A stretch of DNA of 64,000 bases from Planococcus sp. SK3692 (lineage in GTDB: Bacteria > Bacillota > Bacilli > Bacillales_A > Planococcaceae): positions 930,001-994,000 of the forward strand of contig NZ_JARCHV010000002.1 of the NCBI RefSeq assembly GCF_028890485.2. Reading direction: 5' to 3'. The stretch's first letter is position 1. Each line of letters begins with the position of its first letter. Positions 1 through 64,000 of the stretch are shown here, piece after piece. Below the pieces are notes generated by a model. It was not told where the DNA came from. It worked only from the letters and a program-made list of their open reading frames with translations, and made no database searches. The position numbers and the translations under genes were made by a program.

Positions 1-286
1 CCGCTGCGACTTGCCAGCCGCTCAAGTAAATGGCTTGAAGCCCGGCTTTCACTTGCTGGACTGCCTGGTTTCCAGTTAATGCGCCGAGAGCGTTTACAAA
101 AGGCATTTCATTAATTTGGCGGTAGAGTCGTTCAGCTCCGCGTTGTGCGAGTGTTTGCTCGATCAATACCGATCCGCGAAGCTTGACGACATCTTCCGCT
201 GTATAGGGGCGTTCAATGTTCTCCCATCGTTTATCTTCCTGCCATGATTTGTTCAATTGCTCGATTTGTTGTTGTTTGTTGACCAT
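1..286 (-). CDS. aceA: Isocitrate lyase, N-terminal part (runs off left edge)
   Basis: The reverse strand encodes the first about 95 residues of isocitrate lyase, the glyoxylate-shunt enzyme that splits isocitrate into succinate and glyoxylate. Recognisable family segments are [15 protein letters not shown] and [20 protein letters not shown], the latter lining the start of the TIM barrel. The active-site KKCGH segment lies beyond the edge. Two in-frame ATGs exist at 295 and 286; the GAAAGGG motif sits about 9 bases before the one at 286 and directly abuts the one at 295, so 286 is preferred. The gene is divergent from a LytTR-type regulator, with a perfect palindrome in the shared upstream region. 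Confidence 0.93.
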
Positions 287-326
287 TCCAACCATCCCTT
301 TCTGAAGTGAAAATTATTTTGAAATC

Positions 327-344
327 AACTGTATTAATACAGTT
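327..344. promoter_or_regulatory. 18-bp perfect palindrome between aceA and the LytTR gene
   Basis: AACTGTATTAATACAGTT is a perfect inverted repeat in the 180-bp divergent intergenic region. Each arm extends to a nonamer (ACAGTTTGT on the plus strand, ACAGTTGAT on the minus strand) that fits the published LytTR half-site pattern [TA][AC][CA]GTTN[AG][TG]. Binding by the adjacent LytTR protein is inference. Known LytTR sites are usually direct repeats, so the inverted arrangement is a caveat. Confidence 0.55.
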
Positions 345-466
345 TGTTTTGATGTATATTAATATATAACAGAATATTCAGCCTGTCTTAAAAAAATGAC
401 AAAAGCCGATATAAGAGGATGAGAGGCAGGATATTCGGACGAATGAACTTGGAAGGGGAAATGACT

Positions 467-1117
467 ATGGCAAACACTGTATTGGAACAGGTAGGATTTA
501 TCATTGGGGATTGGATTCCAAAAGAGGCATCCATCGCGGTTGCGGCGGATAATCAGTATATCTACTATAAAGCCGGCGTACATGATCTCTCCATTAAAGA
601 AGGACAGACCGTATCATCCGGCACCATCGCGGCACGCGTCGCAAAAGAAGGCCGCAAAGTCGAAATGTATGTTGAAGAAGCGGTTCTTGGATCTGCCTAT
701 TATGGCATCGGCTATCCGATCACTTTCGATAACCGGGATGCAGTGCTGGTCATTACCTTGCCGCCGGATTATGTAGTGGGTCGAAAAAAGCCGCTCGCCT
801 TTTTAACAGGCAAGCAGGATGACAGTTGGCGTCCGATTCCTGTCGACAAAGTTTCCCATATCGAAAGCAGCCAAAAGAAAACCTGGTTCTATGCAGATGA
901 AGACCCGTATTGTTCAAGCCATACATTAAAGAACTTGAAAGAACAACTGCCTGATTATTTCTTGACTGTCCATCGCTCATTTATCGTCAACGTGCATTAT
1001 ATAGAAGAAATTGCAAAAGACGTCGCGTCAAACTATGTGTTGACTTTACGTGACGGCTCGACGATTCCCGTCAGCCAAAACTACACAGCCGAAGTGCGCA
1101 ACCGGCTCGGATTTTAA
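467..1117 (+). CDS. LytTR-family DNA-binding regulator without receiver domain
   Basis: A 216-residue protein whose C-terminal ~100 residues are a LytTR DNA-binding domain (segments DKVSHIESSQKKTWFYA, LPDYFLTVHRSFIVNVHYI and LRDGSTIPVSQNY are typical). The N-terminal ~100 residues are not a response-regulator receiver; they resemble a small sensory or PAS-like fold (IIGDWIPKEASIAVA, YYGIGYPITF) whose ligand I cannot name. ATGs occur at 443, 461 and 467; AAGGGG lies about 9 bases before 467 and only about 3 before 461, so 467 is chosen. It is divergent from aceA with a palindrome between, so control of aceA is a natural but unproven guess. Confidence 0.8.
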   Translation: MANTVLEQVGFIIGDWIPKEASIAVAADNQYIYYKAGVHDLSIKEGQTVSSGTIAARVAKEGRKVEMYVEEAVLGSAYYGIGYPITFDNRDAVLVITLPPDYVVGRKKPLAFLTGKQDDSWRPIPVDKVSHIESSQKKTWFYADEDPYCSSHTLKNLKEQLPDYFLTVHRSFIVNVHYIEEIAKDVASNYVLTLRDGSTIPVSQNYTAEVRNRLGF

Positions 1118-1207
1118 AAATCTTTACAATTCGTTCGGCAGGAAATGGGGCAGGCAAATGGAATACACTAGTCAGAAGGTAAAACGAGGGGAAAGGTGGA
1201 GGCGGAT

Positions 1208-1513
1208 ATGACAATCTGGCCTAAATCCAAGCTTGGCAATATTTCTGTTGTCTTCACAGCGGTACCGTTATTATTGGCATTGGTTATCGCCCTTGCCGGT
1301 GCTTTCCAGGAGTTGCCGTTGGCGTTCGAAGGGGAGATGTCCGATAATTGGCTTCTGACGTTTCTGCTGCTGATGTCCCTTGCGTCTTTTGTTGTCGCAC
1401 TCCTTTCCGGCATCACTTCGATGTTGATCCGGAGGGAACGTGCCATGTCAGTCATTGCTTCAATTGTTGTCTCCATCATCGCGCTCGTCGTTTCGTGGAG
1501 CTGGTGGGTATAA
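1208..1513 (+). CDS. Small three-helix membrane protein, unknown function
   Basis: A 101-residue hydrophobic protein with three predicted transmembrane segments, roughly residues 11-33, 46-68 and 78-99 (for example SVVFTAVPLLLALVIALAGAF). A GTG at 1196 would extend it, but GGAGG at 1198-1202 is placed correctly for the ATG at 1208. No family signature is recognised. It lies just after the LytTR regulator with about 90 bp between and is closed by a strong terminator, so it may be cotranscribed with the regulator. Confidence 0.65.
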   Translation: MTIWPKSKLGNISVVFTAVPLLLALVIALAGAFQELPLAFEGEMSDNWLLTFLLLMSLASFVVALLSGITSMLIRRERAMSVIASIVVSIIALVVSWSWWV

Positions 1514-1526
1514 GTTTCTTCTATAT

Positions 1527-1560
1527 AAAAAGCCGTTGAGGATTACTCAACGGCTTTTTT
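1527..1560. terminator. Bidirectional rho-independent terminator
   Basis: AGCCGTTGAG and CTCAACGGCT form a perfect 10-bp stem around a 5-base loop, flanked by A-run and T-run. It ends the plus-strand membrane protein gene and also serves the converging minus-strand gene that stops at 1571. Confidence 0.9.
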
Positions 1561-1570
1561 GCGATTTATA

Positions 1571-2137
1571 TTAGTTTTTTTGATGATGCTTAATTTTCTC
1601 AAGCATTTCTTCCTGTTCCTTATCGGCATCTGCTGTGGATGGAATGAAAGGATTTTCGTTGACATCCATCCGTTTCCCATATCGCAGCATCTCATAAATA
1701 ATCATGCCGTTATTGGGCATGCCGCCTTGCATCTTCATTGGCACCACATCAAATAGCAGGTAAAAAACAGCGTAGAAAACAAATCGATCCCAAAATGTCG
1801 TGAGTGACTGAAAGGTGCCTGTGGCAAGGAGCGCATTGAGTGTCAATGCCAGTATGAAAGTCATCAAGATGGGGCTCCCATATAAAAAAATATAAGCGAG
1901 TTTATTGTCTCTCTTCAATGAATCGTATGAAAACCAACTATACAATTGATAGTATTTCCGTACATCGAGTATCCCGATTTTAAAGACACGTGGTCCAGAG
2001 CCGATTGTCAGCCTTGGGTTCTTCACTCCGACAACCCCGCTGGCAATGAGATATCCCGACTCCCTAATGAGAATCGTCAAAGGCAGTATAATAAAGGCCG
2101 AAATAACGAGTGAAATTAAATCAGAAAAACCGAACAT
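1571..2137 (-). CDS. M50 (site-2 protease)-like membrane protein lacking the zinc motif
   Basis: A 188-residue membrane protein. The segment IRESGYLIASGVVGV aligns by eye with the HExxH helix of M50 intramembrane metalloproteases (HELGHxLAARLxGV), but both histidines are replaced (R and Y) while the glutamate and following pattern remain. A later segment, FDVVPMKMQGGMPNNGMIIYEML, occupies the place of the NxxPxPxLDGG motif. Around four hydrophobic stretches are visible. The start is ATG at 2137, preceded by AAAGGAGAA; an upstream in-frame ATG at 2194 has no such site. It is probably a non-catalytic relative with a binding or regulatory role; the family placement rests on motif resemblance only. 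Confidence 0.6.
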   Translation of the reverse strand: MFGFSDLISLVISAFIILPLTILIRESGYLIASGVVGVKNPRLTIGSGPRVFKIGILDVRKYYQLYSWFSYDSLKRDNKLAYIFLYGSPILMTFILALTLNALLATGTFQSLTTFWDRFVFYAVFYLLFDVVPMKMQGGMPNNGMIIYEMLRYGKRMDVNENPFIPSTADADKEQEEMLEKIKHHQKN

Positions 2138-2599
2138 CGAATTCTCCTTTCTGTCTGAGTTCAAAAAAAAAATACAAGTATGATTAATAGGCAAAATAAA
2201 AACACCAAAAAGAAGTGTGCACTCTCTTGGTGTTATTCCAGCTCAATTGTCTGGCTCACTCAACCGAATTATTTAAATAGGACAATCAATTAGTATGGAT
2301 ATTCGAGGTAATCACCAAGCGGCAATGGTCATTCACCTTTATAGCGCACGCTCAATTTGATGGTTTTATGATAGACATTGATTCAAGCAATGTCAAAATA
2401 TCCATTCATCAATTCGGCCTTAGCAATGGAAGCTGATAATTGCACGTTAAGCAGAAGCTAGGAAAATGAAGGGTTTCCTTTATGCATAATGAATTGCGGA
2501 AATTCCGTAATTATAACAAATTAATGATTGTTTTATTAACTAAAAGGGTACTTAAGTAATGGTGGAAACAAAAATAAAACAGGAAAGTAGGGAGGTAAA
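2138..2599. other. 460-bp intergenic region, mostly unexplained
   Basis: This region holds divergent upstream sequences for the M50-like gene (minus) and the LysM gene (plus), the hairpin at 2201-2234, and an imperfect palindrome around 2491-2509 (AATTGCGGAAATTCCGTAAT). No credible coding frame with a ribosome binding site is visible on either strand. Confidence 0.5.
2201..2234 (-). terminator. Terminator-like hairpin in the leader of the M50-like gene
   Basis: AACACCAA pairs with TTGGTGTT with further inner pairing (AGTG/CACT). On the minus strand the hairpin is followed by TTTTATTTTGC, a terminator-like tail. It lies about 64 bases before the M50-like start codon, with no gene upstream on that strand, so it may be a leader attenuator or end a small RNA. 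Confidence 0.5.
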
Positions 2600-3445
2600 A
2601 TGACTGAATTTCATTTGACACCTGTCCCTCCAGCCAAGAAGAAAGAGCTACAAATGCCGAAAGGTAAGAAACGGCTATCCAAAGTTCTCTTGTCATTTGC
2701 GTTAGTCTCATCCGCAGCAGCGGCAGGCCCTATCATGTCCCCCAGTGCGGCAACGGAAGTGGCCAGTTATTACACTGTGCAAAAAGGGGATACTTTCTAC
2801 AGTATCGCTAAAAAGTACGGCCTGGTAGTCGAACAGCTGATGGCGGCAAACTTCACGACGAGCACCAAAATCATCGTGGGGCAAAAAATTGCCATCCCGC
2901 ATAAAACCCAGTCGTGGTCCGGAAACCAGGAAGATTTGAATGCAAGAAACTATCGGGTGGTCAAAGGGGATACTTTATATTCCATTTCCAAACGAACCGG
3001 TGTGTCGATCGACAGCATTAAGAGAATGAATAATTTGACATCCGACTTGATCATGATCGGGCAAGTCTTGACGCTGTACCCGGATGTCGGTGTGATTCAA
3101 CAGACTTCCGCAACGTACTATGTGAAGTCAGGCGATACGAAATACACTTTGCGAAATAAATTCGGCAGTACGATCACTCTGCCAAGCGAAGAATTGCAAG
3201 TGCTCCAGCCGCTTAAAATCACCGGAAAAGCACTTCAACTCACTACGGAAGAACCATTCGGGCTGGCAGATGGCCGAGTGATTGAAGTGAAAGTCGGCAA
3301 TGATTATTACGCGGTCAATTTGTATCAAGGAAACGGGCCTATCCAGCATTTGGCGGACCGCACTGATCTTCGGCTGACATTTACAGTAGTTCGTGTAGGT
3401 GAGCGCTATGAAATGGTTTCATATGCGGTGCAACAGTTGGAGTAG
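2600..3445 (+). CDS. Secreted LysM-repeat protein
   Basis: A 281-residue protein with a basic N-terminus and a hydrophobic stretch at about residues 29-50, giving a signal peptide or anchor, followed by two clear LysM domains at about 56-100 (YTVQKGDTFYSIAKKYG) and 117-160 (YRVVKGDTLYSISKRTG). A third weaker copy may begin at 173 (YYVKSGDTKYTLRNKFG). LysM binds N-acetylglucosamine-containing glycans, so the protein should sit on peptidoglycan. The C-terminal ~100 residues have no recognised catalytic domain. The start ATG at 2600 follows GGGAGG by six bases; an inner ATG at 2654 lacks a comparable site. Confidence 0.85.
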   Translation: MTEFHLTPVPPAKKKELQMPKGKKRLSKVLLSFALVSSAAAAGPIMSPSAATEVASYYTVQKGDTFYSIAKKYGLVVEQLMAANFTTSTKIIVGQKIAIPHKTQSWSGNQEDLNARNYRVVKGDTLYSISKRTGVSIDSIKRMNNLTSDLIMIGQVLTLYPDVGVIQQTSATYYVKSGDTKYTLRNKFGSTITLPSEELQVLQPLKITGKALQLTTEEPFGLADGRVIEVKVGNDYYAVNLYQGNGPIQHLADRTDLRLTFTVVRVGERYEMVSYAVQQLE

Positions 3446-3473
3446 AACAGGCAGTCAGACATGAATGACAACG

Positions 3474-3510
3474 AAAAAACACCCTGACGCAGTTGGTCCG
3501 GGTGTTTTTT
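3474..3510. terminator. Bidirectional terminator
   Basis: AAAACACCC and GGGTGTTTTTT form a stem with A- and T-runs on either side, between the LysM gene and the converging methyltransferase gene. Confidence 0.8.
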
Positions 3511-3564
3511 AGTATAGTTTTCATTTTCCAATTGCCGAAATCGCTGCTCCAAATAGAGATAGAT

Positions 3565-4524
3565 TTACGTTTTCTCACATACAAGGATTTCACGCAGGAA
3601 CAACGACTTTTTCGCGATGCAGCGGTCGGTTATCGTGAATCCTGCTTGTTCAATCATATGGTCGATCGGGTCGATGGTGACAACGAGCAGTTTTTCGGTA
3701 ACCGGCAAAGCGTGTTTCAGGATTTCCTGTTGTTCATCGGGTGTCGCGTGTGTATACAGGTTATAGGGCATATCAATGATGGCGACGTCGTATTGCTCTG
3801 TGATGTCAGCAATTGCGCCCAACTCAACTGATCCAGACAAGCCGAAATGCGCGATATTTTCCCGGGAGCCATCGACGACGAGCGGGTTGATATCACGGCC
3901 GACGATGTCGATTCCCATCGATAAAGCTTCGACGAGCACCGTCCCGATACCGCAGCAAGGGTCGATTGCTTTCACTCCATTTGGTTCCGGAACGGCGATA
4001 TTGGCGAGGGCGCGAGCCGTTTTGGTACTGAGCGCAGTGGAATATTCCCTCGGTTTTTGCTGGTGTTTGAACCAAACCGACTCGCTCAATTGATAGATCC
4101 CGAAATGCCAGCGGCCATCAAATGGAATCAGGCCGAATATGATATCGGGACTATGGACATTGGCTTTACCTTTAATGACAAAGCCAATTTGACGCTCCAT
4201 GTCCCGCTTTTCGTCAAATCCGACTTGCTCAGCCGCTTCCAAATCGTTGATTTTCGGGAAGATCACTTTGAATGTGGAATCCTCCATATCCAATTCTGCA
4301 GCCTGTTTCACGATATCCGCAAATTCCGTTCCTTCAAACAAAAGCTCAATCCGCTCCTTGATGAAAGGGCTGCGGCCTGGATAGACAGCGCGATTGCTTT
4401 TAATAACTTTTCCACTCGTGTCTTTTCCAAAAAATGCACGCATTTCCAGTTGGCATAAATCTTTTTCATCTTGGTGATAGGCATAGGTATACATAAATTC
4501 GCCTATTGGAGTTAATGGTTTCAA
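3565..4524 (-). CDS. Trm11-like S-adenosylmethionine-dependent RNA methyltransferase
   Basis: A 319-residue protein with a Rossmann-type methyltransferase domain in its C-terminal half: DPCCGIGTVLVEAL is SAM-binding motif I, GRDINP follows at the next strand, and DMPYNLY occupies the catalytic motif IV position usually written (D/N)PPY. The N-terminal half resembles the THUMP-associated region of Trm11 guanine-N2 tRNA methyltransferases. The TTG start at 4524 is supported by AAGGA about nine bases upstream; the first ATG is 10 codons later. The DMPYN variant leaves the exact target base uncertain. It is monocistronic. Confidence 0.8.
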   Translation of the reverse strand: MKPLTPIGEFMYTYAYHQDEKDLCQLEMRAFFGKDTSGKVIKSNRAVYPGRSPFIKERIELLFEGTEFADIVKQAAELDMEDSTFKVIFPKINDLEAAEQVGFDEKRDMERQIGFVIKGKANVHSPDIIFGLIPFDGRWHFGIYQLSESVWFKHQQKPREYSTALSTKTARALANIAVPEPNGVKAIDPCCGIGTVLVEALSMGIDIVGRDINPLVVDGSRENIAHFGLSGSVELGAIADITEQYDVAIIDMPYNLYTHATPDEQQEILKHALPVTEKLLVVTIDPIDHMIEQAGFTITDRCIAKKSLFLREILVCEKT

Positions 4525-5005
4525 TTGATCCCGTCCTTCTTAATGCGTTCTGTCTAAATCTACATATGCCAAGTATACCAATATCAACAGTATAATAAGG
4601 CACCTGCAACATCAAAAAGCTAAGCAAATTCATCAAAACCTTATTTTGTAATCTCTACCAATACATTTTCTGGCTCATTGCGAATGCTAAATCCAAAGCT
4701 TGTGGGCGCAGAGGGGATATTTCTAAAAAACCGAATATGTCTGGACAGAAATATTAACAATTAATCCACCCAGATAAACAACAATAAGATTTCTCTGAAT
4801 CTGGTACAATCCGCTCGTCATTTATCGCTCAATTCATGTATTATTGCACGTAGTGGACGAGTTAACGAAATGTATTGAGGCAGGGGCTCGCGTTAAAAAT
4901 ACGGTCACCTGCTATAAAGTTAGAAAAGCTGGTTGGCGTACAGCGTTCACAAAGATAATGAATGATTAAAAAAGTAATTGCTAGCTGCAGAAAGGTTGAT
5001 TCGTA
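4525..5005. other. 480-bp intergenic region
   Basis: This separates the divergent methyltransferase and aminotransferase genes. A 57-codon open frame at about 4806-4976 has no start with a ribosome binding site and no recognisable product. No riboswitch or T-box elements are seen. Confidence 0.5.
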
Positions 5006-6172
5006 ATGAGTATGAGACTAAACAAACGAGTTGAGGCGATTCAGATCTCCGGAATCCGCCAATTCGCCAATCAAATACCGTCTACTCCCGGAGCGGTCAA
5101 TTTAACGATCGGCCAACCGGATTTTCCTACTCCTGAAGCGGTTAAACAGGCAGGGATCGAAGCTATCCGCAATGATCAGACAAGCTACACCCATAATGCA
5201 GGGGCGATGGAGCTGCGCCAGGCTGTTCAGTCATTTTTCAAAGACAGCTACGGCTTATCGTATCGTGCAGAAGATGAAATCATTGTCACTAACGGTGCAA
5301 GCGAAGGTCTGGATTCGGTATTTCGAACGATTTTGGAAGAAGGCGATGAAGTGATCTTGCCGGCGCCGACTTACCCGGGCTACGAGCCGCTCGTGCAACT
5401 ATGCGGCGCCAAAGTCGTCTACTTGGATACATCGGAAACCGGTTTTAAACCGGATCCGCACGCGCTTGAACAACTGATCACCGAGCGCACGAAAGCGGTC
5501 TTGATGAACTTTCCATCCAATCCCACAGGCGTCACGATGGAAATGGACGAGTTGGTCGCTTTAAAAACCGTCTTTGAACGCCACGATCTGTTTATTGTAG
5601 CTGATGAAATCTATAGTGAAAATACATTCGGCGGTGCCCATTGCACATTTGCGTGTTTCGAGAGTTTGCGGAAGAAGACCATTCTTGTGCACGGCTTATC
5701 GAAATCCCATTCGATGACAGGGTGGCGCATCGGCTTTATTTTAGGGCCGGTAGAAGTGATGCAGCATGTACTAAAAGTGCATCAATACAACGCGATTTGC
5801 GCCTCGACCCCATCGCAGCATGCGGCGATGGAAGCGCTAGTAAACCAGCGCCATGTGCCGGCAGAAATGAACAAAGCCTATATCGAACGACGTGATTTTG
5901 TTTACAAGCGGCTGACAGAGATGGGAATTGATGTGGTCATGCCGACAGGCGCATTTTATATTTTCCCATCCGTAAAGAAATTCGGTTTATCTTCTTATGA
6001 CTTTGCCATCCGTTTATTGAAAGAAGGCGGTGTGGCCGCAGTACCGGGGTCAGCATTCACCGAATATGGAGAAGGTTTCCTGCGTATTTCGTATGCATAT
6101 AGCATGCCGGTCTTAAAGCAAGGAATGGACCGTTTGGAAAATTTCATCTCCACACTAAAACAGCAAGCATAG
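5006..6172 (+). CDS. patA: PatA-like class I aminotransferase
   Basis: A 388-residue fold-type I PLP aminotransferase. Landmarks are NGASEGLD (cofactor phosphate region), PSNPTG at 170-175, the DEIY aspartate at 200, the Schiff-base lysine K233 in LSKSHSMTGWRIGF, and the substrate-arginine region RISYAYS near the C-terminus. It is closest by eye to Bacillus PatA (N-acetyl-LL-2,6-diaminopimelate aminotransferase of the lysine pathway) and related aromatic aminotransferases; substrate cannot be fixed from sequence alone. Start ATG at 5006 follows AGAAAGG. It is followed by a separate RocB-like gene after 186 bp. Confidence 0.85.
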   Translation: MSMRLNKRVEAIQISGIRQFANQIPSTPGAVNLTIGQPDFPTPEAVKQAGIEAIRNDQTSYTHNAGAMELRQAVQSFFKDSYGLSYRAEDEIIVTNGASEGLDSVFRTILEEGDEVILPAPTYPGYEPLVQLCGAKVVYLDTSETGFKPDPHALEQLITERTKAVLMNFPSNPTGVTMEMDELVALKTVFERHDLFIVADEIYSENTFGGAHCTFACFESLRKKTILVHGLSKSHSMTGWRIGFILGPVEVMQHVLKVHQYNAICASTPSQHAAMEALVNQRHVPAEMNKAYIERRDFVYKRLTEMGIDVVMPTGAFYIFPSVKKFGLSSYDFAIRLLKEGGVAAVPGSAFTEYGEGFLRISYAYSMPVLKQGMDRLENFISTLKQQA

Positions 6173-6358
6173 CAACAATATCGGCTAACCTACAGCGAAT
6201 AAGGTCTGTGCTGTTTGAAGACCCAGCAAGTGAATTCACTTGGCAATCCTAAGCTTTTTTAGTACAGGAGCCATAAATCTTATTAGCTTAATATGGAATA
6301 AATGAACTGTATTTTTTGTTTCATTTCAAGTATATGGAAAATGAAAGGGTTGATCTGC

Positions 6359-7984
6359 ATGGAGCGTTTCTGGGACACACCGGAGAAATTGGAAGATTTA
6401 TTGTGTGAGCTGGTCAGCTGGGAAAGTATCTACCTGACACAAGGTGAAGCGGAATTCCCGGTTAAATTAAAAGGTTTATTGGGTGAATTGGAGTATTTTA
6501 AACAGCACCCGGACCACTTGGAGCTCGGCGAAGTGAACTGGGGACGAACGTTTCTGACGGCACTTTATAAACATGAAGATGCTGTGGACACAGTCGTGTT
6601 AATCAGCCATTTCGATACGGTGTCCACTGAGGATTATGGCGTGTTGCGCCCACTGGCTTCCAATCCGCGGTTATTGACGCGTGCGCTTCATGACCGGAAG
6701 GAAATGCTCACTGAAGAAGCCTTGGCGGATTTGGAATCGGGCAATTATTTGTTCGGACGCGGCACAATGGATATGAAAGCAGGGCTCGCTTTGCATATGG
6801 CCTTGCTCGAAAAGGCATCAACGCAACAGTGGCCTATCAATCTTGTGCTGTTGACAGTGCCGGATGAAGAAGTCAATTCCAATGGCATGCGCCATGCCGT
6901 CCCGTTTCTTCTGGAACTGGCCGAAACGCATCAGCTTGATTATTCTTTATTCTTGAACGGTGAACCGGTATTTGCCCAGGATCCGAAAGAAAGCGATTTT
7001 AAAGTCTATAGCGGCAGTATCGGGAAAATCATGCCAAGCGCCTTGTTTTATGGAAAAGAAACACATGTCGGTGAACCGCTCAGCGGGCTGACTTCGAATT
7101 ATATGGCTTCGTATTTGACCCAGGAAATGAGCTGGAATCCGAAATTCCGTGAAACTCTGTACGGCGAAACATCGCCGCTTCCGGTAACGGTCTTGCAGCG
7201 CGACGTAAAGATGGAATACTCAGCACAGACGCCATATCGTGCGGTTTCCATGTATAATGTTTTCCTGCTCGAACGCAATGCGGAAGAGACGATGCAATTG
7301 TTTGAAGAAACGGCTCGTGAAGCGCTCCAAAAAATGAGCCGCGATTATGTCGACATGTGCACGCGTGAAGGAATCGAACCGGTCAACGAAGTGAAAGTTT
7401 TCCGGTTTGAAGAGCTGAAAGAATATGCATTGGAAAAACTGGGCGAAAAAACGGTTGAGCAGATCATGTCGAATGTCACAGAAGATGTTGATCACGACGT
7501 ACGCGAACAGTCCCATGCCATCACGGATCAATTATTGATCCAGTGCCATGAACTGACACCTGCGGTTATCTTGCTGTTTGCGCCGCCCTATTATCCACCA
7601 GTCAATTCCAGCGAATCAAAGCTCGTCCAGAAATGCATTCAGCAAGTGCAGAAAACGGCGTTTGAGCGCTTTGGCCTGGAAGTGAAGCAAGGGCATTATT
7701 TTAACGGCATTTCAGATTTGAGCTATGTCAATTTTCAAGACCAGAACGAAGGTTGGCAGACCTATGAACAAAACACGCCTGTTTACGGCAGAAGCTATAG
7801 CATTCCGTTCGAATCGATGAGCAAGCTCAATGCGCCTGTGTTAAATGTGGGGCCGTTCGGGCGTGACGCGCATCAGCGCACGGAAAGGCTGAACCGCAAG
7901 AGCGCATTCGAGGAACTTCCGTTACTGCTCAAAGATTTGCTGCTGACGCAGTTCACGCCGCTTTTGTCGAATAAACGAGCATAA
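6359..7984 (+). CDS. rocB: RocB-like M20-family hydrolase
   Basis: A 541-residue M20 metallohydrolase matching the arginine-utilisation protein RocB in length and architecture. Visible metal and catalytic motifs are ISHFDTVS (first metal histidine with the Asp two residues on), GRGTMDMKAG (bridging aspartate) and VPDEEVNS (general-base glutamate pair). RocB belongs with arginine catabolism genes in Bacillus, though its reaction is not firmly established. The ATG at 6359 has GAAAGGG nine bases before it, whereas an upstream ATG at 6302 has none. The gene lies between an aminotransferase and a cupin, so involvement in amino-acid breakdown is plausible. Confidence 0.85.
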   Translation: MERFWDTPEKLEDLLCELVSWESIYLTQGEAEFPVKLKGLLGELEYFKQHPDHLELGEVNWGRTFLTALYKHEDAVDTVVLISHFDTVSTEDYGVLRPLASNPRLLTRALHDRKEMLTEEALADLESGNYLFGRGTMDMKAGLALHMALLEKASTQQWPINLVLLTVPDEEVNSNGMRHAVPFLLELAETHQLDYSLFLNGEPVFAQDPKESDFKVYSGSIGKIMPSALFYGKETHVGEPLSGLTSNYMASYLTQEMSWNPKFRETLYGETSPLPVTVLQRDVKMEYSAQTPYRAVSMYNVFLLERNAEETMQLFEETAREALQKMSRDYVDMCTREGIEPVNEVKVFRFEELKEYALEKLGEKTVEQIMSNVTEDVDHDVREQSHAITDQLLIQCHELTPAVILLFAPPYYPPVNSSESKLVQKCIQQVQKTAFERFGLEVKQGHYFNGISDLSYVNFQDQNEGWQTYEQNTPVYGRSYSIPFESMSKLNAPVLNVGPFGRDAHQRTERLNRKSAFEELPLLLKDLLLTQFTPLLSNKRA

Positions 7985-8028
7985 CTGGCGCTGTGCCGGG
8001 TAAAGAAGGGCAAAAGGAGCTGATCGGA

Positions 8029-8526
8029 ATGAAAGATGCACAGTTTTTCTATTTTGATGATGATGGCACCATCCCGAATAATCCCGAGCTGCCAGTAGTT
8101 TTCTACCCCGCTGCATTCAGCGGGAAGACAGAGCGAATCGAACAGGCTTTCGAGCAGCATGGTTGGGGCAATACGTGGCAAGGCGGCGTATTTGATTTTC
8201 ATCATTACCATAGCAATACACACGAAGCGCTGGGGGTGGTGAGCGGGTGGGCACGGTTGCAATTGGGCGGTGAGAGCGGCAAAGAAGTGGAAGTGTCAGC
8301 CGGAGATGTCTGTGTTTTACCGGCGGGGACTGGTCATAAGCGCTTATCGGCAAGCAATGACTTCCGCATTGTGGGCGCCTATCCTGGCGGTGTGGAATAC
8401 AATCTGAAAACGGGTGAGCCGGGAGAACGTCCCTATGTGCTGGAAGATATCCGTAATGCACCGCTACCAAAAGCCGATCCAGTTTACGGGGACGTAGGGC
8501 CCTTGATTTCAAAATGGAAGTCTTGA
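8029..8526 (+). CDS. YjlB-like cupin-domain protein
   Basis: A 165-residue single-cupin protein. Motif 1 is seen as HHYHSNTHEALGVVSGWARLQLGG and motif 2 as GDVCVLPAGTGHKRL, so metal ligands (His, His, Glu and the later His) are present. It resembles Bacillus YjlB, whose function is unknown. AAGGAG before the ATG at 8029 rules against an upstream ATG at 7993. It starts only 45 bases after the RocB-like gene with no terminator between, so the two are likely cotranscribed, and it ends in a strong terminator. Confidence 0.75.
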   Translation: MKDAQFFYFDDDGTIPNNPELPVVFYPAAFSGKTERIEQAFEQHGWGNTWQGGVFDFHHYHSNTHEALGVVSGWARLQLGGESGKEVEVSAGDVCVLPAGTGHKRLSASNDFRIVGAYPGGVEYNLKTGEPGERPYVLEDIRNAPLPKADPVYGDVGPLISKWKS

Positions 8527-8532
8527 AGCAAG

Positions 8533-8578
8533 AAAAAAGACGGAGTACAAGGTGGTTAGCCCTGTACTCCGTCTTTTT
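8533..8578. terminator. Bidirectional terminator between cupin and aspartokinase genes
   Basis: GACGGAGTACA and TGTACTCCGTC form an 11-bp perfect stem with A-run before and T-run after, so it can end both converging transcripts. Confidence 0.9.
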
Positions 8579-8591
8579 CATTTGCGAAAAT

Positions 8592-9959
8592 TTACTGGCC
8601 GACAAGCGCCGGTGCGAAAAATTCCTTGTACAGTTCATTGAGAATTTTTCCTTCGTCTTCTTTGAGGATGCCAAACACTAAGCTGACTTCGGAAGATCCC
8701 TGGTTGATCATTTCAATATTGACATTAGTGCGCGCAAATGCAGCGGCTGCACGGGCAGTCAGGCCTTTATTATTGTTCATGCCTTCGCCTACCAAGACGA
8801 TCATTGAGAAATCATTGCGGATATGCACATCGTCCGCCTGGAGTTCGTTTTTCACCCGTTCGATGATGCGCTGTTCTTTTTCGTCATCGAGTTGATGGCT
8901 TCTCAGGATGACCGATAGATTATCAATGCCTGAGGGGATATGTTCATAGGAGATTTCTTCTTCTTCCAAAATTTGCAGCAATTTACGGCCGAATCCGACT
9001 TCGCGGTTCATCAAATACTTGCCGACATATAAAGTGGAAAAGCCGCTGTCTGCAGAAATCCCGGTAACGGGGCGCGGGGAATCTGCGCGTTCTGCGACAA
9101 TCATCGTGCCGGGGGCTGACGGATTGTTGGTGTTGCGGATGCACAATGGCACAGACGCCCGGTATGCAGGCATCAAGGCTTCATCATGAAGAACAGCAAA
9201 TCCAGCATAGGACAGCTCGCGCATTTCACGGTAAGTCATTTGCTCGATTTCCACTGGGTTGTCCACGACCTGGGGATTGGCTGCAAACACGCAGTCGACA
9301 TCGGTGAAGTTCTCATACAGCTCGGCCTTGAGGGCAGCTGCAAGGATAGACCCTGTTATATCGGAGCCGCCACGGTCGAATGTCCGGAGCATGCCGGCTT
9401 TTGTGTAAGCAAAAAATCCTGGGAACACGGTAATTGACGGCTTGTCGCTCAAAGTTGAAAGCTGGCTGTAAGATTCCGGCAAGGCTTGTGCGCGTTCTGG
9501 CGGATCATTGACGAACAAGCCAGCTGTGTGCGGATTGACGTATTCCGCCTGCATTCCGATGGATGTGAAATAAGCAGCGATCAATTTCGCTGAATTGTCT
9601 TCCCCTGCCGCTTTGATCGAATCGATATACAAATCATGCTGGCCGCTGTCTGCACGCAGGCGGTCTGAGAGATCGGCACGGATGATGTCGATGATATCCC
9701 GGTCGAGCCCGAGGTCATCTGCGATTTCCGTGTAACGGTCGATGACTGCCTGCATGGGCTGCTGGATGGATTCGCCCATTAATGCGGCGGACGCAAGGCG
9801 GATGAGCAGGTCGGTCACTTTTACATCTCCACTATGGCGTTTGCCTGGAGCTGAGACGACCACAATCCGGCGTGCCGGGTCCGCTTTGATGATGCTTGCG
9901 ACTTTTCTGATTTGCTGCGCGCTAGCGACTGAAGTTCCACCGAATTTGCATACTTTCAT
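8592..9959 (-). CDS. yclM: Aspartate kinase (aspartokinase III type)
   Basis: A 455-residue aspartokinase catalysing ATP-dependent phosphorylation of aspartate, the first step to lysine, threonine and methionine. The amino-acid kinase domain opens with KVCKFGGTSVA and contains FDRGGSDITG and NFTDVDCVFAANP; the C-terminus holds two ACT regulatory domains (about 310-455; GLTARAAAAFARTNVNIEM is typical). Length and the monocistronic form match Bacillus YclM (aspartokinase III) rather than the shorter alpha/beta types. The first in-frame ATG at 9974 is less likely than that at 9959, where the family N-terminus MKVCKFGG begins. It is divergent from hom-thrC-thrB, which suggests a threonine-linked role. 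Confidence 0.92.
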   Translation of the reverse strand: MKVCKFGGTSVASAQQIRKVASIIKADPARRIVVVSAPGKRHSGDVKVTDLLIRLASAALMGESIQQPMQAVIDRYTEIADDLGLDRDIIDIIRADLSDRLRADSGQHDLYIDSIKAAGEDNSAKLIAAYFTSIGMQAEYVNPHTAGLFVNDPPERAQALPESYSQLSTLSDKPSITVFPGFFAYTKAGMLRTFDRGGSDITGSILAAALKAELYENFTDVDCVFAANPQVVDNPVEIEQMTYREMRELSYAGFAVLHDEALMPAYRASVPLCIRNTNNPSAPGTMIVAERADSPRPVTGISADSGFSTLYVGKYLMNREVGFGRKLLQILEEEEISYEHIPSGIDNLSVILRSHQLDDEKEQRIIERVKNELQADDVHIRNDFSMIVLVGEGMNNNKGLTARAAAAFARTNVNIEMINQGSSEVSLVFGILKEDEGKILNELYKEFFAPALVGQ

Positions 9960-9999
9960 CCTATCAAGTCCCATCTTTTTTAATAGTCTGTGAAAAGGG

Positions 10000-10028
10000 T
10001 TGTTTTCACTAAAATATAATACTATAAT
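10000..10028 (+). promoter_or_regulatory. Sigma-A promoter for hom-thrC-thrB
   Basis: TTGTTT at 10000-10005 and TATAAT at 10023-10028 are separated by 17 bases, 60 bases before the hom start. A second TATAAT lies at 10015-10020 but has poor spacing. Confidence 0.75.
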
Positions 10029-10087
10029 GTCTCTATGACAAAAACAGCTGTTTTTTCACAGTGTACACACCATGGGAGGAATCGTCA

Positions 10088-11386
10088 ATGAAAAATGAAA
10101 TTTCAATCGGATTATTAGGTTTCGGGACAGTAGGGAGCGGCGTGGCCAAGATCATCCAGCAGCATCAGGAAGATCTGCAGCACAAACTCGGCGCAAAAGT
10201 CGCGATCCGGAAAGTATTGGTGCGTGATGCCGGGAAAGACCGGATATCGGACCTCGATCCGAATGTCTTCACGACGAATATTGAAGAAATCTTGAATGAT
10301 TCTTCCCTCGATATAATTGTAGAGGTCATGGGCGGCATCGAAGGCGCAAGAGCGGCGATGGAACAGGCGCTGAAATCAGGTAAACAGGTCGTGACGGCCA
10401 ATAAGGACGTCATGGCAGAATATGGCCATGACTTATTGAAACTGGCAGATGCCGAGAAATGTGATCTATTCTATGAAGCGAGTGTAGCCGGTGGCATCCC
10501 GATCATCCGCACGCTTGAGGATGGGCTCGCTTCCGACCGCATCTCGAGCATGATGGGGATCGTCAATGGCACAACGAACTTCATTTTAACGAAAATGAAG
10601 CAGGAAAAGAAAAGCTATGAAGATGCACTCGCTGAAGCGACAGAACTCGGATTTGCCGAAGCTGACCCGACAGCGGATGTCGGCGGGCTCGATGCAGCGC
10701 GCAAAATGGTCATCTTGTCATCGCTCGCTTACTCAACAGAAGTAAAGTTGGATGATGTCAATATCCGCGGCATGGAGACCATCAAAGACGGCGATGTAGA
10801 GATGGGCGAAAGCTTGGGGTATACGATGAAAATGGTCGGGTCTTCAACAAAAGATGAAGACGGCATCGACGTATCGGTTGAACCGATTTTCCTGGCAAAC
10901 AGCCATCCTTTGGCTTCGGTCAATAACGAATTTAACGCCGTTTACATTTACGGCGATGCAGTTGGGGAAACGATGCTTTATGGCCCAGGCGCGGGATCGT
11001 TGCCGACAGCGACATCCGTTGTATCCGATATCATCGCAGCGTGCAGAAACTTGCTTCTTGGGGTGAACGGCAAACGTGAACACGCAGCACAGCACGAACG
11101 CGTCATCAAGCCGGCGGATAAAAGCTGCTCAAAGTATTTCCATCGCTTGCTAGTGGACGATGTCGTCGGTGTATTATCCAAAGTGAGCGCCATCTACAGC
11201 AAACACGGTGCAAGTATCCAATCGATCGTACAGAATCCAGGAACAAATGAAACCGAAGGAAAAGCGGAGCTTATTTTAAAAACACACGAGATTTCCCGCC
11301 AGCAGCATTTGGATGTCTTGAAAGAACTTGAAGGAATGGCAAGCCTGATCAGCCATTACCGCATTGAAGGGGAGGATGCAGCATGA
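10088..11386 (+). CDS. hom: Homoserine dehydrogenase
   Basis: A 432-residue enzyme that reduces aspartate semialdehyde to homoserine. The NAD(P)-binding [12 protein letters not shown] motif is at the N-terminus, the catalytic region contains [12 protein letters not shown] and [16 protein letters not shown] with the catalytic lysine, and an ACT domain closes the protein (about 355-430; [20 protein letters not shown]). GGGAGG seven bases before the ATG at 10088 fixes the start against an upstream in-frame start at 10061. It is the first gene of a threonine operon and overlaps thrC by ATGA. Confidence 0.96.
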
Positions 11387-12444
11387 GATGGCCTGGACTG
11401 ATCGAACAATATAAAGAGTGGCTGCCGGTGACGGAAGCTACACCTCAACTGACTTTGCAAGAAGGCAACACACCGCTGATCCATCTAGAGAAATTGTCTG
11501 CTGATTGGGGCATCGAAGTCTACGCCAAAATCGAAGGCGCCAACCCGACAGGTTCTTTTAAAGACCGCGGCATGGTTATGGCAGTCGCCAAAGCAAAAGA
11601 AGAAGGCAAGAGCGTCCTGGTTTGTGCATCCACAGGAAACACATCGGCTTCGGCCGCTGCATATGGCGCAAGAGCGGGGATGCGGACGATTGTCGTCATT
11701 CCAGAAGGCCGTATCGCGCTTGGCAAGTTGGCGCAGGCGAAAATGTACGGAGCGGAAATTTTGGAAATCAAAGGAAATTTTGACGAAGCCTTAGAAATGG
11801 TTCGTGAAATCGGCAAATCCCCAGGCATCGCCCTCGTTAACTCCGTTAACCCGTACCGCTTAGAGGGGCAAAAGACCATCGCATTCGAAGTGATCGAACA
11901 GCTCGGGAAAGTGCCGGACCTGTTCGCGCTGCCTGTCGGCAATGCCGGCAATATTTCGGCCGCTTGGAAAGGCTTCACTGAATACGCAGAGCGTACAGGG
12001 GAAAAACGCCCTGAACTTCTCGGCGTTCAGGCAGAAGGTGCTTCGCCGATTGTCCAGAATAAAGTAGTCGAACAGCCTGAAACGGTCGCGACGGCGATCC
12101 GTATCGGCAACCCGGCGAGCTGGCAGTTGGCACTTAATGCACTTGATGAATCGCAAGGTACGATCCTTGCGAGAAGTGATGACAAAATCCTTGAGGCGTA
12201 CCAGCTGCTCGCCAAAACAGAAGGCGTTTTTGCAGAACCGGCATCATGTGCATCGATTGCCGGCTTGAAAAAACAAGTCGAAGACGGCCAAATCAAAAAA
12301 GGGTCGACCGTCGTCTGTGTACTGACAGGCAACGGCTTGAAAGATCCGGCGACAGCAATCGAAGTCAGCAAACAAGATGGCATGCTTGAAGCGGCAAATA
12401 TGGAGCAGTTTTGGGAGGAGTTAAAAAAGGAGGTCAAAGTATGA
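11383..12444 (+). CDS. thrC: Threonine synthase
   Basis: A 353-residue PLP fold-type II enzyme converting O-phosphohomoserine to threonine. GSFKDRGM contains the Schiff-base lysine, [19 protein letters not shown] is the substrate/phosphate region, and [15 protein letters not shown] binds the PLP phosphate. It starts with an ATG overlapping the hom stop (ATGA) and itself overlaps thrB the same way, indicating translational coupling through the operon. Its length matches Bacillus ThrC. Confidence 0.96.
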
Positions 12445-13346
12445 GCGGTAAAGAATTTTCAATCGCGGTACCTGCATCTACTGCCAACTTAGGTCCCGGA
12501 TTCGATTCCATCGGCCTTGCACTGGATCTCCATTTGAATATTCATGTGTCGCCGGCCGATTCGTGGCAGCTTGACTATAAAACACCGGAATATGCCCATT
12601 TGTCCGGCACTGAAAATAATTTGATTCTGCAGGCGGCTGAGCGCACCGCGGCCGCTTACGGCAAAGAGCTGCCGGCAGCCAAACTGGAAATCGAGACGGA
12701 TATCCCGCTCGGCCGGGGCCTAGGCAGCAGTGCGTCTGCCATTGCGGCCGGCATTGAATTGGCCAATCGCTTGCTCGACCTGCACATGTCCGACCAGGAA
12801 AAGGTGCAAATCGGAACAGAAATGGAAGGGCATCCAGATAATATCTCCGCATCGCTGCTTGGGGGCCTGACAATTTCCTATTACGATGAAGAGCAGATCG
12901 AGACCGTACACGTCGAACAAGTCGATATCGGGGTCGTGCTATTGATTCCTCAGGAAATTTTTCTGACCGAAGAGTCGAGAAGCTTATTGCCAGAGCTCCT
13001 TCAACACAGTGAAAGTGTACGGGGCAGTGCTGCGGCTAATGTGCTTTCTGCAGCGATGGTGCGCGGCGATTGGGAAAAAGCCGGCAAGCTCATGAGCAAA
13101 GATACGTTCCATCAGCCATATCGCCAAAATCGCTTTCCTGATTTCAAGGAAATCGGTGAAGCGTGCGAGAAGCTTGGCGCCTATGGATATGCGATTAGTG
13201 GAGCGGGCCCATCTCTTTTCATTCCGGTCCCCTCAGGAGAAGAACAGCGTCTTGCTGCATCGCTCGGCCAGTTGTTTCCGCATTATGAAAGCATTGCGAT
13301 GAAACCGGCTGCTAACGGCACCAAATCATACGAAACAGTGGCATAA
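12441..13346 (+). CDS. thrB: Homoserine kinase
   Basis: A 301-residue GHMP-family kinase that phosphorylates homoserine for ThrC. The N-terminal [20 protein letters not shown] segment and the ATP-binding loop [17 protein letters not shown] are diagnostic, and the C-terminal motif [14 protein letters not shown] is the third GHMP motif. The ATG at 12441 follows AAAGGAGG and overlaps the thrC stop. An upstream start at 12411 would lie inside thrC with no binding site. It is the last gene of the operon, followed by a perfect palindromic terminator. Confidence 0.96.
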
Positions 13347-13378
13347 AAAAGCTCCGGATCAGCTGATCCGGAGCTTTT
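13346..13378. terminator. Terminator of the threonine operon
   Basis: GCTCCGGATC and GATCCGGAGC pair perfectly around AGCT, followed by TTTT and preceded by AAAAAA, so it is usable by the converging dehydrogenase gene as well. Confidence 0.9.
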
Positions 13379-13392
13379 CATATTGTAATTCT

Positions 13393-14817
13393 TCATAGTT
13401 TGATAGAGATATATTTAGTTTCAAGGAATGCATCAAGGCCTTCCTGTCCACCTTCACGGCCGACGCCGCTTTCTTTCATGCCGCCGAATGGGGCTTGTGC
13501 TGTCGATGGCTGGCCGTCATTCCAGCCGACAATGCCGTATTCAAGATTCTCAGCGATAAATGTGCCGCGAGACATACTTTCAGTGAAGAAGTACGAAGCT
13601 AAGCCAAACCGTGTGTCGTTAGCGAGTTTAACCGCTTCCTCGTCGGTCTTAAAGCTCATGATTGGCGCCACTGGCCCAAAAGTTTCTTCGTTCATGACGA
13701 GCATATCTTCGGTGGCATCAACGAGAACCGTCGGGTTGTAGAAATAAGCATCGTTTTCCGATTGTCCGTCACCGCCCACCAATACTTTGGCGCCTTTATC
13801 AACAGCATCTTTTACGTGGCGCTCTACTTTTTCATAACCATCTTTGTCGACGAGCGGACCGATATCCACTCCCTCTTCAAGACCATTGCCGACTTTTAAT
13901 TGGCCGGCTGCTTGCTTAAGTTTCTCGGAAAATTCATCGACAATTCCTTCTTGAACGTAAATGCGGTTTCCGCAAACGCAAGTCTGTCCGGCGTTGCGGA
14001 ATTTTGACGCCATGACGCCTTCGACTGCTTTGTCGATATCAGCATCGTCAAGAACGATGATCGGCGCATGCCCGCCAAGTTCCAACGACAGATTCAGCAT
14101 CGTATCAGCGCCTTGTTTCATCAATTCCTTGCCGATCTCCGTCGAGCCGGTGAAAGTCAGCTTGCGGACGGATGGATGGCTGGTAAAGACCTTGCCGATC
14201 TGTGAAGCGCTTCCGGTCACCAAATTGATGACGCCTTTCGGAAAACCGGCTTCTTCTGCGAGTTCAAACATGCGCACGGCTGTGAGCGGCGTCATCTTCG
14301 CCGGTTTCGAAACGAAGGTGCAGCCGGCTGCGAGGGCAGGCGCCATTTTTCGCGCCATCATGGCTGCAGGGAAATTCCATGGAGTGATAGATACGACTAC
14401 GCCTACTGGCTGTTTATTGATTTGAATGCGCTTGCCGTCTTTGCTTGCAGGGATGGTCCGGCCATAAACGCGTTTGCCTTCTTCCGCGAACCAGGAAATG
14501 AACGATGCGGAATATTCCACTTCACCGATGGCTTCTTTCAGCGGCTTACCCATTTCCTTTGTCAGGATTTCCCCGATTTCTTCTTTATGTTCCAACAAGA
14601 GATCATGCCATTTCATCAATAGTTCAGCGCGTTCATAGGCGGTCGTCTTCGACCAGGAAGGAAATGCCGCAGCGGCTGCCTCGACTGCTTCCGTCGCTTC
14701 TGCTTCACCGCCATTTGGCACCGTGCCGACTTGCTCGCCGGTAGCCGGATTCATGACTTTGATCACGTCGTTACCTTTATCTGTCCATTCGCTATTTATA
14801 TAATGTTTGCCGTTCAT
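13393..14817 (-). CDS. gabD: NAD(P)-dependent succinate-semialdehyde dehydrogenase
   Basis: A 474-residue aldehyde dehydrogenase. The general-base glutamate lies in [20 protein letters not shown] and the catalytic cysteine in [17 protein letters not shown]; the nucleotide-binding segment is [11 protein letters not shown]. The overall pattern ([11 protein letters not shown] start, [20 protein letters not shown] end) fits the GabD/succinate-semialdehyde group, which feeds GABA carbon into succinate. Start ATG at 14817 follows AAGGAGGA. A GABA-related hydrolase (PuuD-like) lies 8 kb away, but no gabT is seen in the window. Alternative substrates such as glutarate semialdehyde remain possible. 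Confidence 0.85.
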
Positions 14818-15148
14818 CTAAACTCCTCCTTAAAATTATGCTTCTTGTAGTCAATACCTCCCCTGGAAAATGTCTAAACTTGCGCAGGCGGATGGCTAGC
14901 ACTGGAAAAATTCAATAAAAAATAAATAATGGACCCAAAAAGTTCACGACTTTAGAAATACGCAATATATCGCCATTGGTTACGCTTACATTAAAATGAA
15001 CGTTTATTCAATATAAAGTTATTTCGAAATAGTCTATAAATTATATTTCCGAACTCGAAATTCTGTGCTACTATTGCTTAAAACTAATAAGCTTCAGAAG
15101 AATCCTGTTTTCGTATAATGTTTTGAAGCTGAGAGAGGAATGAACAAT
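14818..15148. other. 330-bp divergent intergenic region with an inverted repeat around a -10 box
   Basis: This carries upstream sequences of gabD (minus) and the GltS-like gene (plus). TATAAT at 15114-15119 is a good -10 for the plus gene. AGCTTCA at about 15091-15097 and TGAAGCT at 15124-15130 form an inverted repeat around it. No -35 of quality is seen. The rest is AT-rich with no coding frame. Confidence 0.4.
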
Positions 15149-16345
15149 ATGCCCCAAATGTTAGCCTTGGCCATTATGGCTTTCATCCTGTACATCGGAG
15201 AGTTGATCTCCATTCGCACCAAAGCTTGGATTCCCTCGATTTTCGTCAGTGGGGTATTGTTCCTGATCGGGTATTGGACATTCTTCCCCGAAGATATCGT
15301 AACCATCGGCGGGATTCCACCAGTCGTCGCCACTTTGCTGATCTATTTGCTGATCACGAATATGGGGACCTTATTGTCGCTGGATGAACTGAAAAAGCAG
15401 TGGCGCACCATTTTGATCGCCTTGTCCGGGATTTTGGGGATTGTCGTCTTTTTGCTTGCGATCGGGACATTGCTGTTTGATTTCCAGACCGTCATCGTCG
15501 CCATCCCGCCACTTGTCGGTGGATTGGTATCAGCACTGATCATGTCGGAAGGGGCAACGGCTGCAGGGCTTCCGACGCTCGCGGTGTTCGCCATCGTCAT
15601 TTACGTCATCCAAGGGTTTGCAGGTTATCCGCTGACTTCTGTCATGCTGAAAAGAGAAGGCCGCAATTTGCTGCAAAAATACCGCAATAACGAATTGACG
15701 GATTACGCCCCTTTGGCAGCAGGAACGGCTGAAGAAAAAGTCCAGGACGAAAAACCAAAGTTGTTTGCTGCGTTGCCTGAGAAATACAATACCGATTTCT
15801 TCAAATTTTTCCGGCTTGCTTTAGTCGGGTATGCTGCGTATCTTGCTTCCACATTGGCAGCGCCAATCGTGGAGATCAGCCCATATGTATTGTGTTTATT
15901 GTTCGGGGTATTAGCGCGTTCGATCGGATTTTTGGAGCGCCATCCGCTGCAAAAGGCAAATGGCTTCGGCTTTGCGATTATGGCTTTGTTGCTATTCATC
16001 TTCGACGGCTTGAAAACGGCGACACCTCAAATGATGCTAGAAATTCTCTATCCGTTGATTGGCTGCATCATTATTGGGCTTATCGGCATGTACATCTTTT
16101 CATTCATTATCGGAAAGATCCTCAAAGTCAGCAAAGAAATGGCGTTCGCTTGTTCGTTGACGGCGCTATACGGATTCCCCGCTGATTACATCATCACGGT
16201 TGAAGTGATCAATGCATTGACGCAGGACGAAAAAGAACGCGAAATGCTGACTAGCCGCATGCTGCCGCCGATGCTCGTCGCCGGATTCATTACGGTCACC
16301 ATCGTCTCAGTTATCTTGGCAGGAATCTTTGTCGGTTTCCTGTAA
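15149..16345 (+). CDS. Multipass membrane protein, GltS-like putative transporter
   Basis: A 398-residue polytopic membrane protein with about ten hydrophobic helices arranged in two halves separated by a hydrophilic loop at about 165-220 (KPKLFAALPEKYNTDFF). The inverted-repeat style architecture and Gly-rich helices (PPLVGGLVSALIMSEGATAAGLPTL) resemble sodium/glutamate symporter-type carriers, but I cannot name a substrate. GAGAGGA precedes the ATG at 15149 by nine bases and abuts the ATG at 15140, so 15149 is preferred. It is followed after 23 bp by an M20 amidohydrolase and then a second hydrolase, suggesting uptake and hydrolysis of one amidated or acylated compound. Confidence 0.65.
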   Translation: MPQMLALAIMAFILYIGELISIRTKAWIPSIFVSGVLFLIGYWTFFPEDIVTIGGIPPVVATLLIYLLITNMGTLLSLDELKKQWRTILIALSGILGIVVFLLAIGTLLFDFQTVIVAIPPLVGGLVSALIMSEGATAAGLPTLAVFAIVIYVIQGFAGYPLTSVMLKREGRNLLQKYRNNELTDYAPLAAGTAEEKVQDEKPKLFAALPEKYNTDFFKFFRLALVGYAAYLASTLAAPIVEISPYVLCLLFGVLARSIGFLERHPLQKANGFGFAIMALLLFIFDGLKTATPQMMLEILYPLIGCIIIGLIGMYIFSFIIGKILKVSKEMAFACSLTALYGFPADYIITVEVINALTQDEKEREMLTSRMLPPMLVAGFITVTIVSVILAGIFVGFL

Positions 16346-16368
16346 ACAATATTTAGGGGGTTTTTGCA

Positions 16369-17556
16369 GTGATTCTTGAAGCGATCAAAAAAGAAATAGC
16401 AAATCATGCCGGCGAACTGGTTGATATCCGGAGAAAATTGCATAGCGAACCAGAATTGTCCTGGGAAGAGTATCAAACGACAGAATACGTCATTAACTAT
16501 TTGACTGAACTGGGCATTAAATGCCGCAAGACTGAACCGACTGGTGTCATTGGGGAGTTAATAGGCGGCAAACCTGGAAAGACTGTTGCGCTGCGTGCGG
16601 ATATGGATGCTTTGTCTGTAGAAGAGCTGACCCCGGATTTGCCGTACCGTTCCAAAGAACAAGGGAAAATGCATGCTTGTGGGCATGATGCCCATACAGC
16701 GATGTTATTGATTGCCGCAAAAGCGCTCGTATCGGTCAAAGACCAGCTCGCGGGAACGGTCAGGTTCTTGTTCCAACCGGCAGAAGAAGTGGCGACGGGA
16801 GCACGTGAAATGGTTAAGCAGGGTGCGATGGAAGGCGTCGACAATGTTTTTGGCATGCACATCTGGTCGCAGAGCCCGACCGGAAAAGTATCCTGTACTG
16901 CCGGCCCATCATTCGCATCTGCCGATATTTTCAATATCCGCTTCACGGGGCGCGGCGGGCATGGTGCTATGCCGCAAGCATGCATCGATGCATCGGTTAT
17001 GGCTTCTGCATTCGTCATGAATGCACAGTCGATTGTCTCGAGAACGATTGATCCAAAGCATCCGGCAGTTGTCACCGTAGGGAAAATGACGGTCGGCACA
17101 CGCTTTAACGTCATCGCAGAAAATGCCCTTATCGAAGGGACTGTGCGCTGTTTTGATCCGGAAGTGCGCAACCATATTGAAAAGCAACTCGAAGTATACG
17201 CCAGAAATACGGCTGAGCTATACGGGGGCACGGCTGAGCTGGAATACATCCGCGGCACGCAGGCGGTCATCAATGAAGCGGAAAGTTCACAATTGGCCCA
17301 GGCAGTTGCAGCGGAAGCATTTGGAAAGGGTGTTCTTTACGCCGAAGAGCCGACAATGGGCGGCGAAGATTTCTCATTCTTTTTGGATGAAGCCCCAGGC
17401 TGTTTTGCATTGGTTGGAGCAGGGAATCCAGAGAAAGACACGGAATGGGCTCATCATCACGGGCGTTTCAATGTTGATGAAGATGCGCTGTTAACCGGTG
17501 CAGAATTGTACGCGCAATACGCTTATGCTTATTTGAATAAAAATCAATCGAATTGA
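16369..17556 (+). CDS. M20D-family amidohydrolase (N-acyl-amino-acid/aminoacylase type)
   Basis: A 395-residue metal-dependent amidohydrolase. Motifs are ALRADMDALSVEE, HACGHDAHTAML (metal ligands), FLFQPAEEVATGAREM (catalytic Glu pair), GMHIWSQ and MGGEDFSFF near the C-terminus. The family removes acyl groups from amino acids (hippurate hydrolase, IAA-amino-acid hydrolase, N-acyl-L-amino acid amidohydrolase). The start is GTG at 16369, preceded by GGGGG. The gene sits 23 bp after the membrane transporter and its 3' end directly abuts the next hydrolase, so the three form one operon. Confidence 0.85.
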   Translation: MILEAIKKEIANHAGELVDIRRKLHSEPELSWEEYQTTEYVINYLTELGIKCRKTEPTGVIGELIGGKPGKTVALRADMDALSVEELTPDLPYRSKEQGKMHACGHDAHTAMLLIAAKALVSVKDQLAGTVRFLFQPAEEVATGAREMVKQGAMEGVDNVFGMHIWSQSPTGKVSCTAGPSFASADIFNIRFTGRGGHGAMPQACIDASVMASAFVMNAQSIVSRTIDPKHPAVVTVGKMTVGTRFNVIAENALIEGTVRCFDPEVRNHIEKQLEVYARNTAELYGGTAELEYIRGTQAVINEAESSQLAQAVAAEAFGKGVLYAEEPTMGGEDFSFFLDEAPGCFALVGAGNPEKDTEWAHHHGRFNVDEDALLTGAELYAQYAYAYLNKNQSN

Positions 17557-17567
17557 TGGAGGGACTT

Positions 17568-18863
17568 ATGGGAAATAGCACATTATATGAAGACTTGCTC
17601 AAAGGATACGACAAACAACTAGACCATTCAGGAGTGAATGGAGACCGCATCGCGAAACGCTTGCATGCCTTGTCTGAAATCGGTTATACCGAACCCGGCG
17701 GAATCAAACGGCCAGGTTTGTCTAATGAAGAAAAACAAGCCAAGCAATTAGTTAAATCCTGGATGGAGGAAGCCGGCCTAAAAGTAAGCGAAGACGGCGC
17801 CGGAAATGTTTTCGGCTCTTTAGCCGGGAAATCAGATGGACCAGCTATCGCATCGGGATCTCATGTCGATAGCGTCCCGAACGGCGGTAATTTCGATGGC
17901 CCGCTTGGCGTGCTTTCTGCGCTCGAAGTGGCCGAAGCCTGGAAGGAATCCGGTTTTGTTCCAGAAAAACCATACGAAGTGGTGATTTTCAGCGACGAGG
18001 AAGGCTCGAGATTTAATAGCGGCCTAACGGGAAGCCGTGCGATGACTGGCGATATTACCGAAACGGAAATGATGCAATTGCGGGATTATAACGGAGAAAG
18101 TTTGGAACAAGTTCTTGACTCCTATGGCAGTTCTCTAGGTGGATTTCGCAAGTCGGTCAGGGATTTATCTGAATTGGAGTTATTTGCAGAAGTGCATATT
18201 GAACAAGGCAAGAAGTTGGAACAGGAAGATCAGCCGGTTGGCATTGTTAGTGGCATTGCTGGCCCTGCCTGGATGGAAGTGCGCTTTTCAGGGCAGGCAG
18301 GCCATGCCGGTAATACGCCGATGATCGGCCGGACGGATAGCTTGGTTGCGGCCGGTGAATTCGTCAGCCGACTGCCTGGACTTCCGCCAGCAATCAGCGA
18401 AACGGCTGTAGCAACGGTCGGGAAGCTGGATGTATCGCCAAATGGCATCAATGTCATCCCTGAGCAGGTCGTGCTCCATGTCGATGCACGCGACATCCAT
18501 AAAGAACCGAGAGATATGCTTGTCGAGCGCATTCGCAGCTTGGCGGAAGAAGTTGCTGATAAATATGGGGTCACTGTTTCGCTTCAGCAAAATACGAGCA
18601 TCACACCTGTTCCGATTGCCGAGGAACTGCAGCAGGAAATTTCAGCGATACTAAAAGAGCAGGGAATCGAACCGGTGCGGATTCCAAGCGGCGCTGGGCA
18701 TGACGCGATGATTGTTGGGCGCCATATTCCGGTTGTGATGCTGTTTGTCCGCAGCAAAGATGGCATCAGCCATAATCCGAAAGAGTGGTCGTCACTAACG
18801 GATTGCGTCCATGGAATTCACGCTCTAAAAGCGTTTATTGAATCGAGGATGGCAAAAGTATAA
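17568..18863 (+). CDS. Hydantoinase/carbamoylase-family M20 amidohydrolase (allantoate amidohydrolase-like)
   Basis: A 431-residue enzyme of the AllC/HyuC subfamily. Diagnostic segments are SGSHVDSVPNGGNFDGPLGV (two metal ligands), FSDEEGSRF (catalytic Glu pair), ELFAEVHIEQGKKLE, and GAGHDAMIVGRHIPV near the C-terminus. Members hydrolyse allantoate, ureidoglycolate or N-carbamoyl amino acids; I see nothing that separates these. GGAGG places the start at ATG 17568 rather than at 17553/17556. It is the last gene of the transporter-M20-M20 operon and is followed by a hairpin terminator. Confidence 0.85.
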   Translation: MGNSTLYEDLLKGYDKQLDHSGVNGDRIAKRLHALSEIGYTEPGGIKRPGLSNEEKQAKQLVKSWMEEAGLKVSEDGAGNVFGSLAGKSDGPAIASGSHVDSVPNGGNFDGPLGVLSALEVAEAWKESGFVPEKPYEVVIFSDEEGSRFNSGLTGSRAMTGDITETEMMQLRDYNGESLEQVLDSYGSSLGGFRKSVRDLSELELFAEVHIEQGKKLEQEDQPVGIVSGIAGPAWMEVRFSGQAGHAGNTPMIGRTDSLVAAGEFVSRLPGLPPAISETAVATVGKLDVSPNGINVIPEQVVLHVDARDIHKEPRDMLVERIRSLAEEVADKYGVTVSLQQNTSITPVPIAEELQQEISAILKEQGIEPVRIPSGAGHDAMIVGRHIPVVMLFVRSKDGISHNPKEWSSLTDCVHGIHALKAFIESRMAKV

Positions 18864-18875
18864 GTCGATTGATCT

Positions 18876-18905
18876 AAAGACAGGGTAAATTCCCCTGTCT
18901 TTTCT
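18876..18905 (+). terminator. Terminator of the transporter/M20 operon
   Basis: AGACAGGG and CCCTGTCT form a stem around a short AT-rich loop, followed by TTTTCT. Confidence 0.8.
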
Positions 18906-18984
18906 ATTGGAATAAGATTTGAAATATATGGATAAAGAGATCCTTATTATGGAATTATCAGGTTAAATTGATATAGAGTGTATA

Positions 18985-18996
18985 TTTACCGGTAAA
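18985..18996. promoter_or_regulatory. 12-bp palindrome upstream of RepL-like gene
   Basis: TTTACCGGTAAA is a perfect palindrome 55 bases before the start codon of the winged-helix gene. It could be an autoregulatory operator; this rests on position and symmetry only. Confidence 0.35.
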
Positions 18997-19050
18997 TCGG
19001 GTATATAGAAATTAAGCGACGCTACTATAACCCGTTCGGAGGTGATGAAG

Positions 19051-19350
19051 GTGAAAGCAGTTGAGAATAATGCTTCTAACAACGCGCGCCCATTTTCTGA
19101 AGAAAAAATCCTGAAGGAATGCCGCCATTATTTTTCATCGGAAACTGCTCGAACAGCAGAAATCGCTGAAAGATTTATGGAATATTTCATCAGAAACGCC
19201 TCTTCTGAAGGAGTGCTTTTCAAGACGATCAAAGAAATTACACATGACTTGAATATTTCTCACCAAACCTTGACCAAAGTACTTAAACGGCTCGAGGAAG
19301 AAGAGATCATCTATAGAAGAAACGGCATCATCGGTTTGTGGCAGGAATAA
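19051..19350 (+). CDS. RepL-like winged-helix DNA-binding protein
   Basis: A 99-residue protein whose C-terminal 50 residues form a winged helix: FKTIKEITHDLNISHQTLTKVLKRLEEEEIIYRRNG is very like the DNA-binding part of Firmicute plasmid RepL proteins and small MarR/IclR-type regulators. The N-terminal half (EKILKECRHYF, AEIAERFMEYFI) is helical. No other replication gene or origin is present, so a transcriptional role is more likely than replication. GGAGG at 19038-19042 suits the GTG at 19051 better than the ATG at 19045. It is monocistronic and ends in a terminator. Confidence 0.65.
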   Translation: MKAVENNASNNARPFSEEKILKECRHYFSSETARTAEIAERFMEYFIRNASSEGVLFKTIKEITHDLNISHQTLTKVLKRLEEEEIIYRRNGIIGLWQE

Positions 19351-19380
19351 GTAGAGCGATTTGAAAAATGAGCTTAACAG

Positions 19381-19410
19381 AGACTGGCGGATATTCTGTC
19401 AGTCTTTTTC
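19381..19410 (+). terminator. Terminator after RepL-like gene
   Basis: AGACTG and CAGTCT pair around a 13-base loop, followed by TTTTTC. Confidence 0.7.
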
Positions 19411-19677
19411 TCATGCCAATTTCAGCGTCAGTTTAAAGCAGAAGACGGGATCACTCAATAATTCACCTCACTATAAATAGGTATATATGACTATTTATAT
19501 TGATAGGTATTGAAATAGGTTTAATGATACAGTCTATTTGCTTATATTTATTAAGAATTTTTATGAAAATACGCTTAAAAGTGTAGAATGTACCAAAGAA
19601 GTGTGATATAAAGGTACTAGAATAATCTGAATTTTTAGATAGGAAGTTTGATAATGCTGAAGTAAGGAGGATGTGAA
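19411..19677 (+). other. AT-rich leader with an inverted repeat before the Wzz-like gene
   Basis: ATAAATAG (19473-19480) and CTATTTAT (19491-19498) are perfect 8-bp inverted arms around a 10-base spacer, a candidate operator. The rest is very AT-rich upstream sequence without a coding frame; no promoter pair of high quality can be picked. Confidence 0.4.
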
Positions 19678-20337
19678 ATGGGTAAACAACCAATCGGACG
19701 CCGGCTTTTAACGTGTATTAGCCGAAACTTTGTGCTGGTAGCTGGCACAACGGTATCCACAGTCTTTGCTGTATGGCTGGTTTCAGTGTTTATTTATGAG
19801 CCGGAATACATGGCGACGAGCCAAGTATTTGTCGAACCGTTAACATCCGAGACAATCCCCGGAGAGACTTTAGCCGCATCTGATTATCAAACCTTGGAAG
19901 CTTATCAAGTATTGGCAAAAAGCCCGGCTGTTTTATCCCAAGTTCTTGATAACACAGCCAGCAGCTATTCGATGGCCGAGCTCCATAATCGTGTAACCAT
20001 CGACCGGCCAGAAAATTCCCAGGTACTTAACATTGTCGTCTCTGCTGGAAATAAGAATGAAGCGGCTTCCATTGCGAATGCTATTGCCTTTGGCTTACAA
20101 GACGAAGTAAAACATTTATTAAAAGTTGATAATGTGAGTGTCATCTTGAAAGCGGGCACGTCTAATAGCGCACTTGAGGAAAGCGGCAGTTTGAGTATCC
20201 AATTGTCTCTTGCGGCTATCGCGGGTTTAGTCGCTGGAATTTTTCTAAGCCTGACAGTCGAACTGGTTGGTGCTTTGCGGCGTGCTGCCCACTTTGGCAG
20301 AAAGAAAAGCCCGCATTTACAAACCGTCTTCAAATAA
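19678..20337 (+). CDS. Wzz/YveK-like polysaccharide chain-length or tyrosine-kinase modulator protein
   Basis: A 219-residue membrane protein with a transmembrane helix near residues 17-40, an extracytoplasmic region beginning EPEYMATSQVFVEPL (typical Wzz domain), and a second helix at about 178-200. This topology is that of YveK/CapA-type modulators, which partner tyrosine autokinases in exopolysaccharide export. No kinase, flippase or glycosyltransferase gene is adjacent; it is followed instead by a FemAB/GNAT-like gene. TAAGGAGG lies seven bases before the ATG. It may regulate synthesis of a polymer encoded elsewhere. Confidence 0.75.
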   Translation: MGKQPIGRRLLTCISRNFVLVAGTTVSTVFAVWLVSVFIYEPEYMATSQVFVEPLTSETIPGETLAASDYQTLEAYQVLAKSPAVLSQVLDNTASSYSMAELHNRVTIDRPENSQVLNIVVSAGNKNEAASIANAIAFGLQDEVKHLLKVDNVSVILKAGTSNSALEESGSLSIQLSLAAIAGLVAGIFLSLTVELVGALRRAAHFGRKKSPHLQTVFK

Positions 20338-20363
20338 GCAGCAGTTAAAGCAGGGGTGAGATT

Positions 20364-21347
20364 ATGTACAAGCTGGTTTCCATCCAAGAGCATATCAAAT
20401 GGCAGGAAATACTGGATGCCTTAGACATACAGGATATTTACTACACGACCCAATATTTTTTGAGTGCCCTTAAACTGGATCCAGGAGAAGCTTACCTCTT
20501 TTATTTTCAATGTGAGGACGGGGAAGTGGCGTATCCTTTCATCAAGAGACAAGTGAACGAGGCAAAACCGTATTGCTTTGATATCACAACACCCTTTGGC
20601 TATGGGGGACCTGTCTTAAAGATTCGTTCTAACAGCGCCTCTCTTGTGAAAACCTTCAGAAGTGCATTCATTGATTTTTGTAAGAAAGAACAGATTATTG
20701 CCGAATTTATCCGTTTTCACCCTTCGAAAGAAAATGCAGAATTCTTTAAAGGTTATATGCAGTTATTGCCCTTATACGAAACGTATTCAATTGATTTAAA
20801 AAAATGGCAAAGCCGCTCCATTATGAATACCCAAGCTTCATCAAAAGTGGATTTCCGAAAGTTAGGGACTGTCCGCCATATGTTTGAATTCCTCGTCCTT
20901 TATTATTCAAACGCCAGAAGGCGGGAAGAAGCTGATAGTTATTATTTTTTCACCAACGATTATTTTGAAGCTTTAGTCAGCGCGCTGGGCCCAAACCTTC
21001 ATCTGTTTGGGGCATATATAGAAGAGAAATTAGTTTCCGCCTGCTATGTGTTGGCGATGGGCAAGACTATCCATTTCCACTTAGAAGGCAATTTGCCGGA
21101 AGGGAAAACGCATCAAGCTGACCGTGAATTGCTGGCTAAAGTAGCAGAATGGGGAGTAGATAATTATTATGAAGAGTTTCATTTAGGTGGAAGCTTGGAC
21201 AGCGATTTAGGCGAGGCAAAACGGGCGATGGCCAATATGCCGCCTTCCGTTTTCTTCATCGGCAAATGCATACATGAACAGCAGCTGTATGATCGATTCA
21301 TTTCTTTGGACGACGAAGACGTTATCCGGCGCTACCGCAATATCTGA
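20364..21347 (+). CDS. FemAB/GNAT-like acyl- or aminoacyl-transferase
   Basis: A 327-residue protein with the arrangement of FemAB-type proteins: an N-terminal half with ITTPFGYGGPVLK and FIRFHPSKEN (the YGYGGP-type motif is characteristic) and a C-terminal GNAT-like half with HLFGAYIEEKLVSACYVLAMG and EEFHLGGSLDSDLGEAKRAM. Such proteins transfer amino acids or acyl groups to cell-wall precursors or polysaccharides. It starts 26 bases after the Wzz-like gene and is probably cotranscribed, so modification of a surface polymer is plausible. Acceptor and donor are unknown. Confidence 0.7.
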   Translation: MYKLVSIQEHIKWQEILDALDIQDIYYTTQYFLSALKLDPGEAYLFYFQCEDGEVAYPFIKRQVNEAKPYCFDITTPFGYGGPVLKIRSNSASLVKTFRSAFIDFCKKEQIIAEFIRFHPSKENAEFFKGYMQLLPLYETYSIDLKKWQSRSIMNTQASSKVDFRKLGTVRHMFEFLVLYYSNARRREEADSYYFFTNDYFEALVSALGPNLHLFGAYIEEKLVSACYVLAMGKTIHFHLEGNLPEGKTHQADRELLAKVAEWGVDNYYEEFHLGGSLDSDLGEAKRAMANMPPSVFFIGKCIHEQQLYDRFISLDDEDVIRRYRNI

Positions 21348-21380
21348 ACTCGATTCAGCAAATATAGGGAGGTATACTAA

Positions 21381-21866
21381 ATGAGATATACGCAATATAA
21401 AGGGGTAGTGGAGCGGGAATATAAAAAGTCGTTGCGCAAGATCATGTACGAATTATGCGTGGTGGAAGGTTTGAATTCCGTGAATGGGGCGCTGCGCCTA
21501 GGCGTTGCAAAAACCATTTTTGAATACTGGCGAAATTTCTATAGATACGATGACCATCAGCGCCTGTTCGACCAAAAAGTACAGGAGCTTGACAAAATGC
21601 ATTTTCTTTATGTAAATGAAGGGAAGAAGCAAACTATTGCGAAACCGCTGGAGCATACCGAACAGTCCAGTTTAGGCGGTTTCAAAGAGCAAGTTGAGAA
21701 TATGGCTGCTTATTACCGCCAAGTACATGCTGAAAGTGAAGGATTGGCTGTAGAAGCATCCAATGTGCAGTTGTACGAATTTGTTGAAGAACTTATTCAG
21801 CGCTACGAGGCTGGCGAGTTGCTTGAAGAAATAACCGAGAAATCACCGAACGCCAAAAAGGGGTAG
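21381..21866 (+). CDS. Unrecognised 161-residue protein
   Basis: I do not recognise this protein. The N-terminal ~65 residues are basic and aromatic-rich, with a possible helix-turn-helix (LRKIMYELCVVEGLNSV, then NGALRLGVAKTIFEYW); the C-terminal half is acidic and helical (QLYEFVEELIQRYEAGELLEEI). No signal peptide or membrane segment is visible. It begins 33 bases after the FemAB-like gene with GGGAGG upstream, and ends 10 bases before the ATL gene, so it is inside a run of at least four genes. A small regulator of the run is one possibility. Confidence 0.6.
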   Translation: MRYTQYKGVVEREYKKSLRKIMYELCVVEGLNSVNGALRLGVAKTIFEYWRNFYRYDDHQRLFDQKVQELDKMHFLYVNEGKKQTIAKPLEHTEQSSLGGFKEQVENMAAYYRQVHAESEGLAVEASNVQLYEFVEELIQRYEAGELLEEITEKSPNAKKG

Positions 21867-21876
21867 TTATTAAAAG

Positions 21877-22188
21877 ATGCAGCCGTTTACGAAAAAAGCG
21901 ATCGACGTCATGAAAAATATTCCACAAGGCGAAATAATGACATATGGGCAAGTGGCGCAGGCAGCCGGGAGCCCGCGTTCTGCCCGCCAAGTCGCAAGGA
22001 TTCTTCACAGCATGAGTGAAAAACACAATATCCCCTGGCACAGGATCGTCAATGCAAAAGGCGAAATCGTCATTAAGGACGGTGAAGGACGCTATACGCA
22101 ACAAATGTTATTGGAAGAAGAGGGGATTCGATTTGAGAAGGATGGGAAGGTCTCTTTAAGCCGCTATCAACACTTTCCAGATCTGTAA
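21877..22188 (+). CDS. Alkyltransferase-like (ATL) DNA-lesion-binding protein
   Basis: A 103-residue protein with the DNA-binding fold of O6-alkylguanine-DNA alkyltransferases (IPQGEIMTYGQVAQAAGSP, SARQVARIL), but the active-site PCHR motif reads PWHR with tryptophan at residue 54. That replacement defines alkyltransferase-like proteins, which bind O6-alkylguanine without repairing it and hand it to nucleotide excision repair. It starts 10 bases after the unrecognised gene. Recruitment of UvrA is established for the family but not shown here. Confidence 0.88.
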   Translation: MQPFTKKAIDVMKNIPQGEIMTYGQVAQAAGSPRSARQVARILHSMSEKHNIPWHRIVNAKGEIVIKDGEGRYTQQMLLEEEGIRFEKDGKVSLSRYQHFPDL

Positions 22189-22274
22189 GCAAGAAAATGT
22201 AAGTTTATAAAAGGCCTGAAAAAGGGTATAAACCTGCATCGACAAATTTTTTTGTGCAGAAATGGGGAATTGTA

Positions 22275-23009
22275 GTGGCTACAGAAAATAAACCGGTAAT
22301 TGGAATTACGGCCCGCGTAGAAGAGGATCAAATGTATTCTTTGGATCCTGTCTACGCAAACGCCATCCTACAGGCAGGGGGATTGCCTTTGATTGTCCCG
22401 ATTGTGGACGAAGAAGATATTCCGTTGCTTTGTGAACGATTGGATGGATTAATTGTAACAGGGGGCGGGGATATCAACCCAAATATTTACGGGGAAGAGC
22501 CTCATGTTCGTTTAGGTGCCGTTTATCCAGGCAGTGATAAATACGAAGCTGAACTCATCTTAAATTTCTTGAAACTGGATAAACCGTTTATCGGAATGTG
22601 CCGAGGCATGCAAATGTTCAACGTGGCTTTCGGTGGGACAGTATATCAGGATCTCGAAGCTCAATACGAAGGCACGCTTTACCAGCATAAGCAAATGGCA
22701 ATGCGAACACACCGTACGCATTCCGTGAAATTAGAAGAAGACAGCTTGTTATATGAAATTATGAAAGAAAAGGAGTTCCACGTGAACTCTTTCCATCACC
22801 AAGGCATAAAAGATGTCGCAGAAGGCTTAGAAGTAGCGGCACGTGCAGCAGATGGACTAGTAGAAGCATTGCAAAGCCCAAAACATCAATTTGCGATGGG
22901 CATCCAATGGCATCCTGAAGAATTTGCGTTACAAGGCGATGAAGCTTCAAAGAATCTTTTTTCTTACTTCGTCAAAGAATGCCTGATCGACAAAAAACAA
23001 AATCAATAA
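22275..23009 (+). CDS. PuuD-like class I glutamine amidotransferase (gamma-glutamyl-GABA hydrolase family)
   Basis: A 244-residue peptidase C26 protein. The nucleophile is Cys109 in FIGMCRGMQMFN, and the His-Glu pair is in GIQWHPEEF; TGGGDINP is the usual first motif. PuuD hydrolyses gamma-glutamyl-GABA in putrescine breakdown; related enzymes act on other gamma-glutamyl amides, so the substrate is open. GGGGA lies about eight bases before the GTG at 22275, which is preferred to the GTG at 22254. It ends in a good terminator and faces the converging signalling locus. Confidence 0.82.
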   Translation: MATENKPVIGITARVEEDQMYSLDPVYANAILQAGGLPLIVPIVDEEDIPLLCERLDGLIVTGGGDINPNIYGEEPHVRLGAVYPGSDKYEAELILNFLKLDKPFIGMCRGMQMFNVAFGGTVYQDLEAQYEGTLYQHKQMAMRTHRTHSVKLEEDSLLYEIMKEKEFHVNSFHHQGIKDVAEGLEVAARAADGLVEALQSPKHQFAMGIQWHPEEFALQGDEASKNLFSYFVKECLIDKKQNQ

Positions 23010-23010
23010 G

Positions 23011-23039
23011 AAAAAACGCAGGGTTCTCCTGCGTTTTTC
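23011..23039 (+). terminator. Terminator of PuuD-like gene
   Basis: AAACGCAGG and CCTGCGTTTTT pair around a 5-base loop. Confidence 0.88.
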
Positions 23040-23053
23040 TTATGCAGCAAACA

Positions 23054-23090
23054 AAAACCCGCCCTCCGTATTGGAAGGGTGGGTTAAAAA
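23054..23090 (-). terminator. Terminator of the signalling operon
   Basis: On the minus strand AACCCACCCTTCC pairs with GGAGGGCGGGTT with one A-C mismatch, followed by TTTTTG. It lies just after the precursor gene stop. Confidence 0.8.
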
Positions 23091-23102
23091 TGTAATGGGT
23101 AA

Positions 23103-23504
23103 TTATACTTTCGGGTTGACAGACCAAGGTTCAGGAATGCGTGATTTAGCAGCGAACTGATCTTCAACAGACCAAGGTTCAGGAATGCGTGATTTAGCAG
23201 CAAACTGATCTTCAACGGACCAAGGTTCAGGAATGCGTGATTTAGCAGCAAACTGATCTTCAACGGACCAAGGCTCAGGGATGCGTGATTTAGCAGCGAA
23301 CTGATCTTCGACGGACCAAGGCTCAGGGATGCGTGATTTAGCAGCGAACTGATCTTCGATAGACCAAGGTTCAGGAATACGTGATTTAGCAGCGAACTGA
23401 TTTTCCTTAGCAGAAAATTGTTCAGTTACTGCTGTCGTATCGAAATTTGGTGAAGTACTTAAAGCAATAGCAGATACAAAAAATATAATGACACTTTTTT
23501 TCAT
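23103..23504 (-). CDS. Secreted tandem-repeat pro-peptide, predicted RRNPP signal precursor
   Basis: A 133-residue protein. Residues 1-17 (MKKSVIIFFVSAIALST) form a short signal peptide. Residues 35-129 are six consecutive copies of a 16-residue unit, QFAAKSRIPEPWS with V or I then ED; a degenerate partial unit (EQFSAKE) precedes them and NPKV closes the protein. No folded domain is visible. AGGAG overlapping the receptor stop lies nine bases before the ATG, so translation is coupled to the upstream HTH-TPR receptor. Receptor plus small secreted precursor is the standard RRNPP layout (PlcR-PapR, NprR-NprX, Rap-Phr), where a 5-10 residue peptide is cut out and re-imported. SRIPEPWSV or a sub-peptide is the likely mature signal. 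That it signals is inference. Confidence 0.8.
   Translation of the reverse strand: MKKSVIIFFVSAIALSTSPNFDTTAVTEQFSAKENQFAAKSRIPEPWSIEDQFAAKSRIPEPWSVEDQFAAKSRIPEPWSVEDQFAAKSRIPEPWSVEDQFAAKSRIPEPWSVEDQFAAKSRIPEPWSVNPKV
23118..23402 (-). repeat. Six 48-bp coding repeats in the signal precursor
   Basis: The DNA repeat unit is 48 bp and the copies differ at only a few positions (for example GTTCAGGAATG versus CTCAGGGATG, mostly synonymous). They are contiguous with no spacers and stay in one reading frame. Near identity suggests recent expansion or gene conversion, and the copy number may vary between strains. Confidence 0.95.
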
Positions 23505-23516
23505 AATGTTTCACTC

Positions 23517-24806
23517 CTATCTAAGGTTAAGTGCTTCTTTACATGCGTCTTTTGATTTTTCAAAAGCTTCAGCGGCCTCTTTATACCGCTCTTGTTTAAA
23601 GTATATCTTACCCAAATAGCCTAAATAGTATCCTAAATCATTGTAACTTTTTGAATTTATAAAACTATTTATTAATTTATTTAATATAATATCTTCGAAT
23701 TTATCATCTTCTTCGTCTAATAAGTAAGTTAATGCTACAAATTCCATGTATGCATCTTTAAAAACGGTATTTGAAGGAGAGTCGATTCTAATTTCCTTAG
23801 CTTCTACTAGTTTTTGGCCAATCCTCATAATTTCTTTGGCTTTAAATTTGTTTCCCAGTTCTAAATAACTTTTAATTAAGACACAATGTGCTGAAATATT
23901 ATCGGCTATATACTCCTCAGGTATGTATTTCAAGGAGTTGTTCAAATGAGGAATTGCTTCTTCGTATTGTTGGTATATGAAATTTGAAAATCCCACGTTA
24001 TATTCGGTGGTGAATTTAAGAATATCGATATCTAACTTACTTCCTATGGTTAATGCATTCTTATGGTGTTCAAGAGATAGCTTATAGTTGCCGAAGTGTT
24101 CATGGGTAATCGCAATATTCAAATGGCACTCTACAATACGTTTAGGTACAAACTCTTGTTGATAAATCTTTAAAGCCAGTTCTGAATATTTGTAAGCTAA
24201 CTCATGCTCTTCGCACTGATTGCTTGAGATGCCAATAGAATAGTATAGATCTCCTATTTCTGCGGCAGAAATTGACTTAGGAGCAATCTTTTCAGCAATC
24301 AAATAAGTTTTCAAAGCATTTTCATAATCATTCAAAATATAATTATAGTTGCCATTATATTTGTGATACAGATAATACTGTTCCTGATCCATAAACTCTT
24401 TGAAACGGTCCATCTCTTTGATTTTCTTTTCTGCACTTTCCAAATCTCCCGTAATGATGAAATAGCGGATTTGTTGAATGTCGAATTCAAGTTCGACGTC
24501 TTCGTCGGCGCGCAAAAGAGGGTGATTGCAAATATCTGCGTAGTGCTCCATAATTTTGCCTTTGTTTTGCGGATGGAGCAATGAGTTTTTAAAGTTTTTC
24601 ACTAGCACTTTGCCAATGGGATTGTCTTTGGCTGCCAGCGGGATTTCGAGTTTTTTGCATAATGCTTCCAAATCTTTTAATGCGGGTTCTTTCAATCCAG
24701 CTTCAATTTTTTTCAAATCTTTTGGAGAGAAAATGCCCGATGCAGTTTCTTCCATGCTGAAACGCTTTTTCAGGCGATGGTATTTCAGTCGCATTCCTGT
24801 GTCCAT
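23517..24806 (-). CDS. RRNPP-family (NprR/PlcR-like) HTH-TPR peptide receptor
   Basis: A 429-residue regulator. Residues 5-56 are an XRE-type helix-turn-helix (RLKYHRLKKRFSMEETASGIFSPKDLKKIEAG), close in pattern to PlcR/NprR N-termini. The rest, from about 70 to 429, is all-helical with repeated TPR-like pairs, clearest at the C-terminus (GYLGKIYFKQERYKEAAEAFEKSKDACKEAL). Length matches NprR (about 420) and exceeds AimR and PlcR. AAGGAG lies seven bases before the ATG at 24806; longer in-frame starts up to 24944 lack one. Base composition is visibly more AT-rich than neighbours, hinting at transfer. It is followed 12 bases later by the repeat precursor. Confidence 0.88.
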   Translation of the reverse strand: MDTGMRLKYHRLKKRFSMEETASGIFSPKDLKKIEAGLKEPALKDLEALCKKLEIPLAAKDNPIGKVLVKNFKNSLLHPQNKGKIMEHYADICNHPLLRADEDVELEFDIQQIRYFIITGDLESAEKKIKEMDRFKEFMDQEQYYLYHKYNGNYNYILNDYENALKTYLIAEKIAPKSISAAEIGDLYYSIGISSNQCEEHELAYKYSELALKIYQQEFVPKRIVECHLNIAITHEHFGNYKLSLEHHKNALTIGSKLDIDILKFTTEYNVGFSNFIYQQYEEAIPHLNNSLKYIPEEYIADNISAHCVLIKSYLELGNKFKAKEIMRIGQKLVEAKEIRIDSPSNTVFKDAYMEFVALTYLLDEEDDKFEDIILNKLINSFINSKSYNDLGYYLGYLGKIYFKQERYKEAAEAFEKSKDACKEALNLR

Positions 24807-24964
24807 GTCGACTCTCCTTTCCGTTTGCATGGGCAGTACTTCAATCATCCATGTAGGAGAGTTTATCTCCGCTTGGCCAGGCGGCCCTGACAAGCGTATA
24901 TCCGATAGATTGTTTAGTACGATAATTACCGCCTCCACATCCACATTTTACTTTAAATACATAT

Positions 24965-24993
24965 ATTAAATCTATGATAGCATCAATTTTCAA
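24965..24993 (-). promoter_or_regulatory. Sigma-A-like promoter of the receptor-precursor operon
   Basis: On the minus strand TTGAAA (24993-24988) and TTTAAT (24970-24965) are separated by 17 bases. Confidence 0.5.
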
Positions 24994-25134
24994 AATAAAC
25001 TGCTTTTTTATTTCCATTACTCTGGTTTTGAGAAAAAAGGTAAAAAGTGCCTATCAACTAAAATAATAGCCAAATCATTACAGTACTTGGACATACTACT
25101 AGTCCTTTTGCTCTATCGAAATAATTTCGTGAAA

Positions 25135-25161
25135 GTTTAGATAAAGGGAGATGAGGGGTAA
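25135..25161 (+). promoter_or_regulatory. Sigma-B-like promoter of first YflT gene
   Basis: GTTTAG (25135-25140), 15-base spacer, GGGTAA (25156-25161). This fits the sigma-B pattern GTTTAA-N12-15-GGGTAT and precedes a general-stress gene. Confidence 0.65.
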
Positions 25162-25207
25162 GGAAGAATAATGCAACAGCCAAATCAATTAAAATGGAGG
25201 TATTATC

Positions 25208-25801
25208 ATGAACTCATCAAATAAAAAAGTGCTTGGAATCGTTTATTCACAGGAAGATTTCGAGCGTAAACTGAGCCAGCTAAATGAACAAGGCTATTCC
25301 GCAAACGAAATTCATGCGGTAGCTCAACATACGGACCAACTCGACAAGCATGCGGTAAACGTAGAAAAAGCGGGATCTTTCGGAGATAAGATGAAAAGTT
25401 TTGTAACAGGAAAAAGCGCGGTAAAAGAATCCATTGATTCGCTTGGCTTATCGGAATCGGAGTCGCAGCGATATACAGAAGATGTTGCTAAAGGCGGGAT
25501 TCTTTTATATGTAGATGGTGAGAGAAAAGGAATCATCGAAGCAGTGAAGGAATCGGAAGGTGCGCCCGAACATGAACCGACGGATGCAGAACGCCGTCAG
25601 TTTATCCAGTCCGTCGATAATAATTATGATGAACAGGAAGACCGTTTCGCCCGCGGAGAGACTTTCTTGCAAGATCCGACATTAATTAAAGACGAGCGCC
25701 ACGTTTCGTTCTCGACGCAGGAAAAAGCTGAAGTTGAAAAAGCCAGAGGCGGAACGAGCAAAACAGAAGCGCAAAGTAAGACCAATAGAAAATACAGATA
25801 A
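25208..25801 (+). CDS. YflT-domain general stress protein
   Basis: A 197-residue cytoplasmic protein. The N-terminal ~110 residues are a YflT/general-stress-17M domain (VLGIVYSQEDFERKLSQLNEQGYSANEIHAVA, then KGGILLYVDGE), which in Bacillus is a sigma-B-induced protein of unknown biochemical role. The C-terminal 80 residues are charged and probably disordered. GGAGG lies seven bases before the ATG. It is followed by its own terminator and a second YflT gene with a matching promoter. Confidence 0.8.
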   Translation: MNSSNKKVLGIVYSQEDFERKLSQLNEQGYSANEIHAVAQHTDQLDKHAVNVEKAGSFGDKMKSFVTGKSAVKESIDSLGLSESESQRYTEDVAKGGILLYVDGERKGIIEAVKESEGAPEHEPTDAERRQFIQSVDNNYDEQEDRFARGETFLQDPTLIKDERHVSFSTQEKAEVEKARGGTSKTEAQSKTNRKYR

Positions 25802-25807
25802 TGTTTT

Positions 25808-25836
25808 CCCCCCGATCTCAAAAAGATCGGGGGTTT
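25808..25836 (+). terminator. Terminator after first YflT gene
   Basis: CCCCCGATCT and AGATCGGGGG pair perfectly around a short A-rich loop, followed by TTTC. Confidence 0.85.
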
Positions 25837-25896
25837 CTGTTATTCAGCAAACCGGACTTTATCATGCATGAATTTCTTATATAGAAGAAACGAAAT

Positions 25897-25923
25897 GTTT
25901 TAGCAATGATCAGGTGCGGGTAA
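25897..25923 (+). promoter_or_regulatory. Sigma-B-like promoter of second YflT gene
   Basis: GTTTTA (25897-25902), 15-base spacer, GGGTAA (25918-25923), the same spacing and -10 as the promoter of the first YflT gene. Confidence 0.65.
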
Positions 25924-25962
25924 ACAACTAGCAAGACAAGTTAAACTCAGGAGGTTTTATAA

Positions 25963-26907
25963 ATGGCACAGACAAATCGTCAATTTGAAATCGTTTATAC
26001 GCAGGAAGAAATGGAACGCGCATTAGAAGCTCTTATTTCTAAAGGCTATCGGAACGAAGATATCCATGTGCTAGCAAATGACAAAAACTTGGTGAATGAA
26101 GCCCACGACCGTTACGGGGTGGATTCTACCAAAGCGAACTCCTTTGGCAACCGCATCAAAACCCTGTTGACAGGGGAAGATAAAGCCCGTGCCAAACTGG
26201 ATGAATTTGGAGTGGATCGCGACAAGGCGGATCATTACGAACGTGAAATTGAACGCGGCGCTGTCCTTTTGTATACCGATGGCGCACCTAGCGGGAGTGC
26301 AGAAAGTGAACATTTCTCTTCTCATTCTGATGACAACCGCCCAATGGATATGGATGCTGGGGAACGCAACACAGCGTTTGCTCCGTTTGGCCGTGATGTT
26401 GAACGGGACGGCAGAATGCATGACGATGAAAAGCTCATCGACAAAGACATCCAAAAACATGAAGGCCGTCAAGATACGGGAGTTGATGGAATCTATACAA
26501 CTGATGCAACGCGTGAGCAGACAAATAAATCCCAATTGCACAGCAAATCACAGGATTCCCGCTTGAAAGGTGATGAAATTCACCCTACCAGTGACCGTGT
26601 GAAGCCTTCAGAAGCGGAAAAACCATCTGAAAAACGGATGGAACACGAACCGAAACTCGGTGATCAAGACGGAGAAAAAGAATTGAACCGTGAAGACGGT
26701 GTAAACCGCCGTCAAGACGAGCCTTCTCCTGGCGTTGATCCCAACCTAGGACCAGCACCGTTTGGGCGCGATTCAGAAGAAGAGCATTTGGCTGACGTAG
26801 ATCGCCGTGACGATTTCGAGTCAACGAAAAATCCTAGAGATGTTGATGATTTCCATAAAAACGTAGAGAAGAAGACCGGAACGCCACCAACGCCGCGTCT
26901 ATTCTAA
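25963..26907 (+). CDS. YflT-domain general stress protein with long acidic tail
   Basis: A 314-residue protein. Residues 8-105 form a YflT domain paralogous to the previous gene (FEIVYTQEEMERALEALISKGYRNEDIHVLA; RGAVLLYTDG). Residues 110-314 are rich in D, E, K and R and almost surely disordered; APFGRD occurs twice in it (FAPFGRDVERDG and PAPFGRDSEEEH). CAGGAGG precedes the ATG. Duplication of the domain followed by tail growth is inferred. Its role beyond stress response is unknown. Confidence 0.78.
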   Translation: MAQTNRQFEIVYTQEEMERALEALISKGYRNEDIHVLANDKNLVNEAHDRYGVDSTKANSFGNRIKTLLTGEDKARAKLDEFGVDRDKADHYEREIERGAVLLYTDGAPSGSAESEHFSSHSDDNRPMDMDAGERNTAFAPFGRDVERDGRMHDDEKLIDKDIQKHEGRQDTGVDGIYTTDATREQTNKSQLHSKSQDSRLKGDEIHPTSDRVKPSEAEKPSEKRMEHEPKLGDQDGEKELNREDGVNRRQDEPSPGVDPNLGPAPFGRDSEEEHLADVDRRDDFESTKNPRDVDDFHKNVEKKTGTPPTPRLF

Positions 26908-26914
26908 ATAAGAA

Positions 26915-26952
26915 AAAAGGTCGGAGAAATGTGAAATTTCTCCGGCCTTTTC
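26915..26952. terminator. Bidirectional terminator
   Basis: GGTCGGAGAAAT and ATTTCTCCGGCC pair around GTGA with A-run and T-run outside, between the second YflT gene and brnQ. Confidence 0.85.
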
Positions 26953-26964
26953 ATATGTGTAAAT

Positions 26965-28287
26965 TTATCGTTTATGTGTAATGCGCGCAATTACAATGCC
27001 TACAAGCGTTCCGATGATCGCGGGGACTAACCAGCCGATTCCTTGCTCATAAAAAGGCAAATAAGAGAATATTTGCGTGATTGCATGGAACTCGAAACCT
27101 GAACTTTTCAAAGCATCAAAAACGCTTAAGATGCCAGTAAGGACAAGTGGGATGATATAGACGTATGATTTTTGGTAAAACAAATGATCGAAAAACGATA
27201 GAATGACAAGCACAATCGCCAGCGGATAGATAGCCAATAACACCGGCAGAGAAATAGCGATCAATTGCGTCAATCCAACATTGGCAATAATGGTGGAAAA
27301 TCCGGCGAAAATGAACACATAAAGCACGTACGGCAATTGAGGAAATACTTTATTGAAAAACTGTGCAGTAGCTGACACAAGGCCGATGGAAGTCGTCAGA
27401 CAGGCGAATGTGATGGCGGTAGCTAAAATAATGCCGCCGATTTCACCATATAATACGCGTGAAGCAAGCGCAATGACTTCGCCGCCATTGTCTTGCATGC
27501 CGATGGCTTCAACACTAGTTGCCCCGATGTAGCTTAAGGATAAGTAAACTAGCGACAATCCAGCGGCCGCGATGAATCCGGCATATGCTGTCGTTTTCAG
27601 GATAGCGTTTTTGTCTTCAACGCCTTTCGCGCGGATTGACTGGATAATGACAATCCCGAACACGAGCGCAGCAATGGCGTCCATCGTCAGATAGCCTTGA
27701 AGGAAGCTTTCGAAAAATGCTTCGGTATCATAATTCCCGACGGGTTCACCGATCGGCCCCATAGGCGTCAGGAAACTTTTGATAGCTAAAAAGCTAATGA
27801 CGACAATCAGGATCGGTGTCAGGATCTTGCCGATGCGATCGACAAGCTTTGTTGGGTTTAACGCAAACAGCACGGTGATGACAAAGAAAATGATGGTGAA
27901 CAGGAATAATGACCAGAACGATGATGCCAAGTCAGCTGATAAAAAAGGCGCAGTGCCGATTTCGAAGGCTACGGTGGCTGTACGGGGAATTCCGAAAAAT
28001 GGCCCGATTGCCAAATAGACGATCATCGTAAAGACGATGCCAAAAATCGGATGGACCCGTCCAGCAATCGACTGCAGGTCTCCTCCTGCTTTTGCGATGG
28101 CAAGTATGCCTAATAGCGGCAAACCGACGCCTGTCAGCAAAAAGCCGACGATGGCTGGAAGCAATTGTTGTCCTGCTAATTGTCCGAGATAGGGAGGGAA
28201 GATTAAATTTCCGGCGCCTAGAAACAGCGCGAAAAGCATAAGGCCGATTGTCAAAGTTTCAGAGTTTGTAAGCGTTTTCTTGTTCAT
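26965..28287 (-). CDS. brnQ: Branched-chain amino acid carrier BrnQ
   Basis: A 440-residue polytopic membrane protein with about 12 helices, belonging to the LIVCS family of sodium-coupled leucine/isoleucine/valine carriers. The N-terminal LFALFLGAGNLIFPPYLGQ is the family signature. AAAGGAG lies seven bases before the ATG at 28287. It is monocistronic. A divergent azlCD branched-chain exporter lies elsewhere in the window. Its promoter carries an AACTG-N8-CAGTT inverted repeat (listed separately). Confidence 0.93.
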   Translation of the reverse strand: MNKKTLTNSETLTIGLMLFALFLGAGNLIFPPYLGQLAGQQLLPAIVGFLLTGVGLPLLGILAIAKAGGDLQSIAGRVHPIFGIVFTMIVYLAIGPFFGIPRTATVAFEIGTAPFLSADLASSFWSLFLFTIIFFVITVLFALNPTKLVDRIGKILTPILIVVISFLAIKSFLTPMGPIGEPVGNYDTEAFFESFLQGYLTMDAIAALVFGIVIIQSIRAKGVEDKNAILKTTAYAGFIAAAGLSLVYLSLSYIGATSVEAIGMQDNGGEVIALASRVLYGEIGGIILATAITFACLTTSIGLVSATAQFFNKVFPQLPYVLYVFIFAGFSTIIANVGLTQLIAISLPVLLAIYPLAIVLVILSFFDHLFYQKSYVYIIPLVLTGILSVFDALKSSGFEFHAITQIFSYLPFYEQGIGWLVPAIIGTLVGIVIARITHKR

Positions 28288-28329
28288 GGGAGTTCTCCTT
28301 TTGCATTAAACATAGTCGCACAAGGATTT

Positions 28330-28358
28330 ATTATAACTGAATTCACGCAGTTATGAAA
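28330..28358 (-). promoter_or_regulatory. brnQ promoter region with AACTG-N8-CAGTT inverted repeat
   Basis: On the minus strand TATAAT (28335-28330) is a consensus -10; a weak -35 (TTTCAT, 28358-28353) is 17 bases upstream. Between them, AACTG (28335-28339) and CAGTT (28348-28352) form an inverted repeat with the same half-sites and 8-base spacing as the palindrome upstream of aceA. Confidence 0.45.
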
Positions 28359-28373
28359 ATTAAAATTTGGAAA

Positions 28374-28402
28374 TAAAAAAACCCGGCAATTCTGCCGGGT
28401 TC
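28374..28402 (-). terminator. Terminator of csbD-like gene
   Basis: On the minus strand ACCCGGCA and TGCCGGGT pair, followed by a run of Ts. Confidence 0.88.
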
Positions 28403-28409
28403 CATGTGC

Positions 28410-28601
28410 TTATTTATTTTTATTGAAGCCTTCTTTAACCTTGCCGACCGTATCTTGCATCTTGCCTTTTGTTTTGTCGGCTTTGCCTTCAGCTTGCAAG
28501 TCCGGGTTGTTAGTAGCGTTGCCGACCTGGTCTTTCAATTCGCCTTTGCCTTTGCTGACGGCGCCTTTCAGTTTATCTGAGAATCCTTCTTTATCAGCCA
28601 T
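28410..28601 (-). CDS. CsbD-family stress-response protein
   Basis: A 63-residue highly charged, lysine-rich protein with the CsbD pattern (GFSDKLKGAVSKGKGELKDQVGN, then KADKTKGKMQDTVGKVKEGFNK). CsbD-type proteins accumulate under sigma-B control in Bacillus; their molecular function is unknown. AAAGGAGGA lies seven bases before the ATG and a sigma-B-like promoter is upstream, in keeping with that regulon. Confidence 0.88.
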   Translation of the reverse strand: MADKEGFSDKLKGAVSKGKGELKDQVGNATNNPDLQAEGKADKTKGKMQDTVGKVKEGFNKNK

Positions 28602-28637
28602 TTTAAGTTCCTCCTTTGGAATTTCATTACTGAATAT

Positions 28638-28662
28638 ATAGCCTAATTTTGAATTTATAAAC
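28638..28662 (-). promoter_or_regulatory. Sigma-B-like promoter of csbD-like gene
   Basis: On the minus strand GTTTAT (28662-28657), 13-base spacer, GGCTAT (28643-28638). Confidence 0.55.
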
Positions 28663-28675
28663 CTCCGCTGGAAAT

Positions 28676-28702
28676 TAAAAAGCTTCCCTTTAAAAAGGGA
28701 AG
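28676..28702 (-). terminator. Terminator of LRV-repeat gene
   Basis: On the minus strand GCTTCCCTTT and AAAGGGAAGC pair, followed by TTTTTAATT. Confidence 0.8.
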
Positions 28703-28709
28703 CGCTAGT

Positions 28710-29000
28710 TTATGATTTTAAGGGTTGTTCATTGATTGTTTCTTTTGCTTTTTCTTGTACCGAAATGCACAAATCCTGCTCTGCCAACCGTTTTAAAGTG
28801 GTCAATGGCGTGGCTGCATTAGCGGCTACACCTTTGCGGACTTCGGGATGCTGATCGAGTGATAAGTCGACGAGAAGACCTTCGCAATTAATGGAGCGAG
28901 CAAGTTCAGCCCGTTTTGGATAATCCATTTTCAATACAGCTGCTTCATCATAAGGAGACCATTCTTTCTTTGATGCATAAAATAGAAGATTGCTATCCAT
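28710..29000 (-). CDS. Small leucine-rich-repeat-variant (LRV/HEAT-like) protein
   Basis: A 96-residue protein. LSLDQHPEVRKGVAANAATPLTTLKRLAEQ matches the leucine-rich-repeat-variant unit (DPHPEVRRAVAANPxTPPELLxxLAED pattern), and the previous segment looks like a degenerate unit. LRV proteins act as protein-binding scaffolds; no Fe-S cluster motif (Cys-rich N-terminus) is present here. GGGAG lies eight bases before the ATG at 29000, preferred to the GTG at 29009. Partner and role are unknown. It is flanked by its own terminator. Confidence 0.65.
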   Translation of the reverse strand: MDSNLLFYASKKEWSPYDEAAVLKMDYPKRAELARSINCEGLLVDLSLDQHPEVRKGVAANAATPLTTLKRLAEQDLCISVQEKAKETINEQPLKS

Positions 29001-29317
29001 ATTCCGCACTCCCGCTCAAATTAGTATGATATTCGTAATCCATGGTTTTATTATAGCATATTATGGATATAATACTATAAAAGTGCCTGTTTATTCTGAA
29101 AATTATTAAAAAAGCTTATCGACTAATTCAAAAGGATTACTCCTGAAAATAATTTTATCAAAATAGGAGGGATAGGGAAACTTTTCTTCCAGGGTGGCCG
29201 TCTATAACTAAAGAAAAGATAAAGAATGGCAGCGGATATCACTTCCTTTTTTTATCGTCCATGCTATAATTAATGATGGATATGTATGTAAAATGAGAGT
29301 TTTTAAGGAGGAAGGAC
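29001..29317. other. 317-bp divergent region upstream of tagO
   Basis: A consensus -10, TATAAT, at 29265-29270 is a likely part of the tagO promoter; no good -35 is seen. No coding frame is supported. Confidence 0.4.
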
Positions 29318-30394
29318 ATGCTATACCTGACACTGGTTGTGGCATTCATCGCTTCGATTCTCCTGACACCCCTTGTGAAGAGATTGGCATTTCGCATCGG
29401 GGCAGTGGATCGGCCCAATTATCGAAAAGTACACGCAAGGATCATGCCGCGTCTAGGCGGTTTAGCCATATTCGGATCATTTTTGATCGCTTATCTTTTC
29501 CTTCAACCGAAGGATCCGGTTTCAGCAGCAATTGGATCCTCGCTGATCCCGATTGAAACAGCTATCATCATTGGTGCGTTCTTGATTATCGTGACGGGCG
29601 TCTTGGATGATATGCTCGAAATTACTGCAAAAGCTAAATTGCTTGGGCAACTGGCCGCAGCGGGCGTGGTCGTCATCGGCGGCGGGCTCGAAATTTCATT
29701 CATTAACTTGCCGTTCGGCGGCGTCTTGGATTTCGGTTACTTCAGCATCCCGCTGACAATCATTTGGATTGTCGGCATCACCAATGCCATCAACTTGATT
29801 GACGGGCTGGATGGTTTAGCCGCGGGGGTTTCCACGGTTGCGCTATTGACATTGACTGCGATGGCTTTCATCATGGGCGATATTTTCGTCATGTCGACAG
29901 CTGCCATTCTAGCCGCAAGTTCTATCGGCTTCTTGTTCTATAATTTCCACCCCGCGAAGATTTTCATGGGGGATACAGGAGCTTTATTCCTCGGCTTTAT
30001 GATTTCCGTGCTCGCATTGATGGGTTTCAAAAACGTGACAGTCGTTGCCTTGATCATCCCGATCATTATGCTCGGCGTGCCAATTTCGGATACTTTCTTT
30101 GCGATCGTACGCCGTGTTCGTGAAAAGAAATCCATTTCAGAAGCAGATAAGTCCCATTTGCATCATTGCTTGCTGAACATCGGGTTTTCGCATAGCCAAA
30201 CCGTTCTGATCATCTATGGCATTTCCGCATTGTTCGGTCTTGCGGCCTTGCTATTCTCCCAAGCGACGTTGTGGGGAGGCATATTGTTGATTGGCGTCAT
30301 GCTCCTAGCGATCGAATTGTTCGTGGAAGTGGTCGGGTTGGCTGGGAAGAACTATCGCCCATTGATTAATTTAGTGAGAATGATAGGAAAGTAA
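29318..30394 (+). CDS. tagO: Undecaprenyl-phosphate N-acetylglucosamine-1-phosphate transferase
   Basis: A 358-residue MraY/WecA-family integral membrane enzyme with about 11 helices. It transfers GlcNAc-1-phosphate to undecaprenyl phosphate, starting wall teichoic acid synthesis. Signature cytoplasmic loops are visible: NYRKVHARIMPRLGGLAIF, GVLDDMLEITAKAKLLGQ (the DD motif), NAINLIDGLDGLAAG, IFMGDTGALFLGF and SHLHHCLLNIG. TAAGGAGGA precedes the ATG. A converging LCP ligase gene just downstream matches the Bacillus arrangement. Confidence 0.93.
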   Translation: MLYLTLVVAFIASILLTPLVKRLAFRIGAVDRPNYRKVHARIMPRLGGLAIFGSFLIAYLFLQPKDPVSAAIGSSLIPIETAIIIGAFLIIVTGVLDDMLEITAKAKLLGQLAAAGVVVIGGGLEISFINLPFGGVLDFGYFSIPLTIIWIVGITNAINLIDGLDGLAAGVSTVALLTLTAMAFIMGDIFVMSTAAILAASSIGFLFYNFHPAKIFMGDTGALFLGFMISVLALMGFKNVTVVALIIPIIMLGVPISDTFFAIVRRVREKKSISEADKSHLHHCLLNIGFSHSQTVLIIYGISALFGLAALLFSQATLWGGILLIGVMLLAIELFVEVVGLAGKNYRPLINLVRMIGK

Positions 30395-30416
30395 AAGCGG
30401 CTGCGGCCGCTTTTTT
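30394..30416 (+). terminator. Terminator of tagO
   Basis: AAAGCGGC and GCCGCTTT pair tightly, followed by a T-run. Confidence 0.85.
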
Positions 30417-30443
30417 ATTTTGCTTAAAACAGTAAATACGTAA

Positions 30444-30487
30444 AAACTGCCCCCATTGTTAGACACCACTAACAATGGGGGCAGTTT
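30444..30487. terminator. Long hairpin terminator of the LCP gene
   Basis: AAACTGCCCCCATTGTTAG pairs perfectly with its complement around six bases. On the minus strand it is followed by TTTTTACG, ending the LCP gene. Confidence 0.85.
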
Positions 30488-30505
30488 AATCAGAGCTATA
30501 TGGTT

Positions 30506-31564
30506 TTATTCTTCTTCCTGATCTGATCCGTTGGCTGGAAAAGCCTGTTCGGTTAGATCCTCTTCGTTCAAGGAAAGGTTGGACGTGTCCGGTTTTAAGC
30601 CGAGGTGGCTTTGGAGAACATCTTTCAATTCCTCAAGCGATTCTTCATCGGGCATGTAATAGTAAATGCCTGTCGACATATCATCGTATCCTTGGACACT
30701 CATTGTTTCTACATCCGGTTTGCCGGTTTTCGCATATTCGAAGAATGCCTGCATGTCCCGGAAACTCAAATTGGTTTTCATGTTATCCCCGACCGCATCG
30801 ATGACATTGCCGTATTTGCTGATGGATCCTGCTGATAAGGCTTTGTTCATGATTGATTCAAGAATCATCTGCTGGCGCTTGCCGCGCTCGATATCGTTGT
30901 CGTAATAACGGGTTCTGGCCAAGGCCAGGGCTTCACTGCCGTTGAGCTGCTGGATTCCTTCTTCAAGTTCGATCGCATTATGGGAATCCGTTTCATCTTT
31001 TTCCTTCAAGTCGTACGGTACTTCTGCTGTAATTCCGCCGAGCGCATCGACAACATCAACAAAAGCATCAAAATTCATTGTCATGTAATAATCTACCGGC
31101 ACATCGAGCAGTCCTTCGACGCTTTCGATTGTTGAGCGCGGACCGTTCAGTGCGTAAGCATGGGTGATTTTGTCTTCATAGCCCGAATCCGGAATGAAAG
31201 TATACGTATCACGCGGGATACTGACCAGCTTCACTGATTTGTCTTCATTGTTCAATGTCGCCAACACTAAGGCATCTGAGCGAATGTTGTCACTGCTTTG
31301 GTCACGTGCGGCGCTGTCGTCAATTCCGATGAACAAAATTGAGATGTTATCATTCAACGGTTCAACTTGTTCTTCGCGTAGATCAGATTTATCGCGGCCG
31401 TCCGCAGACTCATAGGCATTGTTCGCGGCAAACTCAGCTTTTTTCACCAGCCAAATTCCAAATGCGGATAAACTGATCAACAGGGAGACGGCCAGGATGG
31501 CAGAGATCTTAATGATTTTCCGCCGGCGGCTGGACTTGACCTCCCGCTGCATTTTTCTACTCAT
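30506..31564 (-). CDS. LytR-CpsA-Psr (LCP) family wall-polymer ligase
   Basis: A 352-residue protein with a basic cytoplasmic N-terminus (RRRK), one transmembrane helix at about 17-39, and an extracellular LCP domain: ISILFIGIDDSAARDQ, IRSDALVLATLN, VKLVSIPRDTYTFIP, DYYMTMNFDAFVDVVDALGG and LNGSEALALARTRYYDNDIERG. LCP enzymes attach teichoic acids or other undecaprenyl-linked polymers to peptidoglycan. The acidic C-terminal tail (SDQEEE) is distinctive. Its position next to tagO matches Bacillus lytR/tagU; which paralogue it is cannot be settled. Confidence 0.9.
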   Translation of the reverse strand: MSRKMQREVKSSRRRKIIKISAILAVSLLISLSAFGIWLVKKAEFAANNAYESADGRDKSDLREEQVEPLNDNISILFIGIDDSAARDQSSDNIRSDALVLATLNNEDKSVKLVSIPRDTYTFIPDSGYEDKITHAYALNGPRSTIESVEGLLDVPVDYYMTMNFDAFVDVVDALGGITAEVPYDLKEKDETDSHNAIELEEGIQQLNGSEALALARTRYYDNDIERGKRQQMILESIMNKALSAGSISKYGNVIDAVGDNMKTNLSFRDMQAFFEYAKTGKPDVETMSVQGYDDMSTGIYYYMPDEESLEELKDVLQSHLGLKPDTSNLSLNEEDLTEQAFPANGSDQEEE

Positions 31565-31728
31565 TATAGTTGCTCCTCTAAAGGGGGATTATGTGCGGCT
31601 TTGGTAATAGCCAAGCACATGAATGTAACTTTTCACTAATCTTTAGGACATAGTGAATTTACGAATTTTCATTTTTTTGTGCTGTGGATATTATACAGTG
31701 ATTTTTTCTGCGCGTAAATGAAAAGAAA

Positions 31729-32364
31729 CTAAGCATGGGGAAATTCGAGGAATTCGGTATGCGCTGACTCAATTTCAGCTTGCCCGTTTGTCAGTTCATT
31801 TACCCAATCGATAAACGGAGGTTCTTTGCCGACTGGCACATGGATGGACAACACTACGGCATCGGAATAATCGATTCCTGCTAACGGATAATCCGACTGG
31901 CGGATTTCGTTTTCGATTTTGCCAAGCCAAGTATAGTCGATGGATACTTTCATCAAATGATGCAAACGGCGCTCCACTACGCCGGAAGCGGCAATCGCTT
32001 CAGAAGCGGATTTCCCGTAGGCGCGAATTAGGCCGCCGCCCCCCAGCTTGATACCGCCATAATAGCGCGTCACCACCAGCACGGTATCTTTCAATCCTTG
32101 TTTTTTCAGCACTTCCAGCATAGGAACGCCCGCAGTCCCGCTTGGTTCCCCGTCGTCATTCGCTTTTTGAATGGAATCGTGTTCACCGATGATATAAGCT
32201 GAACAATTATGGGTAGCCTGGCGGTGTTTCATTTTAATGGAATCGATGAAAGCAATCGCTTCCGCCTCCGATTCAGCCCTTGCTGCATGGCCGATGAACC
32301 GGGATTTGTTTATGAGTATTTCTGCATTGGCAGATGAACCTACTGTTATGTAATTTTCTCGCAT
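31729..32364 (-). CDS. yvyE: YvyE/YigZ (IMPACT) family protein
   Basis: A 211-residue protein of the IMPACT/YigZ family: INKSRFIGHAARAESEAEAIAFI, the conserved KHRQATHNCSAYII, DDGEPSGTAGVPML and VVTRYYGGIKLGGGGLIRAYG. The N-terminal domain has an S5-like fold and the C-terminal half an EF-G-like domain; members are linked to ribosome or RNA binding, but the bacterial role is unclear. It is divergent from degS, exactly as in Bacillus. Confidence 0.9.
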   Translation of the reverse strand: MRENYITVGSSANAEILINKSRFIGHAARAESEAEAIAFIDSIKMKHRQATHNCSAYIIGEHDSIQKANDDGEPSGTAGVPMLEVLKKQGLKDTVLVVTRYYGGIKLGGGGLIRAYGKSASEAIAASGVVERRLHHLMKVSIDYTWLGKIENEIRQSDYPLAGIDYSDAVVLSIHVPVGKEPPFIDWVNELTNGQAEIESAHTEFLEFPHA

Positions 32365-32517
32365 TTTTACTCCCCCTGTTGTAAAATGAAATCAGATAAT
32401 TTGTAATGTATTCTTAATATGCTGTTGCGTATATAGTGATATACTTGTTAAAGCCCGTAAGGCGAAAGAAGCAAAGAGACGGATGGTTACAGTAAGTATA
32501 GCTAAGGCGGTTTTAGA

Positions 32518-33663
32518 ATGGCAAAGAAAAACGATGGAACTTCATTAGATTCCATCTTTGACGAGCTGGTCGCAAAGATGGACCAGTCGAAACAGGATAT
32601 TTTCGCCATTAGCGAAGAAAGTCGCCGCAGCTATGAAGAGATGAAGGACGAATTGGAGAATGTCAGAGCGAACATCAGCCGTATTATTGCGGAAGGTGAC
32701 GCACTTGAAGAACGCACCCGGTCGGCACGCCGGCGACTCGCCGAATTATCGGGTTCATTCGAATCTTTCACTGAAAGCCAAGTTCGTGAAGCTTTTGAGC
32801 TGGCCAACGAATTGCAAGTGCAATTATCCTTGAACCGCGCCGAGGAAAAAAAGTTTCGGCAAAAGCGGGACCGCCTGCAGCGTAAGCTCCAGAAGCTGCT
32901 TCAGACAATTGAGCGTGCAGAGCGGCTAGTCAATCAAATCAATGTGGCCACCAATTATTTATCGTCGGATCTGGAAGATTTCGGGGACGCAGTCGATAAG
33001 TCGAAGAGCAAGCAGGATTATAGCTTAAGGATCATCGAAGCTCAGGAAGAAGAACGCAAGAGGCTATCGCGTGAAATCCACGACGGGCCGGCCCAGATGA
33101 TGGCAAACGTCTTGCTGCGATCGGATTTGATTGAAAAAACCTACCGCGAAAAAGGTGCGGATAAGGCATTCAAGGAAATTTCTTCGTTAAAGGATATGGT
33201 GAGGCAAGCGCTTACGGAAGTCAGGCGCATCATTTATGACTTGCGCCCAATGGCACTTGACGATCTCGGGCTAGTCCCGACTTTGAAAAAATATCTGGAG
33301 ACGATTGAAGAATACAATCGCGGCGTCCGGCTATTTTTCCATTCCAATGGAAATGAGGTCCGGCTCCCGAATAATTTTGAAACATCCATTTTCCGGCTTG
33401 TGCAAGAAGCGGTATCGAATGCGATTCGCCACGGCAAATCGACGGATATTGAAGTCAAGATGGAATGGCTTTCCGAACAAGTGTCTATTATCATCAAAGA
33501 CAATGGTTCCGGTTTTGACCAGGAAATCGTTAAAGACCAGTCATTCGGCTTGACCGGCATGAGAGAACGGATTGAATTGATCGGCGGGGAATTCTTCATC
33601 AACTCCACGCTCGGCGAAGGTACGGTGTTAATGTTTCATATTCCGCTGAAGGCGGGTATGTAA
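32518..33663 (+). CDS. degS: Two-component sensor kinase DegS
   Basis: A 381-residue soluble HisKA_3-type histidine kinase without transmembrane segments. The N-terminal 170 residues are a long coiled-coil sensor region; the phospho-accepting histidine is H188 in [16 protein letters not shown], followed by [21 protein letters not shown] (N box) and NGSGFD with [14 protein letters not shown] (G boxes). DegS phosphorylates DegU. AAGGCGG lies before the ATG, and degU follows after 28 bases, so they form one operon. Confidence 0.96.
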
Positions 33664-33691
33664 GATATGGTATTTTGAGGAGGACGACATA

Positions 33692-34366
33692 ATGACAAAA
33701 ATTATTATTATTGATGACCACCAATTGTTCCGGGAAGGCGTTAAGCGCATCTTGGACTTCGAAGAATCGTTTGAGGTGGTCGCAGAAGGCGGCGACGGCG
33801 AGGAAGTCATCAAGCTGTACGAAGAGCATCAGCCGGATGTTGTATTGATGGATATCAACATGCCGCAAAAAAACGGCGTTGAAGCAACGGGTGAACTAAT
33901 CGAAAGATTCCCGGACGCTAAAGTCATTATGCTGTCCATTCACGATGACGAATCGTATGTGACGCATGCCCTTAAAACAGGCGCACTCGGCTATATGCTG
34001 AAAGAAATGGATGCAGACGCTATCATCCAGGCGATCAAAGTAGTCGCAAAAGGGGGCTCTTACCTGCATCCGAAAGTGACGCGTAATCTGGTGATGGAAT
34101 TCCGCCGTTTGAGCGAACGTGAAAACAAAGGCTCTTTCCATCAAACTGAAATCCGCCGACCTTACCATTTATTGACAAAACGCGAAAGCGAAGTTTTACA
34201 GCTGTTGACGGACGGGCAAAGCAACCGCGTTATCGGTGAAACTTTGTTCATCTCTGAAAAAACAGTCAAAAACCACGTGTCGAGCATTCTGCAAAAAATG
34301 CAGGTCAATGACCGTACCCAAGCAGTTGTCACAGCCATTAAAAACGGTTGGGTGGAAGTACGTTAA
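33692..34366 (+). CDS. degU: Response regulator DegU
   Basis: A 224-residue NarL/LuxR-type response regulator. The receiver contains the acidic pair at residues 8-9, phosphorylated D54 in [10 protein letters not shown], and K104 region; the C-terminal helix-turn-helix spans about 160-220 ([40 protein letters not shown]). In Bacillus DegU controls exoenzymes, biofilm, motility and competence. GGAGG lies six bases before the ATG. It is closed by a strong bidirectional terminator. Confidence 0.97.
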
Positions 34367-34407
34367 AAAAGCATTTAGGCAATCGGTTCAATCGATGCCC
34401 AATATAT

Positions 34408-34445
34408 AAAAAAGCGCTGGAAGCCAAAGCTTCCGGCGCTTTTTT
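34408..34445. terminator. Bidirectional terminator between degU and exonuclease gene
   Basis: AAGCGCTGGAAGC and GCTTCCGGCGCTT pair around CAAA with A- and T-runs. The last bases overlap the stop codon of the converging exonuclease gene. Confidence 0.9.
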
Positions 34446-35052
34446 ACATGCGTCCGATGCAAAATTGATAGATCGATGCAGTGACGAGGCAATCTCCTAG
34501 CGCATCATGGGCGTTGTGCTCGAGCTCAAGATAGGCGGATAATGTCGTCAATTTGTGGTTCGGTGTTTCTGTGATGAATTTACGTGCCAGCCTGACTGTA
34601 TCGATGACTCGGTATGGCGGCACCGGTGTAATGTGCTCAAGAGCATAAAGGAAACCCATATCGAATGGTGCGTTATGGGCGACAATCGGCAAATTGCCGA
34701 TAAAGTCGATCAATTGTGGAGCGATTTCTTCGATGACCGGTGCATCTTGGACATCGCCATTGCGGATGCCGGTGATGCGGGTGATCGTGCTGGAAATTGG
34801 CCGTTCTGGATTGATCAGCAAGTACATCGTATCCTGCTGTTGATGCCCGATATATTTAACGGCACCGATTTGGATGATTTTATCATCGCCGGCACGCAAG
34901 CCAGTCGTTTCAAAATCCAGCACGATATAGTCGTCTGCCGGTTCCATCGTCAAATTGTATTTTTTCGCTCGTGCAGCGGTTCTTCTTTTCGGGTACGTCC
35001 GTGTGTCCTGCATTTTCTGGTTGAGCAAACGCTCTGCCTCCCATTTTTCCAA
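34444..35052 (-). CDS. DEDD-family 3'-5' exonuclease (DnaQ/PolC epsilon-like)
   Basis: A 202-residue exonuclease. Motifs Exo I (YIVLDFETTGL), Exo II (PIVAHNAPFDMGFL) and Exo III (HDALGDCL, histidine of the DEDDh type) are complete, so it should be active on DNA or RNA ends. The N-terminal 40 residues are basic. The start is TTG at 35052: AAAGGAG lies eight bases upstream, whereas the first ATG-type frame at 35124 has no site. In Bacillus this position between degU and degV has no such gene, so this and the next gene appear to be a lineage insertion. Confidence 0.85.
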   Translation of the reverse strand: MEKWEAERLLNQKMQDTRTYPKRRTAARAKKYNLTMEPADDYIVLDFETTGLRAGDDKIIQIGAVKYIGHQQQDTMYLLINPERPISSTITRITGIRNGDVQDAPVIEEIAPQLIDFIGNLPIVAHNAPFDMGFLYALEHITPVPPYRVIDTVRLARKFITETPNHKLTTLSAYLELEHNAHDALGDCLVTASIYQFCIGRM

Positions 35053-35183
35053 ATGATCGTCTCCTTTCGGTTTCCTTCCATTGTACATGACGGCGGAAGG
35101 AATTGTCCTGTCGCATATTGACACCGTTTCTTCATTGTATTCCGCGCGAGGCTATGGCAAAATGAGCGCAGGAGGAATGCATC

Positions 35184-35744
35184 ATGAAAAAATGGATAAT
35201 GGCAACTGGGCTCATGCTCATGCTCGCAGGCTGTTCAGGCGAAGACGATTCGTCGGTCAACGGCAATACGGCAGAAGACGGCAATGCCACTAATGAAAAC
35301 AATGCAGTTGAACACGGCATTAAAGACCAAGAAGTAGGGTTTACATTGGATGATGAGGGAGACATCATCGCTGCGGATGTTCCAGAAGCTGAAAAGCAGG
35401 AACTTCTTAGCGCGTATGAGGAATACATCGCTGCCTTCAACGCGGAAGACATGGACCGCTATATGGCGACCATCGCCGAAAACCCGGATGGTTTCGACCG
35501 TGAAGAAGATCAACAGGCATTAAGCGAAGCGTTTGAAAATTACGATACGACATATACGACAAGCGACGAAACAATCGTCAAATATGAAGAGGAGCGAGCG
35601 GAAGTGTTCGCCACCATCGATGTGGAAATGAATGAAGCCGGCACAGAGCAAGGGATGCAACAATCCGGGCGCCAAGTGGTCGTTTTCAAAAAAGAGCAGG
35701 ACGACTGGAAAGTAACGAGCCTGCACTTCATCGGAAATCAATAA
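35184..35744 (+). CDS. Lipoprotein with SnoaL/NTF2-like domain
   Basis: A 186-residue lipoprotein: signal peptide ending LAGC with lipidated C17, a low-complexity Asn/Asp/Glu-rich linker (about 18-45), then a ~120-residue domain (LLSAYEEYIAAFNAEDMDRYMATIAENP ... RQVVVFKKEQDDWKVTSLHFIGNQ) that looks like an NTF2/DUF4440 fold. Such domains bind small ligands; function here is unknown. GGAGG lies seven bases before the ATG. It is monocistronic with its own terminator. Confidence 0.75.
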   Translation: MKKWIMATGLMLMLAGCSGEDDSSVNGNTAEDGNATNENNAVEHGIKDQEVGFTLDDEGDIIAADVPEAEKQELLSAYEEYIAAFNAEDMDRYMATIAENPDGFDREEDQQALSEAFENYDTTYTTSDETIVKYEEERAEVFATIDVEMNEAGTEQGMQQSGRQVVVFKKEQDDWKVTSLHFIGNQ

Positions 35745-35756
35745 TGGAAAACTAAA

Positions 35757-35810
35757 CGAAAGGCTTTTCCTGGCAGGCAGATGGATGCTTGCAGCCGGAA
35801 AAGCTTTTTT
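35757..35810 (+). terminator. Terminator after lipoprotein gene
   Basis: AAGGCTTTTCC and GGAAAAGCTTTTTT pair around a longer loop with internal pairing. Confidence 0.75.
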
Positions 35811-35918
35811 GGATTCGTGCCAGGTAAAATAATGTTGGATATCGACCTTTCAATGGATATGTTTTTTTGTCTATTGGCCGGCAAGTTTTGGTAAGATAGC
35901 AGTGGAGGCTGATTGAAA

Positions 35919-36749
35919 ATGAAAACAGCAATTGTAACAGACAGCACAGCATATATTCCGCAGCAGCAAGCACTAGATAAAGGCATACATGTGGTGCCTT
36001 TGCAGATTACATTCGGCAACGTGTCCTATGCGGAAACCGAATTGGATACTGTGGAATTCTACGAAAAAGCACGTGAAGAACTCCCGAAAACCTCTCAGCC
36101 GCCGGTCGGTGAGTTCATTTCGTTATACGAGAAGCTTTCAGAGCAACATAAGGAAGTGGTAGCTATTCACCTGTCAAGCGGCATCAGCGGGACGATGGCC
36201 GGGTCGAAACAGGCAGGAGACATGATCGAAGGCGTGGATGTCCACGTGTTCGATTCTGAAATCGCTTGTGCGGTTCAAGGGTTCTATGCGCTAAAAGCAG
36301 CGGAGCTGGCAGAACAAGGCATAGACGCTAAAGGGATTGTCGCGGAACTTGAGGAAATGAAAAAAACCTTGCGTGCTTATTTCATGGTGGAAGACCTTCG
36401 TCACTTGCAGCGCGGCGGTCGGTTATCAGGAGCGCAGGCTTTAGTAGGAAGCATGCTACAAATCAAACCGCTCCTGCATTTCCAGGAAAAACTGATCGTT
36501 CCTTATGAAAAGATCCGCACAAGAAAAAAAGCGATGAACCGCATTGCGGAAGAATTAAAAAAAGATTGCGGCAAAGAACCGCTTCAAGCGACGGTCATCC
36601 ATGCCAACCGCCTGGAAGAAGCGGAAAAATGGAAAGCGGAACTTGAACTGGCCTGCCCGGATGTGGACTTCACGATCTCCCATTTTGGCCCGGTGATCGG
36701 CACGCATTTAGGAGAAGGCGCGATGGGCCTTGGCTGGGCAAAGAAATAA
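35919..36749 (+). CDS. degV: DegV-family fatty-acid-binding protein
   Basis: A 276-residue DegV protein. KTAIVTDSTAYIP is the usual first strand; TSQPPVGEFISLYE, VVAIHLSSGISGTMAGSKQA and the Arg-rich DLRHLQRGGRLSGAQALVGSML (phosphate/acyl binding) are conserved. FakB-type members bind fatty acids for phosphorylation by FakA. The ATG at 35919 is preferred to the TTG at 35913; GGAGG lies ten bases before the former and only four before the latter. In gene order it occupies the Bacillus degV slot upstream of comF. Confidence 0.9.
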   Translation: MKTAIVTDSTAYIPQQQALDKGIHVVPLQITFGNVSYAETELDTVEFYEKAREELPKTSQPPVGEFISLYEKLSEQHKEVVAIHLSSGISGTMAGSKQAGDMIEGVDVHVFDSEIACAVQGFYALKAAELAEQGIDAKGIVAELEEMKKTLRAYFMVEDLRHLQRGGRLSGAQALVGSMLQIKPLLHFQEKLIVPYEKIRTRKKAMNRIAEELKKDCGKEPLQATVIHANRLEEAEKWKAELELACPDVDFTISHFGPVIGTHLGEGAMGLGWAKK

Positions 36750-36789
36750 CCGGCCAAGGCCTTTCGGCTATAAAAAAAGGAGGCAATCC

Positions 36790-38118
36790 ATGCAAGCTAT
36801 CGAAGCATTTTTGTCAGGACGTATATGGATAAGGCAATTCATCCCGTTCCCGCAAGAACTTGTGCAACAAGCAATCGATCAAGGCAACGCAATCGTGGTC
36901 AGCGGGATATCGGCCGATGGTCAATGTGCAAGGTGTTTGGAGACATCACCTGATTACGTGATTCCTTACACATGCGCAACATGTAGAACGATTTGCCGTT
37001 ATTGCCGGACATGCATCAAAATGGGGCGTATCAGCAGCTGTACGGAATTAGTGGTGTGGCGAACACCTCCCACAGTAAACGCTGGCCTCCGTGCTTTCGG
37101 ATGGGCTGGCGATCTGACGCCGTTGCAGAATAGCGCATCAAAAGCCATCTCCAAAAGCATCCGGGAGCGAGAGGATCACTTGCTTTATGCGGTTTGCGGT
37201 GCCGGCAAAACAGAAATTCTTTTTTCCCCGATCCACGAAGCGCTGCAAAAAGGGTTGCGCATTTGCATAGCTGCACCACGCACCGATGTCATCCTCGAAC
37301 TCTCCCCCAGATTCAAACAGGCTTTCCCTGACGCCACGATCCACACACTTTATGGTGATAGCCCTGAACAAAGCGGCTATGGCGAAATCATCTTAGCCAC
37401 GACCCATCAATTGTATCGATTCCAGGAAGCTTTTGATTTACTATTCGTCGATGAAGCGGATGCTTTTCCGTATTCGCTTGACCCATCACTTGAGCGGGGA
37501 GTGAAAAAAGCCGGCAAGCCGTCCGCTCCTATCATCTACATTTCAGCCACTCCATCCAAAACCCTCCAGAAACGAATTACCGTACACTCCACGATTTTTA
37601 AACGCTATCATGGTGCGCCTCTGCCTGTTCCTGTTTACCGGGCGATGTGGAATTATGAACGCCAGATCCGAAAAGGCAATCTCCCTCTTCCATTAAAAAG
37701 GTGGATAGAAGACAAGCTGCAGAAACAGCAGCCGTTTCTTCTCTTTTTCCCATCCATTCAATTGATCGACCAAGTATACCCACTCCTACACAAAATCGAT
37801 TCTCGGATTGAATCAGTCCATTCCAAAGATCCGCAGCGCAAAGAAAAAGTGATGAAATTGAGGGAAGGTATGCTAGCAGGTCTTGCCACCTCCACCATAT
37901 TGGAACGCGGCATCACCATTCCACATTTGCAAGTCGCAGTCATCGGCTCCGACCATCGGGTGTTCGACCGGGCAGCGCTCATTCAAATTGCGGGGCGGGT
38001 CGGGCGAAGCGCGAAAGATCCTACAGGCGACGTCGTCTTTTTCCACAATGGCATCAACAGGCAAATGGATGCGGCCAGACAAGAGATTCTCTTCTATAAC
38101 AAGGAGGGACGCGTATGA
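36790..38118 (+). CDS. comFA: Late competence helicase-like ATPase ComFA
   Basis: A 442-residue DEAD-box-like ATPase needed for DNA uptake in competent cells. A cysteine cluster near residues 46-82 (CARC, CATCRTICRYCRTC) is the zinc finger, and the motor has Walker A (AVCGAGKTE), motif II (FVDEADAF), SATPS and a C-terminal helicase half (GLATSTILERGITIPHLQVAVIGSD, QIAGRVGRSAKDPTG). AAGGAGG lies five bases before the ATG at 36790; an upstream start at 36730 overlaps degV. It overlaps comFC by ATGA. Confidence 0.93.
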   Translation: MQAIEAFLSGRIWIRQFIPFPQELVQQAIDQGNAIVVSGISADGQCARCLETSPDYVIPYTCATCRTICRYCRTCIKMGRISSCTELVVWRTPPTVNAGLRAFGWAGDLTPLQNSASKAISKSIREREDHLLYAVCGAGKTEILFSPIHEALQKGLRICIAAPRTDVILELSPRFKQAFPDATIHTLYGDSPEQSGYGEIILATTHQLYRFQEAFDLLFVDEADAFPYSLDPSLERGVKKAGKPSAPIIYISATPSKTLQKRITVHSTIFKRYHGAPLPVPVYRAMWNYERQIRKGNLPLPLKRWIEDKLQKQQPFLLFFPSIQLIDQVYPLLHKIDSRIESVHSKDPQRKEKVMKLREGMLAGLATSTILERGITIPHLQVAVIGSDHRVFDRAALIQIAGRVGRSAKDPTGDVVFFHNGINRQMDAARQEILFYNKEGRV

Positions 38119-38774
38119 ACTGCTGTTTATGCGACCAAGCCTTGCGCTTTGTCCCTTCGTGGCGCGGTATTTTCCTTTACGAAGCACCAGAACTGCTGTG
38201 CCAGCATTGCCGAAACGAGTTTTCGAAGATCACCGAACAGGGCTGCAAATTTTGCGGCAAAGAAGGCGAAGCGATATGCCGTGATTGCCATTATTGGGAA
38301 GAACATGGCTACCGCGAACTTATCCATTCAGGAAAAAGCCTTTACCGATACAACGATGCCATGAAAGACTGGTTTCACCAATATAAGTTTTTAAAAGATG
38401 TCTTATTGGCTCAAGTGTTTGCGAAGGATATGAGGGAAGCCTTAGTGAATGAGCGGGCGGTGGTCGTGCCGATTCCGCTGAATAACGAAAAGCTGCGCGA
38501 ACGAAGCTTTTCGCAAGTAGATGAATTACTGCTGGCGGCAGGGATTCCATACCGTCATCTGCTGGAGAAATACGGTGAAACTTTAGGGGAGAAAACCCGC
38601 CAGGAACGGATGGCGACAAAGCGATTGTTTCGCCTGAACGGGGAAAAGGTTCCGAAACAGCTGGTGCTGGTAGATGATCTGTATACGACGGGCACGACGA
38701 TGCGGCAGGCAGCAAAAACTTTGCAAGAAGCGGGTGCCGAGTCGATCCGCATACTCACCTTGATTCGCGCCTAA
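38115..38774 (+). CDS. comFC: Competence protein ComFC (phosphoribosyltransferase-like)
   Basis: A 219-residue protein. An N-terminal four-to-six-cysteine zinc region (CCLC, CQHC, CKFC, CRDC) precedes a type I phosphoribosyltransferase domain with the PRPP loop LVLVDDLYTTGTTM. ComFC is required for transformation and interacts with ComFA. The start overlaps the comFA stop. In Bacillus comFB lies between comFA and comFC; here there is no room for it. Confidence 0.93.
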   Translation: MNCCLCDQALRFVPSWRGIFLYEAPELLCQHCRNEFSKITEQGCKFCGKEGEAICRDCHYWEEHGYRELIHSGKSLYRYNDAMKDWFHQYKFLKDVLLAQVFAKDMREALVNERAVVVPIPLNNEKLRERSFSQVDELLLAAGIPYRHLLEKYGETLGEKTRQERMATKRLFRLNGEKVPKQLVLVDDLYTTGTTMRQAAKTLQEAGAESIRILTLIRA

Positions 38775-38803
38775 GCTTGAAAAAGCGACTAACGCCTAGG
38801 CAA

Positions 38804-38833
38804 TTAAAAAAACGGCTGCATAGCAGCCGTTTG
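38804..38833. terminator. Terminator between comFC and the SDR gene
   Basis: AACGGCTGC and GCAGCCGTT pair around ATA; on the minus strand a T-run of seven follows, ending the SDR gene. Confidence 0.85.
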
Positions 38834-38835
38834 CG

Positions 38836-39543
38836 TTAATGTTCGTAAATCATTTTGCGTGTCATGCCGCCGTCGATCGTCAGACATTCACCAGTGATGA
38901 ACGAATTATCCGGATTCGACAAGAACAGGCAGGCTCTGGCGATATCGTCTGTGGTGCCGACACGCCCGCTCCAGTGCTGCTCATGGTCGACTTTTCGCAA
39001 CTCATCCTGATCACCTGTATGTATCCAACCGGGTGCGATGGAATTGACGCGAATGCCTTTTGTATGGAGGCTTGCGGCGAGCGAGTGGCTGAGCGCAAAA
39101 ATCCCGCCTTTGGAAGCAGAGTAGCTTTCCGTCCCTTGTTCTGACATGAACGCTCTTGTCGATGACATATTGACAATCGACCGGATGTCCTCGTCCATAT
39201 AACGGGCGGCTTCACGGCTGCAGATAAAGACGCTCTTCAAGTTTGTATTGAGAACGCGGTCCCAATCTTCTTCGGTCAATTCCCAAAGCGGCGTAAATTC
39301 TGAAATTCCTGCGTTGTTGATCAGCACGTGGATGCTGCCATGGTCTTTGTGGATTTCAGAAAAGACGTGTTCGACTTCCGAAAAGCTCCCTACGTCACAG
39401 CGGCGGTATTTCACTCCATCAATCTGGACTTCATCAATGTCCAAGCCGATGACGTTTGCGCCTTCTTTCTGGAAATAATGTGCTACGGTTTTACCGATGC
39501 CTTGTGCGGCACCTGTGACTACAATCGTTTTATTTGTAAACAT
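38836..39543 (-). CDS. Short-chain dehydrogenase/reductase
   Basis: A 235-residue classical SDR. The cofactor motif is TGAAQGIG, the NNAG motif is present (LINNAGISEF), and the catalytic Ser-Tyr-Lys triad is in NMSSTRAF ... SYSASKGG. The substrate is not evident. AAGGAG lies nine bases before the ATG at 39543 and directly abuts the ATG at 39552, so 39543 is preferred. It converges on comFC and is divergent from hpf. Confidence 0.85.
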   Translation of the reverse strand: MFTNKTIVVTGAAQGIGKTVAHYFQKEGANVIGLDIDEVQIDGVKYRRCDVGSFSEVEHVFSEIHKDHGSIHVLINNAGISEFTPLWELTEEDWDRVLNTNLKSVFICSREAARYMDEDIRSIVNMSSTRAFMSEQGTESYSASKGGIFALSHSLAASLHTKGIRVNSIAPGWIHTGDQDELRKVDHEQHWSGRVGTTDDIARACLFLSNPDNSFITGECLTIDGGMTRKMIYEH

Positions 39544-39601
39544 GGGCTTCATCTCCTTGTCATATAGTTTACCTTTTTACTATAGTAGTGAAACTTTTTA
39601 C

Positions 39602-39627
39602 GTTTCAAGAAGGATTCCGGAGGGAAC
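39602..39627 (+). promoter_or_regulatory. Possible sigma-B-like promoter of hpf
   Basis: GTTTCA (39602-39607), 14-base spacer, GGGAAC (39622-39627). Bacillus hpf (yvyD) is under sigma-B and sigma-H control, which makes the match plausible, but the -10 is imperfect. Confidence 0.45.
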
Positions 39628-39669
39628 AACTAGAAATAGATAGATAGCAAAACAGAAGGAGGAGTTCAC

Positions 39670-40239
39670 ATGCTGCAATTCAACATCAGAGGCGAGAATA
39701 TTGAGGTAACTCCCGCAATACGCGAACACATCGAGAAGAAGGTAGAGAAAATCGAACGCTACTTCACCGATGGAGCGAATGCAACAGCGATGGTCAACTT
39801 GAAAACGTATAACCATAACCAAACAAAAGTGGAAGTAACAATTCCGATGAAAAACTTAACACTACGTGCTGAAGAACGGCACGATGATCTCTACGCAGCG
39901 ATCGATTTGATCGTTTCTAAACTGGAGCGTCAAATCCGCAAGTATAAAACAAAAGTCAACCGCAAATTCCGTGACCGCGAAGGAATGGGTCTCGCGTTTG
40001 CTATAGCTGAAAGCGAAGCGCAGAATAATGGTTCTTCAGAATCGGATGATGAGGAAGACTTGAAAATCGTCCGTACAAAACAATTCGATTTAAAACCGAT
40101 GGACGAGGAAGAAGCGGTTCTGCAGATGAACATGCTCGGGCATAGTTTCTTCGTCTTCACAGACGCTGAATCCAACGGCACAAACATCGTCTACAAACGT
40201 AAAGACGGTTCATACGGATTGATCGAGACAACTTCATAA
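39670..40239 (+). CDS. hpf: Long-form ribosome hibernation promoting factor
   Basis: A 189-residue HPF. The N-terminal ~100 residues form the S30AE ribosome-binding domain (LQFNIRGENIEVTPAIREHIEKKVEKIERYF), an acidic linker (about 118-130) follows, and the C-terminal ~60 residues are the dimerisation domain (KQFDLKPMDEEEAVLQMNMLGHSFFVF), giving 100S ribosome formation. GGAGGAG lies seven bases before the ATG. It precedes secA, as in Bacillus. Confidence 0.95.
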   Translation: MLQFNIRGENIEVTPAIREHIEKKVEKIERYFTDGANATAMVNLKTYNHNQTKVEVTIPMKNLTLRAEERHDDLYAAIDLIVSKLERQIRKYKTKVNRKFRDREGMGLAFAIAESEAQNNGSSESDDEEDLKIVRTKQFDLKPMDEEEAVLQMNMLGHSFFVFTDAESNGTNIVYKRKDGSYGLIETTS

Positions 40240-40240
40240 T

Positions 40241-40273
40241 AACAAAAGCCTCCTGTAACGGGAGGCTTTTGTT
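40241..40273 (+). terminator. Terminator of hpf
   Basis: AACAAAAGCCTCC and GGAGGCTTTTGTT pair around a short loop. Confidence 0.88.
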
Positions 40274-40379
40274 ATGCAGTTATTTATGCATACGCTCCTA
40301 GTTTCTTTTCTTGTCTACTGATGTATTAACAATCGTTTCTTTTTGATGGTTTTTTGCGTACGGACAGGAAATGCATTAT

Positions 40380-40408
40380 TTGCACGCTTTATAGTGCAGT
40401 GTTAAAAT
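40380..40408 (+). promoter_or_regulatory. Sigma-A promoter of secA
   Basis: TTGCAC (40380-40385), 17-base spacer, TAAAAT (40403-40408). The predicted leader to the secA start is about 115 bases. Confidence 0.7.
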
Positions 40409-40530
40409 GAATGGTGAGATTTTTTTTGAAAATGCTGCATATGATTAAGATAAACCCAATGAATGAAAATATGAGCAATAGCGGTTCGCAGGCTTTTCAG
40501 CCGCAATCGCCATGCAGGGAGCGGTTAAAC

Positions 40531-43047
40531 ATGCTTGGAGTATTGAATAAAGTATTTGACCCGAATAAACGGGATTTAAAACGATTGGAAAAAGTGTCAG
40601 ACCAGGTGGAAGCACTGGCCGATGAGTATACGGCCAAAACAGACGAAGCCTTAAAAGCGAAAACAGCTGAATTCACAGCGCGTTTCGAGCAAGGCGAGTC
40701 GCTCGACGACATGCTGCCTGAAGCATTTGCGACAGTGCGTGAGGCATCGAAGCGCGTACTTGGAATGTATCCATTCCGTGTTCAAATTATGGGTGCCGCA
40801 TCGCTTCATCAAGGAAATATTTCCGAGATGAAAACGGGTGAAGGTAAAACATTGACTTCGACGATGGCTGTTTATTTAAATGCCATCACGAAAAAAGGCG
40901 TCCATGTCGTGACCGTCAACGAATACTTGGCGAGCCGTGATGCGGAGGAAATGGGCCAACTTTATAATTGGCTCGGCCTTTCGATTGGGCTTAACGTCAA
41001 CAGCCTGACTAAAGAACAAAAACGCGAAGCTTACCAAGCGGACATTACGTACAGCACGAACAACGAGCTTGGCTTCGATTATTTGCGCGATAATATGGTT
41101 CTTTATAAAGAAGACATGGTCCAGCGGCCGCTTCATTTTGCCGTTATCGATGAAGTGGATTCAATCTTGATCGATGAAGCACGGACTCCGTTGATCATTT
41201 CAGGGCAGGCGGCGAAGTCTGCACAGCTTTACATGCAGGCGAATGCGTTCGGCCGGCTGCTACAAAAGGACTCTGATTATGCGTATGACGAAACGACAAA
41301 AGGCGTCGTATTGACAGAAGAAGGCATTGAAAAAGTTGAGAAAGCTTTCAGCATCGACAACTTATTCGATTTAACCCATGTGCGATTGAACCATGCGATC
41401 AACCAATCGCTTAAAGCACATGTCACGATGAGCAAAGATGTCGACTATGTCGTTCAGGACGGCGAAGTGGTCATCGTTGACCAATTTACGGGACGACTCA
41501 TGAAAGGGCGCCGCTATTCAGACGGGCTCCATCAGGCGATTGAAGCCAAGGAAGGCCTTGAAGTCCAGAACGAATCGATGACAATGGCAACGATCACATT
41601 CCAGAACTATTTCCGTAAATACGAGAAATTGTCTGGTATGACCGGTACGGCGAAAACGGAAGAAGAAGAGTTCCGCAATATCTACAATATGAACGTCATC
41701 TCCATTCCGACGAACAAGCCGATCATCCGTGATGACCGTGTCGATTTAATCTACGCAACTACTGAAGGCAAATACAAAGCGGTTTCTGAAGACATCATCG
41801 AGCGCCATAAAAAAGGCCAGCCGGTTCTTGTCGGTACCGTAGCGATCGAAACGTCTGAAATTATTTCCGAGTATTTGACGAAGAAAGGCATCAAGCATTC
41901 GGTCTTGAACGCGAAGAACCACGCGCACGAAGCCGAAATTATCCTGGATGCCGGCCAAAAAGGCGCCGTCACGATTGCCACGAACATGGCAGGGCGCGGA
42001 ACGGACATCAAATTGGGTGAAGGGGTCATTGAAGCGGGCGGTCTTGCGGTCATCGGTACCGAACGCCACGAGTCCCGCCGGATCGATAACCAGCTCCGCG
42101 GCCGTTCTGGACGTCAGGGAGATCCCGGCGTGACGCAATTCTATCTATCGCTTGAAGATGATTTGATGCGCCGCTTCGGATCCGACGCTATGCGCAATAT
42201 GATGGGCAAATTGGGAATGGACGATACCCAGCCTTTGCAATCACGTATGGTGACGCGTTCTGTTGAATCTGCTCAAAAACGGGTGGAAGGCAATAACTTC
42301 GATGCACGGAAACGTCTTTTGCAGTATGATGATGTCTTGCGTGAACAACGTGAAATCATCTATAAAGAACGGATGGAAGTACTCGAGACAGACAATATGC
42401 GTGAACTGGTCGACAATATGATCGATAGCTCGATCGGCCGTATGGTAGCGAGCTATACAACAGCAGAGAAACCGGAAGAATGGCACTTGAAGTCGTTGAC
42501 GGAAGTGATTGCTGCCAATCTGCTGCCAGAAGATACGATCACTGAACAAGATTTGAAAGGCAAGACGCAAGACCAGATCATTGAATTTGTGCGCAGCAAA
42601 GTAACAGCGCATTACGATGAAAAAGAAGTCGAAATGACGCCTGAACGCATGCGTGAGTTCGAGAAAGTCGTGCTATTGCGTTCAATCGATACGAAATGGA
42701 TCGATCATATCGATGCGATGGACCAATTGCGACAAGGAATCCATTTGCGTGCATATGGCCAAAACGATCCGCTTCGTGAGTACCAGAACGAAGGCTTTGC
42801 CATGTTCGAAGCGATGATCGAGGCGATTGAAGACGATGTGGCAAAATACGCCATGAAAGCGGAAATCAAGAACAATCTCGAGCGTGAAGAAGTGGCGAAA
42901 GGCCAAGCCGTCAACCCGAAAGAAGGCGGCGAAGCACCACGCAAGAGAAAAGAGCCGGCACGCCGGGAGATGGAAGTCGGACGAAATGATTTGTGCCCAT
43001 GCGGCAGCGGCAAAAAATTCAAGAACTGCCACGGTGCAGCTTCGTAA
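40531..43047 (+). CDS. secA: Preprotein translocase ATPase SecA
   Basis: An 838-residue SecA. Walker A KTGEGKT is at 101-107, the DEAD-type motif is [21 protein letters not shown], the helicase half has [13 protein letters not shown] and [13 protein letters not shown], and the C-terminus ends in a SEC-C zinc motif ([16 protein letters not shown]). It drives post-translational export through SecYEG. The real N-terminus is [14 protein letters not shown] at 40531, with GGGAG nine bases before; the 40 upstream in-frame codons are leader. prfB follows with a hairpin between. Confidence 0.97.
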
Positions 43048-43060
43048 ACAAGTGTTTATG

Positions 43061-43084
43061 GCCGAAGAGCAAAAGCTCTTCGGC
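43061..43084 (+). promoter_or_regulatory. Intercistronic hairpin between secA and prfB
   Basis: GCCGAAGAGC and GCTCTTCGGC form a perfect 10-bp stem around AAAA. The following ATTATTATG has no T-run, so it may be a partial terminator, an mRNA 3'-end stabiliser or an RNase processing site. Confidence 0.6.
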
Positions 43085-43107
43085 ATTATTATGAGGAGGA
43101 ACTTTAT

Positions 43108-44212
43108 ATGATGGAATTAGCGGATATTCGCAACGAGCTCGACAAAACAGCCGAAAAACTGGCGGACTTCAGGGGGTCTCTTTGACTTAGAAAACAAAGA
43201 GGCACGCATTCAGGAATTGGACGAGCGAATGATCGACCCGAATTTCTGGAATAACCAAGAAGAAGCGCAAGTAGTCATTTCTGAAGTGAATGCATTGAAA
43301 GATACAGTCAATCGCTACCGTAAGTTCGAGGAAGAGCAAGAGAATATGGAAATGACGCTTGAACTATTGCGCGAAGAACCAGATGAGGAACTTCACGAAG
43401 AAGTGAGCGGGGAACTGAAGCAGTTTCTTAAAGACTTGAACGCGTTCGAGTTGGAGCTTCTATTAAGTGAAGAATACGATAAAAACAATGCCATATTGGA
43501 ATTACACCCTGGTGCTGGCGGAACGGAATCCCAGGATTGGTGCTCGATGCTTTTGCGCATGTACACACGCTGGGCTGAGAAACGCGGATTTAAAGTGGAA
43601 ACTTTGGATTATCTGGCGGGAGACGAGGCCGGCGTCAAATCGGTGACACTTGGCATCAAAGGCCATAATGCTTACGGCTATTTGAAAGCTGAAAAAGGCG
43701 TCCATCGTTTGGTCCGCATTTCACCTTTCGATTCGTCAGGTCGCCGCCACACATCCTTTGTGTCGTGTGAAGTGATGCCGGAATTCACAGGTGAAATCGA
43801 AATCGATATCCGCACCGAAGATTTGAAAGTCGATACCTACCGTGCAAGCGGCGCCGGTGGTCAGCACATCAATACGACAGACTCTGCTGTCCGGATTACC
43901 CACTTGCCGACCGGAGCGGTAGTGACGTGCCAACAGGAACGTTCACAGATTAAAAACCGGGAAAAAGCGATGCAAATGCTGAAAGCGAAACTTTATGCAT
44001 TGAAAATCGAAGAGCAGGAAAAAGAATTGCTGGAAATCCGCGGCGAACAAAAAGAAATCGGCTGGGGCAGCCAAATCCGCTCTTATGTTTTCCATCCCTA
44101 TTCCATGGTTAAAGACCACCGCACGAACTACGAAACAGGAAATCTCCAGGCTGTTATGGACGGCGATCTCGATGGATTTATTCATGCGATGTTGCGTTCC
44201 AAAATGCAATAA
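43108..44212 (+). CDS. prfB: Peptide chain release factor 2 with programmed +1 frameshift
   Basis: RF2 recognises UGA and UAA and releases the finished peptide. Twenty-five codons from the ATG at 43108 lead to an in-frame TGA at 43183-43185; shifting +1 there continues in the long frame to 44212, for 367 residues in total, the normal RF2 length. The tripeptide anticodon motif SPF is in [13 protein letters not shown] and the catalytic GGQ in [19 protein letters not shown] lies eight bases before the ATG. A gene finder without recoding starts it at 43217 and loses the N-terminus. Confidence 0.96.
43171..43186 (+). promoter_or_regulatory. RF2 autoregulatory frameshift site
   Basis: AGGGGG, TCT, CTT, TGA, C: an internal Shine-Dalgarno-like AGGGGG three bases before the slippery CTT, followed by TGAC. 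When RF2 is scarce, ribosomes pause at TGA and slip +1, raising RF2. This is the classic arrangement. Confidence 0.95.
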
Positions 44213-44243
44213 GCTATAAAAATCCTATTGGTTTTAAAAAAAT

Positions 44244-44296
44244 AAACACCCCCGATAGCAACTGCTCAAAAGAGTGGCGGCTTCGGGGGTTTTTTC
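44244..44296 (+). terminator. Terminator of prfB
   Basis: ACACCCCCGA and TCGGGGGTTTTTT pair around an interior loop. Confidence 0.8.
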
Positions 44297-44354
44297 GATT
44301 CCAAAAAGGCAATAGAAGAAGAGAGACCTTAAAATTGCCAAGGAGCTGTTGGAT

Positions 44355-45554
44355 ATGATGACCCATCAATTATTGGTCTTGCTGATCATCGGCTATATCG
44401 TCTATACGATCGATATCAAAAAGAACTTTTTTCCGGTACCGATCGTGCTGGTGGCGATTGGTTTGGGACTTTCGTTTATTCCGTATTTCGATGAATTCAA
44501 TATTTCAAAAGACATCATCTTCAATGTCTTCTTGCCGGCGATGTTGTTTACCTCGGCTTATCAATTTCCTTTGAAGCAGTTAAAGCAAAACATCGGCATC
44601 ATTGTCAGTTTGAGCACGATTGGCCTAATTCTCACTGTCATACTGCTTGGATTGTCCATTTATTTCGCAGGCGGGATGTTTACCAGTTTGTCCCTCACGG
44701 CGGCTTTTCTGCTGGCGGCTATCTTGACGCCGACTGATCCGTTATCGGTGACCGCCATATTAAAAGAAAGCAGCGGGGCAGAACAGATTGCTGATGTGGT
44801 CGAAGGGGAATCGATGATCAATGACGGGACGAGCATTGTCTTTTTCACAATTTTTTTGACGATGTACCAAACCGGAAATGGATTTTCAGTGGGCAAATTC
44901 GTCTCGGAATTGCTGCTCGTTTCGATAGGAGGAGTTGTTCTGGGAATCGCGATCGGCTGGTTGATGAGCAAGACAATTCGATTTACCCAGGATAAAAAAT
45001 ACCAAGTCATGCTGAGCGTCATTGGAGCTTACGGCGCTTTTTATATCGGCGAAGCGATTGGGGTATCTGGAGTATTGGCGACAGTGGCAGCCGGAATATT
45101 TGTCGCTTATGAAATGGGCAGAGACATTAAGGAAGATACACTACCTCAGTCGTTGGACGGCTTTTGGGATATCGTGACACCAATTTTGTTGGCAGTGCTG
45201 TTCTTGTTAATCGGCATACGCGGTGCAGAGTACCTGGCTTTTTCAGGCTGGTGGTTTGCAATCGTCATTTTCCTGTTGACCATCATCGTCCGCTTTATGG
45301 TCATCGCGTTGTTCATTTACGGTGTGCCCGCATGGCGAGATGAATTTGAGAATGATTTTTCGACAATCACGCTAACTGCCTGGTCAGGAATTAAAGGAGC
45401 CATGTCTGTCGCATTATTGCTATGGCTCGAGGAAACGGCATCAGGTCAGGACCAAGTGTTGATTTCCCTTGCCTTTGCAGTGATTTTGCTGTCGCTCGCC
45501 ATTCAGAGCATTGGCATTTATCCATTGTCCAAAGTATTGAAAAACCTTCAATAA
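44355..45554 (+). CDS. CPA1-family Na+(K+)/H+ antiporter (NhaP-like)
   Basis: A 399-residue antiporter with about 12 transmembrane helices. The conserved TPTDPLSVTAIL (ion-binding Asp) and VVEGESMINDGTSIVFF (NDG motif) segments of CPA1 antiporters are present, as is the basic region TLTAWSGIKGAMSVALLLWL. It should exchange cations for protons in pH or salt homeostasis. AAGGAG lies nine bases before the ATG at 44355, followed by a second ATG at 44358. It is transcribed alone. Confidence 0.88.
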   Translation: MMTHQLLVLLIIGYIVYTIDIKKNFFPVPIVLVAIGLGLSFIPYFDEFNISKDIIFNVFLPAMLFTSAYQFPLKQLKQNIGIIVSLSTIGLILTVILLGLSIYFAGGMFTSLSLTAAFLLAAILTPTDPLSVTAILKESSGAEQIADVVEGESMINDGTSIVFFTIFLTMYQTGNGFSVGKFVSELLLVSIGGVVLGIAIGWLMSKTIRFTQDKKYQVMLSVIGAYGAFYIGEAIGVSGVLATVAAGIFVAYEMGRDIKEDTLPQSLDGFWDIVTPILLAVLFLLIGIRGAEYLAFSGWWFAIVIFLLTIIVRFMVIALFIYGVPAWRDEFENDFSTITLTAWSGIKGAMSVALLLWLEETASGQDQVLISLAFAVILLSLAIQSIGIYPLSKVLKNLQ

Positions 45555-45718
45555 ACGAATGATTGCAGCAGATGGTGAAATAGGAGCCGATAAAAGCGAA
45601 CGTTTGAACTGTTGCGTAAAGGTTATTGCTTCATCCAGATGAAGTTCACAAAAAACGGGGGGTCTGCTATACTCTGACAGGGTTCAAGTGAATATAGAAG
45701 GAAGAGGACTAACAGCTT

Positions 45719-46591
45719 ATGGGCAAACGAAATATACGAAAATCAAAAGATCCACATCCGGTGTTGACGAGTGTGATGGATTATATCTCAGTTTTGGCAG
45801 GAGCAGCGATCGTCGCCATTTCATTCAATGTGTTCCTATTGCCGAACGAAGTGGCTTCAGGTGGAGTCAGCGGCATCAGTACAATTCTATTCGGTTTGTT
45901 TGAATGGAAGCCGGCATTCGTCCAATGGGCATTCAATATCCCGCTGTTCATTGCAGGCGTCATATTGCTAGGGAAAAATTTCGGTATTAAGACGGCAGTG
46001 GGCACGATATTTTTGCCGCTTGTCGTGTTCATGACTGAGGACTGGGAAGCTTGGACAAGAGATCCTTTGCTCGGCTCGTTATTTGGCGGCATCATGGTCG
46101 GCCTTGGACTGGGCATTGTGTTCCGCGGAAAAGCATCGACTGGTGGAACCGATCTTGCAGCACAGATCATCACCAAATATACCGGACTGACTCTAGGTAC
46201 AAGCGTCGCAATCATTGACGGCATGATCGTGTTGGCAGCTGCCATCGTTTTTGATATTGAAAAAGGATTGTATGCTTTGATCGGTTTGTACCTTACGACA
46301 AAAACCATCGATTTGGTACAAGTCGGGTTCAGCCGTTCGAAAATGGTGTACATCATCACGAACAAGCAAGTGGAAATCCGGGATGCCATTTACGACGAAG
46401 TCGATCGAGGCGTTACGGAATTAACAGCAACCGGGGGCTACTCAGGAAATGAAAAACCGATTTTAATGGTCGTGATTCCGCAGACAGAATTTACAAGGCT
46501 GAAACAATTGGTTAAATTAATCGACCCCCAAGCTTTCGTCATCGTATCTGATGCCTCCGAAGTGCTAGGGGAAGGTTTCAAACGTGCCTAA
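45719..46591 (+). CDS. YitT-family membrane protein with DUF2179 domain
   Basis: A 290-residue protein with five or six transmembrane helices (DUF161; GGVSGISTILFGLF, GGTDLAAQIITKYTGLTLG) and a cytoplasmic C-terminal ~80-residue DUF2179 domain (KMVYIITNKQVEIRDAIYDEVDRGVTELTATGGYSG). Bacillus yvjA is in this position between prfB and cccB. Molecular function is unknown for the family. TAGAAGGAAGAGG precedes the ATG. Confidence 0.87.
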   Translation: MGKRNIRKSKDPHPVLTSVMDYISVLAGAAIVAISFNVFLLPNEVASGGVSGISTILFGLFEWKPAFVQWAFNIPLFIAGVILLGKNFGIKTAVGTIFLPLVVFMTEDWEAWTRDPLLGSLFGGIMVGLGLGIVFRGKASTGGTDLAAQIITKYTGLTLGTSVAIIDGMIVLAAAIVFDIEKGLYALIGLYLTTKTIDLVQVGFSRSKMVYIITNKQVEIRDAIYDEVDRGVTELTATGGYSGNEKPILMVVIPQTEFTRLKQLVKLIDPQAFVIVSDASEVLGEGFKRA

Positions 46592-46645
46592 ATTTGGTAT
46601 ACTCCTATAGAAGGTAAAAATAGCAAGACGAAGAGGAGGATTTCC

Positions 46646-46993
46646 ATGAAAAAGCAATTAATGACCGTATTGTTCGGTTCAGTTCTCTTACTTGGCGCAT
46701 GCGGCGGCGGGGAAGAAACGTCTCCTGAAGAGCCAGCGGATACGGGCGGCGATACAGAAACTGAAACAACGACAGTGGATGCAGAAGCTGTCATTCAGCA
46801 AAACTGTATTTCATGCCACGGTGAAAACTTAGAAGGCCAAGGCAACTTCCCGGCATTGAATGATGTAGGGTCTCGCTTGTCACAAGAAGAAATCCTGTCA
46901 GTCATTGAAAATGGCCAAGGTGCAATGCCTCCGAACATCATTGAAGGCGAAGAAGCACAAGCCGTTGCAGAATATCTAGCGAACCAACAATAA
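46646..46993 (+). CDS. cccB: Lipid-anchored cytochrome c551
   Basis: A 115-residue lipoprotein: lipobox LGAC at C19, an acidic Glu/Thr linker, then a class I mono-heme cytochrome c domain with CISCH heme attachment and the distal methionine in GAMPPNII. It carries electrons on the outer face of the membrane to terminal oxidase. GAGGAGG lies before the ATG. It precedes ftsE, as in Bacillus. Confidence 0.93.
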   Translation: MKKQLMTVLFGSVLLLGACGGGEETSPEEPADTGGDTETETTTVDAEAVIQQNCISCHGENLEGQGNFPALNDVGSRLSQEEILSVIENGQGAMPPNIIEGEEAQAVAEYLANQQ

Positions 46994-47023
46994 ACCGGCA
47001 TTCAGCCCGGTTTATTTTTTTTG
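46992..47023 (+). terminator. Terminator of cccB
   Basis: AAACCGG and CCGGTTT pair, followed by an AT-rich T-tract. Confidence 0.8.
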
Positions 47024-47260
47024 CCATAAAACAAGGCATTACTATAGATAAATGGTAAAAATAAGGAAAAAAATAGTGAATTATTGCCCTATAATATTAA
47101 AATTTCAGATAATTCTTTGTATCGAGACTGAGTCCGAATTGAAATGTAACTGTAACAAAAAAGGGGGTTAGGAGTGTTATAATAACCGTGCTGCAAAAAT
47201 TGCTATGTACTTGGGAAATCAAATTTGGCGAGTTGCCAAATCATATAGGTGGTTTATTTA

Positions 47261-47947
47261 ATGATACAAATGAAAAATGTCTACAAAAAATATCCGAACG
47301 GCATTGTGGCACTCAACGGATTGAATGTTGAGATTGCCCAGGGCGAATTTGTATACATCGTCGGGCCGAGCGGAGCTGGTAAATCCACGTTCATCAAAAT
47401 GATGTACCGTGAAGAGCGCCCTTCCTCAGGACAGATGCTTGTCGATGGAAAAGATATCGCAAAACTGAAGAACCGGAAAGTTCCTTTTCTTCGCCGCGAC
47501 ATCGGCGTCGTGTTCCAGGATTTCAAATTATTGCCCCGCTTGAACGTCTATGAAAATGTTGCGTTTGCACTTGAAGTGATCGAGGAAAAACCACAGATCA
47601 TTAAAGAGCGCGTCATGGAAGTCCTCGATATGGTCGGGTTGAAGCATAAAGCGAAAATGTTCCCGCGTGAATTGTCCGGCGGTGAGCAACAGCGTGTCTC
47701 CATCGCCCGTTCGATCGTCAATACACCGAAAGTGATGATTGCCGATGAACCGACAGGGAATCTTGACCCAGATACGTCGTGGGACATTATGAACCTTTTC
47801 GAACAAATCAATTCGACAGGAACGACAATCATCATGGCGACCCATAACCGGGAAATCGTTAACAAATTAAGACATCGCGTCATTGCCATTGAAGGCGGGC
47901 TGATTGTGCGCGACGCAGCCGGAGGTGACTACGGCTATGAAGATTAG
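47261..47947 (+). CDS. ftsE: FtsEX ATP-binding subunit FtsE
   Basis: A 228-residue ABC ATPase. Walker A GPSGAGKS is at 35-42, the signature is LSGGEQQRVSIARSI, and Walker B is VMIADEPTGNL. FtsE with FtsX transmits a signal across the membrane to activate a peptidoglycan hydrolase. AGGTGG lies about eight bases before the ATG at 47261; the in-frame start at 47249 is not supported. Its end overlaps ftsX by 11 bases. Confidence 0.96.
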   Translation: MIQMKNVYKKYPNGIVALNGLNVEIAQGEFVYIVGPSGAGKSTFIKMMYREERPSSGQMLVDGKDIAKLKNRKVPFLRRDIGVVFQDFKLLPRLNVYENVAFALEVIEEKPQIIKERVMEVLDMVGLKHKAKMFPRELSGGEQQRVSIARSIVNTPKVMIADEPTGNLDPDTSWDIMNLFEQINSTGTTIIMATHNREIVNKLRHRVIAIEGGLIVRDAAGGDYGYED

Positions 47948-48821
47948 AACATTCGGGCGCCACATCAAAGAAAGCCTCAAGAGCCTTGGCCGGAATGGCT
48001 GGATGACATTTGCATCTGTCAGTGCCGTGACCGTTACATTGCTGCTAGTCGGGGTATTCGTCATGATTATGATGAACCTCAACAAAGTTGCTGATGATCT
48101 GGAAAACGATGTTGAAATCAAAGTCTTTGTCTCGCTTGATGCGGAAGAGGAAGATATTACAGAACTCGAAGAAGAAATATCGAGCCTTGATGGTGTCGAA
48201 TCAGCTGACTTTTCAACGAAAGAAGAAGAGTTAACGGATCTTGTGCTCGATTTTGGCGAAGAGCTTAGTTTGTTCGAACAAAGCAATCCACTGTTCGATG
48301 TGTTCTATGTAAAAGCGACAGAACCTCAACAGACAGAAACAGTAGCAAAAGATATTGCTGCACTTGAATATATTGAAGACGTGGAATATGGGGAAGGGAA
48401 AATTGAGAAGCTTTTCGATTTCCTTAATGCAGGGCGCAATGTCGGCCTGGTCCTTATCTTGGCATTATTGTTTACAGCGATGTTCTTGATTTCGAATACG
48501 ATCCGCATCACCATTGTGGCGCGCCGCACCGAAATCGAGATCATGAAACTCGTCGGGGCGACCAATTGGTTTGTCCGCGTTCCATTCATTCTGGAAGGCA
48601 TGTGGCTCGGAATTCTCGGTTCGATCATCCCGATTGGCCTTGTTGTGCTGCTGTACCAGAAGATTACGGAATTCGTACAACCCCGGCTTAGCGGAGAACT
48701 CTTCCAATTACTTGAGTTTTCACCTTTCATCTACCAAGTGAGCGCGTTGATCTTGGCGATGGGTGTCTTTATCGGGATTTGGGGAAGTTTTATGTCTATT
48801 CGCAAGTTTTTACGTGTATAA
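47937..48821 (+). CDS. ftsX: FtsEX membrane subunit FtsX
   Basis: A 294-residue membrane protein with a first helix at about 22-45, a large extracellular domain (about 48-165), and three more helices after residue 165 (VGLVLILALLFTAMFLI; LEGMWLGILGSIIPIGLVVLL; SALILAMGVFIGIWG). The extracellular loop contacts the hydrolase. GGAGG lies before the ATG at 47937, inside the end of ftsE; the reading frame from 47904 has no binding site. Confidence 0.95.
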   Translation: MKIRTFGRHIKESLKSLGRNGWMTFASVSAVTVTLLLVGVFVMIMMNLNKVADDLENDVEIKVFVSLDAEEEDITELEEEISSLDGVESADFSTKEEELTDLVLDFGEELSLFEQSNPLFDVFYVKATEPQQTETVAKDIAALEYIEDVEYGEGKIEKLFDFLNAGRNVGLVLILALLFTAMFLISNTIRITIVARRTEIEIMKLVGATNWFVRVPFILEGMWLGILGSIIPIGLVVLLYQKITEFVQPRLSGELFQLLEFSPFIYQVSALILAMGVFIGIWGSFMSIRKFLRV

Positions 48822-48830
48822 TCAATTCAA

Positions 48831-48859
48831 GGCCTATGGTCGCATGTTAACCATAGGCC
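48831..48859 (+). promoter_or_regulatory. Hairpin between ftsX and the M23 hydrolase gene
   Basis: GGCCTATGGT and ACCATAGGCC form a perfect 10-bp stem around 9 bases. No T-run follows, so it is not a strong terminator; it may tune distal expression or mRNA stability. Confidence 0.6.
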
Positions 48860-48931
48860 TAAACCTTACATAAATTAGGAAATAAAATACAGACATAGAA
48901 AAAGAACGTAAATCCAAGGGGGAAAACGAAC

Positions 48932-50440
48932 TTGAATTCAAAGTCTAAATGGATGGTGTCCGGTGTTTCATCAATTCTCGCATTGTCTTTGCTGATGCCT
49001 AGTGCACACGCAAACACCAGCAAGCTTGATGAATTGGAGCAGGAGCAACAGCAAGTCCAAAAAGAACAACAAAAATTGGAAAAAGAACGCAAAGAGTTGG
49101 AAGAAAAAGAAGAAGATCTAAGTTCGGGCATTCAAGAAAAAGAAGGCGAGATTCAAGAAACGTCTTCAAAGCTCGATGGCATCGTTTCAGAAATCCAGCA
49201 ATTGGACAAAAAAATGCAGGAAACGCAGTCAAAGGTCGATACTGTACAAGCTGAAATCGACCAAACTAAAGAAGAAATTGATGAATTGAAAGAAGCAATT
49301 AAAGAGCTCGAGCGTAAAATTGACGAACGCACGGAACTGTTGAAAGAACGTGCGCGCGCCATTCAGATGAGCGGTGGATCTGTCGAGTACATAGATGTTC
49401 TGCTCGGCGCCAATAGCTTTATCGATTTTATTGACCGTGTTTCAGCAGTCAATACCTTAATCGAAGCAGACCGTGAAATCATGCGTGAACAAGCAGACGA
49501 CAAAAAAGAATTAGCTGCGAAAAAAGAAGCGGTTGAAACAATTCTTGCCAATCAAGAAGAGCGTCGCGAAGAGCTGGTTTCTTTGAAAGCATCATTGGAT
49601 AGTCAGAAACAAGAACAAGCTGGCTTGAAAAAACAAATGGAAACCGAACAAGAACGTTTAGCTTCAGAGAAGAACAATTTGGAAGCGCAACACGAAGAAG
49701 CACTAGAAGTTAGCGCTGCAGTCGAAAAGCAGATCATGGGGCAACAATCCCGCATGGCGAAATTGGCTCAGCAAGAAGAAGCTGAACGTACACGTATTGC
49801 AGAAGCGGAACGAAAAGCAGCGGCAGAACGTGCGGCAGCAGAAAAAGCGGCGGCTGAGCGTGCGGCAGCAGAAAAAGCAGCAGCAGAAAAAGCGGCGGCT
49901 GAGCGTGCGGCAGCAGAAAAAGCAGCAGCTAAATCTTCATCAGCAAGTGCCAGCACTTCAAGCCCGGCAGCAGCACCAGCAGCACCGGCACCAACGCCAG
50001 CGCCGGCACCGGCTCCTGTCGTCAAGCCATCAGCAAACTTCGTGATGCCGGCATCAGGTCGCCATACATCAGGATTTGGCGGACGTGATATTGGAGACGG
50101 CGCAGAGACGCATCTTGGATACGATATCGCCAACAGCCCAGGAACACCTATCGTGGCTTCGGCTGCTGGGTTTGTATCATTTGCAGGATCAATGGGTGGT
50201 TACGGCAATGTTATTATCATCAACCATTCGATTAACGGGCAACCATATGCGACCGCATATGCACACTTGAATTCAATTGGGGTATCAGTCGGGCAAAAAG
50301 TTGAACAGCGCCAGTTTATCGGCGGCATGGGCAATACCGGCCGTTCGACAGGTCCTCATTTACATTTCGAAATCCACGTGGGAGCTTGGAACGGCGCGCG
50401 CAGCAATGCTGTGAACCCGGCCAATTATCTTTCTTATTAA
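48932..50440 (+). CDS. Secreted coiled-coil M23 peptidoglycan hydrolase, probable FtsEX partner
   Basis: A 502-residue protein. A signal peptide (to about AHA at 28) is followed by a long coiled coil (30-270), an Ala/Glu/Lys/Arg-rich segment (290-330), a Pro/Ala linker, and a C-terminal M23 (LytM) domain at about 375-500 whose zinc ligands are present: HLGYD and HLHFE. The coiled-coil-plus-LytM architecture resembles EnvC, while position after ftsEX matches PcsB/CwlO-type partners. Unlike EnvC, the metal site looks intact, so it may cut peptidoglycan itself. Start is TTG at 48932 with AAGGGGG nine bases before. Confidence 0.87.
   Translation: MNSKSKWMVSGVSSILALSLLMPSAHANTSKLDELEQEQQQVQKEQQKLEKERKELEEKEEDLSSGIQEKEGEIQETSSKLDGIVSEIQQLDKKMQETQSKVDTVQAEIDQTKEEIDELKEAIKELERKIDERTELLKERARAIQMSGGSVEYIDVLLGANSFIDFIDRVSAVNTLIEADREIMREQADDKKELAAKKEAVETILANQEERREELVSLKASLDSQKQEQAGLKKQMETEQERLASEKNNLEAQHEEALEVSAAVEKQIMGQQSRMAKLAQQEEAERTRIAEAERKAAAERAAAEKAAAERAAAEKAAAEKAAAERAAAEKAAAKSSSASASTSSPAAAPAAPAPTPAPAPAPVVKPSANFVMPASGRHTSGFGGRDIGDGAETHLGYDIANSPGTPIVASAAGFVSFAGSMGGYGNVIIINHSINGQPYATAYAHLNSIGVSVGQKVEQRQFIGGMGNTGRSTGPHLHFEIHVGAWNGARSNAVNPANYLSY
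49797..49930 (+). repeat. Ala/Glu/Lys/Arg-rich tandem repeat in the M23 gene
   Basis: Codons for short units AERAAAEKAA are repeated about four to five times with near-identical DNA (GCGGCAGCAGAAAAAGC). It forms a helical linker between the coiled coil and the M23 domain and is prone to length change. Confidence 0.85.
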
Positions 50441-50443
50441 TTC

Positions 50444-50516
50444 AAAAAGCCGCTTAGGCCATTCTTTCCGCTTCACGACTGGTGAAGCTTCGGGAAGTGG
50501 CCAGGGCGGTTTTTTC
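50444..50516 (+). terminator. Terminator after the M23 hydrolase gene
   Basis: AAAGCCGC and GCGGTTTTTT form the base of a longer structured hairpin. Confidence 0.7.
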
Positions 50517-50609
50517 GTTGACACAATTTGTTGCGGAACAATTCCGGCGAATATACTGGCTACAGACAGTTCGTTTATCGTATGATAGTAACGGAATGGA
50601 GTGAAAAGA

Positions 50610-51200
50610 ATGTCGAAAAAAATGATCGGGCTCCTAATAGCCGCCATTTTGGTCATTATTCTAGCGGTATGGGCCGTCTTTGACAGTCAGAAAGAAGACC
50701 GTGCGCTGAATAAAATGGCGCTTGGCAGCACTGTCGATTTTTTGCCGACCGATGAAGGGCTGGCAAAAGGCGAGGTAGCTCCCGACTTTGAATTGACGAC
50801 GTTAAATGGCGAGGAAATGAGTCTGTCGGATTACAGGGGCCAAGCAGTTATCCTCAATTTTTGGGCGACATGGTGTCCGCCATGCCGTGCAGAAATGCCG
50901 CATATGCAAACTTTCTATGAAAATCAGCAGGATAACGATGTTGAAGTGGTAGCGGTCAATTTGACGACAGAAGATCGCGGCATGACGGAAATCGAAAACT
51001 TTGTCGAAGAGTTTGGTTTGAGCTTTCCGATTCCGATGGATGTAGACGGGGACATTGGCGCGCTCTACCAAGCATTTTCCATTCCGACTTCTTATATCAT
51101 AGATAGGGAAGGCCGTGTCCTGCATAAAATTGTCGGACCGATGGATGAAGAAATGATGAATGGATTTATAGAAGAAATGAATGAGGGGGAATCACAATGA
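50610..51200 (+). CDS. Membrane-anchored TlpA/ResA-like thioredoxin
   Basis: A 196-residue protein with an N-terminal transmembrane anchor (about 6-26) and an extracellular thioredoxin-like domain; the redox motif is WCPPC in LNFWATWCPPCRAEMP, and FSIPTSYIIDREG contains the cis-proline. Such proteins reduce cytochrome c apoproteins or other exported thiols. GGAG lies eight bases before the ATG at 50610; the GTG at 50601 is an alternative. Its stop overlaps the following PLP enzyme by ATGA. Confidence 0.85.
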   Translation: MSKKMIGLLIAAILVIILAVWAVFDSQKEDRALNKMALGSTVDFLPTDEGLAKGEVAPDFELTTLNGEEMSLSDYRGQAVILNFWATWCPPCRAEMPHMQTFYENQQDNDVEVVAVNLTTEDRGMTEIENFVEEFGLSFPIPMDVDGDIGALYQAFSIPTSYIIDREGRVLHKIVGPMDEEMMNGFIEEMNEGESQ

Positions 51201-52303
51201 CATCAATCGACACGAAATCTGTACACACAGCCGGCATGGAAGAGCGGACGATCCGCCCGAAAGTGATGCCGATCTATCAAACATCAGCTTTTTCTTTTTC
51301 CTCTTTAGAAGAGCTGGAAGGCTATTACGAAGGAAACGGGACGTATCTTTACACGCGGACCGCTAATCCGAACACAGATGCACTCGGACAGACGGTCGCA
51401 CAGCTAGAAGGCGCACCGAAAGGCGTTGCTGCTTCTTCCGGTATGTCAGCGATACTTGCGGGCATATTGTCTGTCGCGGAAGCGGGAGACCATATCCTTG
51501 CTGCAGAGGATGTTTACGGAGGCACTTTCCATTTGCTGAAAGAAGAATTGAAAAGACTCGGCATTACCGTCCATTTTGCGGATTTCTCGGAAACAGGCAC
51601 GATAGAACAGATTTTGGTTGATTTCCCGGAAGTGAAATTGATGTTGAGTGAATCGATCACCAATCCGTTTCTGCGGGTTGAAGATATTGCTGGGCTCGTC
51701 CAATTGAAGAATCAGTATGGTGTTAAAGTGATGATCGATAACACATTCGCAACACCTTATACGTATACACCTTATGCACAAGGCGTGGATTTGGTCGTAC
51801 ATAGCGCAACGAAGTATCTCGGCGGGCATAGCGATGTCACATCAGGCGTATTGGTGGGCGATGCCGCTTTGATCGAGGAAGCTACAAAACGCGTCGTCAA
51901 CCTCGGCATGAACTTAAGCCCTTTTGAAGCATGGCTGACAATACGTGGGATCAAAACCTTGGCGCTGCGTATGGAAAAGCAAAATGCCAATGCTCAAGCC
52001 ATTGCTGATTTCCTGCAGGACAAGGCGCGGGTTTGGTATCCAGGCAAAGGCGCGATCGTTTCTTTTGAACTGCCTGAATCAGCTGATGTCTCCGCGTTCT
52101 TTTCTTCACTCGGATGGATCAAAATCGTCCCGACTCTGGCAGGTGTCGAAACAACTGTCTCTTATCCATTCGGCACATCTCACCGGGCCTTATCCGCTGA
52201 AGAAAAAGCACGGATTGGCGTAACTGAGCGGGTTGTTAGACTTTCAGCCGGAATCGAAGGCATTGAAGACATCCTTGGACAGCTAAAGCTGGCATTTAAC
52301 TGA
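51197..52303 (+). CDS. Trans-sulfuration PLP enzyme (cystathionine gamma-synthase/lyase family)
   Basis: A 368-residue Cys/Met-metabolism PLP enzyme. YTRTANPNTDALGQTVAQLEG, the PLP lysine in VVHSATKYLGGHSD, and the aspartate region MIDNTFATP are diagnostic. It could be cystathionine gamma-synthase, gamma- or beta-lyase, O-acetylhomoserine sulfhydrylase or methionine gamma-lyase; the sequence alone does not decide. It starts inside the stop of the TlpA-like gene, so the two are translationally coupled. A weak hairpin follows the stop. Confidence 0.85.
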   Translation: MTSIDTKSVHTAGMEERTIRPKVMPIYQTSAFSFSSLEELEGYYEGNGTYLYTRTANPNTDALGQTVAQLEGAPKGVAASSGMSAILAGILSVAEAGDHILAAEDVYGGTFHLLKEELKRLGITVHFADFSETGTIEQILVDFPEVKLMLSESITNPFLRVEDIAGLVQLKNQYGVKVMIDNTFATPYTYTPYAQGVDLVVHSATKYLGGHSDVTSGVLVGDAALIEEATKRVVNLGMNLSPFEAWLTIRGIKTLALRMEKQNANAQAIADFLQDKARVWYPGKGAIVSFELPESADVSAFFSSLGWIKIVPTLAGVETTVSYPFGTSHRALSAEEKARIGVTERVVRLSAGIEGIEDILGQLKLAFN

Positions 52304-52306
52304 TTG

Positions 52307-52336
52307 AAAAAGATGTAGGGATAGCCCTGCATCTTT
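52307..52336 (+). terminator. Weak terminator-like hairpin after the trans-sulfuration gene
   Basis: AAAGATGTAGGG and CCCTGCATCTTT pair with a G-U near the base; T-tract is short. Confidence 0.5.
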
Positions 52337-52384
52337 GGTACAATGAAAGATAAGTTCATTTAGCTTAAGGATGGTGTCAGTGAA

Positions 52385-53542
52385 GTGTTAACGGATTTTT
52401 TGATGGCAATCGCCATGTTTTTTCTTAACCCTGTTTTTTATGTCGCATTATTCGCTGCGACAATGCTTGGATATTTTCGCGTCAAAAAAGAACGCCGCAT
52501 TTTCCGCACGCGGATCGTGTACGGCGGAACGGAATTCAAACGCTTGTTGAAAGATGGCTGGTTGTATGCACTGATCTTATCGGTCATCGTGGCAGCTGGC
52601 GGCTTGGCAGTGCCGATGGAATGGTTGATTGCACTCAGCATCGTCAGTATCATCGTCATGCTGACGGGTTTTTACCACCTGGCCTCTTTCGTCTATTTGG
52701 CGTCCGCGTCCGCATTGGTTGTCTGGTTGTTCGAAGCCAATGATTGGACTATTAATCTCGGGTTCGCTGAAATGACAGGCAGGGGGCTTGCGGACGGCTG
52801 GCTCATTTCAGTCGCGTTGATTGCAGGGCTTTTGCTGTTCATCGAAAGCCGCATGGTCGAAAAGTCAGCTGCTGCTGCCGCTTCACCGCGTCTGCATAAA
52901 TCGGCTCGCGGATTGCGTGCTGCCGCCTACATCTCCCGTCGACTATGGCTGATTCCGGCTGTGCTGGTCGTACCTGGAGAAATGATTTCCGAATACGCGC
53001 CATACTGGCCGCAGCTGCCAATCGGGGAATCGGCGTTTTCCTTTATTTTGTTCCCGCTGGTATTTGGATTCCAAGGACGCAGCAAACGGACACTGCCGGT
53101 TTATTTGTATCCGAAAATCGCGAAATCGGTCGCTTGGTCGGCTGTCTTGACGATCGTTCTGGCCTTATTCGGTTTCCTTTGGCAGCCGATGGCGATCATT
53201 GCGCTGGCCGCCGGTGTATTGTTCCGATTGGGAATTAGCTTGTATTATGCGCAGAAAGAGCGCAGTGGAAATTATACCGTGACCCCACAAGCCCAAGGCG
53301 TTATGATAATTGACGTGCTTCCAGGCTCTCCAGCAGAGAAGATGGGGCTTGTGCGCGGGGAAATCATCCGCAAAGTAAACGGCACGACGGTAACAAATGA
53401 AACCGAATTATACGAAGCCATCCAGCTCAATGCAGCGCATTGCCGCCTGGAAGTCATCGACCATAATCTGGAAATGCGTTTGCGGCAGCATGTCGTCTTC
53501 CGCCATGACCACCACCGACTGGGTCTTTTGATTGTTGAGTAA
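52385..53542 (+). CDS. minJ: MinJ-like polytopic PDZ-domain protein
   Basis: A 385-residue protein with eight or so transmembrane helices over residues 1-285 and a C-terminal PDZ domain (about 298-380; IDVLPGSPAEKMGLVRGEIIRKVNGTTV). In Bacillus MinJ bridges DivIVA and MinD to place the division septum. Order ftsEX-...-minJ-csbA matches that lineage. The start at 52385 is GTG, with AAGGATGG upstream at long spacing, so the exact start is uncertain. Confidence 0.88.
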   Translation: MLTDFLMAIAMFFLNPVFYVALFAATMLGYFRVKKERRIFRTRIVYGGTEFKRLLKDGWLYALILSVIVAAGGLAVPMEWLIALSIVSIIVMLTGFYHLASFVYLASASALVVWLFEANDWTINLGFAEMTGRGLADGWLISVALIAGLLLFIESRMVEKSAAAAASPRLHKSARGLRAAAYISRRLWLIPAVLVVPGEMISEYAPYWPQLPIGESAFSFILFPLVFGFQGRSKRTLPVYLYPKIAKSVAWSAVLTIVLALFGFLWQPMAIIALAAGVLFRLGISLYYAQKERSGNYTVTPQAQGVMIIDVLPGSPAEKMGLVRGEIIRKVNGTTVTNETELYEAIQLNAAHCRLEVIDHNLEMRLRQHVVFRHDHHRLGLLIVE

Positions 53543-53554
53543 GGGGAGAAGTAT

Positions 53555-53812
53555 ATGGAATCAATGGTGACCAAGTTTTTCCTATCGCTGTTTGTGCCCG
53601 GGCTTCTTGTTATCCTGTTTACGCGCGTGACGTTTAACCATTATGTCGGGCTCATATTGACCGTAGCATTGATTGCTGCGGCCGTTTATGCCGGCTTTAC
53701 GCATACGTGGCTATTGTTTGTCGTCAACGCCGCTTCGTTAACAGCTGGTTTCTGGTATTCGAGCAATATGTATAATAAACGAAAAAAAGCCGAAGCTCAT
53801 GAAAATGAGTGA
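53555..53812 (+). CDS. csbA: CsbA-family small membrane protein
   Basis: An 85-residue protein with three hydrophobic segments (about 7-21, 27-45, 48-68) and a charged tail (KKRKKAEAHENE). It fits DUF2198/CsbA, whose Bacillus member is sigma-B controlled and of unknown function. AAGGGGAG precedes the ATG, 12 bases after minJ. Its last codons form part of the bidirectional terminator. Confidence 0.8.
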   Translation: MESMVTKFFLSLFVPGLLVILFTRVTFNHYVGLILTVALIAAAVYAGFTHTWLLFVVNAASLTAGFWYSSNMYNKRKKAEAHENE

Positions 53813-53823
53813 CGGCTTTTTTT
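53785..53823. terminator. Bidirectional terminator overlapping csbA 3' end
   Basis: AAAAAAAGCCG and CGGCTTTTTTT flank an inner AGCTCAT/ATGAGT pairing; serves csbA and the converging azlD. Confidence 0.8.
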
Positions 53824-53824
53824 A

Positions 53825-54133
53825 TTATCCAAACCAAATTCCGTACATGGAAAGAATGGCTATAGTCCCGAGAACGACAAGGATGACGTTCGCCCCGGTA
53901 AACGCGATGGCAAAGGCTGAAATGGCACCGATGACGCCAAACCATATGTTTTCCTGTATAAAAAACACGGCAGGAAAAATCAATGCTCCGAGCACGGCAT
54001 ACGGGATGTTGCGCAACACATTCTGTACGGTTTCGGGCAACTCACGGCCTTCTAAAAAGGTTAATGGTATTGCGCGTGGAATATATGTAACAACGGCCAT
54101 TCCAAAAATCATCCACCAAAACCAAGCACCCAT
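53825..54133 (-). CDS. azlD: AzlD-like branched-chain amino acid exporter subunit
   Basis: A 102-residue protein with four hydrophobic helices; VVTYIPRAIPLTFLEGRELPETVQNVLRNIPYAVLGALIFP is characteristic of AzlD. With AzlC it forms a branched-chain amino acid efflux pair (resistance to 4-azaleucine in Bacillus). It overlaps azlC by one base (TGATG), so the pair is coupled. Confidence 0.88.
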   Translation of the reverse strand: MGAWFWWMIFGMAVVTYIPRAIPLTFLEGRELPETVQNVLRNIPYAVLGALIFPAVFFIQENIWFGVIGAISAFAIAFTGANVILVVLGTIAILSMYGIWFG

Positions 54134-54825
54134 CAGGCGGCAACTCCTTTCCGTGAAACCAGTTCAATGATGATCGCTGAAGCAAGGGTCGACACCATGA
54201 TCGCCCAGCCTGTAGAGAGCCAGCCGGTGAAAAAGAACAGCGAGTTGAAAAGTGCGGCGATCAGCGCCAAGCTAAGAACTTTACGGTTGCCTTTCATGGA
54301 CGGCACGAGCAAGCCGACGAACATCGCATAAAGTGCAATCGACATGGAGGCCTGTAAAAAAGCAGGAAGGCTGGCGCCGATCAAATGGCCAAGCGAAGTG
54401 AATGCCACCCAGCTTCCGTAAGAAATGACGATGACCCCGGCCGCAAAAGACGTGCGGATCTTGTTGCCTGGCTGCGTGGCTAATACCGTAAATGTTTCAT
54501 CCGTTATGCCGAAAGCATATAATGCTTTTTTCCAACGGGCATCCGGCTCCATTTTTTCATTCAATGCCGCTGTCATCAAAAAATGGCGAATATTGACGAT
54601 GAAGGTATTGATGACAATGAGCGCTGGGAGTACACCGGCTGTGATAAGGGAAAGTGATATGTACTGGGCAGCGCCAGCAAAGACGAAGATGCTCATGGCA
54701 GTCGCTTCGATGAGCGATAAGCCTGTAGTTTTGGCCAATAGCCCAAAAGTCAGAGCCACCGGGAAATAACCGATGGCAATGCTAGCGCCGGCTTTCAGCC
54801 CTGAAGAGAATCCATGTTCTTGCAA
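54133..54825 (-). CDS. azlC: AzlC-like branched-chain amino acid exporter subunit
   Basis: A 230-residue membrane protein; GYFPVALTFGLLAKTTGLSLIEATAMSIFVFAGAAQYISL and INTFIVNIRHFLMTAAL are family hallmarks. The start is TTG at 54825 with AAAGGAG nine bases upstream, preferred to the TTG at 54849, which has none. It forms an operon with azlD. Confidence 0.87.
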   Translation of the reverse strand: MQEHGFSSGLKAGASIAIGYFPVALTFGLLAKTTGLSLIEATAMSIFVFAGAAQYISLSLITAGVLPALIVINTFIVNIRHFLMTAALNEKMEPDARWKKALYAFGITDETFTVLATQPGNKIRTSFAAGVIVISYGSWVAFTSLGHLIGASLPAFLQASMSIALYAMFVGLLVPSMKGNRKVLSLALIAALFNSLFFFTGWLSTGWAIMVSTLASAIIIELVSRKGVAA

Positions 54826-54967
54826 TTTGTTCCGCTCCTTTTGCCGCAAGTATTTCTCTTTTCCAAAACGTTAGAAAGAGTGTAAAGTAATTATAATAGC
54901 ATAGCATAATTTCTCCTGTTTTTAGATTCATTATTGAAAAATCGCGCAATTTAAAAGGAATGAGCTT

Positions 54968-55600
54968 ATGTCGGATTTTTTCACTATGGAAAACATCGTC
55001 GAGTTGACGCAATCTTACCGGGCATTTGGCCCGTTCATCGGATTTTTGCTGCCGTTCATTGAATCGTTCTTGCCGTTCTTGCCGCTTTTTGTCTTTGTGT
55101 TCGCCAATGCGACAGCTTACGGCCTATGGCTCGGTTTTCTGTTGTCGTGGGGCGGGGCGGTTGCGGGTTCATATACCGTATTCCTGCTGATCCGCAAGTT
55201 TGGGCAAGCACGATTTATGAATTTCATGACGCGTCACGAGAAAGTTGAAAGGCTCATCCACTGGGTAGAACGAAATGGCTTCGGACCTTTGTTCTTGTTG
55301 TTGTGTTTCCCGTTTACCCCGTCAGCTTTGGTCAACTTGGTCGCCGGGCTATCGAATATCAGCCGCCATTACTATTTATTGACCTTGATGGCAGGCAAGT
55401 TCGTCATGGTCTTGACGATTTCCTATGTCGGTTACGATATCCGTGCTTTATTCACCCAACCGGTCCGTACAGGCATCGTCATTGCCGTCATCGTGCTGCT
55501 TTATGTGATCGGAAAAATTCTAGAGAAGCGGCTCAATAAAAAAGTGGAAGCCGACTTCAAGCGTGCAAAAGAAGAACGCGAAAAAGAACGGCTGTCTTAA
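54968..55600 (+). CDS. TVP38/TMEM64 (DedA-like) family membrane protein
   Basis: A 210-residue protein with four to five helices. SFLPFLPLFVFVFANATAYGLWLGFLLSWGGAVAGSYTVFLLIRKFG and the later FPFTPSALVNLVAGLS are the core VTT-domain signatures of DedA/TVP38 proteins, now linked to lipid scrambling or flipping. The C-terminus is a charged tail. AAAAGGAATGAG precedes the ATG. Confidence 0.85.
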   Translation: MSDFFTMENIVELTQSYRAFGPFIGFLLPFIESFLPFLPLFVFVFANATAYGLWLGFLLSWGGAVAGSYTVFLLIRKFGQARFMNFMTRHEKVERLIHWVERNGFGPLFLLLCFPFTPSALVNLVAGLSNISRHYYLLTLMAGKFVMVLTISYVGYDIRALFTQPVRTGIVIAVIVLLYVIGKILEKRLNKKVEADFKRAKEEREKERLS

Positions 55601-55631
55601 CGGGAAAGTCGTTCTTTTCGATTGTTTATTG

Positions 55632-55652
55632 TATAATAAGAACAAACGTTCT
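55632..55652 (+). promoter_or_regulatory. TATAAT -10 box followed by LexA-box-like palindrome, upstream of addAB
   Basis: TATAAT at 55632-55637 is directly followed by AGAACAAACGTTCT (55639-55652), which contains GAAC-N4-GTTC and fits the Bacillus LexA (DinR) consensus CGAACRNRYGTTYC at 12 of 14 positions. It is 23 bases before the addB start. It can also be read as a small hairpin with a T-run. Confidence 0.6.
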
Positions 55653-55674
55653 TTTTTGAGAAGGGGTGCATTAC

Positions 55675-58600
55675 ATGTCTTTACGAATTGTCTACGGGCG
55701 TTCCGGAACTGGAAAAACCCGTTTTGTCCAAGAAGAAATCGCCGATAGTTTAAAAGACCAGGCGGATGGGGATCCGATATTTCTGATCGTCCCGGACCAG
55801 ATGTCTTTTTCTACGGAGTATCGGTTGTCTGCTGCATACGGCATGAACGGCATGATCCGTGCACAGGCCGTCACTTTCAAGCGTCTTGCCTGGCGTGTGT
55901 TGCAGGAAGTCGGCGGAATCAGCCGCAAAGAAATTGATACATTTGGCTATCGCATGTTGATCCGCAGCCTGCTTGAAGAACATAAGGATGAGTTTAACTT
56001 ATTTAGAAGAGCAGCTGGGAAACGGGGTTTTACTGACCAAATTGAGCAATTGATCAAAGAGTTCTCGCGTTATTGCATCGATTGCGCCGAACTCGGCACC
56101 ATCCGCTCGTCTCTCGAGTCAGCGGGGGCCCCGAGGACGCTGCAGGACAAAGCAGCGGATCTAGAGCTCATCCTATTGGAAATCGATCGCAGGCTGGGTA
56201 AAGTGTTTGTGGATTCTGAGGGACATCTTGGTTTATTAAGCGAAAAAGTCCGCCACTCGGAAACAATCAAGCATTCGGCTATTTATATCGACGGATTCGT
56301 CAGTTTTACTGCGCGCGAGTTTCAAATCATCGAAGAGTTGCTCAAATATGCTAAATCGGTGACGATCGTCCTACCGATGGATGACACGAGTAACACAGAA
56401 GATGAGCAGTCGCTATTCTATCAATCCGCCATCACGGCAAGCCGCTTAACGGATTTCGCCGCATCGGAAGGAATCGGGCTGGAACCCGACGTGTACCTGC
56501 AACAGCCAAAACGTTTCATGAACGAGGAACTTTCGCATCTCGAACGCTTTATTGAAGCCTTTCCTGCGCCATCCATCCAAGGGCAAGGGGCAGTGGAAGT
56601 AGTGGAAGCGTCCAATAGGCGCGCTGAAATCCATGAGCTTGCCCGCTCGATCCGGCAGCAGGTGATGGATGGCTGCCGCTATAACGATATTGCGGTGCTG
56701 TATCGCCAGCCCGAAGTGTACGACGAACTGATCAACACCATCTTTCCGCAATACGACATCCCTTATTTCATCAGCCAGAAAAAATCTATGCTTCATCACC
56801 CGTTAATCGAATTCAGCCGTTCTGCACTCGAAGCGGTCATCGGCAATTATGCATATGAACCGGTTTTTCGGGCATTGAAGACGGATTTGTTCTTCCCTGA
56901 AGGCAATGTCAGCAAATGGCGGGAGCGCGGAGACCAGCTGGAAAACTTCGTTTTGGCCAATGGCATCTACGGCGACCGCTGGTTTGACGATAAACGCTGG
57001 ATCTATAAAAAATACCGCGGGCTTGAATTTCATTCAGGCATCCAGACAGATGAAGAATTGGCGCTCCAGATGGAATTGCAGACTGTCAGGGATGTAGTGC
57101 GCGACCCGCTTGAGCGTTTGAAAACCCGCCTAGGAGACTGTGTGACCGGCCGGGACTTCGCCACAGCACTGTTTCAGTTTATCGAAGAGCTTGATGTGTA
57201 TGCGAAAGTCCAGCTGCTAAAAGACCGCGAAGAAGCGGATCATCAATTGCTTGCTGCATCTGAGCATGAGCAGGCATGGAATCAATGGGTTGGCGTGTTG
57301 GATCAATTCGTCCTGATGTTCGGAGACAAAGAACTTGACCTCCAAAGCGCCGCACGGATTCTTGATGAAGGTTTTGAAACATTGGAGTTTTCCCGCATTC
57401 CACCGTCGCTCGATCAAGTAACCATCGCCAAAATGGATTTGGCGCGCCTGATGGACATCCGGTCGGTCTTCATCATCGGCGCAAATGATGGCGTCTTGCC
57501 GCAGCGCATCGAACACGAAGGTCTCTTGACGGATGCGGAGCGGGAGTGGTTCCAAAAGATCGGCATCGAACTCGCCCCTAGCTCACGCATGCGGTTGATG
57601 GATGAAACGTATATGGCTTATCGTTCGTTCTCTTCTGCCTCTGACCGGCTGAGCGTCTCTTACCCGATTGCAGACGAGGAAGGAAAGGCTTTATTGCCTT
57701 CTTTATACATCAGGAAAATTATCGACCTGCTTCAAATTGAGCCGAAATTGGCAGCAATCGGCCCGGAAGAACTGCATGAGCCGGATGCACTGGAATATAT
57801 TAGCCATCCGCGCGCAACGCTTTCGCACCTGGCTGCCCAAATCAGGGGCGGAGAGCTTACCGGACAGTGGCAGGCCGTTCTCGATTATTACCGTGAAGAC
57901 CCGTTGTGGTCGTCGATCATCCATCAAGTGTTCAAGCCTTTGAGCCATGCGCAAGCGGAAAAGCTATCAGAAGAGATCGCTGAATCGCTTTACGGTGCAC
58001 CGATCGCTTCGAGCGTATCCCGCATCGAGACTTACCATAGCTGCCAATTCGCGCATTACGCAGCCTATGGCTTGAAACTTGAAGAACGCAGCCAATACCG
58101 GTTGGCTGCGCCGGCAATGGGAGATTTATTCCATGCGGCAATCAAATGGATTTCCGATGAAGTGATGCAACTCGGCGTTTCCTGGTCGTCATTAAGCAAG
58201 GAACAATGCGCAGATCTTGCCAAGCGGGCGATTGAACAATTATCGCCTTATTTTGTCAACCAGATCCTGTTGAGTTCACATCGCTATCGCTATATCCAGT
58301 ACAAACTTGAGGGCATCATTCGCCAAACGGCGTTCATGTTGAGCAAGCATGCACAAGTATCCGGCTTCGTGCCGGTCGCATTAGAAGTAGGCTTCGGCAC
58401 GAAAGAAGCGATTCCACCGCTCGACATTCCGCTCGAACGCGGGCGCAAGATGAATGTCAGGGGCCGCATCGACCGCATCGATTCGACCGATATCGGCGGC
58501 AAGCCGTATTTGCGGGTCGTCGATTATAAATCATCCAAGCAGGACTTAGATCTCGGCGAAGTTTATCACGGGTTGGCCCTGCAAACCTTTACTTATTTAG

Positions 58601-59151
58601 ATGTGGCCCTGACCCATTCGAAACGTTGGCTCGGGGAACAGGCGGAACCGGCAGGGGTGCTGTATTTCCATATGCATAACCCGATGCTGAAAATGACGAA
58701 ATTATTGACCGCAGAAGAGCTGGAAGAAGAACTTGCGAAGTCATTCAAAATGAACGGTTTAGTTGTGGAAGATCCGGAAGTCATACAGGCGATGGACGAT
58801 CAGATCGACGGCTATTCAAATGTCATTCCAGTGCGTCTCAATAAAAACGGCTCGGTCTCGAAAGGCTCATCGAAAACAGTCGAAAAAGATGATATGGAAA
58901 CGATCCGTAAGTTTGTGCGAAAAAAACACCAAGGGGCAGGAAATGGCATTCTTGACGGCAATACAGCCGTTTCGCCGTACCGCCTGAAAGATGACACGCC
59001 TTGCCAATTCTGCAATTTCCGATCGGTTTGCCAATTCGACCCGAGTGATCCCGACCAGGTCTACCGTAAATTGCCGGTATTGAGCCCCGACCAGGCAGTA
59101 GAGAAAATACGCAAGGAGTTGAGCGCTGATGATACCGGAAAAACCGAATGA
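55675..59151 (+). CDS. addB: ATP-dependent helicase/deoxyribonuclease subunit AddB
   Basis: A 1158-residue AddB subunit of the AddAB double-strand-break processing helicase-nuclease. Walker A is GRSGTGKTRF near residues 8-17. The C-terminal nuclease domain has the VVDYKSS motif. Fe-S cluster cysteines are in YHSCQFAHYA and CQFCNFRSVCQF. AAGGGG lies nine bases before the ATG at 55675; the GTG at 55666 is less well placed. It overlaps addA by 23 bases, implying coupled synthesis. Confidence 0.95.
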   Translation: MSLRIVYGRSGTGKTRFVQEEIADSLKDQADGDPIFLIVPDQMSFSTEYRLSAAYGMNGMIRAQAVTFKRLAWRVLQEVGGISRKEIDTFGYRMLIRSLLEEHKDEFNLFRRAAGKRGFTDQIEQLIKEFSRYCIDCAELGTIRSSLESAGAPRTLQDKAADLELILLEIDRRLGKVFVDSEGHLGLLSEKVRHSETIKHSAIYIDGFVSFTAREFQIIEELLKYAKSVTIVLPMDDTSNTEDEQSLFYQSAITASRLTDFAASEGIGLEPDVYLQQPKRFMNEELSHLERFIEAFPAPSIQGQGAVEVVEASNRRAEIHELARSIRQQVMDGCRYNDIAVLYRQPEVYDELINTIFPQYDIPYFISQKKSMLHHPLIEFSRSALEAVIGNYAYEPVFRALKTDLFFPEGNVSKWRERGDQLENFVLANGIYGDRWFDDKRWIYKKYRGLEFHSGIQTDEELALQMELQTVRDVVRDPLERLKTRLGDCVTGRDFATALFQFIEELDVYAKVQLLKDREEADHQLLAASEHEQAWNQWVGVLDQFVLMFGDKELDLQSAARILDEGFETLEFSRIPPSLDQVTIAKMDLARLMDIRSVFIIGANDGVLPQRIEHEGLLTDAEREWFQKIGIELAPSSRMRLMDETYMAYRSFSSASDRLSVSYPIADEEGKALLPSLYIRKIIDLLQIEPKLAAIGPEELHEPDALEYISHPRATLSHLAAQIRGGELTGQWQAVLDYYREDPLWSSIIHQVFKPLSHAQAEKLSEEIAESLYGAPIASSVSRIETYHSCQFAHYAAYGLKLEERSQYRLAAPAMGDLFHAAIKWISDEVMQLGVSWSSLSKEQCADLAKRAIEQLSPYFVNQILLSSHRYRYIQYKLEGIIRQTAFMLSKHAQVSGFVPVALEVGFGTKEAIPPLDIPLERGRKMNVRGRIDRIDSTDIGGKPYLRVVDYKSSKQDLDLGEVYHGLALQTFTYLDVALTHSKRWLGEQAEPAGVLYFHMHNPMLKMTKLLTAEELEEELAKSFKMNGLVVEDPEVIQAMDDQIDGYSNVIPVRLNKNGSVSKGSSKTVEKDDMETIRKFVRKKHQGAGNGILDGNTAVSPYRLKDDTPCQFCNFRSVCQFDPSDPDQVYRKLPVLSPDQAVEKIRKELSADDTGKTE

Positions 59152-62100
59152 TGCCACGTGGACCGACGAACAATGGCAGGCGATATGGGCAAAGGGACAG
59201 GATATGCTCGTATCGGCTGCGGCAGGGTCCGGTAAAACGGCTGTCCTGATCAACCGGATGATCGAAAAAGTGCTTGATGAACAAGATCCGATATCCGTCG
59301 ATGAATTATTGGTCGTCACCTTCACGAACGCCTCCGCAGCGGAAATGCGCCACCGCATGTCGGCTGCGCTGGAGCAGGCAGTCGCAGCGCAGCCGGAATC
59401 CGTTCATTTAAAAAAACAGCTGCGGCTGATCAATAAAGCGCAAATTTCGACTTTGCACTCGTTCTGCCTTCAAGTCGTGAAGCAATACGCCTATCTGTTG
59501 GAAATCGATCCCGGTTTCCGCATTGCGGGAGATACGGAAGCGGCCTTGCTGCGTGATGATGTGATGGAGGCTGTGCTCGAATCCGCTTATGAAGGTGAAG
59601 TGCGCGAGAAGGTTTACAGGCTCGCGGATAGCTTCACTTCTGATCGCAGCGACCAAGCCATGGAGATCTTGCTGGGCAAATTATATGATTATTCACGTGT
59701 GCACCCGGAACCGGAAATATGGCTTGAACAATTGCCAAAGCTATACGCTGTGCCGGAACATGCAACAATTGACGAATTGCCTTTTATGGAAGATTTAAAA
59801 GTGACGATCCGTCATAGTTTTGAAGCGGCGCTTGATTTGCTTGATGAAGGATGGGAACTGGCTACCCGTCCGGATGGGCCGGCCATTTTGGAAGAGAATT
59901 TCCGGATGGATGCTACATTGATCCGTGCCGCAATCGACGCACTGGATGAGTCCTGGGAGTCGCTTCATGCATATGCGCGAAATATTAAATGGGAGCGCTT
60001 GGCATCCGTGAAAAAGGATTCCTGCGATCCGCAGTTGGCAGAAGAAGCAAAAGCGCGGAGAAATGAAGCAAAAAAACTGTTCAATGACGTGAAGGACGGC
60101 TATTTCACCCGGGCTCCTCAACGGCTGCTTGAGGAGATGCGTGAAATGGCGCCGCTCATGACCACATTGGTCGATTTGACGAAGCGCTTTGCAGAAAATT
60201 ATAAAGCCCTCAAAATCGACCGTGGTTTGGTGGATTTCTCGGATTTGGAACATTATGCTTTGGAAATTTTGAGCGATGGCGGGGAACCCTCCGCCATTGC
60301 ACAAGATTACCGTGCGCGGTTCAAGGAAGTGTTGGTTGATGAATACCAGGATACGAATATGCTGCAAGAAACGATACTCGGCCTTGTAAAATCGGGTGCT
60401 GAACAAGACGGCAATTTATTCATGGTGGGGGATGTTAAACAGTCCATCTACCGCTTCCGCCTGGCAGAGCCGATTTTATTCCTTGGCAAGTATTCCCGCT
60501 TTAACCGGGAAGCTCAAGGGACAGGCCTGCGAATCGATTTGAATGCTAATTTCAGGAGCCGTAAGGAAGTGCTCGATGGCACCAATTACATCTTTTCGCA
60601 GATCATGGGCGAGCGCGTCGGTGAAATCAGCTACGATGAAGATGCGGCACTGAAGCCAAAAGCTCCCTATCCCGACGAAGATGTGCCAATCCACTTGACG
60701 CTCATTCATGAACCGGAAACGGAAGAAACCGAAGAAATGCCAGTTGATATGGATAAGTCACAATGGGAAGCCCGTTGGATTGCAAAGAAGATCCGCCTTA
60801 TGATCGATGCGGGAACGCTCGTGCATGATCCGTGGAGCGGGAAAGAGCGTCCACTTGAATACCGTGACATCGTCGTATTGATGCGTTCAATGACTTGGTC
60901 GGGTGATTTTTCCGATGAATTCAAAATGGCTGGTGTTCCTCTGTACGCAGAATTGAGCGGCGGGTATTTCGATGCTCTTGAAGTGATGATTATGCTCAAT
61001 ACATTGCGAGTCATCGACAATCCATATCAAGACATTCCCCTTGCTGCCGTATTACGCGCGCCGTTTTTCGGTCTACAGGAAAATGAGTTGGCAGCGATTC
61101 GTCTTGCTGATTCAAAAGGAACTTTCTACGATGCGTTGAAAGCGTTCATCCGCGTCGGTACAATGGCAGAAGAAACGCGTCGCAAGCTGGCGCGCTTTAC
61201 GAACAACCTTCAAGCTTGGCGGGATCTGGCGCGCAGGGGCTCGTTATCCGAGCTGATTTGGAAAGTGTACTTGGATACGAATTACTACGAAATGGCGGGT
61301 GCCATGTCGAACGGCAAGCAGCGCCAAGCGAATCTGCGTGCCCTTCATGACCGAGCGCTCGAATATGAAAAAACCGCTTTTCGCGGATTGTTCCGGTTCT
61401 TGCGGTTTATTGACCGGATGCGGGAGCGTGGCGATGATCTTGGGACTGCGAAATCATTGAGTGAAAAAGAAAATGTTGTCCGTCTCATGACGGTCCATAA
61501 ATCGAAAGGCCTGGAGTTTCCAGTCGTCTTTTTCGCAGGGACTGGAAGACCGTTCAATGAAATGGATTTCCACAAACCGTATTTATTCGACCAGCAATAT
61601 GGGCTAGCGGTCAAGGCCGTCAATCCCGATACGCGGATCGAATTCACTTCGCTGCCTTATCTCGCCGTTAAAGAGATGAAGCAATTGCAGATGAAAGCAG
61701 AAGAAATGCGGGTTTTGTATGTAGCGATGACACGTGCAAAAGAAAAACTTTACTTAACTGCATCTATAAAAGACATCGATCGCTTGTTGGAGAAATGGAA
61801 GACCGTATCAGGCGATTTGCTGTTGCCTGATTTTAAACGGTCGCGTGCGAAGTCCTATTTGGATTGGATCGGCCCCGCCGTTTCCAGACATCCCGATGCC
61901 GAAGAGCTGCATGCAGGAGGCGAGGTGCTCGAGCATCACTCGCGCTTCCAAGTCGAGATTGTTGAGACGGTCTCCTTAGAACAGCCTCAGCCCTTGCTAG
62001 AAGCCCAACACGACCGGCCAGAAGCAGAAGCCGATGCAGCATTGATCCACAGCCGATTTGATTTTACTTATCCCCATCAAGCAGCTGTCGGAAAACGTTC

Positions 62101-62734
62101 CAAGCAATCGGTGACGGAAATGAAGAGGCTGCAGCTATTGCAACGTTCGGATGAGCCGGAATCGTTTATCCAAGATTATCAGCCGAAAGCGCAAAAGAAA
62201 GCGCCTCATCGTCCGGATTTCCTGATGGATCGCAAACTGTCAGCGGCAGATATTGGTACAGCAGTCCATACCGTCATGCAGCATTTGCCGCTTGAGCGGA
62301 AAATGGATGTCGGTGAAATCCGGCAATTTCTTGAGGAGTTGACGGGCCGCGAGATTTTAACGAAGGAAGAAGCGCAAGCTGTCAAAGCTGAACAGCTCGA
62401 AGCCTTTTTCCATAGTACAATTGCACAGCGCCTGATGAACGCTGAAGATATCAGGCGGGAAGTTCCTTTCACGTATGCACGTGCTGATGCAGACGGCGAC
62501 CATCAGATCGTCCAAGGGATTGTCGATTGCCTGTTCAAGGAAGACGGGGAATGGGTCCTGCTTGATTACAAAACGGATCAAACGCGCGGGATGGGCAATA
62601 TCCAATCGGCCATGAGAGAGCGCTACTCGATCCAGTTGTCGGTTTACCAAGAAGCGGTAGAAGCAATTTTGCGCATCCCCATAAAACAGCGTGTCTTGTA
62701 TTTGTTTGCTACCAATGAAGAAGTGGAAGTTTAG
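59129..62734 (+). CDS. addA: ATP-dependent helicase/nuclease subunit AddA
   Basis: A 1201-residue UvrD/Rep-type helicase with a RecB-like nuclease domain. Walker A is AAAGSGKT (31-38), motif II is LVDEYQDTN, motif III region VGDVKQSIYRFR, and motif V/VI MTVHKSKGLEFPVVF and RVLYVAMTRAKEKL. The nuclease motif LLDYKTDQ is at the C-terminal end. It pairs with AddB to resect breaks at Chi sites and load RecA. AAGGAG is ten bases before the ATG. Confidence 0.96.
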   Translation: MIPEKPNDATWTDEQWQAIWAKGQDMLVSAAAGSGKTAVLINRMIEKVLDEQDPISVDELLVVTFTNASAAEMRHRMSAALEQAVAAQPESVHLKKQLRLINKAQISTLHSFCLQVVKQYAYLLEIDPGFRIAGDTEAALLRDDVMEAVLESAYEGEVREKVYRLADSFTSDRSDQAMEILLGKLYDYSRVHPEPEIWLEQLPKLYAVPEHATIDELPFMEDLKVTIRHSFEAALDLLDEGWELATRPDGPAILEENFRMDATLIRAAIDALDESWESLHAYARNIKWERLASVKKDSCDPQLAEEAKARRNEAKKLFNDVKDGYFTRAPQRLLEEMREMAPLMTTLVDLTKRFAENYKALKIDRGLVDFSDLEHYALEILSDGGEPSAIAQDYRARFKEVLVDEYQDTNMLQETILGLVKSGAEQDGNLFMVGDVKQSIYRFRLAEPILFLGKYSRFNREAQGTGLRIDLNANFRSRKEVLDGTNYIFSQIMGERVGEISYDEDAALKPKAPYPDEDVPIHLTLIHEPETEETEEMPVDMDKSQWEARWIAKKIRLMIDAGTLVHDPWSGKERPLEYRDIVVLMRSMTWSGDFSDEFKMAGVPLYAELSGGYFDALEVMIMLNTLRVIDNPYQDIPLAAVLRAPFFGLQENELAAIRLADSKGTFYDALKAFIRVGTMAEETRRKLARFTNNLQAWRDLARRGSLSELIWKVYLDTNYYEMAGAMSNGKQRQANLRALHDRALEYEKTAFRGLFRFLRFIDRMRERGDDLGTAKSLSEKENVVRLMTVHKSKGLEFPVVFFAGTGRPFNEMDFHKPYLFDQQYGLAVKAVNPDTRIEFTSLPYLAVKEMKQLQMKAEEMRVLYVAMTRAKEKLYLTASIKDIDRLLEKWKTVSGDLLLPDFKRSRAKSYLDWIGPAVSRHPDAEELHAGGEVLEHHSRFQVEIVETVSLEQPQPLLEAQHDRPEAEADAALIHSRFDFTYPHQAAVGKRSKQSVTEMKRLQLLQRSDEPESFIQDYQPKAQKKAPHRPDFLMDRKLSAADIGTAVHTVMQHLPLERKMDVGEIRQFLEELTGREILTKEEAQAVKAEQLEAFFHSTIAQRLMNAEDIRREVPFTYARADADGDHQIVQGIVDCLFKEDGEWVLLDYKTDQTRGMGNIQSAMRERYSIQLSVYQEAVEAILRIPIKQRVLYLFATNEEVEV

Positions 62735-62744
62735 GAGGATTATT

Positions 62745-63923
62745 TTGAAATTACAACCGATTTCTTTACACGAACGGGTGGACGCCATCGATTTGATGAG
62801 GGGATTTTCATTATTCGGGATCCTGCTCATCAATATGCTGGCCTTCCACACGCCTTTAAGCTACATCGATCCGTATAAATGGTTCAGCGGAACTATGGAT
62901 CAAACCATTTTTATCGGCTTGGATATTTTCGTCCAAGCAAGTTTTTATCCTTTATTTGCAATGTTGTTTGGGTACGGCTTGATGATGCAGTTTTTGCGGG
63001 CGCAAGGACAAAGCCAGCCATTTATTCCGGTAGCCGTCAAGCGACTGCTGATATTATTGGGATTTGGGATTATTCATGCCTTTTTTATCTGGTATGGAGA
63101 TATTTTGATCACGTATGCACTTATGGGCTTGTTGTTGATCGGCATGCTAAGTTTGCCAGCTAACTGGCTTCTTGGGCTCGGCGTCCTAATTTACACTTTG
63201 CCACATCTAATGTTCACCGCTATTATGTTTATTTCGGTCATGGCAGATCCGAATATTTATATCGGCTATCAGGAAGCCGAGCAGTCCATCGCAGCCTATG
63301 GCTCTGGCAGCTTTGCTGAAATTTTCAGCAGGAGGTTGACGGATTGGTATTACGGCAATAATCCATTCAGCTTCATCATTTATGTCGTCACCATCTTGCC
63401 GCTCATGATGGTCGGGGCCGCCGCAGCCAAATGGCGGATGATCGAACAAGTTGCTATCAAGAAAAAGACATGGATCGTGCTTGCCGCCGGTTCGCTTATA
63501 GTCGGGTTGCTATTGAAATCGACTCCATACATCTTCGATAAGAATTATGCCTATCAGTATGTTCAGGAGATGTTCGGCGGGCCGCTTGTTTCGATTGGAT
63601 ATGCAGCAATCATTGCCTTATTATCGCTGAATAAGTCATTCATGAAAGCCCTCTCGCCGTTAATTAAAGCGGGCAGGATGTCAATGACGGTCTATCTCAT
63701 GCAATCGATCATCGCAACGAGTATTTTCTATTCATTCGGTTTGGGCTTATACGGCCAAGTAGACTTGTTGACTGGGACCTTGATTGCCGTCGGTATATTC
63801 ATTGTGCAATTGATTTTTGCTGAACTATGGTTCAGTAAATTTAAACGGGGGCCGGTTGAAATGATCTGGCGCCGCTGGACGTACGGAAATAATTTTGAAA
63901 AAAGCAACAATTCAAAACGCTGA
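62745..63923 (+). CDS. DUF418-family polytopic membrane protein
   Basis: A 392-residue protein with about nine hydrophobic helices; RVDAIDLMRGFSLFGILLINMLAF is the hallmark of the DUF418 family (annotated as possible transporters, function unknown). AGGAGG is six bases before the TTG at 62745; in-frame ATGs upstream lie inside addA. It is 10 bases after addA and could be cotranscribed with addBA. Confidence 0.8.
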   Translation: MKLQPISLHERVDAIDLMRGFSLFGILLINMLAFHTPLSYIDPYKWFSGTMDQTIFIGLDIFVQASFYPLFAMLFGYGLMMQFLRAQGQSQPFIPVAVKRLLILLGFGIIHAFFIWYGDILITYALMGLLLIGMLSLPANWLLGLGVLIYTLPHLMFTAIMFISVMADPNIYIGYQEAEQSIAAYGSGSFAEIFSRRLTDWYYGNNPFSFIIYVVTILPLMMVGAAAAKWRMIEQVAIKKKTWIVLAAGSLIVGLLLKSTPYIFDKNYAYQYVQEMFGGPLVSIGYAAIIALLSLNKSFMKALSPLIKAGRMSMTVYLMQSIIATSIFYSFGLGLYGQVDLLTGTLIAVGIFIVQLIFAELWFSKFKRGPVEMIWRRWTYGNNFEKSNNSKR

Positions 63924-63966
63924 ATGTGTATAATGAATGCAATCACAGAAAAGGAGTGTTTGACGA

Positions 63967-64000
63967 ATGAAACTTCTATCGTTTCGCTTTCAAGGAGAAG
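63967..64000 (+). CDS. Start of a further gene (runs off right edge)
   Basis: An ATG at 63967 with AAGGAG ten bases upstream opens a frame reading MKLLSFRFQGE to the edge. The start resembles fumarylacetoacetate-hydrolase-family proteins, but eleven residues are too few to be sure. Confidence 0.4.
   Translation, partial: MKLLSFRFQGE

Follow-up and report, generated by a model that had tools for sequence, protein, structure and literature searches.

The described system closest to the locus analysed here is the NprR-NprX pair of the Bacillus cereus group, in which a receptor composed of an N-terminal HTH, a three-helix bundle and nine TPRs is followed just downstream by the gene for a secreted propeptide, whose peptide is SSKPDIVG (SKPDIVG type). 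The residues of NprR that touch Spo0F and the peptide are named in the accessible text of PMC4970707. Duplications occur in some nprX genes (PMC5199041, available sections), and the portions of PMC9765709 at hand describe repeats in all 17 of 17 oversized NprR propeptides, as well as up to six copies in propeptides of AimR, NprR, Rap and PlcR. The Rap receptors share the TPR fold, yet they have no HTH (PMC9765709, same portions). Their duplicated Phr propeptides require several cuts for maturation; the phage-borne Rap3T and Rap105 systems carry two pheromones per propeptide, and a Phr pheromone in as many as eight copies is mentioned (PMC11343458, accessible text). The AloR-AloP pair of Paenibacillus likewise combines an HTH-TPR receptor with an adjacent secreted precursor (PMC7425212), yet it is placed in another clan, C (PMC12700828), and the consulted part of PMC7425212 does not mention repeated pheromones. 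The novelty argument of the first-pass annotation, that known RRNPP precursors carry one peptide or few, thus fails against the repeated propeptides already published for NprR, Rap, AimR and PlcR (PMC9765709 and PMC11343458, as far as accessible). The arrangement is of a known kind, and its points of interest are an unusually high and variable copy number and its presence throughout a genus.

The RRNPP cassette in the window, a stretch of 64,000 nucleotides from Planococcus sp. SK3692, is real and conserved; it is NprR-like, and its propeptide is multi-copy. Both open reading frames lie on the minus strand where they had been annotated, 12 bp apart (Table 1), and an AGGAGTG ribosome-binding sequence overlaps the stop codon of the receptor gene. 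The close spacing therefore stands, while the translational coupling read into it is only suggested, as the distance between the genes ranges from -4 (a 4-nt overlap) to 13 nt in the 40 intact loci defined below. The propeptide begins with KK and a hydrophobic segment, followed by a short spacer and the units. The annotated six copies of one 16-residue unit are borne out: all six cores read RIPEPW, with SIED in unit 1, SVED in units 2-5 and the tail SVNPKV in unit 6, and Tandem Repeats Finder reports a single 48-bp array of 6.0 copies (23119-23405, score 476, 94% matches). The propeptide matches no Pfam family at its cut-off.

Table 1. Features of the receptor-propeptide cassette, in window positions
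Feature	Positions	Strand	Basis
Receptor gene (ATG to TAG), predicted 429-aa HTH-TPR cytoplasmic sensor, Rap/NprR branch of RRNPP	23517..24806	-	Open reading frame, TPR_12, NprR match, Foldseek
Propeptide gene (from ATG), 133 aa, secretion-like N-terminus and six 16-residue units	23103..23504	-	Open reading frame, repeats
Signal-sequence-like N-terminus, about residues 1-25, KK then hydrophobic	23430..23504	-	By eye, limits approximate; similar starts in relatives
Six-unit array, FAAKSRIPEPWS(V/I)EDQ, final unit with tail SVNPKV	23109..23396	-	Repeat analysis
Core RIPEPW, copy 1	23364..23381	-	Coordinates counted on sequence
Core RIPEPW, copy 2	23316..23333	-	Coordinates counted on sequence
Core RIPEPW, copy 3	23268..23285	-	Coordinates counted on sequence
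Core RIPEPW, copy 4	23220..23237	-	Coordinates counted on sequence
Core RIPEPW, copy 5	23172..23189	-	Coordinates counted on sequence
Core RIPEPW, copy 6	23124..23141	-	Coordinates counted on sequence
Terminator-like stem then T run, end of the two-gene unit	23057..23086	-	By eye; similar stretch after the array in L019
Candidate leader hairpin, AGGAGAG (24812-24818, receptor Shine-Dalgarno) complementary to CTCTCCT (24855-24861)	24812..24861	-	Conservation, consensus fold

The identity of the receptor is indicated by both its sequence and its modelled fold. At 429 aa and with a TPR_12 match above the cut-off (8.1e-15), it falls within the 250-500 aa range of TPR-containing RRNPP receptors. 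HTH_3 is matched weakly over residues 7-58 (17.1 bits against a cut-off of 23), no family beyond the TPR models reaches its cut-off, and PHROG 5208, of unknown function, matches at 2.2e-13. Among PDB sequences NprR is the best match (3.1e-7), followed by RapF (6.0e-5). With a profile of 12 relatives, NprR is matched at 3.8e-15 over columns 70-416 without a break. The higher score of an engineered consensus TPR protein (1.2e-18) comes from at least 12 repeated matches, and NprR is the best natural PDB match and the closest natural solved structure by sequence. The same profile matches the HTH of ComR and PlcR weakly, at E of about 0.01. The AlphaFold model, built on a 10-row alignment, has a mean pLDDT of 63 and is good only from about residue 180, with a poor N-terminus. 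Its best 23 rows in a Foldseek comparison with the PDB are all Rap or NprR; VIA places Rap structures at ranks 1-7, with generic TPR proteins close behind them at a modest margin, and NprR at rank 48. Its TPR superhelix is Rap/NprR-like, and sequence and model fold taken together assign the receptor to the Rap/NprR branch of RRNPP sensors. An N-terminal HTH is likely, which would set the receptor apart from Rap, yet compared with the domain plan of NprR this part is represented by the weak HTH_3 match and the poorly modelled N-terminus.

A mainly Rap-like function, in which the receptor binds Spo0F and is relieved by the peptide while DNA binding is secondary, appears improbable, although several components are in place: all 46 genomes of the genus have a Spo0A_C match, which in G029 contains an internal stop, and the genome of the window encodes a stand-alone regulator (a 134-aa open frame) that is 55% identical to Spo0F of B. 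subtilis. Planococcus is mostly non-sporulating, which counts against a Rap-like role. Of the Spo0F residues of NprR (PMC4970707, accessible text), Asp107 and Glu188 are kept as Asp101 and Glu183, Tyr223 is conservatively replaced by Phe219, and Tyr118 is lost to Gln112, in a distant, hand-counted alignment anchored on Trp79 (Phe72 in the window), in which profile positions are taken as window residues. In the same kind of distant alignment the NprX-contacting Arg126 corresponds to Gly120, which is invariant in 44 of 44 aligned receptors. Since this peptide contact is not conserved, and the RIPEPW core differs from the SKPDIVG type of peptide, the receptor is NprR-like and not NprR proper; judged from the alignment, a different peptide family would explain the change from Arg126 to Gly120. 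A structure model of receptor and peptide as one fused chain was uninformative on binding.

The receptor is present in all 46 genomes of the genus, and a unit-bearing open reading frame lies directly downstream in 44 of these 46 loci, so that the cassette is not a product of chance. In the remaining two the array is interrupted, in L021 by a stretch of N and in L054 by a contig end. All named records that carry this receptor belong to Planococcus; the closest is an uncultured isolate at 99% identity (9 loci). The cassette looks like a fixed trait in the genus, and since 46 of 46 genomes carry the receptor it appears chromosomal and vertically kept. An origin from a mobile element was considered and rejected: tblastn of the receptor gave no match in 50,697 phage records, in contrast to the phage-borne Rap3T and Rap105, and 10 plasmid records, all below 60% identity. 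The annotated reading of the locus as an RRNPP cassette is thus supported by sequence, fold, gene order and conservation, with the secretion of the propeptide judged by eye only.

Copy number was counted in 40 intact propeptides, six of the 46 main loci being left out: L021 and L055 for stretches of N within the array, L041, L049 and L054 for arrays truncated at or near a contig end, and L019 for a break early in the propeptide frame, possibly a sequencing error since its assembly (G029) also has the stop inside its Spo0A_C match. The number of units ranges from 2 to 14, with a median of 7; 22 of the 40 propeptides have more than six units and five have more than eight. The only intact locus with two units, L053, has a third, degenerate one. 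Short-read assemblies may miscount units, yet the largest arrays (13 and 14) come from genomes of 1 and 2 contigs (L023 in G015, L035 in G011). The strict class of RRNPP_detector limits propeptides to 10-100 aa (PMC10075063, accessible text), a program cut-off and not a biological definition; since the propeptide has 133 aa here and exceeds 100 aa in 33 of the 40 intact loci, the strict mode would pass over these systems, and any search program with a 100-aa limit will miss their like.

A second cassette (L058-L062) was detected in five of the 46 genomes at E 1e-20, and the genome of the window lacks it at this threshold. It also has repeated units (3-6), yet these read HPNPW, HPSPW or WPQPW, and its receptor is 29-30% identical.

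Repeats are common in surface proteins, and the repeat protein may alternatively be a surface or antimicrobial protein regulated by the HTH-TPR protein, instead of the precursor of its ligand. This is very unlikely, as the propeptide has no domain above the Pfam cut-off, the receptor is of the peptide-binding Rap/NprR type, and more distant relatives often have a short single-peptide precursor at the same gene position.

Within each array the protein sequence of the units is held constant. In 946 within-array pairs of units from 49 arrays (48 with at least two units; the set takes in partial arrays and all five second cassettes), core codons 1, 2 and 4, which are those left free by the search pattern, show 653 silent and 7 amino-acid differences, or 0.332 silent against 0.0011 amino-acid differences per site. 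Cores are identical in 931 of the 946 within-array pairs, compared to 14,295 of 45,414 between-array pairs, the within-array figure being helped by a search pattern in which P/T, P and W are fixed. From one species to another all units switch core jointly, for example to RVPEPW, RLPDPW, KIPQPW or KHPHPW. At the same time, unit number differs in seven of nine close pairs (receptor DNA divergence below 12%, equal unit length), which partly overlap in that some loci occur in more than one pair; this comparison draws on 40 separately chosen arrays, with L019 included and L041, L049, L053, L055 and the second cassettes excluded. Units are thus quickly gained and lost, while each array retains a single protein sequence. 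Covariation between receptor and peptide was set aside as weak and tied to descent: six columns set the four K-type peptides apart from all others, but these four share a single branch (82/99).

The rapid drift in copy number also suits a reading in which the locus is an RRNPP pair with one active copy or a longer fragment, the other units being spacers or a by-product of slippage. The active peptide is C-terminal in most known quorum-sensing propeptides (PMC9765709, available portions), and in uncut arrays the tail of the last unit is unlike the internal linkers. Spacers, however, would need no such constancy as is seen in the core of all units despite silent codon variation, the cores shift jointly between species, and degenerate first units occur only in L020, L053, L061 and L062. 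A single active copy is therefore possible but doubtful. Fast unit turnover with a constant protein sequence fits a useful repeated peptide, though it is no proof that every unit is released.

Very probably the locus encodes an NprR-like quorum-sensing pair of RRNPP type that would act through a released and re-imported peptide. By analogy with NprR and Rap, the secretion-like polyprotein would be exported from the cell, where proteases may cut the linkers (xVEDQFAAK) and free several short peptides around RIPEPW(S). An oligopeptide permease would re-import the peptide, which may then bind the TPR groove, so that the receptor would change shape and switch its target genes. One translation event could in this manner yield several signal molecules, and the gain or loss of units would alter the signal dose per cell.

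In the family as a whole the receptor is matched at E 1e-30 in 58 of 261 genomes, 12 of them among the 215 outside Planococcus, and a gene-order search of the 261 genomes at a stricter limit leads to the same places. Among the 12, repeated units occur in G062 (five, IIPEPW) and G116 (six, MYPPPW); G061, where the receptor match is split between frames, and G176 yielded no propeptide, and the remaining eight have a short precursor of single-peptide type. In other families of the class the 20 best-scoring loci were inspected and their precursors judged by eye: ten have a short single precursor and six no clear one, while L108, L109 and L111 carry three EPDHPKIV repeats each and L118 (G612), apparently a separate multi-copy case, has a propeptide with nine SDNSPGIKSL-type repeats. 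The PxPW clade is thus not alone in having multi-copy propeptides. In a tree of 45 hand-chosen receptors, with the N-terminus missing from the G116 row and a program warning about long branches, 24 rows from three genera group on one branch with a support of 100/100, each of them with a multi-copy P-W array (for L056, RVTEPW). Among the remaining 21 rows, 15 have single precursors and two repeated ones (L108 and L118), and in four none was seen.

These data allow a bolder proposal, which we put forward tentatively and with less than even confidence: a distinct NprR-like clade, fixed in Planococcus and also found in two neighbouring genera, would have its PxPW pheromones encoded as polyproteins of up to 14 units; the unit number, which varies among closely related species, would determine how much signal each translation event yields and serve as an evolvable dial for the quorum threshold, while the units remain identical in protein and shift together with specificity. 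Compared to the repeats published for NprR-family propeptides, there are six units in the window and up to 14 in its relatives. Within a single genus the 40 intact loci provide a natural series in which one pheromone is present in 2 to 14 copies, and all copies shift jointly from species to species. The series makes it testable how multi-copy propeptides are cut, and whether extra copies raise output and lower the quorum threshold, the "chattering" proposed in the accessible part of PMC9765709.

In the main texts of the open-licence literature, no report was found of the PxPW clade or of arrays of 9-14 units, and the peptide words gave no match. "Planococc" is absent from the main text of PMC9765709, PMC11343458, PMC10075063 and PMC12700828; given that scope, Planococcus may be present unnamed among the 21 NprR genera of PMC9765709, as far as that source is accessible. 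Neither Planococcus nor Planococcaceae occurs together with RRNPP among the matches listed, and Planococcus and NprR come together in two of the papers listed, one on the genome of a B. cereus and one on a dust microbiome.

Conservation extends over the 60 nt that precede the receptor ATG, and within them CTCTCCT (-55 to -49) and AGGAGAG (-12 to -6) are near invariant in the 46 loci. An RNAalifold consensus of 24 leaders pairs the two in a 7-bp stem. Its variants occupy four cells, of which three still pair as G-U and one breaks the pairing; no double compensatory change was found in these 24 leaders, and the stem is unformed in two of the 24 single folds (L041 and L055). The fold of the window leader has a z of -1.98, with 12 of 200 shuffles as good, and an Rfam search of 24700-25210 gave three matches, all far below gathering scores. 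A leader hairpin that masks the Shine-Dalgarno sequence of the receptor is plausible.

In all 46 loci the receptor frame remains open upstream for 45 codons or more, and the leader (24806-24961) is strongly conserved. An N-terminal extension of the receptor was nevertheless rejected: the last 20 upstream codons differ 2452/3407/4849 times by codon position, as opposed to 4239/1066/9166 in receptor codons 1-20, and their codon differences change the amino acid in 5695 cases and are silent in 1462. Because of this upstream codon pattern and the near-invariant Shine-Dalgarno sequence before the ATG, 24806 is kept as the start, and the leader is taken to be an element acting at the RNA or DNA level, an assignment that does not account for the open upstream frame.

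Further upstream of the receptor lies a conserved block (24974-24983) with a near-palindrome that reads ATGCTATCAT in the window and ATGATATCAT in several relatives, and is perhaps a promoter or operator. Beyond it are two adjacent genes of YflT stress-protein type (25208-25801 and 25963-26907), with a family match for the first only; two such genes were seen by eye upstream of the cassette in 12 of 13 relatives inspected, and one in L056.

The genome of the window (G000), which holds the window on contig 5, has on contig 4 (L063) a second HTH-TPR receptor-like gene (2556-3830, minus strand) that is 21% identical over residues 1-236. It is followed by a small secretion-like open reading frame (2411-2638, minus strand) that ends in TINGPQVLPPV, in one copy, and by eye a subtilisin-like protease gene lies just upstream; the gene pair is perhaps another RRNPP pair. 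Elsewhere in the window, a short tandem repeat with units of 15, 30 and 45 bp is found at 49813-49929.
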